Made by a program: the position numbers and the translations under genes | The notes under the pieces: generated by a model | Told to the model about the DNA's origin: nothing | Databases searched by the model: none | What the model saw: only the letters and a program-made list of their open reading frames with translations | Source of the DNA: Secundilactobacillus folii | GTDB lineage: Bacteria; Bacillota; Bacilli; Lactobacillales; Lactobacillaceae | Direction: 5' to 3' | NCBI RefSeq assembly: GCF_009720675.1 | Contig: NZ_WNJO01000011.1 | Coordinates: 1 to 64,000, forward strand | DNA length: 64,000 nt | Shown here: positions 1 through 64,000 of the stretch, in pieces | How positions within the stretch are numbered: the stretch's first letter is position 1 | Layout of the letters: each line of letters begins with the position of its first letter

Positions 1-555
1 TGGACGATCCACACCATCGTCTATGTTGTTATATCCTTGTACAGCAGAGTAAAGATACTTACTAAATATTGTGTTAGGGAACATTTGCATTAAAGTAGAA
101 TCGGCAGCAAAAGCTCCGGTAGCCCCGATCTTATTCCAGTTAGCATTGGCTACAGGTACCAAATCTGTCCCACTATTTGTGCTGGTACCAGTCGTTCCAG
201 TAGTTGGAGCTGTTGTCCCCGAGGTAAAAGGCTTCAAATACCCATGCCATACCCAACCAGTTTTCTTACCAATGCGGAACTTGTAGTAAATGTATGCTTT
301 GCCATTACTCTTACGAATATGCGCTGCATAATACTGCTCAACTTGCGTGCCATAATTTCTCATGGTTCCCGCACGATGCTTCAATGAAGCCGTAGTCCAT
401 ACGGGTGCTTTAGTGTTAGTCACAGTTGCATTGGCATTTTTAATGTTTTGGTACGACCGAACATACGCACTTGCGTGTGCCGTCGTTTGTGTCGCAAAAG
501 CAAAGAAACCGCCAGCGACAACAGCCGCCGCTAACATCAATTTATTCTTTTTCAT
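1..555 (-). CDS. Secreted surface protein, C-terminus cut by window edge
   Basis: The start is ATG at 555 behind a strong GGAGGG ribosome site, and 185 codons are readable with no stop before the window edge. The protein opens with a signal peptide (MKKNKLMLAAAVVAGG core, Ala-His-Ala-type cleavage near residue 28). An SH3/GW-like segment follows around residues 50-105 (KTGWVWHGYL), then a Thr/Gly/Ser-rich linker, then a module containing MFPNTIFS. The same plan, including a GxIWxGYL stretch and an LFPNSKLS stretch, is seen in the gene at 2895-3754, so the two are paralogues. Presumably exported and wall-associated. Function not recognised. Confidence 0.75.
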   Translation of the reverse strand, partial: MKKNKLMLAAAVVAGGFFAFATQTTAHASAYVRSYQNIKNANATVTNTKAPVWTTASLKHRAGTMRNYGTQVEQYYAAHIRKSNGKAYIYYKFRIGKKTGWVWHGYLKPFTSGTTAPTTGTTGTSTNSGTDLVPVANANWNKIGATGAFAADSTLMQMFPNTIFSKYLYSAVQGYNNIDDGVDRP

Positions 556-668
556 TGTTAAGCCCTCCTTAACCCACAACATTATAGGTCTAACAAACTT
601 TTCGTGCAATAAAGATGCCCAGTGATGGCCCACCAATCCCTTATAACTAAAAGGATTTCAAACAATTG

Positions 669-860
669 TTAAATTTTCAAAATGCGATGGACGGTATTAC
701 GACTTACTCCAAAACGCGTAGCAATTGAGTTAATTGAGACCTCGTGCCTTAAAACCGATTCCCGCAGTTCGAGTATCTTTTCATAGATAATACGCTTTCC
801 AACATCTGTGGCCTCAGCTGAATATGCCGGCTTTCTTCCTTTGTAGTTAGTTTCTGTCAA
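669..860 (-). pseudogene. Serine recombinase C-terminal remnant
   Basis: About 55 codons match the last third of the intact recombinase at 1976-2617 (GRKPAYSAE ... SINSIA.RFGVSRNTVHRIL), which is the DNA-binding helix-turn-helix of the resolvase/invertase family. The catalytic domain is absent, and the few residues before GRKPAY come from unrelated flanking sequence. It is a dead copy created by duplication or recombination, with about 94% nucleotide identity over 168 bp to the intact gene. Confidence 0.8.
679..846. repeat. 168-bp direct repeat, left copy
   Basis: It matches 2016-2183 without gaps and with about 10 differences by eye. Both copies encode the recombinase C-terminal domain in the same orientation and flank the short-chain dehydrogenase gene, so homologous recombination between them would delete that gene. 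Confidence 0.85.
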
Positions 861-1153
861 TTAATACTAACTACCAACTACCCAACATTGGTTTAGTGAG
901 CTGAACTAACTATTTTGCACCCCCAAAAAAATATGAGTTTGGAATAAAAGTTAATATTGGTAAGTATTGAACTGATATCTTAACGCAAAGGTAGTTAAAA
1001 ATGTGACTTCAGCTCGACATGGTCTAAAAGTGCGTCAAAACTCAGATCCCGTCCATGTAAGCAAAGAGCACCGCAGTTTTAGTATTGACTTAAACACTAC
1101 TTAAAGTGCTAGCGTAGAAAGTGTCAAATACAGAGTAATAAGGAGAATTTAAA

Positions 1154-1882
1154 ATGACAACTTTAAAAAATAAAACAGCACTGATTACGGGCGCTAGTTC
1201 TGGATTTGGAAAAGGAACAGCCCTGGCTTTCGCCAAGGAAGGCGCCAACCTTGTGTTAACAGCTCGCAGAGAAGATAAACTGAAAGCCGTCGCTGAACAT
1301 TGTGAGGCCTTTGGTGCAAAAACCACATATTTTGTTGGAGATGCAAGGCACGAAAGTACGGCCATTTCGAGTGTCCAACTCGCAATTGATACCTTTGGAA
1401 AGCTAGACATCCTCGTTAACAACGCAGGAATCGGCAGAACTCTGTCACTCACCAATACGACGATGGACGACTACGACCTCGTAATGGATACCAATGTCCG
1501 AAGTGCATTTGCCTTCACTAAAAGTGCGGTTCCGGAAATGCTGAAAAATCACGATGGTCAGATCATCTTGGTCTCTTCCGTAACTGGAATCGTCGGTCAC
1601 CCAGACGAAACCGCCTATACTTGCAGTAAATTTGCACTTCGTGGTTTCGGCCAAGCGTTAGATAAAGAACTCCTGTCAAAGGGTATTCGAACCTGCGTCT
1701 TTTGTCCCCATGCTGGCGCCACTGAATTTGAAGTAGGTTATGGCCGCACAAAAGAAGGGGTCGCAAATTCCGGATTTCTAACACCTGAGGACGTCGGTGA
1801 AGCGCTAGTTAGCGTTTGTACACAAAATAAACATTCAAGAATCGTTGAACTGCGGTTAGCATCAAACAACGTTACCTATTAA
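1154..1882 (+). CDS. Short-chain dehydrogenase/reductase (SDR)
   Basis: A 242-residue classical SDR, a cytoplasmic NAD(P)-dependent oxidoreductase. The visible signature is complete: cofactor motif TGASSGFG at residues 12-19, NNAG at 89-92, Asn114, and the catalytic Ser142, Tyr155 and Lys159 (YTCSK). Arg38-Arg39 after the second beta strand suggests NADP preference. AAGGAG sits 8 bases before the ATG. The gene lies alone between two copies of recombinase sequence, which points to an acquired cargo gene. Substrate cannot be told from sequence. Confidence 0.88.
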   Translation: MTTLKNKTALITGASSGFGKGTALAFAKEGANLVLTARREDKLKAVAEHCEAFGAKTTYFVGDARHESTAISSVQLAIDTFGKLDILVNNAGIGRTLSLTNTTMDDYDLVMDTNVRSAFAFTKSAVPEMLKNHDGQIILVSSVTGIVGHPDETAYTCSKFALRGFGQALDKELLSKGIRTCVFCPHAGATEFEVGYGRTKEGVANSGFLTPEDVGEALVSVCTQNKHSRIVELRLASNNVTY

Positions 1883-1975
1883 CCTGAGTTCACCGCTAGA
1901 TGTCAGACATCTTAAAAATACTAGACTTTCTGTTCAAAAAACTAACCAGAATACTCTCCTAATACAAAATACACT

Positions 1976-2617
1976 TTATTGATCCCTTTTCTGAAAGTGT
2001 ATTTTTCCCGGATTTAAAATGCGATGGACGGTATTACGACTTACTCCAAATCGTGAAGCAATCGAGTTAATTGAGACCTCGTGTCTTAAAACCGGTTCCC
2101 GCATTTCGAGTATCTTTTCATAGATCATACGCTTTCCAACATCTGTGCTCTCAGCTGAATATGCCGGCTTTCTTCCTTTGTAGACACCGTTCTTCTTTGC
2201 AATCACAATTCCCTGTGATTGTCGTTCACGAATTTTGTTCCGTTCGTTTTCAGCTATGAAACCCCAAAGACTAATAAATAGTTTACTAGTAAGACTATTC
2301 GCTCTATTAGATGCAACGTTCACGACAGGTTGATTCAGAACTTCTACACCAACGCCTTTATTCAGCAAAGTAGACCACGTTTGCTGAATATCGTCGTAGT
2401 TTCGGCTAAGTCGATCCAGCGACTTTATCACCAAGGTGTCTCCGTCACGTATGTAGGCACTCAACTCATTCCACCCAGCTCTGTTCATATTTTTACCAGA
2501 TTCTTTGTCCGTGAAAATTTTATCTACATTTCCTTTTTGGGGATTTTCAAGATCTTGAATCTGTCTAGCCAAATTTTGATCCATTGTGGACACTCGCGCA
2601 TACCCAATTCGAGCCAT
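1976..2617 (-). CDS. Serine recombinase, resolvase/invertase family
   Basis: A 213-residue small serine recombinase with the family's usual layout. The N-terminal catalytic domain has nucleophile Ser10 in YARVS, Arg8, and the conserved Arg69/Arg72 in SLDRLSRN. A long alpha-E helix (about 110-140) follows, then a C-terminal Hin-type helix-turn-helix (SINSIASRFGVSRNTVHRIL). Such enzymes catalyse site-specific resolution or inversion of plasmids and transposons. No invertible segment or Tn3 transposase is visible nearby. A truncated duplicate lies at 669-860. Probably plasmid- or transposon-derived. Confidence 0.9.
   Translation of the reverse strand: MARIGYARVSTMDQNLARQIQDLENPQKGNVDKIFTDKESGKNMNRAGWNELSAYIRDGDTLVIKSLDRLSRNYDDIQQTWSTLLNKGVGVEVLNQPVVNVASNRANSLTSKLFISLWGFIAENERNKIRERQSQGIVIAKKNGVYKGRKPAYSAESTDVGKRMIYEKILEMREPVLRHEVSINSIASRFGVSRNTVHRILNPGKIHFQKRDQ
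2016..2183. repeat. 168-bp direct repeat, right copy
   Basis: Right partner of the repeat at 679-846, lying within the intact recombinase gene. Confidence 0.85.
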
Positions 2618-2894
2618 TTTTCATTCACCTCTGATTGATTTAAAAAGACAACTCAAAAGGACAGGTTAAAGATTCTTTTCAAGCCTCAATTTAATTGCAT
2701 TTTGGCACAACTGCAAAACCTGTACTATAGGGTACACCCAAAAAGTTAATAAAATGCGATCAAAATTCCTCTTTAAAAAGCTATTACCAATACTTAATTA
2801 CAACAATTGAAATATCTATTATAATATGAATATAAATTGTTCACTTTCATCAAACATGTTAGGATTTGAACAGTTAAGAAAGGGAGATACACTT

Positions 2895-3754
2895 ATGAAA
2901 AAATTAAGGCTTTGATCGGTCTAGTCGTCGCTGTCGCAGGAATAGCTGCATTTAGTACTACAACAGTTCACGCCAGCAAAATATCTAGTAATTATTCCTT
3001 TAATGCCGAAAAATCAGGTGCTGGATCTGTTCCTTACACCGTGAAATCCAGTGTTAAAAGTGGTTACATCTGGAACTACAGTCACACTAAAAAAATTCAT
3101 AACATCAAGAACTATCCTAACTCAAACTGGTACGTTAACTATGCTTCGGTTAAAAAATATAATCAGAAATCCGCTGTTTATTATAGAATCAGCTCAAACT
3201 CCGGTAATGTAAAAGGTTTGATTTGGAGTGGATACTTGACTCGCTTGTTGTCAAAAGCTCCCAGTGAGTTCAACACCCAGTCTAGCTTTGAAACCTACAT
3301 GCAAACCGCACGCTCACAGCGTTTAGCAAGACAGGTTATGAAACTATTTCCCAACTCAAAATTAAGTTTAGATTTATCTCAGATTACTCAAAATGTCAAT
3401 GCCAATCATCCTCTTAAAACGGAAAAGTACACGGGCATCATTAATGTTGGAGTATTGAAACCGACTGGTAACACTGACACACTATCTATCTCCGAAAAAG
3501 TTGGCGGTGATATGGCAGGTGGAGCGATTACTCCTCGAGCCACTTATATTAAACGTGTACTGGAGAATAATGGATTCACGCAAGAAAAGCGAAATTCGAT
3601 GAGTAACTACTATCTTGGAATTTACATGCCTGACAATGCTCAGGTGATGAGTGATTTCCCCAAAAACTTCTCTTTTACATCCCCATACCCCATGGAGAAC
3701 CAAGATGAAGGAATGAATGGTATAGTTCAGATTTTCCTCGCAAAACTAAAGTAG
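2895..3754 (+). pseudogene. Secreted surface protein, frameshifted in signal peptide
   Basis: A good ribosome site (AAAGGGAGA) precedes ATG at 2895, but that frame meets TGA at 2913 after six codons. The long open frame begins at 2912. One extra A in the A6 run after the ATG would give MKKIKALIGLVVAVAG, a normal signal peptide ending near AHA-S, joined to an otherwise intact protein of about 286 residues. The mature part has an SH3/GW-like segment (GYIWNYSH ... GLIWSGYLT) and an LFPNSKLS segment shared with the gene at 1-555. It may be a real inactivation, a slippage-controlled switch, or a sequencing error in the homopolymer. Function unknown. Confidence 0.65.
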
Positions 3755-3796
3755 TATGCTAAGTGGTTAAGCAAAAAAAACTCTAATCCCAATCAC

Positions 3797-3847
3797 GTAA
3801 AAGGGGTGCCATGCAGATAAAATTTATCTGCATGGCGCTCCTTTTAC
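3797..3847. repeat. Long near-perfect hairpin
   Basis: A stem of about 25 pairs (3797-3821 with 3823-3847), whose only imperfections are G-T wobbles. It lies downstream of the frameshifted secreted-protein gene. There is no T-run directly after it, so it may be an RNA 3' protector or a mobile-element end rather than a simple terminator. Confidence 0.55.
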
Positions 3848-3855
3848 GGCTCTAA

Positions 3856-3908
3856 AATATCTGTTGTTGGTAGACAAGTTCTCTTGCCTATTAGCAACAG
3901 ATATTTTT
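3856..3908 (+). terminator. Rho-independent terminator candidate
   Basis: An 11-bp perfect stem (AATATCTGTTG with its complement at 3895-3905) followed by a short T-run. It lies downstream of 2895-3754 and just upstream of the next gene. Confidence 0.5.
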
Positions 3909-3984
3909 ATATATATTAGCAGACGCAAAAGAGGTGTAACCCACTTTTGCTGTTCACTACAATCTGGAACAACTCAGAAAGGAT

Positions 3985-4662
3985 ATGACCACTAGCAACA
4001 ACTGGGCAATTATTCGCCAAGCTACTAATGCGCTACAGAAAAATAAGGTCACTGCACAAGATCAAACTATTCTCGCCAATATTAAAGTCGGCCCACAATT
4101 TCATACTGGACACGGCCAATCCTTGGCTCTGAACCCTAAAAATGATCAGCTATGGTTCGTCCAAAATCCCGGGATAGCGGGAGGCTACACAACAGTTCAA
4201 CGATTATCCAAATCAACATTAAAACCATGCACAACGCTACACTTCCGTTTGCGTAGTAATCACCACAACCAAGTGACTATGGGCAACAACTTAACTTTTG
4301 ATCGAAGCGGCTATGCCTACTTTAGCAGCTATGTTAGTGGCACCCACCAATTCAAAATTTATCAGGGGGTTTTAAGTACCCATCAGACGAAGTTTAAGTT
4401 AATACTTCAAGGTCTAGCTAACCGCCCCAGCACCAAAAATCAATCAGTTGACTACAATCCCGCTAATAATCGCCTCTATTTCATTAGTGATGATTCAATT
4501 TCGTCCGTCCCCGTGGCTAAGCTGGGACACTTAAAGTCAACTGACGTTCTTGCCACGAAATTTAACTCCGGTCGGGAATTTGAAGGCTTGTCTTTCGATC
4601 AAACTGGTCATGGTTATTTGTTGACCAATAAAGGCGCTGAAATTCTTACCAGCAAATTTTAG
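3985..4662 (+). CDS. Beta-propeller-like extracellular protein, probably 5'-truncated
   Basis: 225 residues with repeated short strands of the propeller type (NDQLWFVQNPG, NNRLYFISDDSI, LSFDQTGHGYLLTNKGAEIL). They resemble exported lactobacillar proteins, yet no signal peptide is present. The ATG follows AGAAAGG with only two bases of spacing, and the same frame stays open upstream back to a TAA at 3937 with coding-like codons. This suggests that the true N-terminus and secretion signal were lost by rearrangement. Function unknown; it may be a pseudogene. Confidence 0.5.
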   Translation: MTTSNNWAIIRQATNALQKNKVTAQDQTILANIKVGPQFHTGHGQSLALNPKNDQLWFVQNPGIAGGYTTVQRLSKSTLKPCTTLHFRLRSNHHNQVTMGNNLTFDRSGYAYFSSYVSGTHQFKIYQGVLSTHQTKFKLILQGLANRPSTKNQSVDYNPANNRLYFISDDSISSVPVAKLGHLKSTDVLATKFNSGREFEGLSFDQTGHGYLLTNKGAEILTSKF

Positions 4663-4718
4663 CTGATTGCTTGCAAAGACAGACGTGGCCTCACAAAATT
4701 CTGTTATTATGTAGCACT

Positions 4719-4913
4719 TCACCTCTTAGTTTCTAATTCTTTTCTTTTTTGGTCGATGAGAGCTTGTAAATCGTTCAATTCAGTTTCATTAGTTACGTAT
4801 TTCTTGATGTAAGTCTTAGCCGCCGAACGGGCCGATTGAATCGTACTCTTTTGTCGATTACGAGCACGATAACCCTGAGTGGCACGTTTTTGAGCTTCCG
4901 AGGTCTTAGTCAT
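4719..4913 (-). CDS. Small basic coiled-coil protein, unknown
   Basis: 64 residues, very rich in Lys/Arg, with an N-terminal KRATQGYRARNRQKSTIQSA segment and a helical C-terminus (LNDLQALIDQKRKELETK). Proteins of this kind are common on lactobacillar plasmids and in accessory DNA. The predicted promoter of the antisense RNA at 4913-4941 overlaps its start codon, so the two transcripts diverge. A DNA- or RNA-binding role is possible but not shown. Confidence 0.6.
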   Translation of the reverse strand: MTKTSEAQKRATQGYRARNRQKSTIQSARSAAKTYIKKYVTNETELNDLQALIDQKRKELETKR

Positions 4914-4941
4914 TGACGTTCATCTCATTTCTCTATATACT
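4913..4941 (+). promoter_or_regulatory. Promoter of candidate antitoxin RNA
   Basis: TTGACG (4913-4918), a 17-base spacer and TATACT (4936-4941). It points toward the bidirectional hairpin at 5010-5037, giving a predicted transcript of about 90 nt. Confidence 0.55.
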
Positions 4942-5006
4942 TGTACACGAAGAGAAGCCATTGGGGGGCCACCCAATGACTTCAATCGTGGACTAGAAAG
5001 ACTGTG

Positions 5007-5017
5007 GATAGCTAACC
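5007..5017. repeat. 11-bp direct repeat, copy a (toxin-antitoxin-like locus)
   Basis: GATAGCTAACC, identical to 5219-5229. The pair brackets the hydrophobic peptide reading frame like the DRa/DRb repeats of Fst-type loci. Confidence 0.6.
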
Positions 5018-5037
5018 TTTATGGTTAGCTTTTTTTG
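5010..5037 (+). terminator. Terminator shared by convergent small RNAs
   Basis: An 8-bp perfect stem AGCTAACC/GGTTAGCT, a 5-base loop, then seven T on the plus strand. The last codons of the minus-strand hydrophobic peptide lie inside it. Confidence 0.65.
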
Positions 5038-5122
5038 TTATCGCGTACGCTTTAGCTAAGCTGATTGCCAGCTTACCAATAGCTACGATAACCAACGCAA
5101 TACCAGCTAAGGTATCCGTTAC
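5012..5122 (-). CDS. Candidate small hydrophobic toxin peptide, start unclear
   Basis: An open frame of 36 codons reads as one membrane helix with a charged tail (LAGIALVIVAIG core, then KKANHKG), typical of type I toxins. The expected start position is GTA, not GTG or ATG, behind GGAGGACAG. A perfect GGAGGTGAT site lies about 45 bases upstream but feeds another frame, which stops after 25 codons. The toxin may therefore be inactivated by a point change or frameshift, or may use an unusual start. Transcript signals on both strands support the locus. Confidence 0.4.
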   Translation of the reverse strand, partial: VTDTLAGIALVIVAIGKLAISLAKAYAITKKANHKG

Positions 5123-5218
5123 CTGTCCTCCAGTCGTTCCTATTCAGCACGACCATCACCTCCGTAGACTAGAAATTTGAGAGGGCATGTCCTGCTATTC
5201 CACTAAGTTAAGTTTGAT

Positions 5219-5229
5219 GATAGCTAACC
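5219..5229. repeat. 11-bp direct repeat, copy b (toxin-antitoxin-like locus)
   Basis: GATAGCTAACC, identical to 5007-5017. It falls inside a predicted 5' stem-loop of the minus-strand transcript, closed by GTTAAG/CTTAAC. Confidence 0.6.
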
Positions 5230-5250
5230 ACCTAGCTTAACTATGTTTAT

Positions 5251-5279
5251 ATTATATACCTAGGTGCATACACCTTCAA
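5251..5279 (-). promoter_or_regulatory. Promoter of candidate toxin mRNA
   Basis: Read on the minus strand: TTGAAG (5279-5274), a 17-base spacer and a perfect TATAAT (5256-5251). The expected start is near 5244, giving an RNA of about 235 nt to the terminator at 5010. Confidence 0.65.
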
Positions 5280-5386
5280 AACCCTATTTCAACTAGTGCA
5301 GACTAACCCTTTAAGTCAAAAGATTACATTAATGCTTGTCGTGACCTTAGCGGATAATCGTGAATTTGATGTCTTCTTTTTCGTGA

Positions 5387-5758
5387 TTACTGATTGGCCT
5401 CAACATTGATCCCATTTTCAACGTTAACCTTATTGTAGTAGTTGCCCCAACTTTCCATTGCCAAAATAACCGGCTCTATTGATTCTCCAAAACTAGTGAG
5501 TGAATACTCTGTTTTGGGAGGTATCACCGGGAACTGCCGTTTGGAAATCAACCCATCTCTCTCAAGTTCCTTTAACTGCAAAGCTAACATTCTACGAGAA
5601 CAATCTCGTATAGCGCGCGAAAGTTCGCCAAAATGAGTGGCGTCATGTTTGATCAAGTGATATAAAATAACGCTCTTCCATTTCCCTGAAATGACTTGCA
5701 ATGTGCTCTCTACTGGGCACCCACTCTGACAACTATAAATGTGTCGGTTACTATCCAA
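5387..5758 (-). CDS. HxlR-family transcriptional regulator
   Basis: 123 residues forming a winged helix-turn-helix of the HxlR family: GKWKSVILYHLI, FGELSRAI, LALQLKELERDGLISK, Y.LT.FG.S..P. Two cysteines near the N-terminus (Cys10 and Cys14, the latter directly before PVE) sit where redox-sensing HxlR proteins such as YodB and QorR carry a reactive Cys. TTG start at 5758 behind GGGAGA. It is divergent from the quinone-reductase-like gene at 5908, so it probably represses that gene and releases under electrophile or quinone stress. The pairing is inferred. Confidence 0.88.
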   Translation of the reverse strand: MDSNRHIYSCQSGCPVESTLQVISGKWKSVILYHLIKHDATHFGELSRAIRDCSRRMLALQLKELERDGLISKRQFPVIPPKTEYSLTSFGESIEPVILAMESWGNYYNKVNVENGINVEANQ

Positions 5759-5907
5759 TTCAATCTCTCCCTCTCTCTAATAATAAGTATAACTAAAATT
5801 CCACATTATGCTAGTGAACTTGTTGTAACTAGTCACTAAAAATTCACGATTGTGCCCTCCGGATAATGAAACTATGCTTTGTGTATTAAACCAGAGGAGG
5901 AACTTTT

Positions 5908-6927
5908 TTGAAAGCAATCGGATTTACACAAAGTTTGCCAGTTAGTAATGAAAATAGTTTATTTGAATTCGACGAACCATTGCCACATGCAACTGATCAC
6001 GATCTACTAGTAAGAGTCGACGGAACATCTATCAATCCAGTCGATATTGGTGTAAGAAAATCAGGACGAGGTATCCGAAAAAAACCAAAAGTTATTGGTT
6101 GGGACGCTGTTGGACAAGTAATTGAAATTGGCGAGAAAGTCAGTCTATTTAAAAAAGGTGACCATGTTTTTTACGCAGGTTCTTTTAAACGCCCTGGTAG
6201 TAACAGTGAATACCAATTAGTAGATGAAAGAATCGTTGGCCACGCACCTCAAAAACTCAAAAATGATCAGATAGCCGCAATGCCACTCACTTCTCTGACC
6301 GCTTGGGAAGCGCTATTTGAAAAATTAGAATTAGATCCGAAAAATATAGAACAAAACGCTGGCAAAACTATTTTAATTATTAATGGCTCGGGTGGTGTCG
6401 GCTCTATAGCTACCCAATTAGCTCATATTGCCGGTTTGAATGTAATTGCGACAGCATCAAGAGAAAAAACAGTAGCTTGGGTAAAAAATCTCGGTGCAGA
6501 TAAAACGGTCAATCATCATGAAGATCTAGTGCAGCAAGTCCGCAAGCTAGGATACCACTATGTTGATTATATTTTAGAGTTAAATAACATTAACCAGCAT
6601 TGGAATGAGATGGCAGAATTAATCAAACCCAATGGCAAAATAGCTTCTATTACAGAAAACAGGCAACCCGTTGATTTAAAAAAATTAACTAAAAAAAGAG
6701 CTGATTTTTCTTGGGAGTGGATGTACTCAAAATCATACTATGGGACAACTGATCTAGTCACACAACATAATATTCTTGAAAAAATTGCAAAACTATTAGA
6801 TCAAAATCAATTGAAATCAACCACCACAGAAGTTCTCTCACCCATCACCGCCGCCAATTTGCGTCAAGCTCACAAAATGGTGGAGAAGGGTCATATGATG
6901 GGTAAAGTAGTTATTGTAAACAATTAG
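5908..6927 (+). CDS. Zinc-independent MDR oxidoreductase (quinone reductase-like)
   Basis: 339 residues of the medium-chain dehydrogenase superfamily, zinc-binding ADH-like/quinone oxidoreductase branch. An N-terminal GroES-like domain (about 1-130) with GDHVFYAG is followed by a Rossmann domain with INGSGGVGSIATQLA near 153-168. The catalytic zinc ligands of true alcohol dehydrogenases are absent, as expected for NADPH-dependent quinone or enone reductases. TTG start behind GAGGAGG. It is divergent from the HxlR gene. A paralogue lies at 56640-57662. Confidence 0.88.
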   Translation: MKAIGFTQSLPVSNENSLFEFDEPLPHATDHDLLVRVDGTSINPVDIGVRKSGRGIRKKPKVIGWDAVGQVIEIGEKVSLFKKGDHVFYAGSFKRPGSNSEYQLVDERIVGHAPQKLKNDQIAAMPLTSLTAWEALFEKLELDPKNIEQNAGKTILIINGSGGVGSIATQLAHIAGLNVIATASREKTVAWVKNLGADKTVNHHEDLVQQVRKLGYHYVDYILELNNINQHWNEMAELIKPNGKIASITENRQPVDLKKLTKKRADFSWEWMYSKSYYGTTDLVTQHNILEKIAKLLDQNQLKSTTTEVLSPITAANLRQAHKMVEKGHMMGKVVIVNN

Positions 6928-6938
6928 GAGGAAATGAA

Positions 6939-7061
6939 ATGATTGCAAATGATCGTTATTACAGAAGATACACACCTGATGTTAGTGCCGGATACGTACT
7001 GTTAAGTTCCGGATTCATCAAAAGAGTAATCTTTAATTCTTTAAACGAAACCCGAGTTTAA
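6939..7061 (+). CDS. Short ORF (40 aa), possibly truncated by the adjacent IS30
   Basis: A 40-codon frame (starts MIANDRYYRRYTPDVS) behind AGGAGG, 11 bases after the oxidoreductase stop. It ends 6 bases before the first matched base of the insertion element, so the original gene may have been cut by insertion. The product is not recognised. Confidence 0.4.
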   Translation: MIANDRYYRRYTPDVSAGYVLLSSGFIKRVIFNSLNETRV

Positions 7062-7066
7062 ACTCT

Positions 7067-8247
7067 AAGTGCAACACAAATTAACTAGACCAAAAGGCCA
7101 TGATGACCTATTCTTATAAGCAACCACGCAAGTAAGAAAGTAGGAATTCATCATGACCCAAACTCAGATTAGCATGACTCACCACTATAAACAACTATCC
7201 TTTAAAGAAAGAGGCCAAATTGAAGCTTGGCGAACACCGCAGCTGCAACCTGACGGTACTTTAACTCAGCCCTTATCAATTTCTCAAATTGCACGCTTGT
7301 TAGGTCGTCATAAAGCGACTATTAGTCGAGAAATTAAGCGGGGCACTACTACCTAGATTAAAGCGAATCATAAATTAACCAAGACTTACTTAGCTGAGAC
7401 TGGGCAGGCCATTTATGAAGATCATCGCCAACATTGTCACCGGGCTTTCAAACGGGAACTGTGTGCCGATTTCTATGCCCAATTAACCATTGAGCTAAAA
7501 CGCCGACCAAGAGTTCATAGTGTTGATACTTTCGTATATTTCTATCGTCATACTTATCCAGAACGACCTTGCCCTTCTACAACCACTGTTTATCGCGATA
7601 TTAATGCTGGCGTATTGTCATTGCGAAACAGTGACTTACCGGTTAAATTACGTCGTCGCGTTAAAGGTACTGGTCGGTCTCATTCCCGCAAAAATCAACA
7701 CGTTCTCGGTGACTCCATTGAAACGCGACCTGCAGTTGTTGGCCAGCGCACTGAGATTGGTCATTGGGAAGGAGACTTAGTTAAAGGAAAAAAGACCGAA
7801 GATCAACCTGCTCTAATGACATTGACCGAAAGGGTCACAAGGTTTCAAATTATTTTCAGAATACCCAATTATCATGCCATTACTTGTCGAGAAGGACTTG
7901 AAACCATCATTGCTGATTACGGCAAAGAACACTTCAAATCCATTATTTTCGATAACGGCAGCGAGTTTGCTGAACTGGCTACTATTCAGGACACACAGAT
8001 CTATTTTGCACATCCTTACTCACCGTGGGAACGTGGGACCAACGAAAATCATAACGGACTTATTCGTGAGTTCATCCCTAAGGGTCATTCATTGTATAAC
8101 TACGACATCACAACGATTCAAGCCGTACAGGATGCGCTTAATGATCGGCCAAGGCGACTGTTAGGGTACTGTTCACCAGGTGATCTGATGCCTGACCTTT
8201 AACCATTAGTAGACCAATTATGAGAATAGGCCATTAGTGTTGCACTT
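7067..8247 (+). mobile_element. IS30-family insertion sequence
   Basis: A transposase remnant is bounded by inverted termini sharing AAGTGCAACAC (7067-7077 and the complement at 8237-8247). A second matched block (GGCC ... CCTATTCT.ATAA) lies further inside each end. About 1.18 kb, long for the family, partly because the left end carries extra bases between the two matched blocks. No target duplication could be assigned with confidence. Confidence 0.75.
7153..8202 (+). pseudogene. IS30-family transposase with in-frame amber stop
   Basis: One continuous frame of about 349 codons is broken only by TAG at 7354-7356 (codon 68), where a Gln (CAG) would fit. The N-terminus has the IS30 helix-turn-helix (LSFKERGQIEAW ... 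ISQIARLLGRHKATISREIKRG). The C-terminal catalytic core shows the DDE residues in IGHWEGDLV, IFDNGSEFA and ENHNGLIREF. Both halves are otherwise well preserved, so inactivation is recent. An internal restart at 7615 would lack the DNA-binding domain. Confidence 0.85.
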
Positions 8248-8366
8248 GATTTGACAATTCAGGTAAAAAAATAAAAAAGGACCCCCTCAACAACGTTGGT
8301 AATTTAGGGTGACGAATTATCAGACAAAAAAGCGCTCCGACATAGTTAGAACACTCCTTGAGATTA

Positions 8367-8972
8367 TTACTTTAAGTTTAGTTTTAAATCCTTATAATGA
8401 CCTACCATAAAAAGATTAATAGTTGTTTGACCCAGTCGCTGCGTTGCAGTTTTAGAGTGAGCCAGTAGTTGGAATCCTTCATCATCACCTGGTGCTAAAC
8501 CCTTTTTACTAAATAAGATTGGACTCTTGCTAGTGCCTTTTGAGAATGTATAACCAGCTGGTGTTGAATCTTGAATTTGCAAAACATATTTCTGAGTTAT
8601 TCCATCCATGTTAGTTGCTCCCCAAACGTTGTTAGCGGGAGCATTATTATAGTTATAGACATGCCCAGTTAGTTTAACCCAAGTTTGATAGCGTGAAACC
8701 TTGGGAGATACGTGGAAAACATATAAGTGATAAAGCTGGATTTTTCCATTTTTTGTGCTACCAGTTGAAGTGTCACCTACATCAAGATTACTATTATAGA
8801 ATGTTTTATTTAACGTATATTTCTGATAACTGATTACTTTATGATGGTAAGTCTTTGATCCGTCACCCCCAAAGTAAGTAAACGAACTAGCATGTGCGTT
8901 TACCGTTGAAGTAACTGTATATCCTAGCACTAGCGCAAGGGTTGCAACGCAGAGCTTTAACCATTTTTTCAT
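8367..8972 (-). CDS. Secreted protein, unknown family
   Basis: 201 residues with a clear signal peptide (MKKWLKLCVATLALVLGYTV, cleavage near NAHA-S at about 27). The mature part is about 170 residues, rich in Tyr, Thr and Lys, with no Cys and predicted beta structure (YHLYVFHVSP, WVKLTGHVYNYNN, TTINLFMVGHY). No LPxTG, WxL or transmembrane anchor is visible, so it is probably released or held non-covalently. GGGGGAAAA ribosome site. Family not recognised. Confidence 0.75.
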   Translation of the reverse strand: MKKWLKLCVATLALVLGYTVTSTVNAHASSFTYFGGDGSKTYHHKVISYQKYTLNKTFYNSNLDVGDTSTGSTKNGKIQLYHLYVFHVSPKVSRYQTWVKLTGHVYNYNNAPANNVWGATNMDGITQKYVLQIQDSTPAGYTFSKGTSKSPILFSKKGLAPGDDEGFQLLAHSKTATQRLGQTTINLFMVGHYKDLKLNLK

Positions 8973-9264
8973 AATGATTTTCCCCCTTAAAATTTAAATT
9001 CACTTAGATTATAACATCGAGTGAACTACGTTTTAGCTACTGTATTGATTTGTGGATTAGTTCCTTTGCTGAGTAAATGCTGTCTTTAAATATTCATGTG
9101 ATGATGTTCATACTGTTTTTGCAAAGATAGGACACTTGATTTGATAATTAAGGGAAATATTACCTCACCTTAATTTGCTGTGAAATACCCTGCCTTAAAA
9201 TAGCACCAGGTAATTGACCTCCCCCCAAATTTTAGATTATAATCGCCACAAGGAGGGGACGTTT

Positions 9265-9936
9265 ATGACATTTAAAAAATTAATGGGATCTATCGCTGCA
9301 ACGGGACTTGCCCTGTTTAGTTTGGGAGTTGCAACAATGACTCAAGCAGCTGCGAAGAGTTCATCCAGTTACGCTGTGACCACTCGTCAGGTGAAGTCAG
9401 GCAAGGTGACCTTACCTAAAAATACCCGAGTAGCCATTTCCTATAAAACAACTAAAAAGCACATCGTCTATGCCCGATTGGATCTATCAAATATGAGTTA
9501 CAAGATTCGCCATCAAACGACGAGTAAAGCAGTGACGGTTAGATACACTGCCAACTTCAAGGCAACCAAGAGCAACAGTAATCTTGAAAAGTTACTTGCT
9601 AAGGGGAAAGCCTATACGAACCAAACCAGTTTTACAAAGGCACCAAAACTTCACTTTACGACCGACCAATACGTGGAATACTTTGCCAATGGTAATACCA
9701 ATTCTCGTCCAACTTCTTCCACTAAAATCACGGCCATCAAGAAAAATGGTAATCTGATCCATTACTACGCTAAGAAAAACATGTTAAAACTACCGGACAA
9801 ACGCATCAGTAAAAAAGGAAATTATCAATATCGACTAGCTGTACGAATCAATCCAAATATCGCTAAAGACTTATCACGAAGCTATTCAGTTGGCAGCGTT
9901 AAGAACTATTTTTATTTACCAACATTTCGAGCTTAA
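9265..9936 (+). CDS. Secreted basic protein, unknown family
   Basis: The ATG at 9265 was chosen because AAGGAGGGG lies 6 bases upstream and a signal peptide follows at once (MTFKKLMGSIAATGLALFSL, cleavage near TQAAA at about 30). A 51-base upstream extension from TTG adds a hydrophilic leader without a ribosome site. The mature protein is about 190 residues, highly basic (Lys/Arg/Ser/Thr), without Cys or a visible anchor. Its size and composition resemble the other secreted proteins of this stretch, but no domain is recognised. Confidence 0.78.
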   Translation: MTFKKLMGSIAATGLALFSLGVATMTQAAAKSSSSYAVTTRQVKSGKVTLPKNTRVAISYKTTKKHIVYARLDLSNMSYKIRHQTTSKAVTVRYTANFKATKSNSNLEKLLAKGKAYTNQTSFTKAPKLHFTTDQYVEYFANGNTNSRPTSSTKITAIKKNGNLIHYYAKKNMLKLPDKRISKKGNYQYRLAVRINPNIAKDLSRSYSVGSVKNYFYLPTFRA

Positions 9937-9956
9937 TTTAAACTATTAGAACAGCA

Positions 9957-9991
9957 AAAAGCACCTCGAGAATTCATCTCGAGGTGCTTTT
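9957..9991. terminator. Bidirectional terminator
   Basis: A 14-bp perfect stem (AAAAGCACCTCGAG and its complement) with a 7-base loop, A-rich on the left and T-rich on the right. It serves the secreted-protein gene (plus) and phosphoketolase (minus). Confidence 0.85.
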
Positions 9992-10014
9992 CAACTGCAT
10001 TTTAACAACTTAAT

Positions 10015-12387
10015 TTACTTAAGTGGTGCCCATTTCCAGTCGTTAACTTCTGGCATGTCAGTACCATATTCACGGATGTAAGCAGTGTGCTTAGCAACCT
10101 TGTCATCCATGCGTTGTGCAAAGTATGAACCCTTCACAGCGTATTCTGGAATGCTGAGTACGGCATCCTTTGCCAAGTGGTAACGGTCCAGTTCATTCAA
10201 GACACGCATGTCAAATGGTGTGGTGATATCACCGTTTTCACGGTAACCATGAACGTGGAGGTTGTGGTTATGACGGTCGAAGAAGATTGACTTGATCAGA
10301 TCTTCGAAACCATGGAAGGCGAAGATAACAGGCTTGTCAGTGGTGAAGTAACGGTCGAATTCTTCGTCGCTCAGGCCACGAGGGTCATCCTTACGAAGCT
10401 TCAACAGGTCAACAACGTTAATAACCCGAATCTTCATGTCTGGGAATTCGTCGTGTAATAACGATACAGCGGCGAAGACTTCCCAAGTTGGTTCTGAACC
10501 GGCAGCTGCAAAGACAACGTCTGGTTCTTGACCTTGGTCAGTAGATGCCCAGTCGATGTAGCCTAAACCATTGTGAACCAAGTTAGTGGCTTCATCAATT
10601 GAGAACCATTGTGGACGTGGGTGCTTTGAAGTAACCAACAAGTTGATTGTTTCATAGCTACGGAATGCAACGTCAGCAACAGCCAACAAAGTGTTAGCAT
10701 CACCTGGCAGGTATTCACGGATAAACTCAGGCTTCTTTTCAGCCAAGTGAGTTAACATACCTGGGTCTTGGTGAGTGTAACCATTGTGGTCTTGTTGGAA
10801 AACAGTTGAAGTATCCACGAAGTTCAATGATGGGTACTTGTTACGCCATGATTGTTCAGAAGCTTTACGCAACCACTTCATGTGTTGAGTCAGCATTGAG
10901 TCAACAACACGACCAAATGATTCGTAAGTCGCAAAGAAACCATGACGACCAGTTAAGGTGTAACCTTCCAGCCAGCCTTCAGCTTGGTGTTCTGACAATT
11001 GTGAATCGATGATCCGGCCTTCATGAGACATATTTTCATCATATGGTTCGTGAATGTCTTCCATCCATTGACGCTTACCAGTATCCAATGCTGAGTAGAG
11101 ACGGTTTGACTTAGTTTCATCAGGACCGAAACCACGGAAGTTGTCAGGATTCATCTTCATAACGTCAGCCAACCAGTCAGACCAAACGATCATATCCTGA
11201 GCAATGGTTGCACCTGGCGTTGTCACCTTAACAGCATAGTCTTTGTAGTCAGGCAGCTTCAATGGTTCTGGCTTGATCCCACCATTTGTGATTGGGTTCA
11301 TTGCCATCCGTTGTTCGCCCTTTGGTGCCATGTTGCGAACTTCGTCTTTAATTGAGCCATCAGCATTAAAGAAGTCTTCTGGCTTGTATGACTTTAACCA
11401 GCTAACCAGCTTGTCTGCATGTTCCATCGAACCTGAGGCAATTGGTAGCGGAACTTGGTGGGCACGGAATGAACCTTCAACAGGGTTACCGTCGAAGTCT
11501 TCCTTAGGACCAGTCCAGCCCTTTGGTGAACGGAAGATGATCATTGGCCAGTTAGGTAATGAGTCATCGTTGTTTTCACGAGCGTTCTTTTGAATGGCCT
11601 TGATCTTTTCAATGGCTTTATCCATTGCCTTAGCCATCTCTTCATGGACGGGTTCGTGGTCTTCAGGGTTCTTAACTTCAACGAACTCTGGATCCCAGCC
11701 CATACCAGTGAAGTAGCTCTTCAAGTCTTCGTCACTCATCCGTGAGAGGATGGTTGGGTTAGAAATCTTGAAGCCGTTCATGTTGATAATTGGTAATACG
11801 GCACCATCTTTAATTGGGTTGATGAACTTGTCTGAGAACCATGATGCAGCCAGAGGGCCGGTTTCAGATTCACCATCACCAATTTCAACAGCAGCAATTA
11901 CATCTGGGTTATCTAAGATTGCACCAGTACCATGTGAAAGTGAGTAACCAAGTTCGCCACCTTCATGGATTGAACCTGGTGTTTCAGGTGCAGCATGAGA
12001 AGCAACACCACCTGGGAAGGAGAATTGCTTGAACAATTTCTTAAGACCTGCTTCGTCTTGAGAAATGTTTGGATAAATTTCTGAGTAGCTACCGTCAAGA
12101 TATGAGTTAGAAACCATAACTTGACCACCATGACCTGAACCTTCGATGTAGAACATGTTAAGGTCATACTTGTTGATGACCCGGTTCAAATGGGCATAAA
12201 TAAAGTTTTGAGAAACAATAGTTCCCCAGTGACCAATAGGCTTGATCTTCACATCGTCTGAGGTCAAGTCGCGATTCAATAATGGGTTGTCACGCAAGAA
12301 AAGTTGACCAACGGATAAATAATTGGCGGCACGCCAATACGTGTCAACGCCTTCCAAATACTGTTTGGAATCGTAATCTACTGCCAT
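10015..12387 (-). CDS. xfp: Xylulose-5-P/fructose-6-P phosphoketolase
   Basis: 790 residues, the normal full length. This thiamine-diphosphate enzyme cleaves xylulose-5-phosphate (and fructose-6-phosphate) with phosphate to acetyl phosphate plus glyceraldehyde-3-phosphate (or erythrose-4-phosphate). It is the key step of heterolactic pentose and hexose breakdown. Visible landmarks are the N-terminal [13 protein letters not shown] and PGGVASH blocks, the ThDP-binding GDGESETGP near 170, and the C-terminal [14 protein letters not shown] block. AAGGAG precedes the ATG. The upstream region holds a consensus promoter and a cre-like site, so CcpA control is likely. Confidence 0.97.
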
Positions 12388-12493
12388 TAGAGTAACACTC
12401 CTTTGATTGATAAAAGATAACTACATAATCTTAGCTGATAGAATTATGGGTCGTAATTACCAATACATCTTGTACCGATAATTTACAACCACT

Positions 12494-12521
12494 ATGATAG
12501 TCCGATTTGCACAAAAGTCAA
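12494..12521 (-). promoter_or_regulatory. Promoter candidate for phosphoketolase
   Basis: On the minus strand TTGACT (12521-12516), a 16-base spacer and TATCAT (12499-12494), about 105 bases upstream of the ATG. The rest of 12388-12745 holds no gene. Confidence 0.5.
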
Positions 12522-12551
12522 CCGTTTCGTAAATTGATACGGTCCAATTAA

Positions 12552-12565
12552 TGAAAGCGGTTAAA
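12552..12565. promoter_or_regulatory. cre-like CcpA operator upstream of xfp
   Basis: TGAAAGCGGTTAAA matches the cre consensus TGWAANCGNTNWCA with one mismatch. It lies about 30 bases upstream of the -35 element, a position seen in CcpA activation. Confidence 0.5.
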
Positions 12566-12745
12566 GCAGCCCTGTATTTCTGAAAATACATCTTGCTAAT
12601 CCCCTGATATGACACGCTTTCAGATGATTTTATCGATTCACTTACAAAATCACTTTTAAGTTGAAATTCAGCTAAAACGGCCGAAAAATTTGTTTAAAAA
12701 AAGACGAAAAGTTCAAAATGTTTACCACTTTTGAACTTTCGTCAG

Positions 12746-13474
12746 TCATTCTTCATCTAAGGTCACAAACGTATTGTAATTAAAATAATCATATCTTAAA
12801 CGCATATTGGACACTTCAAACGGTGTGCCGTCATCCAAGAAGAAGATGCCTTCCATGATGGCCACGGGCTCCGTTGGTTTAAGTCCCAGTAATTCCTGAT
12901 CTTCCGCATTCGATGGCGCGGCCTTCACGGTCATGAAGGACTTAGTGACCACCTTATTTTGCTCGTCTTCCAGATAGTTAAAGATAGAGCCCGAAACCAC
13001 TTTTTGGGACAGTTCAGGTACGATCCGAATCGGGATAAAACCGCGTTCGATCATAAACGGCTGATCGTCAAAAAGCCGTAACCGTTGAATTTCGTATACG
13101 AACTCACCCTTTTCAAGGAACAAGTCCTGTTGCATCTCTTCATTAGCCGGAACTACTTTAAAGTCCAGGAGCTTAATGCCTTGGGTCTTACCATCACTCT
13201 TGAAACTATCAGTAATTCCCAAGTTTGAGCCCTCATAATGAAAAATGGTTTGGTTCTTCATGTATAATGGATTAATGAAAGTGCCAGAGCCACGTTTCTT
13301 AAAAATGATCCCTTGGTTTGCTAAAACACTGAGTGCTCGCTTGATTGAACTACGACTCACGTTGTATGCTTCACTTAGGCTCCGTTCATCTGGTAGTCGT
13401 TTGTCCGGAAACTGATTATCGTGAATACGCGATTTTAAATCATGCAACACTCTTCGATATACTAAATCTGCCAT
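12746..13474 (-). CDS. GntR-family regulator (HutC/UTRA type)
   Basis: 242 residues from the ATG at 13474, chosen because AAGGGAG lies directly upstream; a TTG seven codons earlier has no such site. The N-terminal GntR winged helix has LPDERSLSEAYNVSRSSIKRALSVLANQGIIFKKRGSGTF. The C-terminal UTRA effector domain has YEIQRLRLFDDQPFMIERGFIP and the final PFEVSNMRLRYDYF. UTRA domains bind sugar phosphates or small acids. It lies upstream of xfp on the same strand with a 358-base gap, so xfp is a plausible target; this is not proven. Confidence 0.9.
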   Translation of the reverse strand: MADLVYRRVLHDLKSRIHDNQFPDKRLPDERSLSEAYNVSRSSIKRALSVLANQGIIFKKRGSGTFINPLYMKNQTIFHYEGSNLGITDSFKSDGKTQGIKLLDFKVVPANEEMQQDLFLEKGEFVYEIQRLRLFDDQPFMIERGFIPIRIVPELSQKVVSGSIFNYLEDEQNKVVTKSFMTVKAAPSNAEDQELLGLKPTEPVAIMEGIFFLDDGTPFEVSNMRLRYDYFNYNTFVTLDEE

Positions 13475-13634
13475 TCCAATCTCCCTTGCAACCAACTAAC
13501 TGATTCTGTAGTTACGAAGAGTATAACAGATTTTTGACAATTCTGGTAGATTGAAACGAACTATTCAAAAAATTGGACCTATTTATTTAGAACCCTGGAC
13601 TGCACCAAAAGTATTTAGATAAGGACTGATCACT

Positions 13635-14144
13635 GTGTCAAAAAAGAAAAAGGGCCGTCAATTACACAAAACATTAGTTGAGCAGATTTTAGACAAAGCC
13701 AAAATCAGCTATGAACAGCTTGCTTTCGCCACTCACGAAGCTGGTGATGTGCAAGAAATGGAAGTCGATGAGACTAAACTCGACCAGCACACCATCTATA
13801 AGACCCTCGTTGCTGAGGGTAAAACAACGGGACCTGTCGTGGGCGTGATCCCCTTGGATAACCACCTGGACCTAAAGAAGCTCGCCAAGGCATCGGGTAA
13901 TAAAAAAGTTAATATGGTACCGCTAAAGGAACTGGTTAAAACCACCGGCTATGAACACGGCGCAAACACGCCCGTTGGCATCTGGGAAAAGTTAAAGTAC
14001 CCGATCTACTTTGATAACACTGCTAAGGAGCAAGGCACCATAATCGTCTCATCGGGCCAAATTGGCCGCTCCGTTAAAGTCAATGCGGAAGCCGTTTGCC
14101 AATTAGTTCACGGTGAGTTTGTCGATCTGCTGGAAGCTGAATAG
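13635..14144 (+). CDS. ybaK: Cys-tRNA(Pro)/Cys-tRNA(Cys) deacylase, YbaK/EbsC family
   Basis: 169 residues. This trans-editing enzyme hydrolyses mischarged Cys-tRNA(Pro) in the cytoplasm. The family signatures are present: HTIYKTLVAEG with the catalytic Lys, GVIPLDNHLDLKKLAKASG, and the GG-type C-terminal loop TPVGIWEKLKYPIYFD with VSSGQIGRSV. GTG start behind AAGGA. Transcribed alone; a hairpin at 14157-14212 and a repeat array follow. Confidence 0.93.
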   Translation: MSKKKKGRQLHKTLVEQILDKAKISYEQLAFATHEAGDVQEMEVDETKLDQHTIYKTLVAEGKTTGPVVGVIPLDNHLDLKKLAKASGNKKVNMVPLKELVKTTGYEHGANTPVGIWEKLKYPIYFDNTAKEQGTIIVSSGQIGRSVKVNAEAVCQLVHGEFVDLLEAE

Positions 14145-14156
14145 TTGTTTATGTAT

Positions 14157-14212
14157 GGAGCTGGACTGGTTCTGCCCTGTTTTAGGGGGGAACGGGTTGG
14201 CTCCGTTTTTAC
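14157..14212 (+). terminator. Terminator candidate after ybaK
   Basis: GGAGC and GCTCC close a long imperfect stem with internal GGTTCTGCCC/GGGGGGAAC pairing, followed by GTTTTT. Confidence 0.5.
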
Positions 14213-14323
14213 TTTTGAGGCTTTTTAGGGAAGTCGGTGATTTAATGTTGGCGGCTATGGAATCGTGAATTTTGCATAAATACAATTTGCCATTTCAACC
14301 GAAGTTGCTGACACATCAGTATT

Positions 14324-14575
14324 TAACCGCTTTTGGGCTACCTAGCCTAACTGGGCTCCTCAAGGCAAGGACTTACATGTAAGGTCACTTTGGCAGAAAT
14401 CCCGGGTTGGGATTTCTGCCAAAGTCAGTCCATAACCGCTTTTGGGCTACCTAGCCTAATCGGGCTCCTCAAGGCAAGGACTTGCATATAAGGTCACTTA
14501 GTCACAATTCACGGCAAAGAGCGCCGCAAATTATGACTAAGTGACCTTATACTCCAGTCCTTAACCGCCTTGTTC
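14324..14575. repeat. Tandem hairpin-repeat array (109-bp period)
   Basis: Two tandem copies of a unit beginning TAACCGCTTTTGGGCTACC (14324 and 14433, period 109) and a short third start near 14557. Copy one encloses a 13-bp hairpin (TGGCAGAAATCCC and complement). Copy two runs into an extended hairpin whose right arm (AAGTGACCTTAT ... GTCCTTAACCGCCTT) is the reverse complement of the copy's own AAGGC ... ATAAGGTCACTT. It lies between the convergent ybaK and HD-hydrolase genes. Confidence 0.75.
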
Positions 14576-14581
14576 CGCACC

Positions 14582-15250
14582 TTACTTTAATCCATTCCAC
14601 TCCGCCTTAAAGTCTTCCAAAAACGTCGTCATCGTCTCCAGCCTTCCCCTCGCTATCCTTTTTGCCACCGGCGTATTCATCTGTTCCGGCAATTTTAACA
14701 GCTTTTCATAGAAGTGGTTGATAATCGTTTCATTATCCAAATTGCGATACTCCGCCTTTGTCATATTTTGCCTTGGCTTGATTTTTGGATCATATATTTT
14801 TTCACTATGATGGCCACCATAGTAGATCGCCCTCGTAATGCCAATCGCACCAATCGCATCCAAGCGGTCCGCATCCTGCACGATCTGGCCCTCTAGAGGT
14901 AACGGATGCTGGTCATCCGTCAAGGTTTTACTAAACGACATATTATTGATGATAAACATGACGACCTGAACCTGGTTCGGGACAAATTCCACCGAACCCA
15001 AGAACGCTTCCACATCACGTTGTGCCGAAGACACGTTTGACACTAATTTGTCATCGATGACATCGTGCAAATACGCCGCAGCCAACGTAATCAGATAGTT
15101 TGCTGACGGTTCCTCCGCCAACAGCATCTTAGCATTTGTCACCACTCGATTGATATGGTCGACACCGTGACCCGTTGCGTCCCCCGCCAATTTTTGTGAA
15201 GTAAATTTTTTTATTGCAGCTAATTGCTCAGTTGCTTCCACATCGCTCAC
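14582..15250 (-). CDS. HD-domain phosphohydrolase
   Basis: 222 residues of the HD superfamily (YedJ/YpgQ type), metal-dependent phosphohydrolases acting on nucleotides or related phosphoesters. Metal-ligand motifs are visible: His in GHGVDHINRV near 28-35, the HD pair in AAAYLHDVIDDK near 61-66, and the distal Asp in VQDADRLDAIGAIG near 128. Those blocks and the GITRAIYYGGH segment after the last Asp match this subgroup closely. It stands alone, so the substrate is unknown. Confidence 0.88.
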   Translation of the reverse strand: MSDVEATEQLAAIKKFTSQKLAGDATGHGVDHINRVVTNAKMLLAEEPSANYLITLAAAYLHDVIDDKLVSNVSSAQRDVEAFLGSVEFVPNQVQVVMFIINNMSFSKTLTDDQHPLPLEGQIVQDADRLDAIGAIGITRAIYYGGHHSEKIYDPKIKPRQNMTKAEYRNLDNETIINHFYEKLLKLPEQMNTPVAKRIARGRLETMTTFLEDFKAEWNGLK

Positions 15251-15434
15251 CTAAACTTTCTCAATGATAGCAATTATCATACGGTATTTTTATTAAAATT
15301 AGATTAAAATGAAGCTGCTTTAGGCACTCGTTAAAGAAGCCATCAACCCGCATTTTCATCACAAACTTGCGTGGATGAGCGAAACATGCTAAATTCATGA
15401 GAAATACAGTTTAACAAAGGAGCTTTGACACGAT

Positions 15435-16187
15435 ATGACACCAGTATCCTTTAAAGGACTTTCATTAGGCAACGGCATCCCAAAGATCTGCGTGCCGATT
15501 ACCGGCGCTGACACCAATACCGTGATCGGTCAAGCCGGCGAAGTCGTTTCGTCTTCTGCAGACCTCGCCGAATGGCGCCTGGATTATTTTAACGACCTCG
15601 AAGACACCACGGAGGTCATCACGACTGCTAACCGGCTAATTGAAATTTTAGGCGATCTGTCGTTGATCATCACATTGCGAGATCGCGCAGAAGGCGGCAA
15701 ACGTCAGATTGCCGACAGCGACTACCTGAACTTTTATACAGCACTCATGCTGAACACCGAAGTTACTGCAATCGATGTTGAATGGCAGCGTGACCCGACG
15801 ATCACCCAACAGCTCATCACGTTTGCCCGTACGCACCAGGTACGAACCATCATTAGCCACCATGAATTCAAACAAACACCGGCGAAGGCTGAAATGCTGG
15901 ATCAGCTACTGACGATGGGTACGTTGGGTGGTGACGTGGTCAAACTAGCGGTCATGCCACAGAGTAACGCTGACGTCTTAAACCTCATGAATGCCACTCA
16001 CGAAGCCAGTCAGCAATTGACCCAGCCAGTGATCTCCATAGCGATGGGTTCACTTGGCGCCGTCACCCGGGTTGCCGGGCAGACTTTTGACAGCGTGCTG
16101 ACTTTTGCCACAGTGCACAATCAGTCCGCCCCCGGTCAATTAACGGTGGAACAGACCCGTCAAATTCTAAAAGTGATTGCGCAGTAA
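15435..16187 (+). CDS. aroD: Type I 3-dehydroquinate dehydratase
   Basis: 250 residues. It converts 3-dehydroquinate to 3-dehydroshikimate in the shikimate pathway through a Schiff base. Type I features are ICVPITG at the first strand, AEWRLDYF near 44, the general-base His in ISHHEFKQTP near 143, the Schiff-base Lys in GGDVVKLAVMP near 170, and a C-terminal FDSVLTFATV.QSAPGQL. AAAGGAG lies 11 bases before the ATG. It is separate from the aro operon at 59-63.6 kb. Confidence 0.96.
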   Translation: MTPVSFKGLSLGNGIPKICVPITGADTNTVIGQAGEVVSSSADLAEWRLDYFNDLEDTTEVITTANRLIEILGDLSLIITLRDRAEGGKRQIADSDYLNFYTALMLNTEVTAIDVEWQRDPTITQQLITFARTHQVRTIISHHEFKQTPAKAEMLDQLLTMGTLGGDVVKLAVMPQSNADVLNLMNATHEASQQLTQPVISIAMGSLGAVTRVAGQTFDSVLTFATVHNQSAPGQLTVEQTRQILKVIAQ

Positions 16188-16325
16188 TCGACCACTAGGA
16201 CATACTAGTGATGGTAGTTTCTTACTTTGGCAACTGACATGGCGGCTAAGTCCGTAAACAATCATTAGAAATTCCGCATGTTTATTGAAACAGCTTACAT
16301 TATCTGATATATTATAAGTGCAAGA

Positions 16326-16341
16326 TACGTAAAACGTTTTA
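16326..16341. promoter_or_regulatory. Palindromic operator upstream of ribokinase
   Basis: It contains the perfect 14-bp palindrome GTAAAACGTTTTAC with the central CG typical of LacI-family (RbsR/CcpA-like) operators, about 55 bases before the ribokinase start. Confidence 0.55.
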
Positions 16342-16391
16342 CTCAGATTCAACGACACTGCATTTACATTTCGAAACGAGGTTTATTAATC

Positions 16392-17321
16392 ATGACAAAT
16401 CGAGTGACTGTTATTGGAAGTTTAAACGTCGACACCATCCTTGAGATCCCACGTTTGCCGAAGCCCGGCGAAACTTTAGCGATGGGCGACCAATCCTTTG
16501 CCGGTGGTGGCAAGGGCTCTAACCAGGGCATTGCTGCTGCACGAGCAGGTGCTGAAACCTACTTTGTGGGTAAAATTGGCGAGGATGCAAACGGCAAATT
16601 CATGGTCAAATCAATGACTGATTCTGGTGTTAACGTGGATCAGGTCACGGTAACCAAGGAAGCTAAAACTGGCCAAGCCTTCATTTTGCTGGATAAGAAT
16701 GGTCAAAATTCAATCCTAATTTACGGTGGTGCGAACCAAGTACTCTCCGTTAAAGACGTTGATAACGCCTCAGATATCATTGCCAAAAGTGATTTCTTGA
16801 TCACCCAGTTCGAAACCCCGATTGAAGTTGCTGAAGCGGGTTTTAAAATTGCCAAGAAGCATGGTGTCGTAACCATTCTAAATCCCGCTCCTGCTCGCGA
16901 AGTCCCAACCAGTTTACTGGCAATCAGTGACCTTGTGACGCCAAACGAAACGGAATGTGAGACGTTGACCGGCGTCAAGATCACCGATGAAGCTTCAATG
17001 ATCAAGGGTGCTGAAAAGCTTCATGAAATGGGTGCCAAGGGCGTGATCATCACCGTTGGCAGCAAGGGCGCCTTCTATCACACCGCTGACGGTCACTACG
17101 GTTTTGTGGACGCCTTCAAGGTCAAAGCAGTCGATACCACAGCAGCCGGCGATACTTTTATTGGAGCACTCAGTACCCAACTCAAAAAGGATTTGAGCAA
17201 CCTGCCCGAAGCAATTCGTTTTGCTAACCGTGCGTCATCAATCACAGTTCAGCGAATGGGCGCCCACCCTTCAATTCCGACGTTGGCTGAAATTGAAGCT
17301 GCTGAGACGGCCGATAAATAA
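16392..17321 (+). CDS. rbsK: Ribokinase (PfkB family)
   Basis: 309 residues. It phosphorylates ribose to ribose-5-phosphate in the cytoplasm. Features are the N-terminal GSLNVDTILEIPRLPKPGET, the GGKGSNQGIAAARAGA sugar-site signature near 39-54, and the C-terminal VDTTAAGDTFIGAL with the catalytic Asp. It is a close relative of the kinase at 38229-39146, and the two share DTTAAGDTF. Transcribed alone behind a LacI-type palindrome. A deoxyribose or other pentose substrate cannot be excluded. Confidence 0.93.
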   Translation: MTNRVTVIGSLNVDTILEIPRLPKPGETLAMGDQSFAGGGKGSNQGIAAARAGAETYFVGKIGEDANGKFMVKSMTDSGVNVDQVTVTKEAKTGQAFILLDKNGQNSILIYGGANQVLSVKDVDNASDIIAKSDFLITQFETPIEVAEAGFKIAKKHGVVTILNPAPAREVPTSLLAISDLVTPNETECETLTGVKITDEASMIKGAEKLHEMGAKGVIITVGSKGAFYHTADGHYGFVDAFKVKAVDTTAAGDTFIGALSTQLKKDLSNLPEAIRFANRASSITVQRMGAHPSIPTLAEIEAAETADK

Positions 17322-17456
17322 TTTTGAGCATTGAGAAACTATGAGTGGCGCTTTTTTGATAGGACGTCATCGGGCTTCTCAACCAATCCCAAGTAATAGC
17401 TTCCAATCTTTTCTGGACCGTTGCTTGGCCTAAAACTTAAATCTTGTCCAATAAAC

Positions 17457-17498
17457 AAAAGAAGATGGTTCCCCAAATCAGGGAAATCATCTTCTTTT
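17457..17498. terminator. Bidirectional terminator
   Basis: The stem AAAGAAGATG.TTCCC/GGGAA.TCATCTTCTTT with a 7-base loop and a T-run lies between the convergent ribokinase and the large membrane protein gene. Confidence 0.7.
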
Positions 17499-17547
17499 TA
17501 AACTGATTTCAAAACGGAATTTGCTGCATCCTTGCGGGATTTCAGAC

Positions 17548-19401
17548 TTATTTCGCTTTCGTAGGCGTTAGCGATTGATTCTTAAACGTATCAAGGCCAA
17601 CGTTTGCCGTTGCTAACTGGTTCTTATCCGTAGCGGTAGCCTTAAAGCTGACCTTATCGCCAGCTTGAATGAACTGGAAGATCGGCTGGAAACTCTTCGA
17701 TGACGTATCCATCCGGTAAACGTGGCTATCGCCCTTCAAAATAAACAAGATCTGTTTACTATCAGGTTTAACGACCCGTTCAACCGTACCAGAGATCGTC
17801 TTGCCAGTGACCTTTGGCTCAGCAACCACGCCGGTCTTGGCACTAACTCGTTGCTGAAAGAGATCCAAGGTGCTTTGAGCATCATCACCAACCGCGTAAG
17901 TGCCGCCTTGGTTATTACCATCCGCCAGCAAATACACAAACTTCATGAACGAATTATTATCGCGGTCAAGCATCGAAACGACCCAGGTTGGTTTACCACC
18001 GATTCGGTACAGCAGCGGTAAGGTTCCCTTGTAGTTTTGCGGGTTGATATCTTGTTGTGCGTACGAGATGGCTCGTTCCGGCGTCATGACGTTACCGTGC
18101 TCCCGATAATAATGCAACTTATTGGTGCGTGCATCAACAAAGGCGTAGCCCAAGATGGAACTTTGATGACTATTGACACTGGTCATACCAGTAAAGTAGT
18201 AGATCCGTCCCTTATAGGCGTAAGGGGTCAGCGTATTGCCACCTTCAGTACCCGCTTCAGTTGGCTTCATCACATCATTATGACCACCAAAACTCGTGGC
18301 GTTCCAGAACCCATGACGGTATTTACCAAACATCGTAACTTCTTTTTGAACTAATTCAGGCGTCGCTGCCACATCGACAAACTTCGGAACCTTATTTGGT
18401 GAATAGACCTTAACTTTACCCGAAATCGTATTTAGAACCGCCACTTTATAGTGTTTAAAATCATAGTTTCGGTTGAAATAAGAAAGCGGCTTTGCCAGTG
18501 TCCGCACGTAATAAGGCGTCCCATTATTGTCCACTTCCAACTGTGAAGTCGAACCCACCATGGTGTAGCCCATGCTATAAGCATTGATACGACGGTCAGC
18601 ATCGCGGTTAAAGTAGGCGCTTGGGGTATAGCGCATTGGCTTGCTGACAAACTTAGGGTCAGCATTCTTATCCGTGGCGTTAGTCATGAAGTAACCTGGG
18701 ACTTTCAAATAGTGAATATAGCGCCAGAAGCCACCAGAGAATTCAACGGGCGCGACATAGACCATTTTGCCCTTATACATCTGAACCCGCATATGGTTTA
18801 AATCATAGACGTTTGAATTTTTAAAACTGTTCAGCGAGTTGTTCATATCGGTCGAGACAGTCTGGGGTGCATTGACCACAGGGGTTTCGGCGCTCTTTTT
18901 AATCACCGGCATCGGTGCGCCGTCCGTTGAATTGTTGATCTCAGTCTTGATTGAACTAACAGCCGGCTTGGGATTCATGGCCGTGATCACCGATGAGACC
19001 ATCCCGAGCACGAGAACTAGGACGAAAGCCGCCACCGCTGCACCGATCAATCGGCCGATCCAGCCGATAGTGACCCCAAATTGCCGCATCAGCCGGCCAA
19101 TAAAACTATCCTCATTGACTGCCCGTTCGGTAACGCCGTTAGGATTGAAGACAAAACGACGCAAAACTGCCACGACGACGAATCCACCGATGAGCCACAT
19201 CAGCCAGCCATCGATCAATGACGGGTAGGCAAGGTCTGGTAAGTTGAAATACGTATTGATATAGCTGACGATAAACAGCACCACAATGGCAACGGTTCCC
19301 CACGTTCGCCAGCGTCGGTTACTGATCCACAAAAACCAGATAAACGGAATCAGTAAGCCCGACAGCTTAACTAACGTAATCAGGGCGAAATAACTAAGCA
19401 T
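17548..19401 (-). CDS. Membrane-anchored protein with large extracellular domain
   Basis: 617 residues from the ATG at 19401, chosen because AAAAGGGGA sits upstream; an earlier ATG nine codons before has no ribosome site. Four hydrophobic segments fall in the first 145 residues (about 1-20, 33-50, 60-80 and 108-138, the last GAAVAAFVLVLVLGMV). A hydrophilic domain of about 470 residues then carries repeated strand-like modules (GKMVYVAPVEFSGGFWRY, YKGRIYYFTGMTS, TWVVSMLDRDN). It ends with an OB-like segment (GTVERVVKPDSKQILFILKGD). The domain is presumably outside the cell. No family name can be given with confidence. Confidence 0.75.
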   Translation of the reverse strand: MLSYFALITLVKLSGLLIPFIWFLWISNRRWRTWGTVAIVVLFIVSYINTYFNLPDLAYPSLIDGWLMWLIGGFVVVAVLRRFVFNPNGVTERAVNEDSFIGRLMRQFGVTIGWIGRLIGAAVAAFVLVLVLGMVSSVITAMNPKPAVSSIKTEINNSTDGAPMPVIKKSAETPVVNAPQTVSTDMNNSLNSFKNSNVYDLNHMRVQMYKGKMVYVAPVEFSGGFWRYIHYLKVPGYFMTNATDKNADPKFVSKPMRYTPSAYFNRDADRRINAYSMGYTMVGSTSQLEVDNNGTPYYVRTLAKPLSYFNRNYDFKHYKVAVLNTISGKVKVYSPNKVPKFVDVAATPELVQKEVTMFGKYRHGFWNATSFGGHNDVMKPTEAGTEGGNTLTPYAYKGRIYYFTGMTSVNSHQSSILGYAFVDARTNKLHYYREHGNVMTPERAISYAQQDINPQNYKGTLPLLYRIGGKPTWVVSMLDRDNNSFMKFVYLLADGNNQGGTYAVGDDAQSTLDLFQQRVSAKTGVVAEPKVTGKTISGTVERVVKPDSKQILFILKGDSHVYRMDTSSKSFQPIFQFIQAGDKVSFKATATDKNQLATANVGLDTFKNQSLTPTKAK

Positions 19402-19651
19402 GGATAAATCCCCTTTTCCCAAATGCATTTAATACCTGTAGTATACCAAATTAAAGGTTGCGGCGTATACGGTTACATTCACGTGAAACAGCGATAAGCA
19501 CGGAAATAAGAACCGATAAAAGAATCAAAACGACAGTCGCAAAATTTATATACTACTGTTAAGTAGTGGCCAGGAAAGAATGAATATTGACGTCTTCATG
19601 CCCCACAACTAATTATTATATTCTCAATTTACGAAATGTTTTCTAAACACA

Positions 19652-19688
19652 AAAATACCCTCGAGACCTATACCAGCCTCGAGGATAC
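19652..19688 (-). terminator. Terminator downstream of the 105-aa gene
   Basis: On the minus strand ATCCTCGAGG pairs with CTCGAGGGTA across a 10-base loop, followed by ATTTTTG. Confidence 0.6.
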
Positions 19689-19706
19689 CCGATTAAAACA
19701 AAGACC

Positions 19707-20024
19707 TTATGAAACACTTGCTGCAAATGTATCAATCAAACGTGCAACTTCTTTAATCACGTTCACGACATTGATGTCTGTCGCAGCTAACGAACCAGTT
19801 GCCAATAAACGAACCGCCTTAGGCTTATCCGTTAATTCGATATGGTACTTTTCCAGCAGTGAACTTAACAAATAATCTGCGCTACTTTCACGCGCCTCTT
19901 CAATTTTAAAATCCTCTGGATGCCCTGAATCATGAACCCAAATCGCAAAGGTCTGTAAATTACGGCACACATGAGAAATAAAATTTTTATCTTCAGGCGT
20001 TAATAAATAAATACTGTCGTTCAT
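19707..20024 (-). CDS. Hypothetical protein, 105 aa
   Basis: The ATG at 20024 follows GAGAGCGG, and six upstream residues from a GTG are less likely. The product is soluble, acidic and helical (LTPEDKNFISHVCRNLQTFAIWVHDSGHPEDF ... LSSLLEKYHIEL), without signal peptide or membrane segment. No family recognised. It has its own terminator at 19652-19688. The region from 20025 to 20607 upstream holds no gene. Confidence 0.6.
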   Translation of the reverse strand: MNDSIYLLTPEDKNFISHVCRNLQTFAIWVHDSGHPEDFKIEEARESSADYLLSSLLEKYHIELTDKPKAVRLLATGSLAATDINVVNVIKEVARLIDTFAASVS

Positions 20025-20423
20025 CTCGAACACCGCTCTCAATATAATTTAATCGTTCTCTCATATTTCTTCTATTCTAACACAAGTTCATCCTAATTAT
20101 TAGGATTTTGTAGCGACTTGTTAAAAATATCACACATCGCCTTTTTAACCACAATTTCCTATTTTAGAGGTGTTTACACAACTTTCGGAAACAATTTGTA
20201 AGTCCCTTGTGATTTATGACAGGTAGATTATAACGCACCGGAATTGTATTTTAAAGGCATTTCATCCAGTCGTCAAAAAATAAGGAAGAATCATTAGAAA
20301 ATCGCAAGAATCTCCGTTTTTATAAATGTTTTTCTCAGGTGGTAACCAGAATTATATAAATGCTTGCCATCGTCTAACTTTAAGCAATCTACTCGATGAC
20401 AGCGGCAGTTCATTAAGAAGGTT

Positions 20424-20470
20424 GCGCCTTAACTATCATTCAGCCTCAGTGAATGGCTCTTTATGGCGCT
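20424..20470. other. Structured intergenic segment upstream of luxR-type regulator
   Basis: The 583-base gap 20025-20607 contains no gene. This segment can form a two-level hairpin (TTGCGCC with GGCGCT outside, CATTCA with TGAATG inside). The final 100 bases carry two GAAACCGTTTTC/GTAAACCGTTTT motifs that look like operator half-sites. Role unknown. Confidence 0.3.
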
Positions 20471-20607
20471 AAATCATAGAAATCAGACCATTAATTAATT
20501 ATTTCACAATGAAACCGTTTTCTTTTGCCTAAATTCATGATATCCTAGTTCTATTCGAGAGTAAACCGTTTTAAAAATAAGTCATCAATTAGAAAGGAGT
20601 AACTGTC

Positions 20608-21261
20608 ATGTATCGAGTATTGATCACCGATGACCATCCGATTTATAGAGTCGGTTTAGCAACCGTCATTAATCAACAGCCACACTTCAAGGTGGTCGCG
20701 GAAGCTAGCAACGCCACTGACGCAGTTGTCCGCGTAGCCGAAGATAACATTGACATCGTTGTGATGGACTTGGTCATGGCACCTGGTGAATCTGGTATCA
20801 ATGCAACTCAACGAATCCATGATATGTTCCCAAACGTCTACGTATTGATCAACACCGACCACGAAGACCAAGAGTCAATCGATTTAGCACTCCATAATGG
20901 CGCTGCAGGCTACGTTTTAAAAAACTCCCCACAAAGCGAATTTGAAGCAGCTCTGGCCACTGTCGTTTGCAACCGAATTTTCGTGGATCAAAACATTGTC
21001 TTAACTCCAGAAGACTTTACCAACATCGATTCACGGCAGTGTGATGAACAGCTTTATTACTACAATTCCCTTTCTGCACGGGAAAAAGAGGTCTTACCTC
21101 TGATCGTCCTAAGCTGCTCAAACAAAGAAATTGCCAGTCGCTTATACATCACCACCAAGACCGTCGAAGCGCACAAGGCTAACATTATGCGTAAGCTGGA
21201 CTACCCTTCCCACGCTGAACTGGTAAGTTACGCTATCAAACACCGGTTGGTTGATTTTTAG
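20608..21261 (+). CDS. NarL/FixJ-family response regulator, orphan
   Basis: 217 residues. An N-terminal receiver domain (1-120) shows the acidic pair Asp8-Asp9 (ITDDHP), the phosphoacceptor Asp in VVMDLVMAPGESG near 55, a Thr in LINTDHED near 84 and Lys in YVLKNSP near 104. The C-terminal LuxR helix-turn-helix has LSAREKEVLPLI ... NKEIASRLYITTKTVEAHKANIMRKL. GAAAGGAG precedes the ATG. No histidine kinase lies nearby. It converges on an XRE-TPR regulator. Target genes unknown; preTA downstream is a guess. Confidence 0.93.
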   Translation: MYRVLITDDHPIYRVGLATVINQQPHFKVVAEASNATDAVVRVAEDNIDIVVMDLVMAPGESGINATQRIHDMFPNVYVLINTDHEDQESIDLALHNGAAGYVLKNSPQSEFEAALATVVCNRIFVDQNIVLTPEDFTNIDSRQCDEQLYYYNSLSAREKEVLPLIVLSCSNKEIASRLYITTKTVEAHKANIMRKLDYPSHAELVSYAIKHRLVDF

Positions 21262-21417
21262 AATGCACTGACTAATAGATCCCCTTTAAATTGCAAGACT
21301 AAGTTTGTGATAAAATAACTTTTCTAACTAGCACACCACTAGGTTTTTAGCTCCAACCAGTCCAGAAATTTCAAGAATACGGTCAAGTTTAAGCCCAATT
21401 GAGACACTGATTTGCCC

Positions 21418-21478
21418 ATATAACGCCAAACAGAAGGTGCCCTCCTCTTTCATGGGCACCTTCTGTTTGGCGTTATAT
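21418..21478. terminator. 25-bp perfect-stem hairpin between convergent regulators
   Basis: Bases 21418-21442 are the exact reverse complement of 21454-21478 with an 11-base loop. It lies between the response regulator (ends 21261) and the XRE-TPR gene (ends 21513) and could stop both transcripts. It is unusually long for a terminator and lacks a strong T-run on either side. Confidence 0.6.
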
Positions 21479-21512
21479 TCTAGTTTTACAACTCTCAGTA
21501 ACCTAAAAGTGA

Positions 21513-22442
21513 TCAATATTCACTACGCAACTGACGCTTCATTTGAACTTTAACTTGGGTGTGTCTCGGCTGTTCAAGCCGACGCTTTAGGGCCGCTAGC
21601 TTGACCTCAATCACTTGATTTTGATTAATTTTAGCAAAGGCTAACGTCTCACTCATCAAACTTTGAACTTCCTCAGTCGGCCGCCGCAGCGTAATGGCAT
21701 TTTGCGTTGCTAAGAACTTTAACCGCGGTAAGTAGTACGTGACGTGTTGTTCGGAGCACATTGCCACTCCCTTATCGATCAGTCGATTACTAGCTCGAAA
21801 ATCACCCTGCGATGCATTAAATTCAGCAATGTAGTAAATCATCATTAGAACTCTTAAATAGTACTGACCATCATGCATCTGGTCGATTTGTTTTTCACAT
21901 TCACTAAGGTAATGGTTAACTTTATCAAAATAAAACGCGGCGCGCTTAATTTCGCCCTGACGGTGATACATAATACCACTGCCTAAAAAAGCTAAGTAGG
22001 TAAAAATCGTCTTCTGACTAGCATCCAATTCGTTGAAAATAAGTGAAAAATCAAAGTTGATGTCAGCCGACTTCCCGTTGATCAGGGTGTTGATTAAGCC
22101 TCGCAAGTAATAAAACTGACTCTTAGCCGGTAAAGATTCAATCTGATCTTCACCAATTGTCCCCAAATCACGCAATGCCTGCTGATAGTTTTCAGTCATC
22201 AAATGCTTCTCAATGCGATCAAGCCGGGTGCTAATGCTATCAACGATTTCACACTGATTCTGGTAGAGATCATCAACGGTCATCCCCATCCTGGCGCATA
22301 AACGATTCAGAATAGAAAGTGACGGCACATGCCCATTACTTTCAAACTTACTCAACGTTGCTTGCGTACAGATACCACTGCTGAGCTTACATTGTGAAAG
22401 TTTCAACGCTTTTCGCCGTTTCACAAAACAGTTAATGTCCAT
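21513..22442 (-). CDS. XRE-family regulator with TPR-like C-terminal domain
   Basis: 309 residues from the ATG at 22442, preceded by GGGAGGTGG; an upstream TTG is less likely. An XRE helix-turn-helix is at about 5-60 (RRKALKLSQCKLSSGICTQATLSKFESNGHVPSLSILNRLC). About 230 residues of helical repeats follow (YFDKVNHYLSECEKQIDQMHDGQYYLRVLMM). This Rgg/PlcR-like plan is used in Firmicutes for peptide-sensing regulators. No signal-peptide gene is visible beside it, so the ligand is unknown. Confidence 0.85.
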   Translation of the reverse strand: MDINCFVKRRKALKLSQCKLSSGICTQATLSKFESNGHVPSLSILNRLCARMGMTVDDLYQNQCEIVDSISTRLDRIEKHLMTENYQQALRDLGTIGEDQIESLPAKSQFYYLRGLINTLINGKSADINFDFSLIFNELDASQKTIFTYLAFLGSGIMYHRQGEIKRAAFYFDKVNHYLSECEKQIDQMHDGQYYLRVLMMIYYIAEFNASQGDFRASNRLIDKGVAMCSEQHVTYYLPRLKFLATQNAITLRRPTEEVQSLMSETLAFAKINQNQVIEVKLAALKRRLEQPRHTQVKVQMKRQLRSEY

Positions 22443-22715
22443 TGCTGCCACCTCCCTTCTTCTTATTAACATTATATGGCTTCGGTGACTAATGAGACAT
22501 CGGGAAACACCCTAATCACTTGCAAATTTTTTCATGTTACATCGAAATAATGTGCAAAAATTCTTCTGCTTACATTTAATTTCATTATTTTATTCTTAAT
22601 TCGTATAACTTTTCTGGTGAAATTTTCTGGTTAAATGCACTTAAGCAGCCATATCAGTGACGAAGGTCATTTCTGACAGTCTTTTGCTAAACAAGGTCTC
22701 CTTGTCTGTCTCATT

Positions 22716-22733
22716 TATATAAAATTTTATATA
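22716..22733. promoter_or_regulatory. 18-bp perfect AT palindrome upstream of preT
   Basis: TATATAAAATTTTATATA in the 474-base gap between the XRE-TPR gene and preT. It could be an operator for either gene. Because it is all A/T, chance occurrence is possible. Confidence 0.3.
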
Positions 22734-22804
22734 GAACAGTCATACGTTATTTTAGTTAATCATTCCCATTGCAGCGGTAATGATGGTCAATAATCACTGG
22801 CATT

Positions 22805-22834
22805 TTGTCATCGTCCGCTGATTCATGCTATATT
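22805..22834 (+). promoter_or_regulatory. Promoter candidate for preTA
   Basis: TTGTCA (22805-22810), an 18-base spacer and TATATT (22829-22834), about 80 bases before the preT start. Confidence 0.4.
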
Positions 22835-22916
22835 TTGACCATAACAAGTGAAGAATTCTACAAAGTATTTACCCAATTCTTCCGAAATCAAATCTCAATA
22901 AGTGAGGACGATGAGT

Positions 22917-24152
22917 ATGACTACCAAAGATTATCAAACTGAACCACAGGGATATACCATGACCACTGTGATGGAAGAGGCTGCTCGCTGCTTACTTTGC
23001 CACGACGCTCCATGTTCAAAGGCTTGCCCGGCTCACACCGATCCGGCCAAGTTCATCCGTAGTGTCCGCTTCCGCAACGTGAAGGGAGCTGCCGAGACCA
23101 TTCGTGAAAACAACGCTTTAGGAGCCATCTGTGCACGGGTCTGCCCGACTGAAAAATACTGTGAACTGGCTTGCTCACGCAGCGGGATCGATGTACCGAT
23201 CGATATTGGCGGAATCCAACGCTACGTGACCGATTTCGAACAGGCTGCTGATATGCACATCCTGAAAAAGGGCAACAGTAACGGGATGCACATTGCCATT
23301 GTCGGTAGTGGTCCTTCAGGATTACAAGCCGCTGTGACCTTACTAGAGAAGGGCTACGGCGTTAATATCTACGAACGGAGTGCAAAAGCTGGCGGCTACT
23401 TGACCTACGGCATTCCTGAATACCGTCTGCCAAGCAACATTGTAGATTATGAGATTCAGCGAATCCTTGACCTTGGAGCCGAGATTCACTACAACACCAC
23501 CATTGGCAAAGATATTACTATGAATCAACTGAAGGCTGATAACGATGCTGTGATTGTGGCGATCGGGGCCAGTGAATCAAAGATGTTACCAATGTTTGAA
23601 GGTCAAGATAACGTCGAAACAGCCGTCTCATTCTTAGCACGCGCAAAGGAAAACAAAGGTAATCTCGACCTACCTGATAATGTTGTTGTCGTGGGCGGCG
23701 GTGACGTTGCTATGGACGTTGTGACAACCTTAAAGAAATTAGACGTGAAACACGTCACTGACTGTGTCTACGAAGAGTTTAGCGAATTCAAAGCTTCAAA
23801 GAAAGAATTAGCTGGCGCAGAAGCTGAGGGTGTCACCATTCTTGACGGTTACGTTCCGGATCACATTGAAGGTAACACTGTGGTCTTCAAACACCGTCAC
23901 ATCGATAGTCAGTTAGCCATCAAGACCGACAAAGTTATTCTAGCAATTGGTCAAGATACGAACGCCAAAAACTTAGGTATTCGTCTCGAACACGGTGAAG
24001 CACCTTCAGCAGGCTATCGAACTCACGATTCAAAAGTCTTTATTACCGGTGACATTGCTCAAGGTGATAAAACCGTTGTCTACGCCGTTCAAAAGGGAAA
24101 AGAAGTCGCTGACGAAATTGACGCTATCTTAGGGGGCAAGCAAAATGATTAA
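22917..24152 (+). CDS. preT: NAD-dependent dihydropyrimidine dehydrogenase, PreT subunit
   Basis: About 411 residues from the ATG at 22917, which has better spacing to GTGAGGA than the ATG six bases earlier. It is homologous to the small subunit of glutamate synthase and to PreT. Two cysteine clusters near the N-terminus ([14 protein letters not shown] and [15 protein letters not shown]) bind [4Fe-4S] centres. An FAD Rossmann motif ([14 protein letters not shown] near 127) and an NAD(H) motif ([14 protein letters not shown] near 260) follow. It passes electrons between NADH and PreA. Its stop overlaps the preA start by 8 bases, so the two are translationally coupled. Confidence 0.92.
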
Positions 24153-25410
24153 TAAGGATCTATCCATTGACTTTCTCGGGGTTCATTTTGAAAACCCCTT
24201 CTGTCTATCGTCATCTCCGGTGGGCAACTGCTATGAAATGTGTGCCAAAGCTTTTGATGAGGGCTGGGGCGGTATTGTATTTAAAACCATTGGCCCCGAA
24301 GATTTCAAGGTTGATGAAGTTTCACCTCGTTTTGACGAGTTGACCAAGGAAGGCACACCATTTGTCGCCTTTAAAAATATGGAACAAATCGCCGAACATC
24401 CCCTGGATCAAAATTTAGCTGATCTCAAGAAGCTAAAAGAAAATTACCCCAATAAAGTTGTGATAGCGTCCATCATGGGACCAACGGAAAAGGACTGGGA
24501 AGAGTTAGCACGCTTAGTGACCGAAGCTGGCGCCGACATGATTGAAATGAACTTATCCTGCCCGCAGATGACCAGCCACGCAATGGGGTCAGACGTTGGC
24601 TCAAACCCGCCATTGGTCAAGAAGTATTGTGAAGCCGTTAAACGGGGATCAAGCCTGCCAATGATGGCCAAGATGACACCTAACATCACGGACATGGTAC
24701 CAGCTGCCAAAGCTGCTATGGCGGGTGGTGCTGACGGTATCGCCACCATCAACACGGTTAAGTCGATTTCCAACGTTGATCTGGAAAAGAAGACGGCACT
24801 ACCAATCGTCAATGGCAAATCATCCATCTCTGGACTGTCTGGCAAGGCGGTTAAACCAATCGCACTTCGCTTTATTCAGCAGCTTCGGGTAGCAGCCGGA
24901 CTGGAACAGTTGCCGATTTCCGGTATTGGTGGTATTGAAACATGGGAAGACGCCGTTGAATTCATTCTAATGGGTTCCACCACACTGCAAGTCACGACCG
25001 CGGTTATGCAATACGGCTACCGGATCGTTGAAGATATGAAGAATGGTTTGATGCACTACATGGAAGAACAAGGCGTCGAGCACTTATCTGAACTGGTTGG
25101 CTTAGCCAATAAGAACATCGTGCCTGCCGAAGACTTAGACCGGAACTACAAGATGTACCCAGAAATTGATTGGGACAAATGCATTGGCTGCGGTCGCTGC
25201 TTCATCAGTTGCTATGACGGTGCTCACCAGGCCATTTCATGGGATGAAAAAACGCGTCGGCCATCGATTGATACCAGCAAGTGCGTGGGCTGTCACTTGT
25301 GCGCATTAGTTTGTCCAGTCCATGCTATTCACCCAGGTAAAATTGTCATGAAAGAAGGCCGTGAAGGCGATCCATCAAAAGTTGACGTCGTTTCACAACG
25401 TCTTTACTAA
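24145..25410 (+). CDS. preA: NAD-dependent dihydropyrimidine dehydrogenase, PreA subunit
   Basis: 421 residues. An FMN-binding dihydroorotate-dehydrogenase-like barrel (1-330; [41 protein letters not shown]) is fused to two [4Fe-4S] ferredoxin motifs at the C-terminus ([11 protein letters not shown] and [11 protein letters not shown]). With PreT it interconverts uracil or thymine and the dihydropyrimidine. No dihydropyrimidinase or beta-ureidopropionase gene is in the window, so the pathway is incomplete here. A hairpin follows, then a DUF1097 gene. Confidence 0.92.
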
Positions 25411-25437
25411 AATGTCGTTTTGATAAGCTGAATAATC

Positions 25438-25490
25438 AAAAGAAGCCAGTCACTCAAACGACAAGAACGTTTTGTGGCTGGCTTTTCTTA
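25438..25490 (+). terminator. Terminator or attenuator after preA
   Basis: AGAAGCCAGTCAC pairs imperfectly with GTGGCTGGCTTTTCT, followed by TTAAAGGAG of the next gene. It could reduce read-through into the DUF1097 gene. Confidence 0.5.
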
Positions 25491-25505
25491 AAGGAGTGAA
25501 CCATC

Positions 25506-26069
25506 ATGAAAATTAGTAAAGAAGTCTGGTACTCTTCAATCGGCGTTGGCTTGACCACCCTACTCTTCTGTTTGATCTCGGGCTCATTTCATTTGTGGAT
25601 GAGTGGTGCAGCCTTTATTGCCGCATCATACTTCTTCGGTGCTGGCGCCCCAGTGGATAAAGTCCTGAATATCTCTGTTAGCTTCCTCCTAGGCATTGCG
25701 TTAGGCTGTTTTTGTCTGTGGTTCTTACAATTCCCACAACTAAATGGCGTGGTCGTTAGTGCGGTGATCCTAGGATTTCTTACTTTCCTAGTCCTCTTCC
25801 TGCAGGGCACCATCATGAAATGGGCGGTCGTACCTGCCTGGCTATTAGCTTGGGGAACAACGATGCTGATCGTGACCAATGTTTCGATCAAGAGCTGGCC
25901 TGTATTTCTCATTCAATTAGTCGTTTCGATGTACCTTGGGGTTTACCTGATCATCATTGGGTCTAACTTCTTTTCGAAATGGATGTTCCAACTATTTCCG
26001 GATCAGCAGGCCGAGGACAAATCCGATAAATCCGACTCCGAAAGTGGTACACAGGAGTTGCATTCTTAA
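25506..26069 (+). CDS. DUF1097 integral membrane protein
   Basis: 187 residues, AAGGAG before the ATG. Five to six hydrophobic helices fill residues 8-165 (SIGVGLTTLLFCLISGSFH, AAFIAASYFFGAGAP, FLLGIALGCFCLWF, VVSAVILGFLTFLVLFLQG and later ones), and the C-terminal tail is Ser/Asp/Glu-rich. The pattern matches the DUF1097/YcdZ family, whose function is unknown. It directly follows preTA on the same strand, so a link to pyrimidine or reduced-product transport is possible but unproven. Confidence 0.75.
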   Translation: MKISKEVWYSSIGVGLTTLLFCLISGSFHLWMSGAAFIAASYFFGAGAPVDKVLNISVSFLLGIALGCFCLWFLQFPQLNGVVVSAVILGFLTFLVLFLQGTIMKWAVVPAWLLAWGTTMLIVTNVSIKSWPVFLIQLVVSMYLGVYLIIIGSNFFSKWMFQLFPDQQAEDKSDKSDSESGTQELHS

Positions 26070-26151
26070 TATTAATTTTGCCCGCTTTACTTCCGTAAAA
26101 GTTCGCAACCGTTTTTGCAGTGCAATTCAACCCGACACCAACCACGTCAAC

Positions 26152-26185
26152 AAAAAACGATCCCGCAAATGCAGGATCGTTTTTT
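26152..26185. terminator. Bidirectional terminator
   Basis: The 12-bp stem AAAAAACGATCC and complement with a 10-base loop lies between the convergent DUF1097 gene and adhE. Confidence 0.8.
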
Positions 26186-26200
26186 GTGTCTCAATTTAAG

Positions 26201-28822
26201 TTATTCTTCAACACCCTTACCGTCATATTCATCGATCATGATTTGACGAAGTTCGCCGATCAGCGGTTCCTTAGGGTTTGCAGTCGTGCATTGGTCTTCA
26301 TAAGCTAACTCAGCTAATTCATCAACCTTTTCATCGAAGTGCTTCTTGTCGACACCGTTGGCCTTTAAGCTCAAGGTCACATCAACTGAGTGAGCTAATT
26401 CAATAATCTTTTGAACTAAGGCTTCTTTCAGTTCTTCATTGTTCTTGCCAGTTAAGCCAATATAGCGGGCAATTTCAGCGTAGTCTTCATCGGCACGGAA
26501 GTATTCGTACTTCGGCCAAGTCGTTAACTTACGAGGTTCCTTGAAGTTGTAACGGATAACGTGTGGCAACGTGATAGCAATGGCCAAACCATGGGGAAGA
26601 CCGAATTCACCACCCAGTTTGTGGGCAATGGAGTGATTAACACCTAGGAAGGCGTTGGCGAAGGCCATCCCCGCAATAGTCGCTGCGTTATGCATCTCTT
26701 CACGGGCTTGTAAATTACCGTTATAAGAAGCAGTCAGGTTTTCAAATACTAGCTTGATAGCTTGCAGTGACCATGGACGGGTGTAGTCCGAAGCCATGTT
26801 AGATACGAAGGATTCAATGGCGTGGGTCAGCACATCCAAACCGGCGTAGGAAATGGTCCGCTTTGGCAAGCTCTCGATGAACTGTGAGTCCACGATAGCA
26901 ACGTCTGGTGTTAAAGCGTAGTCAGCCAGTGGGTATTTAACGTGGGTCTTGGCATCGGTAATCACAGCAAATGGTGTGACCTCTGAACCAGTACCAGAAG
27001 TGGTTGGAATAGCGACGAATTGCGCTTTAGTCGGTTTTTCAAACTTGTAGGTTCGTTTCCGGATATCCAAGAACTTCTGTTTTGCACCGAAGAAACTTGC
27101 GTCTGGATGCTCGTAGAATAACCACATGCCCTTGGCAGCATCCATTGGTGACCCACCACCGAGCGCCACAATGGTATCCGGCTGGAAGTTGTTCATTTGA
27201 GCAGTTCCCTTTTCAACCGTGTCCGTTGTTGGGTCAGATTCAGTAACTGAGAATAGCTGGTATTCAATGCCGGCTGGTTGCCGCTTGAGTTCACCAAGCA
27301 CCTTATCAACGTAGCCTAATTCGATCATCGCTGGGTCAGCAACAATGAAGACCCGCTTGATACCAGGCATTGAACCGAGGTAACGGACTGATGTTTTTTC
27401 GAAGTATACTCGAGGTAATTTAATCCATTGCATATTATTCCGCCGCTTTGCGATAGTTTTGATGTTCAATAGGTCAAACGATGAAACGTTATGTGAGACC
27501 GAATTCTTGCCCCATGAACCAGTTCCAAGGGTCAGTGAAGGAATCATTTCGTTGTACAGGTTACCAATACCACCCAGTGCGGAAGGCGTGTTGACCAAGA
27601 CCCGGCTAGCTTTCATTTCGATTCCGTATTGGGTTGCTAGATCATCGTCTAAAGTGTGAATCGCTGCAGTGTGGCCGAGTCCGCCAAAATGCAGTAGGTC
27701 GTTAGCGATCCTGAAACCATCCTTGTGATCTTTTGACTTATAAACTGAGATCACTGGGCAAAGCTTTTCAGCTGATAACCAGTTGTCTGGACCGACAACG
27801 TTCAGTTCAGCAGCTAGGACCTTCGTATCTTCTGGTACGTCGATCCCTGCTAATTTAGCAATCTTAACGGCTGACATGCCGGCGATTGGGCCCTTAACAC
27901 CACCGCGCTTTGGGTCGTACATTGCATCGGCTAAGGCTTTTTGATCAGCCTTCTTAATGAAGAAGACCTTTCGTGCCAGCATTTCCTTCTTAACTTCAGC
28001 GTAGATCTCTGTATCGATGATCACACTATTTTCAGTGGCGCAAACCATCCCATTATCAAAGGTCTTTGACAGCACGATATCGTTAACTGCCCGCTTGATG
28101 TTCGCTGTTTTTTCGATGTAAGCTGGGCCGTTACCAGGACCAACACCTAACGCTGGTTTTCCGGTTGAGTAAGCGGCCTTAACCATGCCAGGGCCACCAG
28201 TTGCCAGTACTGAGGCAACGCGGGGGTGATTCATCAAAGCAGTCGTTGCTTCCAAGCTTGGTTCTTCGATCCATTGAATCACACCTTCAGGAGCACCGGC
28301 AGCAATTGCTGCGTCACGAACCACCCGGGCAGCTTCTTCAGATGACTTTTGAGCTTGGGGATGGAAAGCAAAGATGATTGGGTTTCGGGTCTTAACGGCA
28401 ATCAATGATTTGAATAAAGTTGTTGAAGTTGGGTTAGTAACGGGTGTCACACCAGCTAAGATTCCCAGAGGTTCAGCAACCGTGATCAGTTGACGTTCAT
28501 GATCATCATTGATGATCCCAACCGTCTTATCATTTTTAATTGAGTGCCAGATTTCTTCAGTGGCAAACATGTTTTTAATCGCCTTGTCTTCCCAAACACC
28601 ACGACCAGTTTCATCAAAGGCCATTTTAGCAAGTCGCATATGTTGGTCCAGTCCGGCCATTGCCATTTGGTGCACAATGTTATCGACTTTTTCTTGATCA
28701 AAATCGTCCATGGCACACAGCGCGTCATGTGCTTTTTCGACTAATGCATCGATTGTTTCCTGGACAGTGGCAGTCTTTTTAGGCTTTTCGTTGTTTTTAT
28801 TTGAATTCATTTCTTTTAACAT
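26201..28822 (-). CDS. adhE: Bifunctional acetaldehyde-CoA/alcohol dehydrogenase
   Basis: 873 residues from the ATG at 28822, behind CGGAGGTCA; an ATG nine codons upstream lacks a site. It reduces acetyl-CoA to acetaldehyde and then ethanol, regenerating NAD+ in heterolactic fermentation. The N-terminal aldehyde dehydrogenase half (about 30-440) has the nucleophile Cys in NGMVCATENSVI and GGPGMVKAAYSTGKP. The C-terminal iron-dependent ADH half has GGGSPMDAAKGMWL, FVAIPTTSGTGSEVTPFAV and the iron-ligand block NAFLGVNHSIAHKLGGEFGLPHGLANA-like. Upstream are a cre-like site and Rex-like half-sites (CTTCACAAG, TTGTGAAGTATTTTAC). Confidence 0.96.
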   Translation of the reverse strand: MLKEMNSNKNNEKPKKTATVQETIDALVEKAHDALCAMDDFDQEKVDNIVHQMAMAGLDQHMRLAKMAFDETGRGVWEDKAIKNMFATEEIWHSIKNDKTVGIINDDHERQLITVAEPLGILAGVTPVTNPTSTTLFKSLIAVKTRNPIIFAFHPQAQKSSEEAARVVRDAAIAAGAPEGVIQWIEEPSLEATTALMNHPRVASVLATGGPGMVKAAYSTGKPALGVGPGNGPAYIEKTANIKRAVNDIVLSKTFDNGMVCATENSVIIDTEIYAEVKKEMLARKVFFIKKADQKALADAMYDPKRGGVKGPIAGMSAVKIAKLAGIDVPEDTKVLAAELNVVGPDNWLSAEKLCPVISVYKSKDHKDGFRIANDLLHFGGLGHTAAIHTLDDDLATQYGIEMKASRVLVNTPSALGGIGNLYNEMIPSLTLGTGSWGKNSVSHNVSSFDLLNIKTIAKRRNNMQWIKLPRVYFEKTSVRYLGSMPGIKRVFIVADPAMIELGYVDKVLGELKRQPAGIEYQLFSVTESDPTTDTVEKGTAQMNNFQPDTIVALGGGSPMDAAKGMWLFYEHPDASFFGAKQKFLDIRKRTYKFEKPTKAQFVAIPTTSGTGSEVTPFAVITDAKTHVKYPLADYALTPDVAIVDSQFIESLPKRTISYAGLDVLTHAIESFVSNMASDYTRPWSLQAIKLVFENLTASYNGNLQAREEMHNAATIAGMAFANAFLGVNHSIAHKLGGEFGLPHGLAIAITLPHVIRYNFKEPRKLTTWPKYEYFRADEDYAEIARYIGLTGKNNEELKEALVQKIIELAHSVDVTLSLKANGVDKKHFDEKVDELAELAYEDQCTTANPKEPLIGELRQIMIDEYDGKGVEE

Positions 28823-28992
28823 TTGATGACCTCCGATATGAAAATTCATTTGTTATCTTCTTCACATGAACTATATTATCACAGAATTTTTAAATGTAAA
28901 TAGATAAGTTTAATTTCTTTTTCTTAAAAACGAAGTTGTCTGCTAGCCCTGATATATTGGTCTTCACAAGCCTTTTCATAATTAAATTAATA

Positions 28993-29008
28993 ATGAAAGC
29001 GCTTAATA
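28993..29008. promoter_or_regulatory. cre-like site upstream of adhE
   Basis: ATGAAAGCGCTTAATA, with core TGAAAGCGCTTAAT, matches the CcpA consensus with two mismatches. It is about 170 bases upstream of the adhE start in a gap (28823-29159) with no gene. Confidence 0.4.
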
Positions 29009-29115
29009 TTTATCCTTGTGAAGTATTTTACTATCGAATTGGGAATTGAAACTAAATCTGCAAATAATTTTCATTATGCTGTAAAGACTGCTAAATCAGG
29101 TATCTAAGGGCAAAG

Positions 29116-29149
29116 AAAAATGTTTCGCAAAATTTGCGAAACATTTTTT
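29116..29149 (-). terminator. Terminator of the DUF1836 gene
   Basis: A 16-bp perfect stem (AAAAATGTTTCGCAAA and complement) with almost no loop lies 10 bases downstream of the minus-strand stop codon. Confidence 0.75.
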
Positions 29150-29159
29150 AATTGATTGG

Positions 29160-29678
29160 TTATTTGATTTTTTTAATTGGCTTTTCAATCATCTTCAGCA
29201 ATTGCTCTGATTGAATCCGGTTAATGATGGTGTCAGCTGCGACCTGCATCAACTTATCGTTTAATGTTTTAGCAGGTACCTCTGACTTCCCCTTACCAAG
29301 GTTGCGCAGTGAGTCGTTGAGCACGTCGATGAAATTATCAAACGCCTGCTTTGGAAAATCACCAGCCGTCACCTGATCGATGCCGTGACGAATCGTTTCC
29401 GTCGAAAACAACGGCTTTAATAGCCCGATCAAGAGTAAATCAGCTAACTGCATCGTTTGGTACTTTTTCTTGATTGGCGCAATAATCACCTGATGTTTAA
29501 CGTAGTTATTGATCATCGCCGGCGTAATTGGTTCCACACCCAGTTGACCAATTGCGTCGTTCACAAACGCAACAACCTGGTCCATATAAAGATCGAACTT
29601 AGGTAGTTCATTCCAATGGGGTAATTGAATCTCACGCATTTGGGCTTCCCAGCGGTTATACTGATCGAATTCTGCCAT
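29160..29678 (-). CDS. DUF1836 family protein, probable MerR-like regulator
   Basis: 172 residues from the ATG at 29678, with AAGGAAG upstream. The central part ITPAMINNYVKHQVIIAPIKKKYQTMQLADLLLIGLLK has the helix-turn-helix form of DUF1836 proteins, which resemble MerR-type DNA-binding domains. The rest is helical and there is no membrane segment. It is the gene downstream of the P-type ATPase on the same strand with an 83-base gap, so co-transcription is possible. DNA targets unknown. Confidence 0.8.
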   Translation of the reverse strand: MAEFDQYNRWEAQMREIQLPHWNELPKFDLYMDQVVAFVNDAIGQLGVEPITPAMINNYVKHQVIIAPIKKKYQTMQLADLLLIGLLKPLFSTETIRHGIDQVTAGDFPKQAFDNFIDVLNDSLRNLGKGKSEVPAKTLNDKLMQVAADTIINRIQSEQLLKMIEKPIKKIK

Positions 29679-29761
29679 GGTGGCCACTTCCTTTTTGTTT
29701 TAACAACTATCTCATGGTTATTATAGCATCTTTATCTAGTCTTAGTAACTAGATAATGTAT

Positions 29762-32086
29762 TTACCGCCATTTTATTCTTGCAAATACCCGCTTACCTAA
29801 ACTCTCCTGAACGAGGTAGTAAAAAGGATAAACCGTAACCAGTAATGGTAGATAGAAGAGTGCCATTTGCCAGTTAAAAATGCTCGTCAGAGAAAAAAGT
29901 TTGCCAAAAAAGACGAAAATGAGCACAAAACAGCCACCCATCAGCAACACCAGCCCGAATTTGAACCGGTTTAGCGGCCGTGCCACCATTAATAATGCCA
30001 CCAGACAGACGGCGCCCGTCAGCAAGACTGACAAAGTAGATGTCTCGGCATAGCTCAACTTGAATTGAACGCCGCCGACAAGGTCAATCACTAGAATGTA
30101 CGTGACCACACAGATTGCAGCAGGCGCAGCAATCACCATGACCTGCTTCATAAACTGACCCGTAATGCGCTGGTAGTTCGGTTCCAGTGCAAGGAAAAAG
30201 GAGGGGATCCCCACCGTCAGGACTGAAATTGGTGTCAACTGAATCGGCTGGAACGGGTAGCCGCTGATCATGAAAATAAAAATTAAACTCAACGCCACCG
30301 AATACATCGTCTTAATGAGGTAAAGCGACGCCACCCGCTCAATGTTGTTGATCACCCGACGTCCCTCATTCAGCACGTTTAACATGGCATCGAAGTTTGA
30401 ATTGACCAGCACGAAGTCGGCAATACTCTTGGCTGCTTCACTGCCGCTGGCCATGGCGATCCCGCAGTCGGCCTGCCGAAGCGCCAAAATGTCATTGACC
30501 CCATCACCGGTCATCGCAACGGTATGCCCAGCTCGCTGCCAAGCCATCACCAACTGCTTCTTTTGGGAGGGGGTAACCCGACCGTAGACGTTATAGCGGG
30601 CTACCAGGTCATCATAGTCGATGTCTTCTCCCAAATTACTCATATCAACTAACTTATCCGCACCCTTGATGCCTGCTCTCCCTGCAATATTGGCAACGGT
30701 TGTTGGATTATCACCCGAAATCACCTTGAGGGCCACATCCTGATTTTGAAAATAAGTAAACGTCTCCAGGGCATTTTCACGAATTTCATCCTGAATCAAA
30801 ATTAAGCCAAGTAGTTTGATCTCGCCTAAATCATCCGCTGACATCCGTGCCGTTTGGGCAATGCACAACACCCGAAAACCATCTGTAGCGTAGCCTTGAA
30901 TCTGCTTTGACAAGTCAGCAGGAACCGGATGGAGTAGAAATTCTGGTGCTCCAATGACAAAGTTGCCATTATCGACTGTCACACCACTCCACTTTCTGGC
31001 TGATGAAAATGGCACGACTTTAGTCGCAGTCCACTCTGGATTTGGCAGGACTTTAGTTAACGCTCGCGCAGTTTCGTTGTCGTCACCAATCGCATTGATG
31101 GTGCCACCCACTACTGTATTTAACGTTTCCAATTGCTGGCCGGCCAGGGGGATGAGCCTGTTAAGTTGCAAATTACCACTGGTGATGGTCCCCGTTTTAT
31201 CCAAGCCGAGTACGTCCACTCGTGCCAAGCCTTCGATGGCTGGCAATTCACGTACTAAGACCCGTCGCCGTGCCAAATTCATGGCGGATACGGCCAACGA
31301 AACCGACGTTAACAACACTAGTCCTTCTGGAATCATGCCGATCATGGCGGCCGTCGTGCCTAAAATCGCTTGACTGATACTATTATCGTTGTACAGGCGG
31401 GAGATAAAGAGCGCTGCGCCCAGCGGTACAATGACGATCGTCAAAATTTTAATGATCCGGTTGATCGTCGTCAATAATTGACTATTGGCGCCCTCGCCGG
31501 ACTGAACTTCATCCGACAATGAGTTAACAAAGCTTTTAGCACCAACGTGGGTCGCTTGAATCATAGCCTGTCCACTAACAAGAAAACTGCCAGAAACTAA
31601 GTTGTCACCAACAGTCTTCGAAATTGGTGTCGCTTCACCAGTAATTTGAGATTCATCCACCTCGATTCCCGCGGTCTCAAGGACACGGGCATCAACGGGT
31701 AACTGATCACCACGACTGACAATCATGATATCGTCTTGAACGATTTGATCTTGGTGAACCGTCTGCTGGCCAGTCGACCGGATCACCTTATAAGTTGATT
31801 CCGAAAGCAGACTCATCTTATCAATTTGGCGTTTTGAGCGAATCTCTTGAAAGATGCCAATCGCAGTGTTAAAAATTGCAACGCCCAAAAACAGTTCATT
31901 TTTATAGCTACCAGTCAGCAGTACCAGTGCACCTAAAATAACGTTGATTAGGTTAAACCAAGTTAACAGGTTGTCGCGGAAAATTTGCTGCACGGAACGG
32001 GTCAGAGAAGGGGCTGGATCGTTACGTTGCCCAGCATCAATTCGCTGCTGCACTTCTTTTTCCGTTAGTCCACGCTGAGCTGCCAT
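29762..32086 (-). CDS. P-type cation-transporting ATPase
   Basis: 774 residues from the ATG at 32086 behind GGTGG. All catalytic landmarks are present: actuator loop ITGEATPISK near 150, PEGL in transmembrane helix 4 (GMIPEGLVLL), the phosphorylation site DKTGTITSG near 300, and the hinge MTGDGVNDILAL near 520. Hydrophobic pairs lie near residues 45-85 and 215-270, with about six helices at the C-terminus. No N-terminal heavy-metal domain or CPC motif is present, so it belongs to the P2/CtpE-like branch (calcium, magnesium or related ions) rather than P1B. Ion unknown. Confidence 0.9.
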   Translation of the reverse strand: MAAQRGLTEKEVQQRIDAGQRNDPAPSLTRSVQQIFRDNLLTWFNLINVILGALVLLTGSYKNELFLGVAIFNTAIGIFQEIRSKRQIDKMSLLSESTYKVIRSTGQQTVHQDQIVQDDIMIVSRGDQLPVDARVLETAGIEVDESQITGEATPISKTVGDNLVSGSFLVSGQAMIQATHVGAKSFVNSLSDEVQSGEGANSQLLTTINRIIKILTIVIVPLGAALFISRLYNDNSISQAILGTTAAMIGMIPEGLVLLTSVSLAVSAMNLARRRVLVRELPAIEGLARVDVLGLDKTGTITSGNLQLNRLIPLAGQQLETLNTVVGGTINAIGDDNETARALTKVLPNPEWTATKVVPFSSARKWSGVTVDNGNFVIGAPEFLLHPVPADLSKQIQGYATDGFRVLCIAQTARMSADDLGEIKLLGLILIQDEIRENALETFTYFQNQDVALKVISGDNPTTVANIAGRAGIKGADKLVDMSNLGEDIDYDDLVARYNVYGRVTPSQKKQLVMAWQRAGHTVAMTGDGVNDILALRQADCGIAMASGSEAAKSIADFVLVNSNFDAMLNVLNEGRRVINNIERVASLYLIKTMYSVALSLIFIFMISGYPFQPIQLTPISVLTVGIPSFFLALEPNYQRITGQFMKQVMVIAAPAAICVVTYILVIDLVGGVQFKLSYAETSTLSVLLTGAVCLVALLMVARPLNRFKFGLVLLMGGCFVLIFVFFGKLFSLTSIFNWQMALFYLPLLVTVYPFYYLVQESLGKRVFARIKWR

Positions 32087-32238
32087 ACCGCAAGCCACCT
32101 TCCAAAATTAATTACCTATATTGTACAAAAATTCCATTCACTCTGGGGCGACTTCTTGGCTTCTTTAAAGAAAAGTCAAAATATGTGGAAGCGCTTTTGT
32201 TATAATGGATAGGAATACGATGCGAAAGAGGAATAAAT

Positions 32239-33084
32239 ATGGTTGAAAATACAGTTAAGCTGGCTGATGGTAACGAACTGCCATTGGTTGGCTTCGGAAC
32301 TTACTTGATTGGCACACAGGAATTAATGGATAGTACAATTAAAACCGCTTTTGATGCTGGTTACCGCCTAATTGATACGGCTCAGTTGTACCGGAATGAA
32401 GACTTACTGGGGCAGTCACTGATCAACTTGCAAATCCCTAGAGACCAGGTCTTCATCACGTCAAAAGTCGCTGAAATTAGTCAGGGTTATGACCAGACTA
32501 TTGAGAGCATAGATGATTCGTTAAAACGGCTTCAAACCAACTATCTCGATTTATTGTTAGTGCACTGGCCAGTCCATAAGTATTTTTTTGAAACGTGGCG
32601 GGCACTTGAACAATTAAAGGCTGATGGTAAGGTAAAGTCGATCGGCGTTTCGAACTTTAGCATGGCGCACTTAGAACTTCTGCAGACTCAGGCTAAGGAA
32701 ATGCCGGTCGTCAACCAGGTTGAACTGCATCCGTTCTTGAACCAACGGCCATTAGTCAAGTTCGATAAAGAAAATAAGATCGTGACGCAGGCTTGGAGTC
32801 CACTGGGACGAGGAGTCGTCTTAGATAATGAGATGCTGGCAAAGATGGCCAGTCACCACCACGTTTCCGTTGCTCAGTTGATCTTGAAATGGGATCTGCA
32901 AAACGGTGTTGCTGTAATTCCAAAGTCTAAAACACCAGAACGGATTCAAGAAAACTATCAACTTGATTTTGAGCTGTCTGAAGACGAATGCGGGATGATC
33001 GACTTGCTAAACCGCAATCAACGCACTGGAGAAGATCCTGAACTGGTCTACGAACTCGGAAAGCAGTATAAAGTTCATCATTAA
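32239..33084 (+). CDS. Aldo/keto reductase
   Basis: 281 residues, a cytoplasmic NADPH-dependent carbonyl reductase of the AKR5/2,5-diketo-gluconate reductase type. The catalytic tetrad is complete: Asp46, Tyr51, Lys76 and His109 (LVHWPVH). The C-terminal cofactor block VIPKSKTPERIQENYQLDFELS near 224-245 is also intact. It is monocistronic. A GAAGCGCTTT motif about 40 bases upstream of the ATG resembles a weak cre. Physiological substrate unknown. Confidence 0.93.
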   Translation: MVENTVKLADGNELPLVGFGTYLIGTQELMDSTIKTAFDAGYRLIDTAQLYRNEDLLGQSLINLQIPRDQVFITSKVAEISQGYDQTIESIDDSLKRLQTNYLDLLLVHWPVHKYFFETWRALEQLKADGKVKSIGVSNFSMAHLELLQTQAKEMPVVNQVELHPFLNQRPLVKFDKENKIVTQAWSPLGRGVVLDNEMLAKMASHHHVSVAQLILKWDLQNGVAVIPKSKTPERIQENYQLDFELSEDECGMIDLLNRNQRTGEDPELVYELGKQYKVHH

Positions 33085-33202
33085 GAAATAAGGGTGTGAC
33101 ACACCTGGTCAGGTCTCAGAATTTTTAACAGCCAGGGCGTTAAGAAATCAGTTTCATGCTGACCATTCATGACTTTTGTGCCAACCCTATTTATACTAAT
33201 CA

Positions 33203-33660
33203 GAGGCTGTGACTTAAGTCTTAAATCATAGTCTTAAAAGGGCTTATCGAAGAGATCCAAATTTGATTTCTCGGTAAGTCTTTTTTGCTGGTCAAAATTG
33301 ACGGTTTTATCCCTCAATTTTGACCATCTTTGCCATGTTCAGAGCCATGATGACGATACCAGTCTCCTTGGTTACCTTGTCAAACCGCTTACCATAAAAC
33401 GTTTGAACCCTAAAGAAGCCTTCATTCTACCGAAGACTGGTTCCACATCTGTTTTCCGTCGGGCATATATTTGGGCAGTCTTTTTAGCGGTTAATCGTTC
33501 ATGTTGCTGAGCTTTAAAGTATTCCCAGCTGGGATTAACACTGATATGTCGGGAGCGTCCGATACTCTTTTTTCTGTCACTATATCAAAAAAGCAGGTAG
33601 TTAAAAATCCGAGGATTTTTACTACCTGCTTTTAAATTAAGAGACTTATGTCACAGCCTC
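33203..33660. mobile_element. IS1182-like element, internally deleted (458 bp)
   Basis: The termini are inverted repeats (GAGGCTGTGACTTAAGTCT at the left, its near complement ending at 33660). On the minus strand the interior encodes the end of an IS1182/IS5-type DDE transposase (about 33550-33310: ARRKTDVEPVFGRMKASLGFKRFM) with a frameshift before DKVTKETGIVIMALNMAKM. Most of the transposase is gone but both ends survive, as in a MITE-like derivative. The right end also holds a 13-bp hairpin. Confidence 0.7.
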
Positions 33661-33717
33661 AATGGCTACGGGTTTAATTCAAACCCGTCATTGGATGCAA
33701 TCAAATGTTCAATTTTA

Positions 33718-34146
33718 TTAGTCGATACTAATGTGGTGGCTATCCTTCTTGTCTTCAGTCAGCTTTGGTAATGTCAACTTCAAGATACCGCCATCATAGG
33801 TTGCTTTAACATTGTCCTGATCAACGCCAGGCAGATAGAAGCTGCGGGTGATATTGCTGGAGCTACGTTCCTGACGGAGCACACGGCCCTTTTCATCCTT
33901 ATCTTCACGGTCAATGTTGTGGACAGCGTTGATTCTTAACGTGTTATCGCGATAATCTAGGTGAATGCCGTCCTTCTTAAAGCCGGGTAATTCAGCTGAA
34001 ACTTCGTAGCTCTTGTCAGTTTCCTTAATGTCAGTCTTCATTGTGTCATTGTTGTTGAAGAAACGACGACCGAAATTACCGAAATCATTGAAGAAGTTCA
34101 TTGGATCCATTTCATCATAATCTCTGTTTGCTAAAAAGTTTGCCAT
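33718..34146 (-). CDS. hsp20: Small heat-shock protein Hsp20 (copy 1)
   Basis: 142 residues. An ATP-independent holdase chaperone with an alpha-crystallin domain (about 38-135): YEVSAELPGFKKDGIHLDYRDNTLRI ... RSFYLPGVDQDNVKATYDGGILKLTLPK, which includes the conserved GxLxLxLPK-type strand. AAAGGGG lies before the ATG. A perfect CIRCE element at 34260-34286 marks HrcA repression, and TGATCAATACTGACT nearby may be a degenerate CtsR site. Its neighbour at 34518 is nearly identical (tandem duplication). Confidence 0.96.
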   Translation of the reverse strand: MANFLANRDYDEMDPMNFFNDFGNFGRRFFNNNDTMKTDIKETDKSYEVSAELPGFKKDGIHLDYRDNTLRINAVHNIDREDKDEKGRVLRQERSSSNITRSFYLPGVDQDNVKATYDGGILKLTLPKLTEDKKDSHHISID

Positions 34147-34259
34147 AGTGTAAAACCCCTTTCAGAATTTTAAGCTAAAGTTGATGAACAAGTGGCTCTT
34201 ATCACCTCATCAACCTTACAGTTACTATATTAGTCAGTATTGATCAGGATTGCAACTAA

Positions 34260-34286
34260 TTAGCACTCTAATATAAAGAGTGCTAA
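34260..34286 (-). promoter_or_regulatory. CIRCE element (HrcA operator) for hsp20 copy 1
   Basis: A perfect inverted repeat TTAGCACTC-N9-GAGTGCTAA, the established HrcA-binding site. Confidence 0.95.
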
Positions 34287-34517
34287 TTACAAATCTTTAG
34301 AAACTTTGTCGATTGACTGCATCACCATAATTTTGCCTTTCGGCGCTTACAGTATACAAAGTATCGGCCATCTTGAGCAACTAATATGCGTCAAACTTGG
34401 GGAGTGAGAGATTCTTCTCTTTTCCGTCCTTAAATACTCCCGAGAAGGCCATTAAATACCAAAAACGAATCAATCGTGCTTGATTCGTTTTTGGGTGTCT
34501 CACAAGATTCTACCAGA

Positions 34518-34943
34518 TTATTCAATACTGATGTGATGACTGTCTGCCTTATCTGCAATAGCTTTCGGCAGTGTCAGTTTCAAAATACCGCCGTCGTAGG
34601 TCGCCTTAACGTTGTCCTTATCAACACCTGGCAAGTAGAAGCTGCGGGTGATATTACTTGAGCTGCGTTCTTGACGAAGAACGTGGCCCTTTTCATCCTT
34701 ATCTTCACGGTCTAGATTGTGGACGGCGTTGATTCGTAGCGTATCATCGCGATAATCAAGGTGAATGCCATCCTTCTTAAAACCGGGCAGTTCAGCCGAA
34801 ACTTCATAATCCTTATCAGTTTCCTTAATATCAGTCTTCATCGTATCAGTATTGAAGAACTGACGACCAAAGTTGCCAAAATCATTGAAGAAGTTCATTG
34901 GATTCAATTCATTGTAATCTCTGTTTGCTAAAAAGTTTGCCAT
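34518..34943 (-). CDS. hsp20: Small heat-shock protein Hsp20 (copy 2)
   Basis: 141 residues, differing from copy 1 mainly near residues 25-35 and at the last dozen positions (KAIADKADSHHISIE). Same alpha-crystallin domain and GGILKLTLPK strand. The upstream region carries an imperfect CIRCE (35057-35082) and TTTGACCAATACTGACT, which resembles the two-heptad CtsR operator, so dual stress control is likely. The promoter-proximal 5' sequences of the two copies are also alike, showing that the duplication included the regulatory region, with later divergence of the operators. Confidence 0.96.
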   Translation of the reverse strand: MANFLANRDYNELNPMNFFNDFGNFGRQFFNTDTMKTDIKETDKDYEVSAELPGFKKDGIHLDYRDDTLRINAVHNLDREDKDEKGHVLRQERSSSNITRSFYLPGVDKDNVKATYDGGILKLTLPKAIADKADSHHISIE

Positions 34944-35056
34944 AGTGTAAAACCCCTTTCAGAATTTCAAACTAAGGTTGGTGGACGAGTGATTCGTATT
35001 CCCTCATCAACCTTGCAAATATTATATTAGTCAGTATTGGTCAAAGATGCAAATAA

Positions 35057-35082
35057 TTAGCACTTGAATTTTAGAGTGCTAA
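35057..35082 (-). promoter_or_regulatory. Degenerate CIRCE element for hsp20 copy 2
   Basis: TTAGCACTT-N8-GAGTGCTAA: one mismatch and a spacer one base short of the canonical nine. Confidence 0.8.
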
Positions 35083-35160
35083 TTATTTCTATCCAACATT
35101 GTTGAATTTTATACTGTTGAAAAAGGCACCAAACCAATGGTGTCTTCATCATCTAACGCT

Positions 35161-36096
35161 CTATTCAATCGAAAATAGTTTCTTCTTAAGGCTTTTAAAT
35201 TCTTCTGCACTTGGATATGACTTTTGAGTACCTTTTTGAGTAACAGTCACTCCAGCATATTCATTAGCATGACGAATAGCTTCATCTATGGCATCTCCTG
35301 CAGCTATATAATGCGCAAAAGAACCAATGAATGAATCTCCAGCACCAGTTGTATCAGTAGCCCTGACATGCATTGCTCCAATTAATTCACTGTGGCTTTC
35401 ATTAACCCAAAGGACGCCCTTAGAACCCAAGGTAACTATCATGTTTTTAACACCTAAATCGACCATCTTTTGTGCTGCTAATTTTATCTGATCCATATTT
35501 TCTACGGGCAACTTAGTCAGCGATGAAAGCTCAGTTTCATTTGGTGCAAAGTAATCTACTCTTCGCGCATAATCTATATCTAAATTTTCATTTGCGGGTG
35601 CAGGATTCAGCAAAACTGGAACGTCATGCTTATTTGCCAATTCAATAGCCCGATAGTTAGTTTCAAGCGGTATTTCTTGCTGCAGAACAATTATCTTTGC
35701 TTCTTTGAGAGTGTTTTCGTACTTGTCTAGAACACTTGGGGTCAGTTCGTTATTGGCTCCCTTAACAATAATAATCCGGTTATCAGAAGAAGGGTCAACA
35801 AAAATTGGAGCTACTCCGCTGTTAGAGTTTCCAACCCCGATAGCCGAAGTATCAATTCCAACGCTCTTATAATTCTGCATCTGCATCTTTCCAAAGTCAT
35901 CATTGCCTAGCATTGTAACAAACGATACTTTTGAACCTAATTTAGCTGCTGCAACAGCCTGATTGGCTCCTTTTCCGCCACATCCCATTTCAAAATTAGG
36001 TGCGGCCACGGTTTCTCCTTCAACTGGCATTCTATCAATATAAGTAATTAGATCAACCATATTAGAACCAATCACTAAGACATCTGATTTGGCCAT
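35161..36096 (-). CDS. PfkB-family sugar kinase, candidate deoxyribokinase
   Basis: 311 residues of the ribokinase/PfkB family: GSNMVDLITYIDRMPVEGET at the N-terminus, GCGGKGANQAVAAAKLG near 38-54, and DTTGAGDSFIGSF with the catalytic Asp near 250. It differs from the two rbsK-like kinases in this window, which have DTTAAGDTF. It lies 13 bases downstream of the DUF4432 gene and in series with deoC, so deoxyribose or deoxyribose-derived phosphorylation is the best guess from context. Ribose activity is equally possible by sequence. Confidence 0.85.
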   Translation of the reverse strand: MAKSDVLVIGSNMVDLITYIDRMPVEGETVAAPNFEMGCGGKGANQAVAAAKLGSKVSFVTMLGNDDFGKMQMQNYKSVGIDTSAIGVGNSNSGVAPIFVDPSSDNRIIIVKGANNELTPSVLDKYENTLKEAKIIVLQQEIPLETNYRAIELANKHDVPVLLNPAPANENLDIDYARRVDYFAPNETELSSLTKLPVENMDQIKLAAQKMVDLGVKNMIVTLGSKGVLWVNESHSELIGAMHVRATDTTGAGDSFIGSFAHYIAAGDAIDEAIRHANEYAGVTVTQKGTQKSYPSAEEFKSLKKKLFSIE

Positions 36097-36109
36097 CTAT
36101 AAAGCCTCC

Positions 36110-37132
36110 TTATTTTTCCAACCCTGTTGTCACTTCAAAATTTCGACTTTCTTTGGCATCGAGCATAATTAATGTACCAGCCTTTTTGGCGGCGGTGAAT
36201 CCTTCTGGCGTACTTGTTCCAGGTATTGCGAAAGCATTGACCTGTTGATCAGCATTATATAAGATCCACCGAGTGGCTATTGGAAATTGTTGAGTCGAAA
36301 ACTTCGTTAAAAAGTTTTTCCCATTCCCAATATCAACACGAAATTCTGCCTCAGGAACAATTGATTTAAGATCCTTTGAGAAAAAGACGATCTCAGGGTC
36401 ATAATGCTTAGGATCATCCAATTTATTTATCAACTTTCCAGATGTTTTAAGCGCTTCATTGAACTTTTTCCATTCGGGAGTTGGATGAACATGATCCGGG
36501 ATAGTTTGTCGTAATTGAAAGTTCTCATCGGCAATATTTGAACTCATTTGAGCATTATCAACATAAGCGTAATTCATATGGCATAGATACTGTAATGGCA
36601 TAGGTTGATAGTTTGAAAGATTAGTCACCTTTAACCGAATATCAAACAATCCACTTTCCTTGGTCATTCTGACAGAAGGTTCTGCCAAATAGTGGTACCC
36701 GAACCCTTTTACGTATTCGTAATCACTATGCACCGACAGTGTGCCCTCGCCAAGAACTAAATATGAATGGTCCATTTCACTTGTTGGAAACTCACCATGT
36801 AGTTGGTAATCATCTTCTGGACCTGGGGTACCATTTGCTAACAATCCCGACGTAAATTGAAAGCATCCATACGTATCAGCAATCCCTGAGCCAGGTAGTG
36901 GTTGTTTAAACATATCTTTCATTTTAAGAGAAATATTGTCGAAAATAGCATCCCAAATAATTAACCCATGGAACGGTAATAAGGTTAAATATCCGCGTGA
37001 ATTTTCGACTTTCAATGCTTCAATGCCTGACGGAAAAATAAATGTTGTGACGGTAAAGTTATCATCTTTGTACAATTCAAAGTTCGAATTATTAAACATC
37101 TCGTGAGTCAAATTTATTTTTTTCAACTTCAA
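36110..37132 (-). CDS. DUF4432 aldose-epimerase-like protein (DeoX-like)
   Basis: 340 residues with the galactose-mutarotase fold signatures of DUF4432: GIEALKVENSRGYLTLLPFHGLIIWDAIFD, GPEDDYQLHGEFPTSEMDH and LQYLCHMNYAYVD, which supply the candidate catalytic His residues. In enterobacterial deoxyribose loci (deoQKPX) the deoX product belongs to this family. Here it stands between deoC and a PfkB kinase, which supports a mutarotase role on deoxyribose or a related sugar. A cre site lies 32-47 bases upstream, so CcpA repression is likely. Confidence 0.75.
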   Translation of the reverse strand: MKLKKINLTHEMFNNSNFELYKDDNFTVTTFIFPSGIEALKVENSRGYLTLLPFHGLIIWDAIFDNISLKMKDMFKQPLPGSGIADTYGCFQFTSGLLANGTPGPEDDYQLHGEFPTSEMDHSYLVLGEGTLSVHSDYEYVKGFGYHYLAEPSVRMTKESGLFDIRLKVTNLSNYQPMPLQYLCHMNYAYVDNAQMSSNIADENFQLRQTIPDHVHPTPEWKKFNEALKTSGKLINKLDDPKHYDPEIVFFSKDLKSIVPEAEFRVDIGNGKNFLTKFSTQQFPIATRWILYNADQQVNAFAIPGTSTPEGFTAAKKAGTLIMLDAKESRNFEVTTGLEK

Positions 37133-37163
37133 GACTCCTTAATTAATTTGTTAAGCCCAGTCA

Positions 37164-37179
37164 AGTAAACGCTTTCATT
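37164..37179. promoter_or_regulatory. cre site between deoC and the DUF4432 gene
   Basis: The minus-strand core TGAAAGCGTTTACT fits TGWAANCGNTNWCA with one mismatch, about 35 bases before the DUF4432 start. Confidence 0.6.
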
Positions 37180-37193
37180 ACTTTTTATATACA

Positions 37194-37213
37194 AAGCTGC
37201 CAATTGGCAGCTT
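37194..37213. repeat. Perfect 20-bp palindrome after deoC
   Basis: AAGCTGCCAATTGGCAGCTT, 16 bases past the deoC stop. It may be a processing or partial-termination hairpin separating deoC from the downstream genes. There is no T-run. Confidence 0.5.
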
Positions 37214-37228
37214 AAAAACTTAAATCGA

Positions 37229-37876
37229 TTACTTGCCAATAATCTTCATACTTGCACTCGTTCCTAATCGAGTGGCACCAGCATCAATCATTGCCTGCGC
37301 TTCTTCAGCTGAGTGGATTCCACCAGCTGCTTTGACTTGAGTATGATCATCCACGGCCTGTTTCATGATTTTTACATCCTCCACTTTAGCACCGCTTATT
37401 GAAAATCCTGTTGACGTTTTGACAAAATCAGCATTGGCATCCGACACTAATTTAGAAGCCTTTGCAGTTTCATCAGATGTCAATAAAGCATTTTCAATGA
37501 TAACTTTAACAATTCTGTTATTATCATGTCCTACTTCAACAACTGCCTTAATGTCATTCTCCACTGCTTCATAATTTTGGCTCTTAAACTCGCCAATATT
37601 CATAACCATATCAATTTCGTCTGCACCATTTTTAATGGCTTCTTTTGCTTCCGCAACTTTAATTGATGTCGTATTTGCACCCAGAGGGAATCCAATTACC
37701 GTTGCTGTTTTAACACCGGTACCACTTAACTTTTCGTGCACATATGAAACCCAATAAGGATTAATCATCACTGATACAAACTTATTCTCAATGGCTTCTT
37801 TAACGACGCGATCAACATCAGTTCTCGTAGCATCTGGTGCTAACAAAGTGTGATCAATATATTTATTTAAATCCAT
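37229..37876 (-). CDS. deoC: Deoxyribose-phosphate aldolase
   Basis: 215 residues, the short bacterial form. It splits 2-deoxyribose-5-phosphate into glyceraldehyde-3-phosphate and acetaldehyde. Visible are IDHTLLAPDAT at the start, Asp near 89 in GADEIDMVMNIG, the Schiff-base Lys near 153 in FVKTSTGF, and the second Lys near 182 in VKAAGGI. First gene of a likely deoC-DUF4432-kinase series. Its acetaldehyde can be reduced by AdhE and its triose phosphate enters glycolysis. The 352-base gap upstream (37877-38228) holds no gene. Confidence 0.96.
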   Translation of the reverse strand: MDLNKYIDHTLLAPDATRTDVDRVVKEAIENKFVSVMINPYWVSYVHEKLSGTGVKTATVIGFPLGANTTSIKVAEAKEAIKNGADEIDMVMNIGEFKSQNYEAVENDIKAVVEVGHDNNRIVKVIIENALLTSDETAKASKLVSDANADFVKTSTGFSISGAKVEDVKIMKQAVDDHTQVKAAGGIHSAEEAQAMIDAGATRLGTSASMKIIGK

Positions 37877-38228
37877 TAATCTCCATCTACCCTTCCGTTA
37901 TGTCTATCTTGTTTTCAAATGCGACCACATTCTAATAAATTAGCTTTTCACACTAAGTTAGAGAAACTAATTTAGCAATGGATAATATTATCTTGTGATG
38001 GTACGACAAAATAAATCGACCATGTATAAAATGCATAAATTCCATTATTCTAATGATTTTTAGTTAAGTTGTATTTTGAAATTTTATTGACGATTTTTAA
38101 GCGTCTTCCTTTAATCTCCCATAAGACTGTTTGATTTCGAAAACAAAACTTATGTTACCAGTGCTCATATTTCTTCAATAAAAAATATACCACACAGCAA
38201 AAGCATCTTTCTTGCTGGGCCTTTATAT

Positions 38229-39146
38229 TTATTTTGACACTGCTAGAATTTCCGGAAGCTTTGGAATTGACGGCATTGCACCCATCTTTTGAACCGTTAG
38301 GGAACTGGCATGTTGTGCAAAATTAATTGCGTCTTTCATATTGCTAAAGTCAGGCTTTAATTGAGAACTAAGAGCTCCAATAAAAGTGTCTCCAGCTGCC
38401 GTCGTATCAACAGGTTTAACTTTAAAAGCTGGTAGGAACTCATGGCCATTTTCATTAGCGTAAAAGGCACCCTTGTCTCCAACTGTAATGATCAAATTAG
38501 CAACTCCTAATTTTTTAAAAGCTTGATAATTTGCCATCATCGAAGATTCATCGGTCACTTCTATTCCAGTCAAAGTAGCACTTTCAGTTTCATTAGGGAC
38601 AATTACATCCGTAACTCTTAATAATTCAGGTAAAATCTTTGCTGCAGGTGCGGGATTCAAAATTGTTGTAACACCATTGGCTTTAGCGATTTTAAACATT
38701 TCTAAAGCAGCTTCTTGCGGAGTCTCAAATTGTGCAACAACAAAGTCCGAACCTTTAATCTTATCCGATGCAGCGTCCACATCAGTTTTGGTTAGCCGCT
38801 GATTGGCGCCACCGTAAACGATAATACTATTTTGACCCTTCTGATCTAGCAGGATCGTCGCAGCACCTGTACCAGCTTGGTTGTCCTCAGAAATATTTGT
38901 AGTGTCAACGTGATCTTCCTTCAGACAATCAATCATAAAATGACCAGCGTCATCTTTACCGATTTTACCAATAAAATTAACGTCAGCGCCGGCGCGAACT
39001 GCTGCAATTGCTTGGTTTGCACCTTTGCCACCAGCTGCACTACTCCGGCTCAGACTGGCAATTGTTTCCCCTGGTTGTGGTATTCTCTCAATTTTTGAAG
39101 TTGTATCAACATTTAAGCTTCCCAATACTGTCACTGTTCTAGTCAT
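38229..39146 (-). CDS. rbsK: Ribokinase, second copy
   Basis: 305 residues from the ATG at 39146, with GAGGAG upstream; an in-frame TTG six codons earlier is less likely. PfkB family: GSLNVDTTSKIERIPQPGET, GGKGANQAIAAVRAGA and DTTAAGDTFIGAL. It is a paralogue of 16392-17321. Upstream lie a LacI-type palindrome (39203-39216), a cre site (39265-39278) and then the LacI-family regulator on the same strand. Together with rbsD and the permease on the other side it completes a ribose uptake and phosphorylation set. Confidence 0.93.
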   Translation of the reverse strand: MTRTVTVLGSLNVDTTSKIERIPQPGETIASLSRSSAAGGKGANQAIAAVRAGADVNFIGKIGKDDAGHFMIDCLKEDHVDTTNISEDNQAGTGAATILLDQKGQNSIIVYGGANQRLTKTDVDAASDKIKGSDFVVAQFETPQEAALEMFKIAKANGVTTILNPAPAAKILPELLRVTDVIVPNETESATLTGIEVTDESSMMANYQAFKKLGVANLIITVGDKGAFYANENGHEFLPAFKVKPVDTTAAGDTFIGALSSQLKPDFSNMKDAINFAQHASSLTVQKMGAMPSIPKLPEILAVSK

Positions 39147-39202
39147 AATTATTATGCTCCTCAAAAAAGTTTGGTCGTTGGTTTATGTTTTTATAGATAA
39201 AA

Positions 39203-39216
39203 GGTTTTACTAAACC
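39203..39216. promoter_or_regulatory. LacI-type operator upstream of ribokinase
   Basis: GGTTTTACTAAACC, with GGTTT/AAACC half-sites like those at 40861-40875 before the permease gene. Probable target of the local LacI-family regulator. Confidence 0.5.
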
Positions 39217-39264
39217 ATAAATAACGTTTGTTATTTATTTAACAACAAATACACTATCACTATT

Positions 39265-39278
39265 AGAAACCGTTTTCA
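39265..39278. promoter_or_regulatory. cre site upstream of ribokinase
   Basis: The minus strand reads TGAAAACGGTTTCT, one mismatch to the CcpA cre consensus. Confidence 0.6.
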
Positions 39279-39286
39279 ATGAGAAT

Positions 39287-40306
39287 TTAATTTTTAATTT
39301 TCGGTGTGGATACACTTGATCGCTTAATTAACCGAACCGGTAGCTCAACCACCTGCTGAGAAATAGTTGGATCATTAATACGATTTATTAGCAATTGCGT
39401 AGCCAGTTCCCCCATCCTTGCTATTGGTTGCTGAATAGTAGATAGTTCTGGTTCTACAAACGTGTCAAGATCAATTCCGTCATAACCCATAACAGAGATA
39501 TCCGCAGGAATTTTTAAGCCCAATTTTTTTAGACCTCTGTAAAGGCCAATTGCAAGTTCATCATTAACCGCAAACACTGCCGTTGCATCACTCTGAACAA
39601 CTGTTATAGCAGCGTCAAAACCGCCTCTTTTTGTTAAAGGTGAATATACTGTATTAATCATCGAAGACGGATCAAGTCCCTGTGTAACCAGCTCCTCTTT
39701 AAACCCAGTTATTCGTAATTTTATATTATCTGTTGCATCGTTGGGTACAACAACTGAAAATTTTTTATGACCCATTGACAGCAAGTATTGGGCAACTAAA
39801 TGACCACCAACGCGATCATTGGTTCGAACTTGATCACCATCAGATAAGGGATTTTGATCCATCAGCAAATAAGGTATCTGGTTTTTCTTCAATATTTTAT
39901 CAATTGTATTTTTAGTAATTGAAGAACTCGCGATAATCAAACCGTTAGTGCCACGTCCTATTAATTGTTCAACGTAGTACTCTTCCAAGCTAGAATCATT
40001 AGCACCACTAAAGTTAAAGGGCAGATATTCAAATTCACGTGAAACTCGTTGAATACCGTTAATGAAGCTGCTAAAAAAAGGATTCCCGATATTTGGAACC
40101 ACCACCCCAATTGATTTGGCTTCGTTCAAAATTAAATTTCGGGCGTTAAAATTTGGAACATAGTTCAGTTGATCCTGTAATTGATGAACGCGTTCTATAG
40201 TTTCAGAGCTAAAACGATTACTCTTTCCATTTAAAATTTGGGAAACTGTGGTAACTGATACACCGGCAGCTGTGGCCAGTTCTTTAATAGTAACTTTATG
40301 TGCCAT
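39287..40306 (-). CDS. LacI-family regulator, probable pentose repressor
   Basis: 339 residues. The N-terminal LacI helix-turn-helix (VTIKELATAAGVSVTTVSQILNGKSNRFSSET) is followed by a periplasmic-binding-like effector domain (AKSIGVVVPNIGNPFFSSFINGIQRVS ... MGYDGIDLDTFVEPELSTIQQP). It is divergent from rbsD with a 131-base gap and upstream of the ribokinase. Operator-like GGTTT/AAACC palindromes lie before the kinase and before the permease, so it most likely controls this ribose/deoxyribose island as RbsR does. Confidence 0.92.
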   Translation of the reverse strand: MAHKVTIKELATAAGVSVTTVSQILNGKSNRFSSETIERVHQLQDQLNYVPNFNARNLILNEAKSIGVVVPNIGNPFFSSFINGIQRVSREFEYLPFNFSGANDSSLEEYYVEQLIGRGTNGLIIASSSITKNTIDKILKKNQIPYLLMDQNPLSDGDQVRTNDRVGGHLVAQYLLSMGHKKFSVVVPNDATDNIKLRITGFKEELVTQGLDPSSMINTVYSPLTKRGGFDAAITVVQSDATAVFAVNDELAIGLYRGLKKLGLKIPADISVMGYDGIDLDTFVEPELSTIQQPIARMGELATQLLINRINDPTISQQVVELPVRLIKRSSVSTPKIKN

Positions 40307-40437
40307 TTTTCACTAACTCCTTAAAAAATTCTTGCAAGCGATTTCAAGTTGTGCTAGGGTTATATCAAGTTGTTGGTTAATGTTTTTAGTAAATGGTTTT
40401 AGCTTAATTATATTGCAAGGAGGTACTAAAATCTATT

Positions 40438-40833
40438 ATGAAAAAAACAACTGTTATTAACACAGAGCTATCTACTGTGATCGCTGGGATGGGTCATATG
40501 GACTGGTTAAGTATTGGGGATGCAGGTATGCCAGTTCCATTGGGAACTCAAAAGATTGATTTGGCACTCACCAAGGAAATTCCAAGTTTCATTGATGTAC
40601 TGAAGAATGTCTTAAGTGAGCTAGAAGTTCAAAAGATTTATCTCGCTGACGAGATTAAGACTCAAAACCCAGATCAGTTGAAGGCAATTAAGGATCTGTT
40701 ACCTGATGTAGAGGTTGAATTTATGCCACATTCAGATTTGAAAAAGAATCTCGCGAAGACTCACGCTTTCATTAGAACCGGTGAAATGACTCCCTTCTCT
40801 AATATTATCCTTGAATCTGGGGTAACCTTTTAA
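40438..40833 (+). CDS. rbsD: D-ribose pyranase
   Basis: 131 residues, full family length. It interconverts the beta-pyranose and beta-furanose forms of ribose, supplying the furanose to ribokinase. The active His20, Asp28 and His98 are conserved. Position 120, normally Tyr in the conserved YxN motif near the C-terminus, is Phe (TPFSNIIL), with Asn122 kept. AAGGAGG is followed by 10 bases and then the ATG. First gene of the plus-strand pair with the permease. Confidence 0.95.
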
Positions 40834-40860
40834 TTCACCATTTTTTTATTTATAGTAAAA

Positions 40861-40875
40861 GGTTTCACTAAAACC
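40861..40875. promoter_or_regulatory. LacI-type operator upstream of permease
   Basis: GGTTTCACTAAAACC, in the 95-base gap between rbsD and the permease. Similar half-sites precede the ribokinase. Confidence 0.45.
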
Positions 40876-40928
40876 TTTTAAAACTTTGTCAGATTCTAAA
40901 CACACTTACATTAAAGGAGCGAAAAATT

Positions 40929-42266
40929 ATGGATGCTAGCCAATCAAAACATGGCTGGACTCAACTATCAGATGGGTATTTAAGTAAAACACCAATTTTT
41001 CAATTTATTGTTGTTTCTCTTATTTTCCCCCTTTGGGGTTGTGCCGCAAGTTTGAATGATATTTTAATCACTCAATTCAAAACAGTTTTTTCACTGAACG
41101 ATGCTTCAACAGCATTTGTTCAAAGTGCTTTCTACGGTGGTTATTTCTTAATCGCCATACCGGCTTCACTTGTTATCAAGAAGAACACGTATAAATTTGC
41201 TATTATGACCGGTTTAATTTTTTACATTATTGGTTGTGCACTGTTCTTCCCTGCATCACGTGTGGCCACTTACAGTATGTTCTTGGTCGCAATCTTCGCA
41301 ATTGCTGTTGGTTTAAGCTTCTTGGAAACATCCTGTGATACTTACAGTTCAATGCTTGGTCCGAAAAAATATTCGACTATTCGCTTGAATATTTCTCAAA
41401 CCTTAGTACCATTAGGCGATATTGCCGGTATTTTACTTGGTAAATACCTGATTTTTGGGAAAGTTGGCAACTTAGCAGATAAAATGGCTGGCATGCATGG
41501 TGCTGAACGTGTTGCTTATGGTGAAAGAATGCTTCAAATGACCTTGCGCCCTTACAAGTACATTTTGATTGTCCTGGTCGTTATGTTGATAATCTTAGCT
41601 GTAACACCTATGCCACGTTCTAAAGCTACTAATAAGGAAGCCGAAAAAGCGGTTGAAGAACAGCCTAAATTGGGTGAATCGATCCACTACCTTTTAACTA
41701 ATGGTCGTTTCATGAAAGGTGTTGGCGCACAATTTGTTTACGCTGGTATGCAAACCACTGTTTGGTCATTCACCATTCGTTTAGCCCTCAACCTGATGAA
41801 CATTTCGGACAGTGCCGCATCGTCCTTTATGGTTTGGAGTTACATTGCTTGGTTCGTGGGGAAGTTAGTTGCAAATTCATTTATGGGTCGATTCTCAAGT
41901 ACTGGTGTATTGACTTGGTTCTCCGCCTGTGGAATTATAACACTGGTTATTACTTTCACAGTACCCAACGCAACTGCTGTGTATGCGGCAATTGCAACTA
42001 GTTTCTTCTTTGGTCCTGAATGGCCAACTATTTACTCACACACTTTGGATACCATTACAGAAAAGAAATATACAGAAACTGGTGGCGCTCTGATTGTTAT
42101 GTCATTAATTGGTGGCGCAATCATCCCACTTATTCAAGGTCTCGTATCAGATGCTACTGGCTCAATGCAATTTTCATTCATCGTTCCAGCAATCTGTTTC
42201 GCAGTCATTACTGCATACTTCTGGTCAGAACATCATATCGATGCTAAAGCTGGAGCATTAAAGTAA
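40929..42266 (+). CDS. FucP-family (FHS) MFS sugar permease
   Basis: 445 residues with about 12 membrane helices. The family marks of the fucose:H+ symporter group are visible (FPLWGCAASLNDILITQFKTVFSL, FVQSAFYGGYFLIAIPASLVIKK, FLETSCDTYSSMLGP, FFFGPEWPTIYSHTLDTIT, GGALIVMSLIGGAIIPLIQG). A 50-residue central loop lies near 225-250. The deoxyribose permease DeoP of Salmonella belongs to this family. Next to rbsD it is probably the proton-coupled importer for ribose and/or deoxyribose. AAAGGAG lies before the ATG. Confidence 0.9.
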   Translation: MDASQSKHGWTQLSDGYLSKTPIFQFIVVSLIFPLWGCAASLNDILITQFKTVFSLNDASTAFVQSAFYGGYFLIAIPASLVIKKNTYKFAIMTGLIFYIIGCALFFPASRVATYSMFLVAIFAIAVGLSFLETSCDTYSSMLGPKKYSTIRLNISQTLVPLGDIAGILLGKYLIFGKVGNLADKMAGMHGAERVAYGERMLQMTLRPYKYILIVLVVMLIILAVTPMPRSKATNKEAEKAVEEQPKLGESIHYLLTNGRFMKGVGAQFVYAGMQTTVWSFTIRLALNLMNISDSAASSFMVWSYIAWFVGKLVANSFMGRFSSTGVLTWFSACGIITLVITFTVPNATAVYAAIATSFFFGPEWPTIYSHTLDTITEKKYTETGGALIVMSLIGGAIIPLIQGLVSDATGSMQFSFIVPAICFAVITAYFWSEHHIDAKAGALK

Positions 42267-42284
42267 TATTTTAGATAATTATAA

Positions 42285-42362
42285 TTTTAAAAAGTGACTT
42301 GTTGACGCGTACCCTAGAATTGTTTTCAATCCAGGCGAGCTCGTAACAAGCCACTTTTTTTA
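42285..42362 (+). terminator. Terminator after the permease
   Basis: AAAAGTG.CTTGTT pairs with AACAAG.CACTTTTTTT across a long structured loop, ending in a T7 run. Confidence 0.6.
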
Positions 42363-42522
42363 GTCATTTAAATGAGTACTTTAAGGCTGTCAAATCAGTT
42401 GGTAATATAATTTCAGGCACCAATTCTCTCGCACTAATTTTTGTGCTACACTATATGCATTAAATATTGGTATGTGCAGGCGTTACCAAAAACAACAGTG
42501 CCGTTGATGGAAAGGGGAAACT

Positions 42523-43266
42523 ATGTCGACTGTACTGCTTTTAATTATCATGAGTTTAATCGCTGGCATTCTCATGGGAATCGTTGGCATGGCGTCGTTA
42601 ACACTGTATCCAGTGCTTTTGGCGGTCGGAATCCCGCCAATTACCGCCAACGCTACGATTACTGTCGCCCAAGTCGGGGCCGGAGTGGGAACGGTACTTT
42701 CTTCATTGAAAGAGCTTCGTCACCATTGGGGGAAGGCCTGTGAGATTGCGGCTTTTTCCACAATTGGTAGTATTTTGGGAGCCATCCTCCTTACCCATAG
42801 TTCTTCAAAGGCATTTCAAAATATTGTGCCTGTCTTTATCTTCATCGCCGGAATTATGATCTTATCACCTAAGCGTTCGACAACTGATAAAGGGACACAT
42901 TCATACTTGCAAATCATCAGTTGGATCAGCCTAATGCTGGTGGGTGTTTATATCGGTTATTTTGGCGCTGCGGCCGGTTTATTGCTGATTGCAGTCCTAT
43001 CTAAATTAGTCGATGAAGATTACGCCGTGATCAATGCCATGCGTAACTTTTCCTCATTTATAAACAACATCATCTCTAGCGTGATTTTCATCATTCGTAT
43101 TCCGATTGCCTGGAAAGTCATCATCCCTTTGCTTCTTGGACTATTTGTTGGTGGCTATATCGGTCCTGCTATTGTTCGCATCATACCGGCGAAATACATC
43201 CGAAAAGCGGTGGGAATCTTCGCCATTGTGTTAGCGATCGTTTTAGGGTGGAAGAGCTACTTTTAA
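42523..43266 (+). CDS. TSUP/TauE family membrane permease
   Basis: 247 residues with seven to eight membrane helices and the two repeated TSUP motifs (AGILMGIVGMASLTLYPVLLAVGIPPITANATITVA in the first half, VGVYIGYFGAAAGLLLIAVLS and INAMRNFSSFINNIISSVIF in the second). The family exports or imports sulfite, sulfoacetate and related organosulfur or carboxylate anions. GAAAGGGG precedes the ATG. It is monocistronic, followed by the repeat array. Substrate unknown. Confidence 0.88.
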   Translation: MSTVLLLIIMSLIAGILMGIVGMASLTLYPVLLAVGIPPITANATITVAQVGAGVGTVLSSLKELRHHWGKACEIAAFSTIGSILGAILLTHSSSKAFQNIVPVFIFIAGIMILSPKRSTTDKGTHSYLQIISWISLMLVGVYIGYFGAAAGLLLIAVLSKLVDEDYAVINAMRNFSSFINNIISSVIFIIRIPIAWKVIIPLLLGLFVGGYIGPAIVRIIPAKYIRKAVGIFAIVLAIVLGWKSYF

Positions 43267-43359
43267 TTTAACCGACTTTGATGGGGTTAACTCTATGTTG
43301 AATTTGGGATTTCTGGTGGTGTAGTTGGAAATCCTTTTTTATTATTCACTGTTTCCTAG

Positions 43360-43886
43360 CCGAAACGCGCAAAAAGGGCACCCACGGCCGTATAATCGAA
43401 TAAGGCGCATGACCCAAGTGTAGGGTCACACGCCTTGTCCTGTTATCTAGCCGAAACGCGCTCCAGTTCGGCATGTCCCGGCCGTATAAGTCAAAATAAA
43501 GTGAGGATTCAGCCAAAAACCAGCCGAATCCTCACTTTATATATGTTTCACTGTTACACAGCCGAAACGCGCAAAAAAGGGCAGCCCCCGGCCGTATAAT
43601 CCAATAAGGCGCATGACCCAAGTGCAGGGTCACACGCCTTGTCCTGTTATCTAACCGAAACGCGCTCCAGTTCGGCATGCCCCGGCCGTATAAGTCAAAA
43701 TAAAGTGAGGATTCAGCCAAAAACCAGCCGAATCCTCACTTTATATATGTTTCACTGTTACACAGCCGAAACGCGCAAAAAAGGGCAGCCCCCGGCCGTA
43801 TAATCCAATAAGGCGCATGACCCAAGTGCAGGGTCACACGCCTTATTGGATTATACTCTGGGGGCTAAACGCCCTTTTTTACGCTC
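43360..43886. repeat. Composite tandem hairpin-repeat array (A-B-A-B-A')
   Basis: Five units each begin CCGAAACGCGC (43360, 43451, 43562, 43655 and 43766; spacing 91, 111, 93 and 111) and contain CGGCCGTATAA. Type A carries hairpin AAGGCG.ATGACCC/GGGTCA.CGCCTT. Type B carries a 14-bp perfect stem TAAAGTGAGGATTC and complement. The last A unit extends into a long stem (TAATCCAATAAGGCG with its complement, then GGGGGC and GCCC arms) and ends in TTTTTT. It lies between the convergent TSUP and dhaT genes. Confidence 0.9.
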
Positions 43887-45055
43887 TACTTCATATCATA
43901 CGCCTTCTGGAACAACTTCACGATATCCTCTTTAGTTCCCTTACGAGGGTTCGAGAACGCGTTGCCATCCTTCAAAGCATTTTCAGCCATTAATTCAAAG
44001 TCTTCTGGCTTTGCACCAATTGCCTTAATTGAACGTGGAATATTGACATCGTCACACATCTGACGCATTGCCTTAATCGACAATTCAGCTGCATCACGCG
44101 TTGACAAACCATCCGTGTTTTCACCCATGATCTTTGCCAATTCTGCAAAGCGTTCTGGGCATGCCTGAATATTATATTCCTCAACGATCGGTAATAGCAT
44201 TGCGCAGCACACGCCATGAGGGGCATCATATTGACCACCCAATTGGTGAGCCATCGCGTGAACGTAACCTAAGTCAGCATTGTTAAATGCCATACCACCA
44301 AGCATTTCAGCTTCAACCATCTTAGTCCGTGCTTCAACGTTATGGCCGTTAGCAACCGCTTCACGTAAGCTTTCCTCAACTAATTTAATGGCTTCAACAC
44401 ATTGGCCGTCAGTGATTTCGTTACGGTTAGTCGAAACATATGGTTCGATTGATTGAACGAAAGTATCCATCCCAGTTGCAGCGGTTAAGCCCTTTGGGAC
44501 ATCCAGTTCCAGCATTGGGTCGTTAAACGAAACTAGTGGAACGTTACGCCATGAAACAACAACGAACTTCAGCTTAGTTTCTTCGTTAGTGATCACACAG
44601 TGACGGGTTAATTCTGAAGCAGTCCCGGCAGTTGTGTTAACAGCCATCAGTGGTGGTAGTGGGTTGTCAAGCGTTTCGATACCAGCTAACTTGGTGATAT
44701 CGTCGCCGTTAGTCAAAATAATACCAGTACCTTTACCACAGTCATGAGAAGAACCACCACCAACAGTGATGATACTGTCACAATCGTTATCCAGATACAT
44801 CTTCTTAGAAGCTTTAATGTTACGGATCTTAGGGTTCGGTTCAACGCCGTCAAAGACCACGTAGTCAACACCGGCAGCCTTTAATGAATCCAACGTTTGT
44901 GAAACTGGACCATTGTCCATGCCTTCCAAAACCTTATCAGTAACAACCAATGGCTTTTTCATGTTCAACATCTTGGCACGGTCACCAATCTTCTTGATGA
45001 CGCCGGCACCAAAGAAGTTAACACTTGGCATTAAGAAATCAAAGTTTTCTTTCAT
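43886..45055 (-). CDS. dhaT: Iron-containing alcohol dehydrogenase, 1,3-propanediol type
   Basis: 389 residues from the ATG at 45055, with TAGGAG upstream; a longer frame upstream is not needed. It belongs to the group III iron-dependent ADH family and resembles 1,3-propanediol dehydrogenases (FDFLMPSVNFFGAGVIKKIGDRA). NAD-binding GGGSSHDCGKG is near 98. The iron ligands sit in the block ATGMDTFVQSIEPYVS and HAMAHQLGGQYDAPHGV. It reduces 3-hydroxypropionaldehyde or similar aldehydes with NADH, helping redox balance. No glycerol dehydratase is present here. The palindrome TAAACGTTTA sits just upstream. Confidence 0.9.
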   Translation of the reverse strand: MKENFDFLMPSVNFFGAGVIKKIGDRAKMLNMKKPLVVTDKVLEGMDNGPVSQTLDSLKAAGVDYVVFDGVEPNPKIRNIKASKKMYLDNDCDSIITVGGGSSHDCGKGTGIILTNGDDITKLAGIETLDNPLPPLMAVNTTAGTASELTRHCVITNEETKLKFVVVSWRNVPLVSFNDPMLELDVPKGLTAATGMDTFVQSIEPYVSTNRNEITDGQCVEAIKLVEESLREAVANGHNVEARTKMVEAEMLGGMAFNNADLGYVHAMAHQLGGQYDAPHGVCCAMLLPIVEEYNIQACPERFAELAKIMGENTDGLSTRDAAELSIKAMRQMCDDVNIPRSIKAIGAKPEDFELMAENALKDGNAFSNPRKGTKEDIVKLFQKAYDMK

Positions 45056-45124
45056 GGTATACACTCCTAAATATAGATTGTATGTTATCGAATTCACTAA
45101 AATGTTAACACCAATATTAAACAT

Positions 45125-45138
45125 TGTAAACGTTTAAT
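45125..45138. promoter_or_regulatory. cre-like palindrome upstream of dhaT
   Basis: TGTAAACGTTTAAT: a perfect TAAACGTTTA core with two mismatches to the cre consensus. Confidence 0.4.
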
Positions 45139-45373
45139 CTGAGATTCTTGTGATTTTGATTTTAACCGACTCTTATAAAATGCATGATATCAGCATCCAA
45201 CGGGGTTTATAATACGGAATTTAGCGAGGTGTCTACGGTTATTTTTAAATGATTCATGGCATCAATTAATCTGCATTTTCACAAGTAGAGACCTTTACAA
45301 GTCAATGATCTAGTTAACTATTTAAGTGCTAATGAAAGTAAAAACCTCACCATTTTCATAGTGAGGTTCTGGA

Positions 45374-45751
45374 CTAATTTGTAATGTTGTGTTCGATTTC
45401 GTCCAAACTGCCGTTGATGATTTTTTCGTTCAATACTTCGCCTAACTTGTGAAGGGCGTCATCGCGGGTCTTGATTTGGTCCATATCGAAAATAATTGCG
45501 GAAATATCGCCGCCATCATAATCAAAGTTTTCGTGGTAAATGTAACGATCAGCATTCTTATCGATGCAATACTGATTGACTTTTTCACCTAAACCGTCAG
45601 CCCAGTCCAAATCCTTCATTTCTGGAATGTCTTTGCGGGTAACGTAGCCTTGCTTGGCAATCAGGTCGGCAGCCTTTTGAATCACTTCATCAGTATATTC
45701 AAAAGCTGGCTTGGTTGAGGTTGCGCCTTTATCTGCACTTTTGTCTGCCAT
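45374..45751 (-). CDS. Hypothetical cytosolic protein, 125 aa
   Basis: The ATG at 45751 follows AAGGAGA. The protein is acidic and soluble with no membrane segment or signal peptide. It has a Lys/Thr/Ser-rich head and a helical body (DEVIQKAADLIAKQGYVTRKDIPEM ... DALHKLGEVLNEKIINGSLDEIEHN). No catalytic motif or family is recognised. Monocistronic between dhaT and the flavoprotein reductase. The 440-base gap to 46191 holds no other gene. Confidence 0.65.
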   Translation of the reverse strand: MADKSADKGATSTKPAFEYTDEVIQKAADLIAKQGYVTRKDIPEMKDLDWADGLGEKVNQYCIDKNADRYIYHENFDYDGGDISAIIFDMDQIKTRDDALHKLGEVLNEKIINGSLDEIEHNITN

Positions 45752-46191
45752 AACTAAGATCTCCTTTAATTTATGTTGCATTATTATTTTAGCACTATTT
45801 CAGTAATTAAGCGCAATTATGCTGTGAGGTTGGTGGTCTGTTCAAGATTTAAGAACACGCTTATGGCCGTTCGTCTCTGTTGACGACACTTTCTAGTTGG
45901 TGGCCATCACGATTATGTGGACTAAGGACGCAAAATAGTCAAAATAATTCCTGATCTGCACGTCACCCAGCAAGTGTTTAAAACCCTTCAAACTTAGCGC
46001 TGACGGTATTTACATGCTGGTCAGCCACTTGACCATTTAATACCACCATGTCAGGAGCATCAAAATCAGCTGAACAGTCTAATGAAAGTCGAGAACAAAC
46101 AGTCCCACCGCTAAAAATTCATGATAGAATTAAGTATGTATCCGCTAACATTAAATAACTAAACTGAATTTTAAACGAAGGAAGTTTTTAC

Positions 46192-48093
46192 ATGGCAAAT
46201 GAGAAACAAACATTCAAACCCGGCAAATATTCGGTTAAGGCACAGGGACACAACGGCACTTTCCCCGTTGACGTGACCTTTTCTCAAGATCGGATTGAAT
46301 CGGTTAACGTGCCTGAACGCAGCGAGACGGCTGGTATCAGCGACGTGGTCTACGACCGTATTCCGCAAGCGATCGTTGACGGTCAGACGTTGAACGTTGA
46401 CGCCGTTACTGGTGCATCTGAAACGAGTCGTGGCATTCTTGCGGGTGTCGCTGAAGCCGTTAAGCAAGCCGGTGGTGATGAGACTGAATGGCAACAACGT
46501 GACAAATACGTGCCAAAGGTACAACCCAACAGCGATCTGCAAACTGACGTGGTCATCGTCGGCGGTGGCGGTGCTGGCCTATCAGCAGCTGCAACGGTTT
46601 TGGATCAGGGGCGCAAAGTCGTTGTCTTAGAAAAGGCACCGGCTTTGGGTGGCAATACCATTCGAACTGGTGGCCCAATGAACGCTGCTGATCCAGAATG
46701 GCAAAACACGTTTAATGCGCTACCTGGTGAACATCAAACGCTTCAAAACTTACTGGATATGAGCGTGGACGACATCGATCCTGAATACCAAGATGATTTC
46801 AAGACACTCCAGTCCCAAATCAAGGATTACTTCGAAGATATTAAGACTAAGAAGCCTTACCTTTTCGATTCCATCGAACTTCATCGTATTCAAACTTATT
46901 TAGGCGGTACCCGAACCGATTTAAAGGGCAATCGAATTTACGGCAAATACAGTCTAGTTAAGACCCTGACTGATAACGTCCTTAAATCTCAAAAGTGGTT
47001 AGCTAAAATTGGCGTCAAATTTGATACCTCAGAAGTGGCCATGCCTGTCGGTGCACTGTGGCGTCGGGGCCATAAACCGGTTGAAGATGCTGGTGGCGCT
47101 TATATTTCAGCACTCAGCAAGTACGTCAAACATAACGGTGGGGTAATTGTGACCGATAGCCCTGTCACCCGGTTACTTTACGCCAAGGGTCATTTGAGCG
47201 GTGTCCTGGTTGAAAAGCCGGGCGACCACTCCTTTACGGTTCAAGCAAAAGCGGTCATCCTGGCTTCCGGTGGATTTGGAGCCAATACAAAGCTAGTTCA
47301 AAAATACAATACCTACTGGGATCATATCGACGATGATATTGCGACTACTAACGCCCCAACAATTACTGGCGATGGCATTGGCCTGGCGGAACAAGCTCAC
47401 GCTGATCTCACTGGGATGGGCTTCATTCAAATGATGCCCGTTTCCGATCCGAAAACTGGCGAGCTATTCTCAGGTATCCAGTGTCCACCTGCTAACTTCC
47501 TAATGGTTAACCAGCAAGGTAAGCGGTTCGTTAACGAATACGCCGAACGTGACGTCCTCGCCAAAGCTGCATTTGACAACGGTGGCCTCTTCTACCTGAT
47601 TGCTGATGAGGAGATCAAAAAGACCGCATATAATACCAGTGAAGAAAAACTTGAACAGCAAGTCAAGGACGGCCGTTTGTTCAAAGCGGATACACTAGCC
47701 GACCTTGCCAAGCAGATCAATGTTGATCCTGATACGCTGGAACAAACCGTTGCCACCTACAACTCTTACGTCGATAAGGGCGAGGATCCTGATTTCGGTA
47801 AGAACGTCTTCGACTTGAAGGTGGAAAAGGCGCCGTTTTATGCCACGCCGCGAAAACCTGCCATCCACCACACAATGGGTGGCCTGACCATCGATAATGG
47901 GGCCCACGTACTGGACCAAGATGGCAAGGTTATCGCCGGGCTGTACGCTGCTGGTGAAGTTGCTGGCGGGATTCACGCTGGTAATCGGCTGGGTGGCAAT
48001 TCACTAGCCGACATCTTCACTTTCGGACCCATCGCGGCTAAATCAGCCACTGCTGAAATCGTTGATACTGTAACTTCCGCATCCATTCATTAA
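46192..48093 (+). CDS. Flavocytochrome c/fumarate reductase-type flavoprotein
   Basis: 633 residues in two parts. An FMN-binding domain (1-90) carries the flavinylation-type motif [12 protein letters not shown] at 70-81, where Thr73 or a neighbouring Ser/Thr could carry covalent FMN. An FAD domain of the fumarate reductase/succinate dehydrogenase flavoprotein family follows, with [16 protein letters not shown] near 117, HHTMGGL and [11 protein letters not shown] near the end. No signal peptide, heme motif or membrane segment, so cytosolic. It reduces fumarate or another enoate (urocanate and hydroxycinnamate are alternatives). The specific substrate is not readable. GAAGGAAG ribosome site. 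Confidence 0.88.
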
Positions 48094-48299
48094 GTTATTA
48101 ATAGTTATCAATAATTTATCGGTGTACCTAAGTTTATTGACGATGAAAGTTGCACCCTTGTACTTTCCTGATACGTACTGATAATCCCTTGTAAATTGGT
48201 ATCAATATCTCCTGAAACCCTTAAAATCACCCTTGTTTAGCTGTATAATGAAAGGTAAACTTTTAATTTGATTTTACTTACGAAATGAGGAATGAATTC

Positions 48300-49661
48300 T
48301 TGGATAGTGGTCAGATAATTATCAACTTGATTGTCATATTAATCACTTTCTGTTTTGCGGCGTTTTTTGTTGCCTGCGAATTTGCTTTGGTTCAATCCCG
48401 ACCTAGCGCCATCGAAGAGGCCCTCGAGAACGGTGAAGGTTCAAAGAATCGGCTGAAGCGATCATTAAAAATGGTAACGAACCTCAACGAATACCTGTCA
48501 ACGACTCAGGTTGGGGTTTCCGTTGCCGGCATTATTTTAGGTTGGCTCGGTGAGTCAACCTTATCTGCCATTTTATTTGATCTCATGGACATCACGCACA
48601 CCAATCCCGGTGGCACAACGGCCCATGCAATCGGTGCAGTGATCGGAGTCTTACTGCTGACCTACTTAGAAGTGGTCTTCACTGAAATTGTGCCGAAGAA
48701 TATCTCGATTGATATGCCATTAAAAGTGTTGCGCTACATTACAACACCACTGCATTACTTCCACATTCTGTTCTACCCGTTTGTCTGGTTATTGAACGTG
48801 TCAGCTAACGGGATCGTTAAGATGTTAGGTCTGCCAGTTGCAAATGAAAGCGACGAGGTGCTTTCTCAAGCAGAGATCTTGAGCCTATCTCGAAACGCCG
48901 TTGAAGGCGGTGAGCTGGAGAAAAACGACTACGTTTATATGCAACGGGCGTTTGAGTTAAACGATAAGGTTGCTAAGGACATTATGATCGACCGGACAGC
49001 GTTGATTGTGATTGACATTACGGCAACGGTCAAAACAGCCATCAACATGTATTTGCAAGAAAAATTCTCGCGCTTACCCGTTGTGGCGGACGGTGACAAG
49101 GATAAGATCTTGGGCTACGTCTACAATTACGATTTGATCCGACAGCAGCAAGTTGACCCCACGATCCACATCGATCGCTTATTGCGAAACATCTCCACGA
49201 CCCCTGAATCAACACCGATCACGGAAGTGCTTTCCCAAATGATCCACAAGCGTACACCAATCGTTGTCGTGGTTGACGAGTATGGCGGGACCTCAGGAAT
49301 TATTACCGATAAAGATATTTATGAAGAATTGTTTGGTACCGTTCGAGATGAAATTGACGATGCTTCTAACGAGGACATCTTTAAACAACCAAACGGCACC
49401 TATCAAGTCAGCGGCAAGATGACCACCTACGATTTCGAACGTTACTTTGACGTTGATATTAAAGAGTTCGAAACTAATGACGTGGTTACCCTTTCCGGTT
49501 CAATTCTGGATAACCACCCGGATTTGAAACAGGGAAGCGTTTTGCACATTGAGAACTTTGACTTTAAAGTTTTAAATTATGAAAATTCGTTCATCAACTG
49601 GTTTGAAGTAACGGTAAACGAACCGGTTCCAACCGAGGATGAAGAAGACGAAGAAGATTAA
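48300..49661 (+). CDS. CNNM/HlyC-CorC family membrane protein with CBS pair
   Basis: About 453 residues. A TTG at 48300 behind GAGGAATG is preferred; an ATG at 48285 is the alternative. An N-terminal DUF21 domain with four helices (IIINLIVILITFCFAAFFVACEFALVQSRPSAIEEA ... TYLEVVFTEIVPKN) is followed by two CBS domains (about 215-335, including DEYGGTSGIITDKDIYEELFGTVRDE) and a C-terminal transporter-associated domain. The tail is acidic (EDEEDEED). Family members affect Mg2+/Co2+ export or metal homeostasis; older names call them hemolysins. Confidence 0.92.
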   Translation: MDSGQIIINLIVILITFCFAAFFVACEFALVQSRPSAIEEALENGEGSKNRLKRSLKMVTNLNEYLSTTQVGVSVAGIILGWLGESTLSAILFDLMDITHTNPGGTTAHAIGAVIGVLLLTYLEVVFTEIVPKNISIDMPLKVLRYITTPLHYFHILFYPFVWLLNVSANGIVKMLGLPVANESDEVLSQAEILSLSRNAVEGGELEKNDYVYMQRAFELNDKVAKDIMIDRTALIVIDITATVKTAINMYLQEKFSRLPVVADGDKDKILGYVYNYDLIRQQQVDPTIHIDRLLRNISTTPESTPITEVLSQMIHKRTPIVVVVDEYGGTSGIITDKDIYEELFGTVRDEIDDASNEDIFKQPNGTYQVSGKMTTYDFERYFDVDIKEFETNDVVTLSGSILDNHPDLKQGSVLHIENFDFKVLNYENSFINWFEVTVNEPVPTEDEEDEED

Positions 49662-49716
49662 CGGTGACGAGAGGGTGGCAAAACACGCTTACATCACTGA
49701 ATAGCAATGCAAAAGG

Positions 49717-49750
49717 TGGATCCCTTGAACTAAATCGGGGATCCATTTTT
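49717..49750 (+). terminator. Terminator after the CBS protein gene
   Basis: TGGATCCC paired with GGGATCCA, a 13-base loop, then TTTTT. Confidence 0.8.
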
Positions 49751-49926
49751 GTATTGCAAAAATTGGGTCTGGGTTTTGACCCAGATTTTAAGCTAGAAAG
49801 TAGTCTAAAATCATTGATATTCTCCGTTTTGTACATTTTTTTAGGTTCAGACCACTACCCAATTTTTACGGGTTAAAGTACAATAATAGGGACAATTCAT
49901 TCCGATTACTTTGGAGGCTTAGAAAC

Positions 49927-50817
49927 ATGACTGTCATTGATAAAGCAAGCGCGTTAGTGCAGAGTAAATCAACCGTTACTTCTATTATGCCCTGCCTGCT
50001 AGGAATTTTATTTGCGGCAAGTTACTACCATTCGTTTATCTGGCTCAACAGCTTAATGATCCTGATAGCTGTGGTGGCCTTCCATCTCGCGGTCAACGCC
50101 CATAATCAGTACAAGGACTATGAACGGTTTCACGACCAGGATAGCCACAACAATATCTTGAAGAACTTTAAGATTACGCCACTTCAGGCACAAACGACCA
50201 TTATTAGTCTGACACTGTTCTCAGCCGTCTTAGGACTAACATTGGTTTACCGCACCGGCCTACCCGTCCTCTGGGTGGGGATCGCCAGTTTTGCGGTTGG
50301 TTATTTTTACTCTGGCGGTCCCTATCCAATTTCGAAAACACCATATGGTGAGGCTTTTTCAGGACTGACAATGGGCTATAACATTACTTTCCTGGCCACC
50401 TACGTTAACGTCTTCCAGCTTGCTAACCTTCAGGGACTCTGGTACAAAACACTAATCGTTGCCATTCCCGCAGTCTTCACCATCAGTAACATCATGTTGG
50501 CAAACAACATTGCCGACCGCAAAGAAGACCTGAATCTGGGCCGGAAAACTCTCGTTTATTACTGGGGCAAACAGGGCGCCCTGCTCCTATGGCAGCTCAG
50601 CTTTGTCATGGCTTACGTGGGCGTGATTCTTGCCGCTATCATGCGCTTACTGCCACTTTGGACACTGTTAGTACTCGTCACGATCCCAATCGTGTGGCGT
50701 AATACCGTGCGTTTCAGCAAGCGGCCTAAAAAGGAAACGACCTTTATTTATTCGATCATTAACGCGCAGCTGATCCTGATTGCAACGGTTGTTGGTGGCG
50801 CAATTTCCTTCATTTAA
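49927..50817 (+). CDS. menA: UbiA-family prenyltransferase, MenA-like
   Basis: 296 residues with about eight membrane helices. The first Asp-rich motif is NAHNQYKDYERFHDQD near 58-73 and the second is ANNIADRKEDLNLGRKT near 190-206, both binding prenyl diphosphate through Mg2+. The closest family by motif is 1,4-dihydroxy-2-naphthoate polyprenyltransferase, which makes demethylmenaquinone. Other men genes are not in the window, so it may use imported naphthoate or serve quinone-dependent electron transfer. GGAGG lies before the ATG. Confidence 0.85.
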   Translation: MTVIDKASALVQSKSTVTSIMPCLLGILFAASYYHSFIWLNSLMILIAVVAFHLAVNAHNQYKDYERFHDQDSHNNILKNFKITPLQAQTTIISLTLFSAVLGLTLVYRTGLPVLWVGIASFAVGYFYSGGPYPISKTPYGEAFSGLTMGYNITFLATYVNVFQLANLQGLWYKTLIVAIPAVFTISNIMLANNIADRKEDLNLGRKTLVYYWGKQGALLLWQLSFVMAYVGVILAAIMRLLPLWTLLVLVTIPIVWRNTVRFSKRPKKETTFIYSIINAQLILIATVVGGAISFI

Positions 50818-50917
50818 TCGATTATGAGCTTACAAGTCAGGTTGAACTAATGACCTCGTCTCTTAATCTAGCTATCAACTCTTCTAATCGCGCGTAAATC
50901 AGATCCAATATTAAAAC

Positions 50918-50970
50918 ACGATAACTGACAAACTTCCACTGCGGAAACTTATCGGTTATCGTATTTTTTT
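50918..50970 (+). terminator. Terminator after menA
   Basis: ACGATAAC pairs with GTTATCGT around an inner GTTTCC-like hairpin, followed by ATTTTTTT. Confidence 0.7.
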
Positions 50971-51048
50971 GAAATGCCATCTTATTTGGTTGGCTTTAAA
51001 ATTCAAATTTGGCTGATATCAATGACGGGATAAGCCGCTAAAATAAAC

Positions 51049-52494
51049 CTATTCTTTCGAAAGTTGTGCTCGAATAAACCGACTAATTTGTTTAATGCCT
51101 GCTGCAAACTGGCTTTCGGTTTCAAATGCATATGAGAGGCGAACGTTGTGCTGAGCTCCGCTGCCGTATACCGAGCCAGGATTTAAAACAATGCCGTTTT
51201 GATCAGCCTGGTCAAATAACTGCTGAACGTTAACGGCAGGATCCAGTGTCAGCCAGATGTAGAACCCGCCGGCTGGCTTTTGCCAAGTTGCCACCTGACC
51301 GAGCTCAGACTCAAGCACCGATAACGCGCTATCTCGACGTAATTTCAACTTCTGTCGAACCGTCTCCAGATAGCGGTCGTAATCAGGGTCGTTCAAAACC
51401 TCAGTCAAAACCATTTGGGACACGGAACTGGCACCATAATCAGTCTGCATTTTCACGTCCGCCAAGCGCTTAATAATCGATTGTGGTCCAACAATCCAAC
51501 CGATGCGCATTCCCGGTGCTAGCGACTTGGAAATACTGCCCAGATAAAGAACGTTACCGGACTTATCGAGTGCCTTCAACGGCTGCGGTGGCCGCTCGTC
51601 CAACCACAGATCCTGATAGGCGGAATCTTCGATAATGGGAAGCCGCCGTTCTTGAGCATACTGGATCAGATCAGCACGCCGCTGCTGGCTCATCACACCG
51701 CCCGCTGGATTATCAAACGTTGGGATCACGTACAGCAGCCGCTGTCCCTCACCGGCAGTAATGTGCCAATATTGAAGACCCTGACGATCCGTTGGCAGCG
51801 ATTTGAACTGTGCATGCACCGACTGCAAGACCCGCAACGATTTGAGATAGCTGGCTGGTGTCGTGTAGACCGTTGCACCATCCGCTAACAGGGAAACGGC
51901 GATCAACTGCAGGGATTGCAGGGAACCCGAAGTGATCAGCACACTGTCAGCACTGGTCTGAATATCCCATTTAGCGAGCCGTTCGGCAATGATCTGACGC
52001 AACGCCAGAGATCCCATGGGCGGTAAATAGTTCATGCTGGTCAACTTGGTGCTTGCTTGCAACATGGCGTGCTGCATCAGCTCTACCGGAAAAATATCCG
52101 GTCCCAGTTCACCGGTGCTCAACCGGATGCGGGCCTGCGTCTCGACTTTGTTGATGCGCTGAATCGTGGCCTGATTTGCCACAAATTCGCCCGAATCAAT
52201 GAAGTCTTGCCAGTCGACCGGCTGATGCATCATCGTTGACCAACTGTTACTAGCGATTCGGGTGCCGCCGCCAAATGCAGTGGTCAGCACGCCATCCGCC
52301 AGTAAAATGGTCATCGCTTTGGCAACGGTACTACGGTTCACATGGAACTGGGACGCCAGTTGCCGCTGCGATGGCAATTGGGCATTGATTGGCCAGTCAC
52401 CGCGCTGAATATGCGAGATGCAGGTATTAATAATTTGTTGGTAGACTGGAATTTTACTGGTGGCATCTGGTTGCCAGTTAACTTCGATCATCAA
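51049..52494 (-). CDS. MocR-type regulator (GntR-aminotransferase fusion)
   Basis: 481 residues. The N-terminal GntR winged helix (IPVYQQIINTCISHIQRGDWPINAQLPSQRQLASQFHVNRSTVAKAM, about 14-70) is fused to a fold-type I aminotransferase domain (about 110-480). The latter has the PLP Lys in YLGSISKSLAPGMRIGWIVGP and the Asn/Asp pair in PTFDNPAG. MocR proteins use PLP as effector and often regulate amino-acid or vitamin B6 genes. It is divergent from the LysE-type exporter with 33 bases between starts, so control of that exporter is likely. Confidence 0.93.
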   Translation of the reverse strand: MMIEVNWQPDATSKIPVYQQIINTCISHIQRGDWPINAQLPSQRQLASQFHVNRSTVAKAMTILLADGVLTTAFGGGTRIASNSWSTMMHQPVDWQDFIDSGEFVANQATIQRINKVETQARIRLSTGELGPDIFPVELMQHAMLQASTKLTSMNYLPPMGSLALRQIIAERLAKWDIQTSADSVLITSGSLQSLQLIAVSLLADGATVYTTPASYLKSLRVLQSVHAQFKSLPTDRQGLQYWHITAGEGQRLLYVIPTFDNPAGGVMSQQRRADLIQYAQERRLPIIEDSAYQDLWLDERPPQPLKALDKSGNVLYLGSISKSLAPGMRIGWIVGPQSIIKRLADVKMQTDYGASSVSQMVLTEVLNDPDYDRYLETVRQKLKLRRDSALSVLESELGQVATWQKPAGGFYIWLTLDPAVNVQQLFDQADQNGIVLNPGSVYGSGAQHNVRLSYAFETESQFAAGIKQISRFIRAQLSKE

Positions 52495-52527
52495 AACACC
52501 TTCTTTCGATTTCTAGGGAGTTTTAAT

Positions 52528-53145
52528 ATGTTCAACTTACTCAAAGGCCTCTTATTTGGCCTCGCCTATGTCGCTCCGATCGGCATGCAAAATTTATATG
52601 TAATTAATACGGCGCTGGAACAACCCAAGCGCCGCGCCTACCTCATCTGTGCAATTGTCATTTTCTTTGATATCAGTCTGTCATTAGCCTGCTTTTTTGG
52701 CGTTGGTCAGCTCCTGACAACCTGGCCGCTCTTAAAGCTGATCCTGTTCGCTGGTGGCGGTGCCTTCATCGCCATTCTGGGCTGGCAACTTATCCGTTCA
52801 ACCACCACGCCGCTGGACGTCGCCAGCCCCAAAACGGCATTTAAATACCGTACCGCGATCATGGCCGCCTTTGCCATCGCCTGGCTTAACCCACAAGCCA
52901 TCTTAGACGGTACGTTGCTTTTAGGGGCGTTTCGGGCGTCACTGCCAGGTCTCAGCGGTGACTTATTCGTTGGTGGCGTTGCCATTTCTTCCTTCGTTTG
53001 GTTTACCAGCCTCACCACCATCGTGAGCCTATTACGTTCACAGTTAAACCCGAAAGTCCTGATGTGGATCAACCGCGTCTGTGGCGTCGTGATGCTAGGC
53101 TACGCCGTCAAACTACTCAGTAACCTAGTCCAGGCGCTACTCTAA
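52528..53145 (+). CDS. LysE/ArgO-family amino acid exporter
   Basis: 205 residues from the ATG at 52528 behind AGGGAG. Six hydrophobic helices and the family's N-terminal block (GLLFGLAYVAPIGMQNLYVINTAL) are visible. LysE/ArgO proteins export basic amino acids or other small amino compounds. Paired divergently with the MocR regulator, and its stop lies 1 base from the convergent TetR gene stop. Substrate unknown. Confidence 0.9.
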   Translation: MFNLLKGLLFGLAYVAPIGMQNLYVINTALEQPKRRAYLICAIVIFFDISLSLACFFGVGQLLTTWPLLKLILFAGGGAFIAILGWQLIRSTTTPLDVASPKTAFKYRTAIMAAFAIAWLNPQAILDGTLLLGAFRASLPGLSGDLFVGGVAISSFVWFTSLTTIVSLLRSQLNPKVLMWINRVCGVVMLGYAVKLLSNLVQALL

Positions 53146-53146
53146 A

Positions 53147-53722
53147 TTACAATCCCTTAGTTGGGTTCAGCACAAACTCCTGCAGGCGGTCACCAAACTG
53201 GATCACGGAGTCGTTTTTGCCGTTTCGCAACTGCCACAGCAAGAACAGCATCACGTTACTGGCGTACAGGTCACTTAGATAATCTAGTGGCAAATCAATC
53301 TCATTGGGTAAGTCGACATGCTGAAAATACGTGTAGGCCGTTGACCGCAAAATTTGTCGGAAATTGCGCTCCAGATCGGCTGTTTCGGTATGAATGTCAA
53401 ATAACTGCAGCAGGATCTCGCGATACTGCGTTAATGCCACAATCAAAACTTTGACCGTATTAGAGCCAATTTCTGGCGTATGGATCTTGAAGCGCTGGTT
53501 CACGATACCCCGAAAAACTTCGGTATACTCCGTCACCAACTTTTCAAGCAGGTCGTATTTATCATAATAGTGGCTGTAAAATGTCGACCGGCCAATCCGA
53601 GCACGTCGGCTGATATCTTGGACAGTCATGGCTTTAAAACCCTTTTCTTTTAAAAGCGAAAAGAAAGCCTTGGTAATTTGCTCGTTAGTTCTTCGAACCC
53701 GTAGATCTTGTTTTTCAGACAT
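53147..53722 (-). CDS. TetR/AcrR-family regulator
   Basis: 191 residues. The N-terminal TetR helix-turn-helix (RTNEQITKAFFSLLKEKGFKAMTVQDISRRARIGRSTFYSHYYDKYDLLEKL, about 10-62) is typical of the group with a TetR_C-like C-terminal domain found in Firmicutes (close to DhaS/FabT-like regulators). The helical ligand domain has no obvious ligand. It is convergent with the exporter gene. Candidate targets are the unlinked upstream genes, including nrdI. The 390-base gap to 54112 holds no gene. Confidence 0.9.
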   Translation of the reverse strand: MSEKQDLRVRRTNEQITKAFFSLLKEKGFKAMTVQDISRRARIGRSTFYSHYYDKYDLLEKLVTEYTEVFRGIVNQRFKIHTPEIGSNTVKVLIVALTQYREILLQLFDIHTETADLERNFRQILRSTAYTYFQHVDLPNEIDLPLDYLSDLYASNVMLFLLWQLRNGKNDSVIQFGDRLQEFVLNPTKGL

Positions 53723-54112
53723 TTTTTCACCTCTAGTTTCTCTTTCTTCTGTTTATTTAAATTCGTGTTGCATTCGCCTTAATCCTCAAATTGCAGGATC
53801 ACGTGGCCTAGCGGCGACTTCGTTGTTAAAATACAGTACTGGTCACAACAAAAAGTGACACCTCCCGAAACAAAAAAGCAGCCTGATAGATCCAGGCAAC
53901 GCCTTCAAATCAGCGTTATCAAAAAATAATGCCATATAACCAATGCCATAATCCCTTAAACCGCACTCCACAACTTATGTAAAGATGCTCAAATAAACTG
54001 GGAACCCACCATATTTCGACAACCTATAATGAAATTGTAACACTATCCGTGCTATCATAAAGTATCAACTACACAACATCTACCAATTTATCGGTTATTC
54101 GGAGGAAAAAAC

Positions 54113-54580
54113 ATGGACCCAATGCGTATTTTATTTATTTCAATCGAAGGTAATACCCGCAGCTTTGTTGAACACCTAACGCACTACGCGATGGCACAGC
54201 ACATTAAAAATAAGGGCTTACCAGAAATCGTATCAACAGAGATTTCAGAACAAACTGACTTTACCGATGAAACGAAACCGTATTTCTGCTTTGTGCCGAC
54301 CTATCTGGACGGCGGTAATGGCATCGATAACGGTGTCAAAGAACTGATGACTAATGTCATGGGCGAATACATCGACTATCACGACAACGCCAAACAACTG
54401 ATTGGAATCGTTGGCAGCGGTAACAAGAACTTTAATGAACAGTACTGCTTGACCGCACGTCGTTATAGTGAAAAGTTTGACGCACCATTCATTGATAATT
54501 ACGAACTTCGCGGTGTCCCCGCCGACGAAGCACGGGTGTACAAAAAAATGGTCGAACGCGTGCAGCTGTTAAACATGTAA
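54113..54580 (+). CDS. nrdI: NrdI-like flavodoxin
   Basis: 155 residues of the NrdI flavodoxin family: ILFISIEGNTRSFVEHLTHYA (FMN phosphate loop, about 6-26), FVPTYLDGGNGIDNGVKE and IGIVGSGNKNFNEQYCLTARRYSEKFDAP. NrdI assembles or reduces the manganese cofactor of class Ib ribonucleotide reductase. The gene is not next to nrdE/nrdF here; a nitroreductase follows 16 bases later, so the two flavoproteins are co-transcribed. GGAGG lies before the ATG. Confidence 0.9.
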   Translation: MDPMRILFISIEGNTRSFVEHLTHYAMAQHIKNKGLPEIVSTEISEQTDFTDETKPYFCFVPTYLDGGNGIDNGVKELMTNVMGEYIDYHDNAKQLIGIVGSGNKNFNEQYCLTARRYSEKFDAPFIDNYELRGVPADEARVYKKMVERVQLLNM

Positions 54581-54596
54581 CAAAGGAGACGAGAGT

Positions 54597-55346
54597 TTGA
54601 GCGAGGATATTTTATCTGTTTTAAATCATCACAGAAGCGTCCGTCAGTTTGATGGCCAGTCACTGACTAATGCCGAAGTTACCACGCTGGTTACCGCAGC
54701 CCAACATGCAGCAACCAGTACTTTTTCACAGCAGTACAGCATCATCAGCATCACTGACCAGGACCTGAAGCACGAAATCGGTGAGATCACTGGTCATCAC
54801 TGGGTGGAAAATAGCGGCCATTATTTCTTGATGATTGCTGACCAGCACCGAAACCTAGCAATTGCTCAAGCGGCTAACGCAGATACCAGTGTCTTACGGT
54901 CGTTTGATAAGTTCATGGCAAGTGTCTTCGACGCTGCCATTGCCACCGAGGCCATTGTCACAGCTGGCGAAGCCATTGGACTTGGCAGTACTATTATGGG
55001 GAGCATTTTGAACAACACGCAACGGCTCATCGACCTACTGCATTTACCAGAACTGACATTTCCCTTGTTGGGCATTGCGGTCGGTCATCCCGCTGAAAAA
55101 CCAGATTTGAAACCCCGGCTGCCACAAGCCTTGATGCATTTTACCAACCAGTACATCTGGCCTGATGATTTCGCCGTTGAATTGGAACGTTACAACGCCA
55201 CTACAGCAGATTACTATGCCAGTCGTAACAGCAACTTGAAACAAATGACGTTTAGCCGACACATCATTGGCGAACTGAGCCGCGACCCGAATCTGCGAGC
55301 CGAGCTGGTGCAAGTGATCAAACAGCAGGGATTCAACCTGGATTGA
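54597..55346 (+). CDS. NfsA-type nitroreductase
   Basis: 249 residues. An FMN-dependent NAD(P)H oxidoreductase of the oxygen-insensitive nitroreductase family. FMN-contact blocks are HHRSVRQFDGQSL near 11-23, AAQHAATSTFSQQYSIISI near 37-55, and the later TAGEAIGLGSTIMGSI and ELTFPLLGIAVGHPAEKP. TTG start behind AAGGAG. It reduces quinones, nitro compounds or flavins. The link with nrdI, possibly as a flavin or electron donor, is inferred from co-location only. Confidence 0.9.
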   Translation: MSEDILSVLNHHRSVRQFDGQSLTNAEVTTLVTAAQHAATSTFSQQYSIISITDQDLKHEIGEITGHHWVENSGHYFLMIADQHRNLAIAQAANADTSVLRSFDKFMASVFDAAIATEAIVTAGEAIGLGSTIMGSILNNTQRLIDLLHLPELTFPLLGIAVGHPAEKPDLKPRLPQALMHFTNQYIWPDDFAVELERYNATTADYYASRNSNLKQMTFSRHIIGELSRDPNLRAELVQVIKQQGFNLD

Positions 55347-55399
55347 GTGTCAGCAATTTAATTCTCAAAAGGCAGTCGGAACCTTTTTAAATAAATGAT

Positions 55400-55439
55400 A
55401 AATAGGTGACTTTCCAAAGTTCAGGAAAGTCACCTATTT
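55400..55439. terminator. Bidirectional terminator
   Basis: A 16-bp perfect stem (AAATAGGTGACTTTCC and complement) with an 8-base loop between the convergent nitroreductase and MFS genes. Confidence 0.85.
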
Positions 55440-55464
55440 AGGTTGCAACAGGCCCAGTCAAACA

Positions 55465-56628
55465 TTACTGGTGGCTGCGCTGAAAATTTCCCAGTATCAC
55501 GAGGCCAAGCGCCAAAAGCATCGCAATCGTCACACTTAAGAAGAGTGCTCGATAATTAAAGTAGTCGATCATTAAGCCGCCGAACAACGGCCCAGCAGCA
55601 CGACCCAGTGAAATGGCAACATTATACATTCCCTGGTATTTACCCTTTCGGCCGTTTGCTGCTAAACTATCCACCCAAGCGGGCAGTCCCGGGAAACCAA
55701 TCATTTCACCAACCGTCAAAATTACCATGATAATGATAAATGCACTGTACTGGCTGGCAAAGATCAGCAGGAAAAACGACAGGGCAAAAATCGACACCCC
55801 TAGGCCCACCTGCGTTGCCAGCTTATGACTCGCAAATATCCGGTTCATTAGTGGCTGGCCAAAAACGATCAAAAAACCGTTCAACGTCCATAACAGGCTG
55901 TAATCTCGAAACGGAATGTTCAGGTTCGTCATGTGAACTGAAAGGACACTTTCCCACAACGAATAGCTGGCATAAAGGGTGAAGACCATCAAACAGATCA
56001 GCCAGATCACGCGTAAGTTAAGCTTGGGGACGATACCATCACCCTGATAGCCATTATGGCCCACGCGGACCTCGACTTTGAACTCGGTCACCATCAAGAC
56101 AAATAGTAGGACGTAACAAAGGCTAGTTACCGCCAAGACTACGGTGATGCCGAAATCATCCAACAGGTAACCAACGAGCAGCGTTCCTATGACGACACCA
56201 ACGTTTAAGGCAATGTACATTGAGTTAAAAACCTGCCTAGTGGTGTGTGATTTGATGGTCGCCGCAAACGAATTACCGACTGTCAGACTAATACCGTCAC
56301 CAAAACCAACGACAAATAACATCAGTGCGAAAACTGGCCAGCTGTGATAAAAGATCAGCACCAGCATCGCCATCAGAGACATGCCGGCGCCCAGGATGCC
56401 CGTTCGGTATGGTGACCAGCGATCGAATAAGAGACCGCCGACATAGTTGCCAACCATCATCAAAAGTGACATGATCAGCAAAACCGTTCCGGCCGTCGTG
56501 AGTGACTTACCCAAGTATTTATTCAAATAAACTGTAATCAGGGGCCACATAAACGCCGCGCCCGCGTTCAACATCAACGTGGCCACGAACAGCGATGGTA
56601 ACCGAATTTCCTTTTTAGTGGCTATCAT
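55465..56628 (-). CDS. MFS transporter, multidrug-efflux-like
   Basis: About 387 residues from the ATG at 56628; a TTG at 56643 overlapping the upstream stop (TTGA) is the alternative. Twelve hydrophobic helices. Drug-type motif A remnant (GNYVGGLLFDRWSPYRTG) after helix 2 and the MdtH/YttB-like plan. Directly follows the oxidoreductase at 56640 on the same strand and is probably translationally coupled. Substrate unknown; the pairing with a quinone-type reductase suggests toxic electrophile handling. Confidence 0.85.
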   Translation of the reverse strand: MIATKKEIRLPSLFVATLMLNAGAAFMWPLITVYLNKYLGKSLTTAGTVLLIMSLLMMVGNYVGGLLFDRWSPYRTGILGAGMSLMAMLVLIFYHSWPVFALMLFVVGFGDGISLTVGNSFAATIKSHTTRQVFNSMYIALNVGVVIGTLLVGYLLDDFGITVVLAVTSLCYVLLFVLMVTEFKVEVRVGHNGYQGDGIVPKLNLRVIWLICLMVFTLYASYSLWESVLSVHMTNLNIPFRDYSLLWTLNGFLIVFGQPLMNRIFASHKLATQVGLGVSIFALSFFLLIFASQYSAFIIIMVILTVGEMIGFPGLPAWVDSLAANGRKGKYQGMYNVAISLGRAAGPLFGGLMIDYFNYRALFLSVTIAMLLALGLVILGNFQRSHQ

Positions 56629-56639
56629 CTCAGCACGCT

Positions 56640-57662
56640 TCAATCCGTGACCGGTGCGTTAAAGCCACCGGTCAACACAAGTTTGCCGTGCACCTGACCC
56701 CGACTGACTAAGTCGTACGCCTGCTTAAGGCTGGCAGCATTAATACCACCCGTTAAGGCCTGTGTCAGCGTGGGGGTCAAAACACCCTGGTCTAGAAGTC
56801 GGGCAATTAATTGGAGCGTCTTCCCCTGACTATTCACGTTATAATCAGCGTCACTCTTAGTAAACATATACTCCCAATCAAAACTGGCAGCCTTATTTTT
56901 AATTTTGTATAATGGCAAATCAGCAGAACTACCAACAATTGAGCCAATATGTCCAAATGGCCTGATCAGTTCAGCAGCCACGTCAAAGTAATCTTCCGGC
57001 GCGTAAAGGATCGCAACTGCATCGAGGCCATCGTAGCCTAGGTCGCGAACCTGGACCAGCAGATCCTCATGATAATCAAGCGGGTAGTCCACTTGGTTAT
57101 GTTTTAACCAGTCAAAGTTCTTTGGACTGCTGGTGGCCAGTACCGTCAACCCCGCCCAGTGCGCAAGCTGTGCCATTATGGAACCGACCCCACCAGCACC
57201 ATTGATAATGAGTAACGTCCGTCGCTGATTCTGATTAGCTTTGCCCACAAACTGCATTTTTTCAAATAGCAGCTCATAGGCCGTCAAACTAGTAAGCGGC
57301 ATAGCCGCAATTTCTGCTTCAGTCAGTGACCGGGGAGCCAAACTGGCCAGTCGCTCATCCACCAGTTGATATTCTTCGTTAGCACCCGCCATTTGAGTCG
57401 AACCAGCATAATAGATCTGGTCACCAACTCTAAACTTGGTCACTTCTTCGCCCGTCTCAACGACCGTCCCCACTGCATCGTAGCCCAGGATCTTCGGTGC
57501 CATTTTGGGTGTGACTGTCTCTTTTAACTTGGTATCTACCGGATTCACTGAAACGGCACCAACCTGCACCAGCACCTGATTGGAACTGGCACTTGGCTTC
57601 GGCAGCGTCAGGTCAGTTAATTGATGATTGGCATTTACGCCGATTGCTTTCATAGTCGTCAT
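56640..57662 (-). CDS. Zinc-independent MDR oxidoreductase (quinone reductase-like), second copy
   Basis: 340 residues, paralogue of 5908-6927. They share LGYDAVGTVVETGEEV, GDQIYYAGS, EIAAMPLTSLTAYELLFEKM and the cofactor motif INGAGGVGSIMAQLA near 156-170. It lacks catalytic zinc ligands. NADPH:quinone or alkenal reductase activity is the family's usual role. GGAGGTGC before the ATG. It forms an operon with the MFS transporter and, unlike the first copy, has no HxlR gene beside it. Confidence 0.9.
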   Translation of the reverse strand: MTTMKAIGVNANHQLTDLTLPKPSASSNQVLVQVGAVSVNPVDTKLKETVTPKMAPKILGYDAVGTVVETGEEVTKFRVGDQIYYAGSTQMAGANEEYQLVDERLASLAPRSLTEAEIAAMPLTSLTAYELLFEKMQFVGKANQNQRRTLLIINGAGGVGSIMAQLAHWAGLTVLATSSPKNFDWLKHNQVDYPLDYHEDLLVQVRDLGYDGLDAVAILYAPEDYFDVAAELIRPFGHIGSIVGSSADLPLYKIKNKAASFDWEYMFTKSDADYNVNSQGKTLQLIARLLDQGVLTPTLTQALTGGINAASLKQAYDLVSRGQVHGKLVLTGGFNAPVTD

Positions 57663-57860
57663 GCGAGCACCTCCATGGTTAGTTTGTTAGCTTCATTGTA
57701 ACAGACCAATTGCCGGACGCAAACCGAAATACCATCTACGCTACTGCCCTTAGCGTCCTTATTTATCAGCTCAAAGACGTTCCAATTTCGCTCCAGTGCA
57801 GTGAATCGTTTGAACGAACAAGGGCAGCTGTGACAAAATACAGATTCTTGCTAAGTATGC

Positions 57861-57903
57861 AAATAGCGTCGTAGGTTCCAATCAGGATTCCACGACGCTA
57901 TTG
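57861..57903. terminator. Hairpin downstream of secreted Ig-like protein
   Basis: AATAGCGTCGT pairs with its complement across a 19-base loop that itself has GGTTCC/GGATTCC symmetry. There is no strong T-run. The gap 57663-57955 has no gene. Confidence 0.4.
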
Positions 57904-57955
57904 ACTTACATTCTAGGGTCAAAGCGAGCTTCGCCCACTCTCCTCTAAATGCAAT

Positions 57956-58741
57956 TTATTGTAATTTATAAGTGTAGTTAGCAGCTGGTGCCTTGCCAAC
58001 AGAACTCTTGATCGCTTGGTTCTTGCTGTTAACAATGTGGAAGGTGCTCTTTGAAGTAAAGCGCATGTAGAACGTCGATTTAGCGCCACCCTTGGCTTTC
58101 ACATTGATCTTCCAGAACGTTGGTGTCTTAGCATCTACGCTATAAGAGGCATTCCGAAGTGGATGAGCAGTCTTCTTACCATAGTAAACGTACTCGTTCA
58201 AGCCCGTTTTTTGGCTGAAGGAATACTTGATTGACCAGCCTTTATAGCTGTTTGACTTCCACGAACCGGTTGGTGTTGAAATCTTAAAACTAGCGGCTGA
58301 AGACTTCTTGGTTGAACTGGTCTTTTTAGTCGTTGATGTCTTACTGGTTGTCTTCTTGGTAGTGGTCGTCGTCTTAGTAGCTGGCGACTTAACGGTCATA
58401 ATGCGGTAGAAATACCGTTTTGTTGAAGAGTTACGCGCGTAAACATAAAGCTTAGTGTTCTGCTTTTGCTTAGGAATCTTAACGCTGTAAGCACCAGTGG
58501 TCTTCGAAGCAGTCCCAGTGGCAATCACTTTCTTCTTCGAACTTTCAACAATGATCCGTACGCCCTTTGAGGCTTTACCAGTGACCTTAGTTGAAGTGGT
58601 ATAAATATTATTGATCGACAGGCTTGGACTTCCTGCCGCAACCGTCGTCTTGGCGGAAGCGGTAGTCTGATTGACCATGCCGGCGCCCACAAAGCCTAAT
58701 GCTGCAACTAAACTGGCCGTTAAAACAGCTATTTTTTTCAT
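57956..58741 (-). CDS. Secreted protein with Ig-like domain and Thr/Lys/Ser linker
   Basis: 261 residues from the ATG at 58741, with AAGGGAGAG upstream. The signal peptide is MKKIAVLTASLVAALGFVG, with cleavage near ASA-K at about 28. A bacterial Ig-like domain of about 80 residues follows (SINNIYTTSTKVTGKASKGVRIIV ... TGAYSVKIPKQ). A low-complexity Thr/Lys/Ser linker covers about 122-150, and a C-terminal domain (GWSIKYSFSQKTGLNEYVYYG) ends in YTYKLQ. No sortase motif. Probably held electrostatically at the wall. The role is unknown. Confidence 0.8.
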   Translation of the reverse strand: MKKIAVLTASLVAALGFVGAGMVNQTTASAKTTVAAGSPSLSINNIYTTSTKVTGKASKGVRIIVESSKKKVIATGTASKTTGAYSVKIPKQKQNTKLYVYARNSSTKRYFYRIMTVKSPATKTTTTTKKTTSKTSTTKKTSSTKKSSAASFKISTPTGSWKSNSYKGWSIKYSFSQKTGLNEYVYYGKKTAHPLRNASYSVDAKTPTFWKINVKAKGGAKSTFYMRFTSKSTFHIVNSKNQAIKSSVGKAPAANYTYKLQ

Positions 58742-58951
58742 TATAAATCTCTCCCTTATAGTGTCTGTAAAAAATATCTCAGACTTAATCAGCAAGATTG
58801 AGTATAACCCGCCAAACCTTAGGATGCTAGTCTATTTGACGAAGTTTTAGCACTTTTTAATTTATGCGCCATTAAGCATGTGTTTTTAGATTCAGTTTAG
58901 GTAAGGGGGCGCTTTTTATGCGCCTATCTTTAAGTGAAACACCGCTTCAAT

Positions 58952-58994
58952 AAAAAGGACTGCCAAATCCCCTAATTCAAGCAATTCTGCAGTC
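58952..58994 (-). terminator. Terminator of the aro operon
   Basis: On the minus strand GACTGC pairs with GCAGTC around a long loop, followed by CTTTTTA. It is about 40 bases past the last operon gene. Confidence 0.6.
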
Positions 58995-59031
58995 ACATTC
59001 AAGCTATTAAATTGATCTGCACACGGCCTGC

Positions 59032-59283
59032 TTACTCGGTTAATGCCATTCGGTATTCACGGCCGTTAGCCTCAAAGGGTTTCGAAAGGAGCTGATCGGG
59101 TTCAAAATACACTTCAATTTTTTGATAGACTTTACCCTTTGCGTCCACCAATTCTAAGTGAACACCATACTGGTCGACCCGAAACGGGCTCTTATTTATC
59201 AGGTAATTGATTCCCGTACCATCTCGATAACGCTGATGAACCATCTTATCCAGCCGCCGTAGCGGAATGCTGATCAGTTCCAT
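59032..59283 (-). CDS. Small protein at the end of the aro operon, unknown
   Basis: 83 residues from the ATG at 59283, with AGGTGGG upstream and only 12 bases after the aroK stop, so it belongs to the operon. The sequence has a basic N-terminus (SIPLRRLDKMVHQRYRDG) and beta-rich remainder (FRVDQYGVHLELVDAKGKVYQKIEVYF). No signal or membrane segment. Family not recognised. Its steady position behind aroK suggests a role linked to aromatic synthesis or simply genomic hitch-hiking. Confidence 0.7.
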   Translation of the reverse strand: MELISIPLRRLDKMVHQRYRDGTGINYLINKSPFRVDQYGVHLELVDAKGKVYQKIEVYFEPDQLLSKPFEANGREYRMALTE

Positions 59284-59295
59284 CTTTGATCCCAC

Positions 59296-59817
59296 CTAAA
59301 CAACGTCACGGCCTTGCAGCACACTGATATGAGCCAAAATGGCATCCACCACTTGTGCAGGCGTCAGGTCGTCCGTTTCGATTTCAATGTCGCTAACGTC
59401 ATGATACCGCGAATCACGTTTAGATTTAAGCCCAATTAAGCCGTTTAAACCTAACTCCTTCACTAGGGGTCGCTGATTGTCGTCAGCTAGGCGTGCTAGA
59501 ATTGTTTCTGGCTTAACGTTCAGCAAGATCACCGGTACTTCACTGTCACGCAAGAGGTCATAATTAGCAGGCTGAATTGGCGTCCCACCGCCCGTCGACA
59601 GGATCCCCGCCGTGTTCAGTGCCTCCTTCAAAACATCGTGTTCCAACTTGCGAAATGCTGCTTCACCGCTATCGTCAAAAATTTGCTGAATGGTTTTTCC
59701 TGCCCGTTCAACGATCACGTCGTCTAGATCACGATGCTCAGTATGTAATCGTTCGGCCAGCAGTTGACCAACAGTGGTCTTACCACTGCCCATGAATCCG
59801 ACTAATATCGCTTTCAT
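59296..59817 (-). CDS. aroK: Shikimate kinase
   Basis: 173 residues. It phosphorylates shikimate with ATP. Walker A GFMGSGKTTVGQ at 7-18, the shikimate-binding DLDDVIVERAGKTIQQIF near 31-48, and STGGGTPI near 76-83 are visible, followed by the lid DDNQRPLV near 112. It follows tyrA by 27 bases within the aro operon. Confidence 0.95.
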   Translation of the reverse strand: MKAILVGFMGSGKTTVGQLLAERLHTEHRDLDDVIVERAGKTIQQIFDDSGEAAFRKLEHDVLKEALNTAGILSTGGGTPIQPANYDLLRDSEVPVILLNVKPETILARLADDNQRPLVKELGLNGLIGLKSKRDSRYHDVSDIEIETDDLTPAQVVDAILAHISVLQGRDVV

Positions 59818-59844
59818 AAGGTTTATCTCCCGTCAATTAAAGTT

Positions 59845-60714
59845 TTACTTTCCCCTCGAGTCATCGTGATCTAATTGTTCACGAATTGCTTTAGCGCGTT
59901 CAAAAAAGTGGCGGATCTGATCAGCATCTCGAGACTTAATAGCGGCTTGAATCAGTTTCAACTGGTCAATATAGGTCGTCAGTTGATCACTGATGACGTC
60001 CGCATTACTCAGCATAATGGCCGTCCACATTCTTGGGTCAGACGCTGCAATTCGGGTCGTACTTTTAAAGCCACCGGCAGCGGCACTCAAACCGACTGGA
60101 TCATGACGTAATTGCTGTGCAGCTGTATTTACCAAGTTAGCAGCCAGCACGTGTGGAACGTGACTGATTGAACTGACCAACGCATCGTGTTCAGCCGCTG
60201 AAACGGTGGTCCAGCGTAAATCAGCGGTAGCTAGCAGCGCTTGAAACGACTTTGTTTGGGCCGTCGTCTGGGTACCGTTCACTAGGAAGTAAGTCGCGTG
60301 GTCAAATAGATGCTTACGTCCGGCGTGTGCCCCAGTCTGGTGGGAACCGGCCATGGGATGACCGCCCATAAATGCAATTTGCCGGTTCTCCAAGTCCTTC
60401 GCTGCAGCCATCACCTGTGTTTTAGAACTACCAACATCGGTGACCAGTACGTTGGGCTTCAATAAAACGTTCGCTAATTGCTTTAGTTGCTTAATAATTA
60501 CTGAAACGGGACCAGCAAGAAGAATGATATCAGCTCGATTGGCTGCATCTAACAGCGTCACGCGTTCATCAATAATTCCCTGGTCCAGCAGAAACTGGGC
60601 TGTATCGTCGTTTGGATCATCACCAAGAAGGGTCAACTCGGCAGCGCTTTGTTTCATCACGCGTGCCATTGAGCTACCAATCAAGCCCAAACCGCTGATC
60701 AATATCGTTGTCAT
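59845..60714 (-). CDS. tyrA: Prephenate dehydrogenase
   Basis: 289 residues from the ATG at 60714, with GAGGTG 6 bases upstream. It oxidatively decarboxylates prephenate to 4-hydroxyphenylpyruvate for tyrosine. NAD-binding ISGLGLIGSSMARVM at 6-20, the catalytic His region MGGHPMAGSHQTGAHAGRKHLFD near 120-142, and SHVPHVLAANLV near 185. No C-terminal ACT domain, so it lacks the usual tyrosine-feedback module. It sits 10 bases behind aroA in the operon. Confidence 0.95.
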   Translation of the reverse strand: MTTILISGLGLIGSSMARVMKQSAAELTLLGDDPNDDTAQFLLDQGIIDERVTLLDAANRADIILLAGPVSVIIKQLKQLANVLLKPNVLVTDVGSSKTQVMAAAKDLENRQIAFMGGHPMAGSHQTGAHAGRKHLFDHATYFLVNGTQTTAQTKSFQALLATADLRWTTVSAAEHDALVSSISHVPHVLAANLVNTAAQQLRHDPVGLSAAAGGFKSTTRIAASDPRMWTAIMLSNADVISDQLTTYIDQLKLIQAAIKSRDADQIRHFFERAKAIREQLDHDDSRGK

Positions 60715-60724
60715 CCCACTCACC

Positions 60725-62014
60725 TCACTGCAGTAATTTGTCTAGGTCATCAAAGAATTCTGGGTAGGAGATGCGGACGCTGTCAGCACCCTTTAACTTT
60801 AGCGGAGATTGCACTAGCAGCGCCGCAATACTTAAGACCATACCGATTCGATGATCGTCGTGTGCGTCTAACACGGGATCTTCTACGTGCCACGGTTGAC
60901 GGCCATCAATGATAAAGCCGTCTGGTTGCTCCTCAATAGCAATGCCAAGCTTTTTGAATTCCGTCACAATGGCACTGATCCGATCCGTTTCCTTGACCCG
61001 CAGTTCTTCCGCGCCTGAAATGTGACTGACGCCATCAGCTTTAGCTGCCAGCAGCGCCACTAATGGCAGTTCATCAATCACTGCTGGAATCTGTGCTTTA
61101 CCAATATCGATTGGTTTTAAACGAGCCGGTTGAATCGTCAGATCGCCAATCGGTTCACCCGTCGTCGGTTCCGTTTGAATACTGATAGCACCGCCCATTT
61201 CACGTAAGATATTCAACAGCCCCGTCCGTGTCTCATTGAGCCCAACGTCTTTTAAAGTGACTTGAGAACCGGGTACAAGACTGGCCGCCGTCATGAAAAA
61301 TGCCGCTGAGGACATATCACCGGGAATCGTCATGGCTTGCCCCTTCAAGTGGGGTTGCGGCTGCACAGTGATCGTTACACCGTCAGCAGCAGTCGTGAGC
61401 TCACCGCCAAACGCCCGCAGCATCCGTTCAGTGTGGTCGCGTGTCGGCTGTATTTCCACTAACGTACTTGGGTGTCGCGCCTGTAGTGCGGCAAGAATCA
61501 GGGCACTTTTGACTTGGGCGCTAGCGACCTTCAGATGATAATTGACTGCTTGAAGCGGCTTACCACTGATTGTGACCGGTAAATGGCCATCCGTCGTCGT
61601 GATCTCAGCTCCCATTTGTGCCAGAGGTTCGCTGACTCTGCGCATCGGCCGTTTTGACAGCGACGCATCACCAATCAGCGTTGAACTAAAGTTTTGCCCG
61701 GCCAGCAAGCCCATAATCAGGCGCGTTGTGGTGCCAGAATTACCCATATCAAGAGCTTTGCTGCTAGCCTTTAAGCCGTGTAACCCAACGCCATGGACCG
61801 TGACCGTTGTTCCTGTCCGTTCAATGGGCACACCGAGTTGCTGGAAGGCCGCCAACGTCGACAAACAGTCGGCTGAGGTCAGAAAATGAGTCAGCGTAGT
61901 TATGCCCTCACTGATTGCGCCGAGCATAATACCGCGATGAGAAATACTTTTATCACCGGGGACTACAAGTTCACCGTGTAATCCGCCTGCTGGTTTACCC
62001 TTTAAAGCTCTCAT
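60725..62014 (-). CDS. aroA: 3-phosphoshikimate 1-carboxyvinyltransferase (EPSP synthase)
   Basis: 429 residues. It joins phosphoenolpyruvate to shikimate-3-phosphate. Signatures are PGDKSISHRGIMLGAISEG near 18-36, the PEP-binding LDMGNSGTTTRLIMGLLAGQ near 88-107, and GAEELRVKETDRISAI near 330. The block MGNSGTTTR has the class II-like form common in Firmicutes. AGGAG before the ATG; 15 bases after aroC. Confidence 0.97.
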   Translation of the reverse strand: MRALKGKPAGGLHGELVVPGDKSISHRGIMLGAISEGITTLTHFLTSADCLSTLAAFQQLGVPIERTGTTVTVHGVGLHGLKASSKALDMGNSGTTTRLIMGLLAGQNFSSTLIGDASLSKRPMRRVSEPLAQMGAEITTTDGHLPVTISGKPLQAVNYHLKVASAQVKSALILAALQARHPSTLVEIQPTRDHTERMLRAFGGELTTAADGVTITVQPQPHLKGQAMTIPGDMSSAAFFMTAASLVPGSQVTLKDVGLNETRTGLLNILREMGGAISIQTEPTTGEPIGDLTIQPARLKPIDIGKAQIPAVIDELPLVALLAAKADGVSHISGAEELRVKETDRISAIVTEFKKLGIAIEEQPDGFIIDGRQPWHVEDPVLDAHDDHRIGMVLSIAALLVQSPLKLKGADSVRISYPEFFDDLDKLLQ

Positions 62015-62029
62015 GTATTTGCCTCACTC

Positions 62030-63196
62030 CTAATAGTTTTTAAACGCTTCTCGATAATCTTTTAACTGGGCTAATAACCGCTTCATGTTACTGCCATCAA
62101 ACGTGTCGGTGATGGCCTTTGCCAGCTCGATAGCAACCACACTTTCGATCACGATCGAAGCCGGCACGATGGCGGTGGTGTCAGACCGCTCAACACTGGC
62201 CTTCTTAACTTCTTTAGTTTGAATGTCAACACTTTGTAACGGCTTGTAGAGCGTCGGAATTGGCTTCATAGCCGCTTTAACAATAATTGGCATACCATTA
62301 GTCATCCCACCTTCAAAACCGCCTAGATGGTCAGAATTGCGGGTAAATCCCGTTTGTGCGTCCCAGTCGATTTCATCCATAACCTGACTGCCAAAACTGG
62401 TTGCCGCCTTGAAGCCGTCACCAATCTCAACACCCTTCATCGCGTTGACACCCATTACCGCTGCAGCCAGTTTTGCGTCCAACTTGGTATCCCAGCTAAT
62501 GTAACTGCCCAAGCCGGCGGGAACGTTAGTAGCTACCACGCGAATAATACCGCCCAGCGTGTCGCCATCCTTCTTAGTCTTGTCGATCAGCGCGTGGATC
62601 TGGTCGACTTTAGCGGGTTCCACGATTCGTAAATCATTTTGGGTGACCACCTGGTCGATTTTAGCCACATTCAGTGGTGCTTGATCATCAGCTTGAATGG
62701 CACCAACTTGCTGCACATAACCCACAATATCGATTCCCAGTTGCTGGAGGAACTGCTTTGAGATCGCACCGATCGCCACTCTCATGGCCGTTTCTCGGGC
62801 ACTGGAACGCTCGAGGACGTTACGGAGATCCCGATGGTTGTATTTCATTCCTCCTACCAGATCGGCATGGCCTGGACGAGGCCGTTCAACGGTTCTCAGC
62901 GAGTTTTCGGGCGTTGGCGCCGCTGTTGGATCCATGATCTGGCTCCAGTGCGCATGGTCACGGTTATTCACCACCAGTGCGATGGGCGATCCCAACGTCT
63001 TTTTGTGACGAACACCGCCAACAATATTGACCACGTCATGTTCAATTTTCTGACGGCTACCACGGCCATACCCGCCTTGCCGAGCTGCTAACTGAGCGTT
63101 AATAGCGTCAATATCTAAGGTCAATCCGGCGGGTAATCCCTCGATAATGCCGGTCAACTGTGGTCCGTGTGATTCTCCTGCAGTTAAGTAATTCAT
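62030..63196 (-). CDS. aroC: Chorismate synthase
   Basis: 388 residues from the ATG at 63196; another ATG two codons earlier is too close to the ribosome site GAGAGGA. It converts EPSP to chorismate with reduced FMN. The three family signatures are visible: GESHGPQLTGIIEGLPAG at the start, GHADLVGGMKYNHRDLRNVLERSSARETAMRVA-type block near 105-135, and GFEGGMTNGMPI and ERSDTTAIVPASIVIE toward the end. Second gene of the aro operon. Confidence 0.97.
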   Translation of the reverse strand: MNYLTAGESHGPQLTGIIEGLPAGLTLDIDAINAQLAARQGGYGRGSRQKIEHDVVNIVGGVRHKKTLGSPIALVVNNRDHAHWSQIMDPTAAPTPENSLRTVERPRPGHADLVGGMKYNHRDLRNVLERSSARETAMRVAIGAISKQFLQQLGIDIVGYVQQVGAIQADDQAPLNVAKIDQVVTQNDLRIVEPAKVDQIHALIDKTKKDGDTLGGIIRVVATNVPAGLGSYISWDTKLDAKLAAAVMGVNAMKGVEIGDGFKAATSFGSQVMDEIDWDAQTGFTRNSDHLGGFEGGMTNGMPIIVKAAMKPIPTLYKPLQSVDIQTKEVKKASVERSDTTAIVPASIVIESVVAIELAKAITDTFDGSNMKRLLAQLKDYREAFKNY

Positions 63197-63234
63197 TGTC
63201 ATATTCCTCTCTCAAGTTAGTGGTGAACTGCGAT

Positions 63235-63558
63235 TTAGTGGTTCGAATCGGTATTGGTTAGATGAGTCTGATAATCCCGGGAATTCTTCATGATGGTTTC
63301 AAAAATCTGGCGCATGTAAACGTGAGTCTCTGGATTAGGATCCTTATTAGTAACGCGGTCCAGTACCTGATCTTCACGTCCTTGATCCATAACGGGCAAG
63401 TCGGCAGACTGCTTAGCCTCGTTAACCTTTGTGACTGCGTCAAACCGCTGGGCTAATAGCTTCACGATCTGATCATCAATTTGATTGATCTGCTGACGGG
63501 CGGCTGCCAGTTCATTGGGTCGCCACGCGCCTGATGCATTATCCTTTGTTTCCATCAT
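63235..63558 (-). CDS. AroQ-type chorismate mutase
   Basis: 107 residues from the ATG at 63558, with AAGGAG upstream. A single-domain, all-helical AroQ-type mutase that converts chorismate to prephenate. Family residues are LAAARQQINQIDDQIVKLLAQRFDAVTKVNEAK (including the substrate-binding Arg and Lys) and DQGREDQVLDRV. It lacks a fused DAHP synthase or prephenate dehydratase. First structural gene after the attenuator leader, so both tyrosine and phenylalanine branches are under the same leader control. Confidence 0.93.
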   Translation of the reverse strand: MMETKDNASGAWRPNELAAARQQINQIDDQIVKLLAQRFDAVTKVNEAKQSADLPVMDQGREDQVLDRVTNKDPNPETHVYMRQIFETIMKNSRDYQTHLTNTDSNH

Positions 63559-63584
63559 TATGATCACTCCTTATTTTAAGTACG

Positions 63585-63613
63585 AAAAAAGCCAGCTAGA
63601 CGATCTAGCTGGC
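63585..63613 (-). terminator. Attenuator terminator of the aro leader
   Basis: On the minus strand GCCAGCTAGA-TCG-TCTAGCTGGC (10-bp perfect stem) is followed by TTTTTT, about 27 bases before the chorismate mutase start. It is too near the gene to serve an upstream unit and fits a regulated terminator. Confidence 0.85.
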
Positions 63614-63644
63614 TCTCATTTGACCCTTTACGGCATCAATAACG

Positions 63645-63674
63645 GTCCAGCTAGGACTTTCACGTCTAGCTGGC
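63645..63674 (-). promoter_or_regulatory. Alternative (anti)terminator stem region of the aro leader
   Basis: Minus-strand segments GCCAGCTAGAC (63674-63664) and TCCTAGCTGG (63656-63647) pair with each other. The second can instead pair with GCCAGCTAGA of the downstream terminator (63613-63604), blocking it. A further stem GCGTCCGCA ... TGCGGACGC (about 63743-63719) begins at the leader stop codon and also contains AGCTAG. Confidence 0.7.
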
Positions 63675-63743
63675 ACGACAAATTGACGGCATGCTTTAGA
63701 CGCGAACGCGAGTGTGCTTGCGTCCGCATTCTAGCTGCGGACG

Positions 63744-63800
63744 CTAACTAAAGTAATAGCCGTTCCAATACGCATTAGCCTGTGTCAATTTTGTCGTCAT
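63744..63800 (-). CDS. Aromatic-residue leader peptide of the aro operon (18 aa)
   Basis: The frame MTTKLTQANAYWNGYYFS starts at ATG 63800 with AAGGGA about 10 bases upstream and ends at TAG 63744. Five of its last eight residues are Tyr, Trp, Tyr, Tyr and Phe, precisely the amino acids whose pathway the operon serves. Stalling of a ribosome at these codons would free the downstream segments to refold and prevent termination at 63585. The peptide likely has no function beyond translation. Confidence 0.8.
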   Translation of the reverse strand: MTTKLTQANAYWNGYYFS

Positions 63801-63835
63801 CGTGATTGGTTCCCTTCTCGATTTGAATTGCTCTC

Positions 63836-63864
63836 ATTAAAACATATTGAGAATTATTCGTCAA
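63836..63864 (-). promoter_or_regulatory. Promoter of the aro operon
   Basis: On the minus strand TTGACG (63864-63859), a 17-base spacer and TTTAAT (63841-63836). The predicted start is near 63829, giving a leader RNA of about 245 nt to the terminator. Confidence 0.75.
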
Positions 63865-64000
63865 TACTAATTTTCCCTTAATTCATTGATTTGCTAAATA
63901 CAGTGCCAATAATCTGGCAACACTTTTTCATGATTTAGTTCACAAAAGCGTGTTTCACCATATAGCTGCCGGCGAACGGTTCCAAAAACAAACTAAACCA

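Follow-up and report, generated by a model that had tools for sequence, protein, structure and literature searches.

The window, a stretch of 64,000 nucleotides from Secundilactobacillus folii, holds on its minus strand an aro operon that begins with a chorismate mutase gene (CM_2; 63235-63558) and continues with aroC (chorismate synthase; 62030-63202), aroA (EPSP synthase; 60725-62014), tyrA (prephenate dehydrogenase; 59845-60723) and aroK (shikimate kinase; 59296-59817). Upstream of the first gene and on the same strand lies a leader (63864-63585) with a predicted promoter at 63836-63864, composed of the -35 element TTGACG (63864-63859), a 17-nt spacer and the extended -10 element TG-T-TTTAAT (63844-63836); a similar promoter, TTGAC...TTTAAT, is found in relatives of this leader. 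The Shine-Dalgarno motif AAGGGA (63811-63816), which has a purine-rich counterpart in the relatives, precedes a leader ORF MTTKLTQANAYWNGYYFS of 18 codons (63744-63800 with its TAG stop) that is recognised from the sequence and from the relatives. The encoded peptide ends in AYWNGYYFS, and the putative sensor codons are TAT TGG (AAC GGC) TAT TAC TTT; the nearest relatives have a Tyr codon (TAC) in place of AAC.

About 160 nt of RNA separate this ORF from the end of the terminator, and alignment and covariation divide them into seven segments, all on the minus strand. Segment 1 GCGTCCGCA (63736-63744) runs from the G of the stop codon onward and pairs with 2, segment 2 TGCGGACGC (63720-63728) pairs with 1 or 3, segment 3 GCGTTCGCGTCTA (63697-63709) with 2 or 4, segment 4 GCCAGCTAGACGTGA (63660-63674) with 3 or 5, and segment 5 TCCTAGCTGG (63647-63656) with 4 or 6. 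Segment 6 GCCAGCTAGA (63604-63613) pairs either with 5, as an antiterminator, or with segment 7 TCTAGCTGGC, which together with a run of six T (63590-63585) occupies 63585-63600 and forms an intrinsic terminator with 6. Comparison between leaders adds two short elements: segment 0, ACGGC within the leader ORF (63759-63763, including the Gly codon GGC), and its partner 3b, GCCGT (63686-63690). The first-pass annotation of this DNA had listed the promoter, ribosome site, frame, stem at the stop codon, four repeats and terminator, and all of these are present at the right coordinates; the T run had been described as directly preceding the gene, but 26 nt, holding the AAGGAG of chorismate mutase itself, lie between it and the ATG (63558). 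Segments 1 to 3 as part of a relay, the in-frame segment 0 and its partner 3b were absent from that annotation.

Among 54 loci that were retrieved by aroC, 39 have, like the window, a leader of this kind, with a predicted ribosome site and a short frame carrying codons for the regulated amino acids; it stands before a chorismate mutase or an MFS gene (locus and genome numbers, L and G, are our own). Its holders belong to Secundilactobacillus, Lentilactobacillus, Levilactobacillus and Lactiplantibacillus, including L. plantarum, together with one other Lactobacillaceae assembly and one Fructobacillus. All parts of the leader also occur in L070, a relative of the L. plantarum laboratory strain. 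The remaining 15 loci have no leader in the stretch that was read (8 Fructobacillus, 5 Lactococcus, Lactobacillus sp. Sy-1, and L065, whose stretch ends upstream of aroC), and in L183, L184, L134 and L182, on contigs equal in length to those of L054, L059, L060 and L068, the leader precedes aroE instead. Across the orthologous leaders the frame, its length, the aromatic codons and the distance from codon to stop are kept, and third positions vary partly; the aromatic-rich frame predicted for orthologues is thus borne out, as are the covarying stems. Many leaders precede an MFS gene, which can be a fusion, for instance in L130, where the protein consists of MFS_1 and a C-terminal chorismate mutase domain.

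The covariance model built from alignment A1 found matches in 259 of 397 Lactobacillaceae genomes at E <= 0.01, of which the weakest are not trusted. The genome of the window has one full copy of the leader, and its second match (E 0.009) falls on the palindrome of the terminator, read from the opposite strand, hence the matches near E 0.01 in this tally are not all real. At E <= 0.0001 the model matched 82 of 395 Lactobacillales genomes (30 of them Lactobacillaceae), and among genomes of other Bacillota only 2 of 198, both borderline. Four of the 40 follow-up loci (L250 and L252-L254) have no leader frame and look false, and a plasmid search with one locus gave no match.

In the 39 aligned leaders of A1 (39 of 40 rows, the near-duplicate L033 being left out), segments 2 to 6 can each pair with either neighbour, which results in two mutually exclusive registers, register A with helices 1:2, 3:4 and 5:6 and register B with helices 2:3, 4:5 and 6:7. 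Covariation figures for this and the following two alignments are all inflated by relatedness: in A1 93.9% of cells are paired in register A (both-side changes in 9 pairs, 25 cells) and 95.6% in register B (11 pairs, 39 cells), pairing falls to 21-47% when the partners are slid, and the level of both-side changes, in cells or in pairs, was reached by 0 of 500 shuffles. Alignment A2, with 98 distinct leaders overlapping A1, was gathered with a search model that held register B only, and register A, absent from that model, is nevertheless paired in 92.4% of cells (145 both-side cells), against 96.4% for register B (199). In A5, a model-free alignment of 38 divergent leaders (38 of 41 rows; L145, L155 and L245 dropped), the values are 91.9% (88 both-side cells) and 88.4% (106), respectively. 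The plain count of both-side pairs in register A is matched by 32 of 500 shuffles in A2 and by 18 of 500 in A5, therefore it is the cell counts that carry weight there. Over 36 distinct Phe-type leaders that had not been used for training, pairing amounts to 98.7, 90.7 and 93.9% in the three helices of register A and to 99.7, 98.2 and 98.3% in those of register B. The terminator 6:7 and the antiterminator 5:6 exclude each other, and both covary in A1, A2 and A5. Conserved frame and covarying exclusive helices hence support the original proposal of translation-dependent transcription attenuation of an aro operon in a Gram-positive bacterium.

We therefore suggest, with a probability of roughly two in three, that the leader is a translation-dependent transcription attenuator built from a relay of mutually exclusive helices and the in-frame helix 0:3b, and read through exchangeable sensor codons. 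Counted from the first base after the stop, the last Tyr codon begins at -12, that for Phe at -9 and the stop at -3; a ribosome shields about 11 nt beyond the first base of its A-site codon. If charged tRNA-Tyr (or -Phe) runs short, the ribosome would stall on a sensor codon and cover segment 0 wholly or partly, leaving segment 1 free; 0:3b would then be blocked, 1:2 would stand, 3 would take 4 and 5 would take 6, so that 6:7 is blocked and the operon is read. With ample amino acid the ribosome at the stop would cover segment 1, and 2:3, 4:5 and 6:7 would form, leading to termination. After release, or without translation, 0:3b would keep 3 from 4, because 3:4 would cross it, and 4:5 and 6:7 would again terminate transcription. 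If pairing is first come, first served, read-through would be expected in the stalled state only. The sensor would be a cassette, with other members carrying Phe, Trp or Ile/Leu/Val codons.

The same seven-segment relay may also operate with a non-functional 0:3b, in which case an untranslated leader would read through (1:2, 3:4, 5:6) and termination would require a ribosome at the stop. We regard this as unlikely, although it accounts for the conservation of both registers: seven is an odd number, hence covering segment 1 sets the terminator register. It is also consistent with the core of 0:3b in the window leader, which has five pairs only, and with the antiterminator 5:6 that the ribosome-free window leader shows in barrier-limited folding (see below). 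However, a conserved codon of the frame other than the sensors (GGC for Gly in the window; AGC for Ser, GAC for Asp or AAC for Asn in other leaders) sits in segment 0, which is complementary to 3b between segments 3 and 4, and cognate segments 0 and 3b bind far better than swapped ones (-10.93 vs -7.92 kcal/mol; 147 distinct pairs), where 5000 permutations, which ignore relatedness, have a standard deviation of 0.19 and a lowest value of -8.64. Controls from the same leaders also speak against a non-functional helix, as segment 0 with the spacer between 5 and 6 (-5.7 kcal/mol) and the upstream coding part with 3b (-6.2) bind more weakly than the cognate pair (-11.1). Moreover, the codon and its partner change together (AGC/GCT 49, GGC/GTC 50, GGC/GCC 22, GAC/GTC 11 and AAC/GTT 4), in a table that holds 156 of 173 leaders and admits only paired triplets, so that its value lies in the association. 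These 173 leaders are what is left of the 207 rows of alignments A2 to A4 after removal of duplicates, of one short match and of rows in which no frame was detected. Only 39% of the segment 0s have their cognate 3b among the best tenth of all 3b segments, and a scan of the aligned leaders for conserved helices did not reveal 0:3b, for which gaps in the linker columns are the probable cause. Either 1:2 or 2:3 can lie within the helix, but 3:4 is crossed by it. A relay without segment 0 and with read-through as its default had been our working model, and was dropped after leaders of other families showed the in-frame pairing.

Folding with competing structures had been proposed as a check. Since equilibrium folding gave no clear average switch, with 5:6 favoured over 4:5 in 27% of leaders for a ribosome stalled at -18, 21% at -12, 20% without ribosome and 16% with the ribosome at the stop, we added a barrier-limited run, a crude one with a fixed ribosome mask, over the 173 leaders in these four ribosome states. 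In this run the terminator formed in 128 leaders with the ribosome at the stop, 122 without ribosome, 112 with the stall at -12 and 98 with the stall at -18, and the antiterminator in 22, 24, 37 and 51, respectively. Paired over the leaders, the terminator is lost in 35 and gained in 5 when the -18 stall is compared with the stop, whereas the comparison of the -12 stall with no ribosome (22 lost, 12 gained; p 0.12) is not significant. The window leader shows the antiterminator 5:6 in all four states of the barrier-limited run; at equilibrium only its -18 stall differs, with 3:4 reaching 5.2 pairs and 5:6 reaching 6.6 (vs 4.7), and the -12 stall is unchanged. As the barrier-limited direction fits over the 173 leaders but not in the window leader alone, folding supports the switch modestly over all leaders and is ambiguous for the window leader, and the polarity of the mechanism is one that we infer.

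The sensor codons were tallied over distinct last ten residues of the leader peptides at 257 loci. Before chorismate and Tyr genes (67 distinct ends) Tyr occurs in 67, Phe in 66 and Trp in 16, or in 66, 65 and 15 of 66 if the wrong-frame pick L089, which holds all three residues, is left out. Trp is one of the five aromatic codons of the window leader, and the mix of codons had been taken to sense all three end products; in the sequences compared the Tyr and Phe codons are conserved, and Trp is an occasional addition (16 of 67 ends), its sensing being rejected as a conserved feature. The eight distinct ends before a prephenate-dehydratase-like gene all have Phe and none has Tyr. Before TrpX-type ABC transporters, Phe is found in 8 and Tyr in 2 of 9 distinct ends in Lactobacillaceae, and Tyr in 39, Phe in 44 and Trp in 3 of 47 in other families. 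Only Ile, Leu and Val codons occur in the four distinct ends before acetolactate synthase or liv-type ABC transporters; leaders with these codons and the same architecture are seen at L230, L233, L235 and L236. Tyr in 67 of 67 chorismate/Tyr ends against 2 of 17 ends before prephenate-dehydratase-like and Lactobacillaceae TrpX genes gives a Fisher p of 9e-15, with relatedness ignored. Codon identity hence appears to follow the pathway controlled, as in ribosome-mediated attenuation, and the occurrence of one RNA with other codons before other amino-acid genes is the best argument for codon sensing.

Several choices define this tally. L186 (no frame) and L313 and L321 (no frame or no gene label) were excluded, as were ten of the 40 loci (L225, L242, L244, L247, L248, L250, L252, L253, L254 and L258); these include the chorismate mutase-aroC locus L242 and the TrpX loci L247 and L248, which have Tyr codons, so that dropping those three does not favour the reading of codons by gene. 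The wrong-frame picks L089 and L291 were kept. Gene labels were assigned by hand for L235 and L236 (liv-type) and for most of the 30 labels in the 40-locus set, and the name TrpX is used for resemblance to a TrpX-type protein, which itself reaches 287 bits with the NCBIfam TrpX model and thus stays below the cut-off of 390.

The codons may also say something about the genes behind the leaders. The TrpX transporters of Lactobacillaceae (L144, L152-L154 and L197-L217) mostly have Phe-only leaders (FAFSFFFR), hinting at transport of phenylalanine rather than tryptophan. The genes behind the Trp-type leaders (L275, L281 and L287) are TrpX paralogues, and their genomes have a TrpX leader of the Tyr/Phe type as well. 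At L239, L241 and L249, NhaC-type antiporter genes lie behind Tyr-rich leaders and an APC permease gene behind a Phe-rich one, suggesting aromatic substrates. The prephenate-dehydratase-like protein (175 residues, encoded in aro operons, e.g. L070:3683-4207) had no sequence match in Pfam, NCBIfam or PDB. For the L. plantarum copy, whose predicted structure has a mean pLDDT of 78.5 (other models go down to 60), a structure search placed the prephenate dehydratase 3mwb first (TM 0.50), with further prephenate dehydratases below it, together with numerous two-lobed binding proteins that are unrelated; the name is therefore a lead only.

Conservation at the end of the peptide brings in another explanation, in which the nascent peptide would bind free Tyr or Phe and arrest the ribosome on the stop codon, so that with abundant amino acid segment 1 would be covered and transcription would terminate. 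TnaC is an arrest peptide of this type for Trp. Residue -2 is Phe in 60 of the 67 distinct chorismate/Tyr ends, and in the other groups FR or IR is common directly before the stop, in line with this reading. Yet Tyr gives way to Phe, Trp or Ile/Leu/Val when the pathway differs, which is what is expected of codons, and the conserved Gly/Ser/Asp/Asn position is explained by the RNA pairing; hence we consider arrest improbable and prefer codon sensing through the relay. Among the 60 loci derived from the Rfam family RF02863 (see below), 16 have a frame that runs through the usual stop position for three more codons and ends within segment 1 (YFRxCL and alike; L280, L284-L286, L291, L292, L301-L305, L315-L318 and L321), which the relay model would tolerate, yet does not predict.

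The first-pass annotation had compared the four repeats at 63674-63591 to a trp-type switch, pairing either as 1:2 plus 3:4 or as 2:3, on which the ribosome would act directly. These segments do form 4:5, 5:6 and 6:7. However, they start about 70 nt past the stop codon, out of the reach of the ribosome, so that they need the conserved upstream segments; segments 1 to 3, 0 and 3b are conserved and covary, and the four-segment version is thus very unlikely. The enterobacterial trp and phe attenuators are ribosome-mediated, and that of his has more segments. With these the leader shares a short ORF rich in the regulated amino acid, an exclusive terminator and antiterminator, and codons that fit the pathway. 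Unlike them, it has sensor codons upstream of a segment 1 that read-through requires to be free, seven alternating segments plus 0 and 3b, and an unrelated sequence; in the trp type there are four segments and the sensor codons lie within segment 1, whereas here segment 1 begins at the stop and the last Tyr codon lies at -12. The features compared consequently point to ribosome-mediated attenuation, but not to trp-type geometry.

Rfam gave no match at the window leader, and RF02863 (sRNA_2410, Enterococcus sRNA 2410) matched nothing at E <= 1 in 63400-64000 of the window and had no match in 14 Lactobacillaceae loci. In relatives from other families it was found at 14 of 17 loci at E <= 0.5, three of them over the cut-off, and in Lactobacillales in 83 of 148 genomes at E <= 0.01, 37 over the cut-off; its matches overlap with those of the A1 model at several places (G476, G435 and G516). 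Matches of the Trp-type leaders L275, L281 and L287 are weak (E 0.001, 0.003 and 3e-5). Most of the 60 stretches fetched behind RF02863 matches have the same kind of frame and genes, hence in the relatives RF02863 seems to be the same RNA, filed as a small RNA under a name without leader peptide or attenuation. The founding description reports sRNA_2410 of E. faecium as a 195-nt RNA with two transcripts on Northern blots (PMC5593968), which together with the three matches over the cut-off would fit a small RNA acting in trans. A trans-acting role is nevertheless highly improbable for the transcript of the window leader, as the loci examined adjoin amino-acid genes with matching codons and terminator/antiterminator pairing, and a terminated leader also yields a short RNA; sRNA_2410 would then be the terminated leader.

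That the leader is a T-box, a riboswitch or a protein-bound element with an incidental short ORF is scarcely credible, for although T-boxes are abundant in the genome of the window (44 matches, 13 over the cut-off, none on the contig of the window), Rfam finds none at the leader, in agreement with the absence of T-box features noted at first, the weak ones in 14 Lactobacillaceae loci fall elsewhere in those loci, and the ORF codons change with the regulated pathway.

Leader peptides are already reported from Gram-positive bacteria, so the kind itself is not new. A His leader peptide in bacilli (PMC2965389), a Leu-rich leader in Staphylococcus aureus (PMC5794164) and the ilvB uORF in Corynebacterium (PMC10272879; PMC11109978) are likewise reported to control amino-acid genes through translation of a short ORF, but as systems for a single amino acid in other groups. 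The literature searched, mostly without subscription papers, held no description of the relay, of the in-frame helix or of exchangeable codons across one order. The leu-phe_leader of Lactococcus lactis (RF01743) is also named a Leu/Phe leader and comes from the same order, but RF01743 had a weak match in only 1 of 148 Lactobacillales genomes, none over the cut-off and none in the genome of the window.

If the proposed mechanism is true, a widespread, modular, translation-dependent attenuator exists in bacteria known mainly for T-box control, the control of chorismate, Tyr and Phe genes in food lactobacilli is explained, and the reading of an Rfam small-RNA family (RF02863) is corrected. It would also let the sequence hint at what poorly annotated amino-acid transporters carry, such as the TrpX type behind Phe-only codons. 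We think it rather probable that Lactobacillales possess in this way their own codon-programmable attenuator, a part of which stands in Rfam as a small RNA. One scaffold would have its ORF codons switched between Tyr, Phe, Trp and Ile/Leu/Val, with 0:3b detecting an empty frame and making termination the default, and a stalled ribosome would be read by what it frees as well as by what it covers. Such an attenuator would be a counterpart of the T-box (RF00230), as in both one RNA scaffold is re-used and the amino-acid specificity is set by codons. T-boxes, however, read the tRNA directly, and the window leader has no T-box match.
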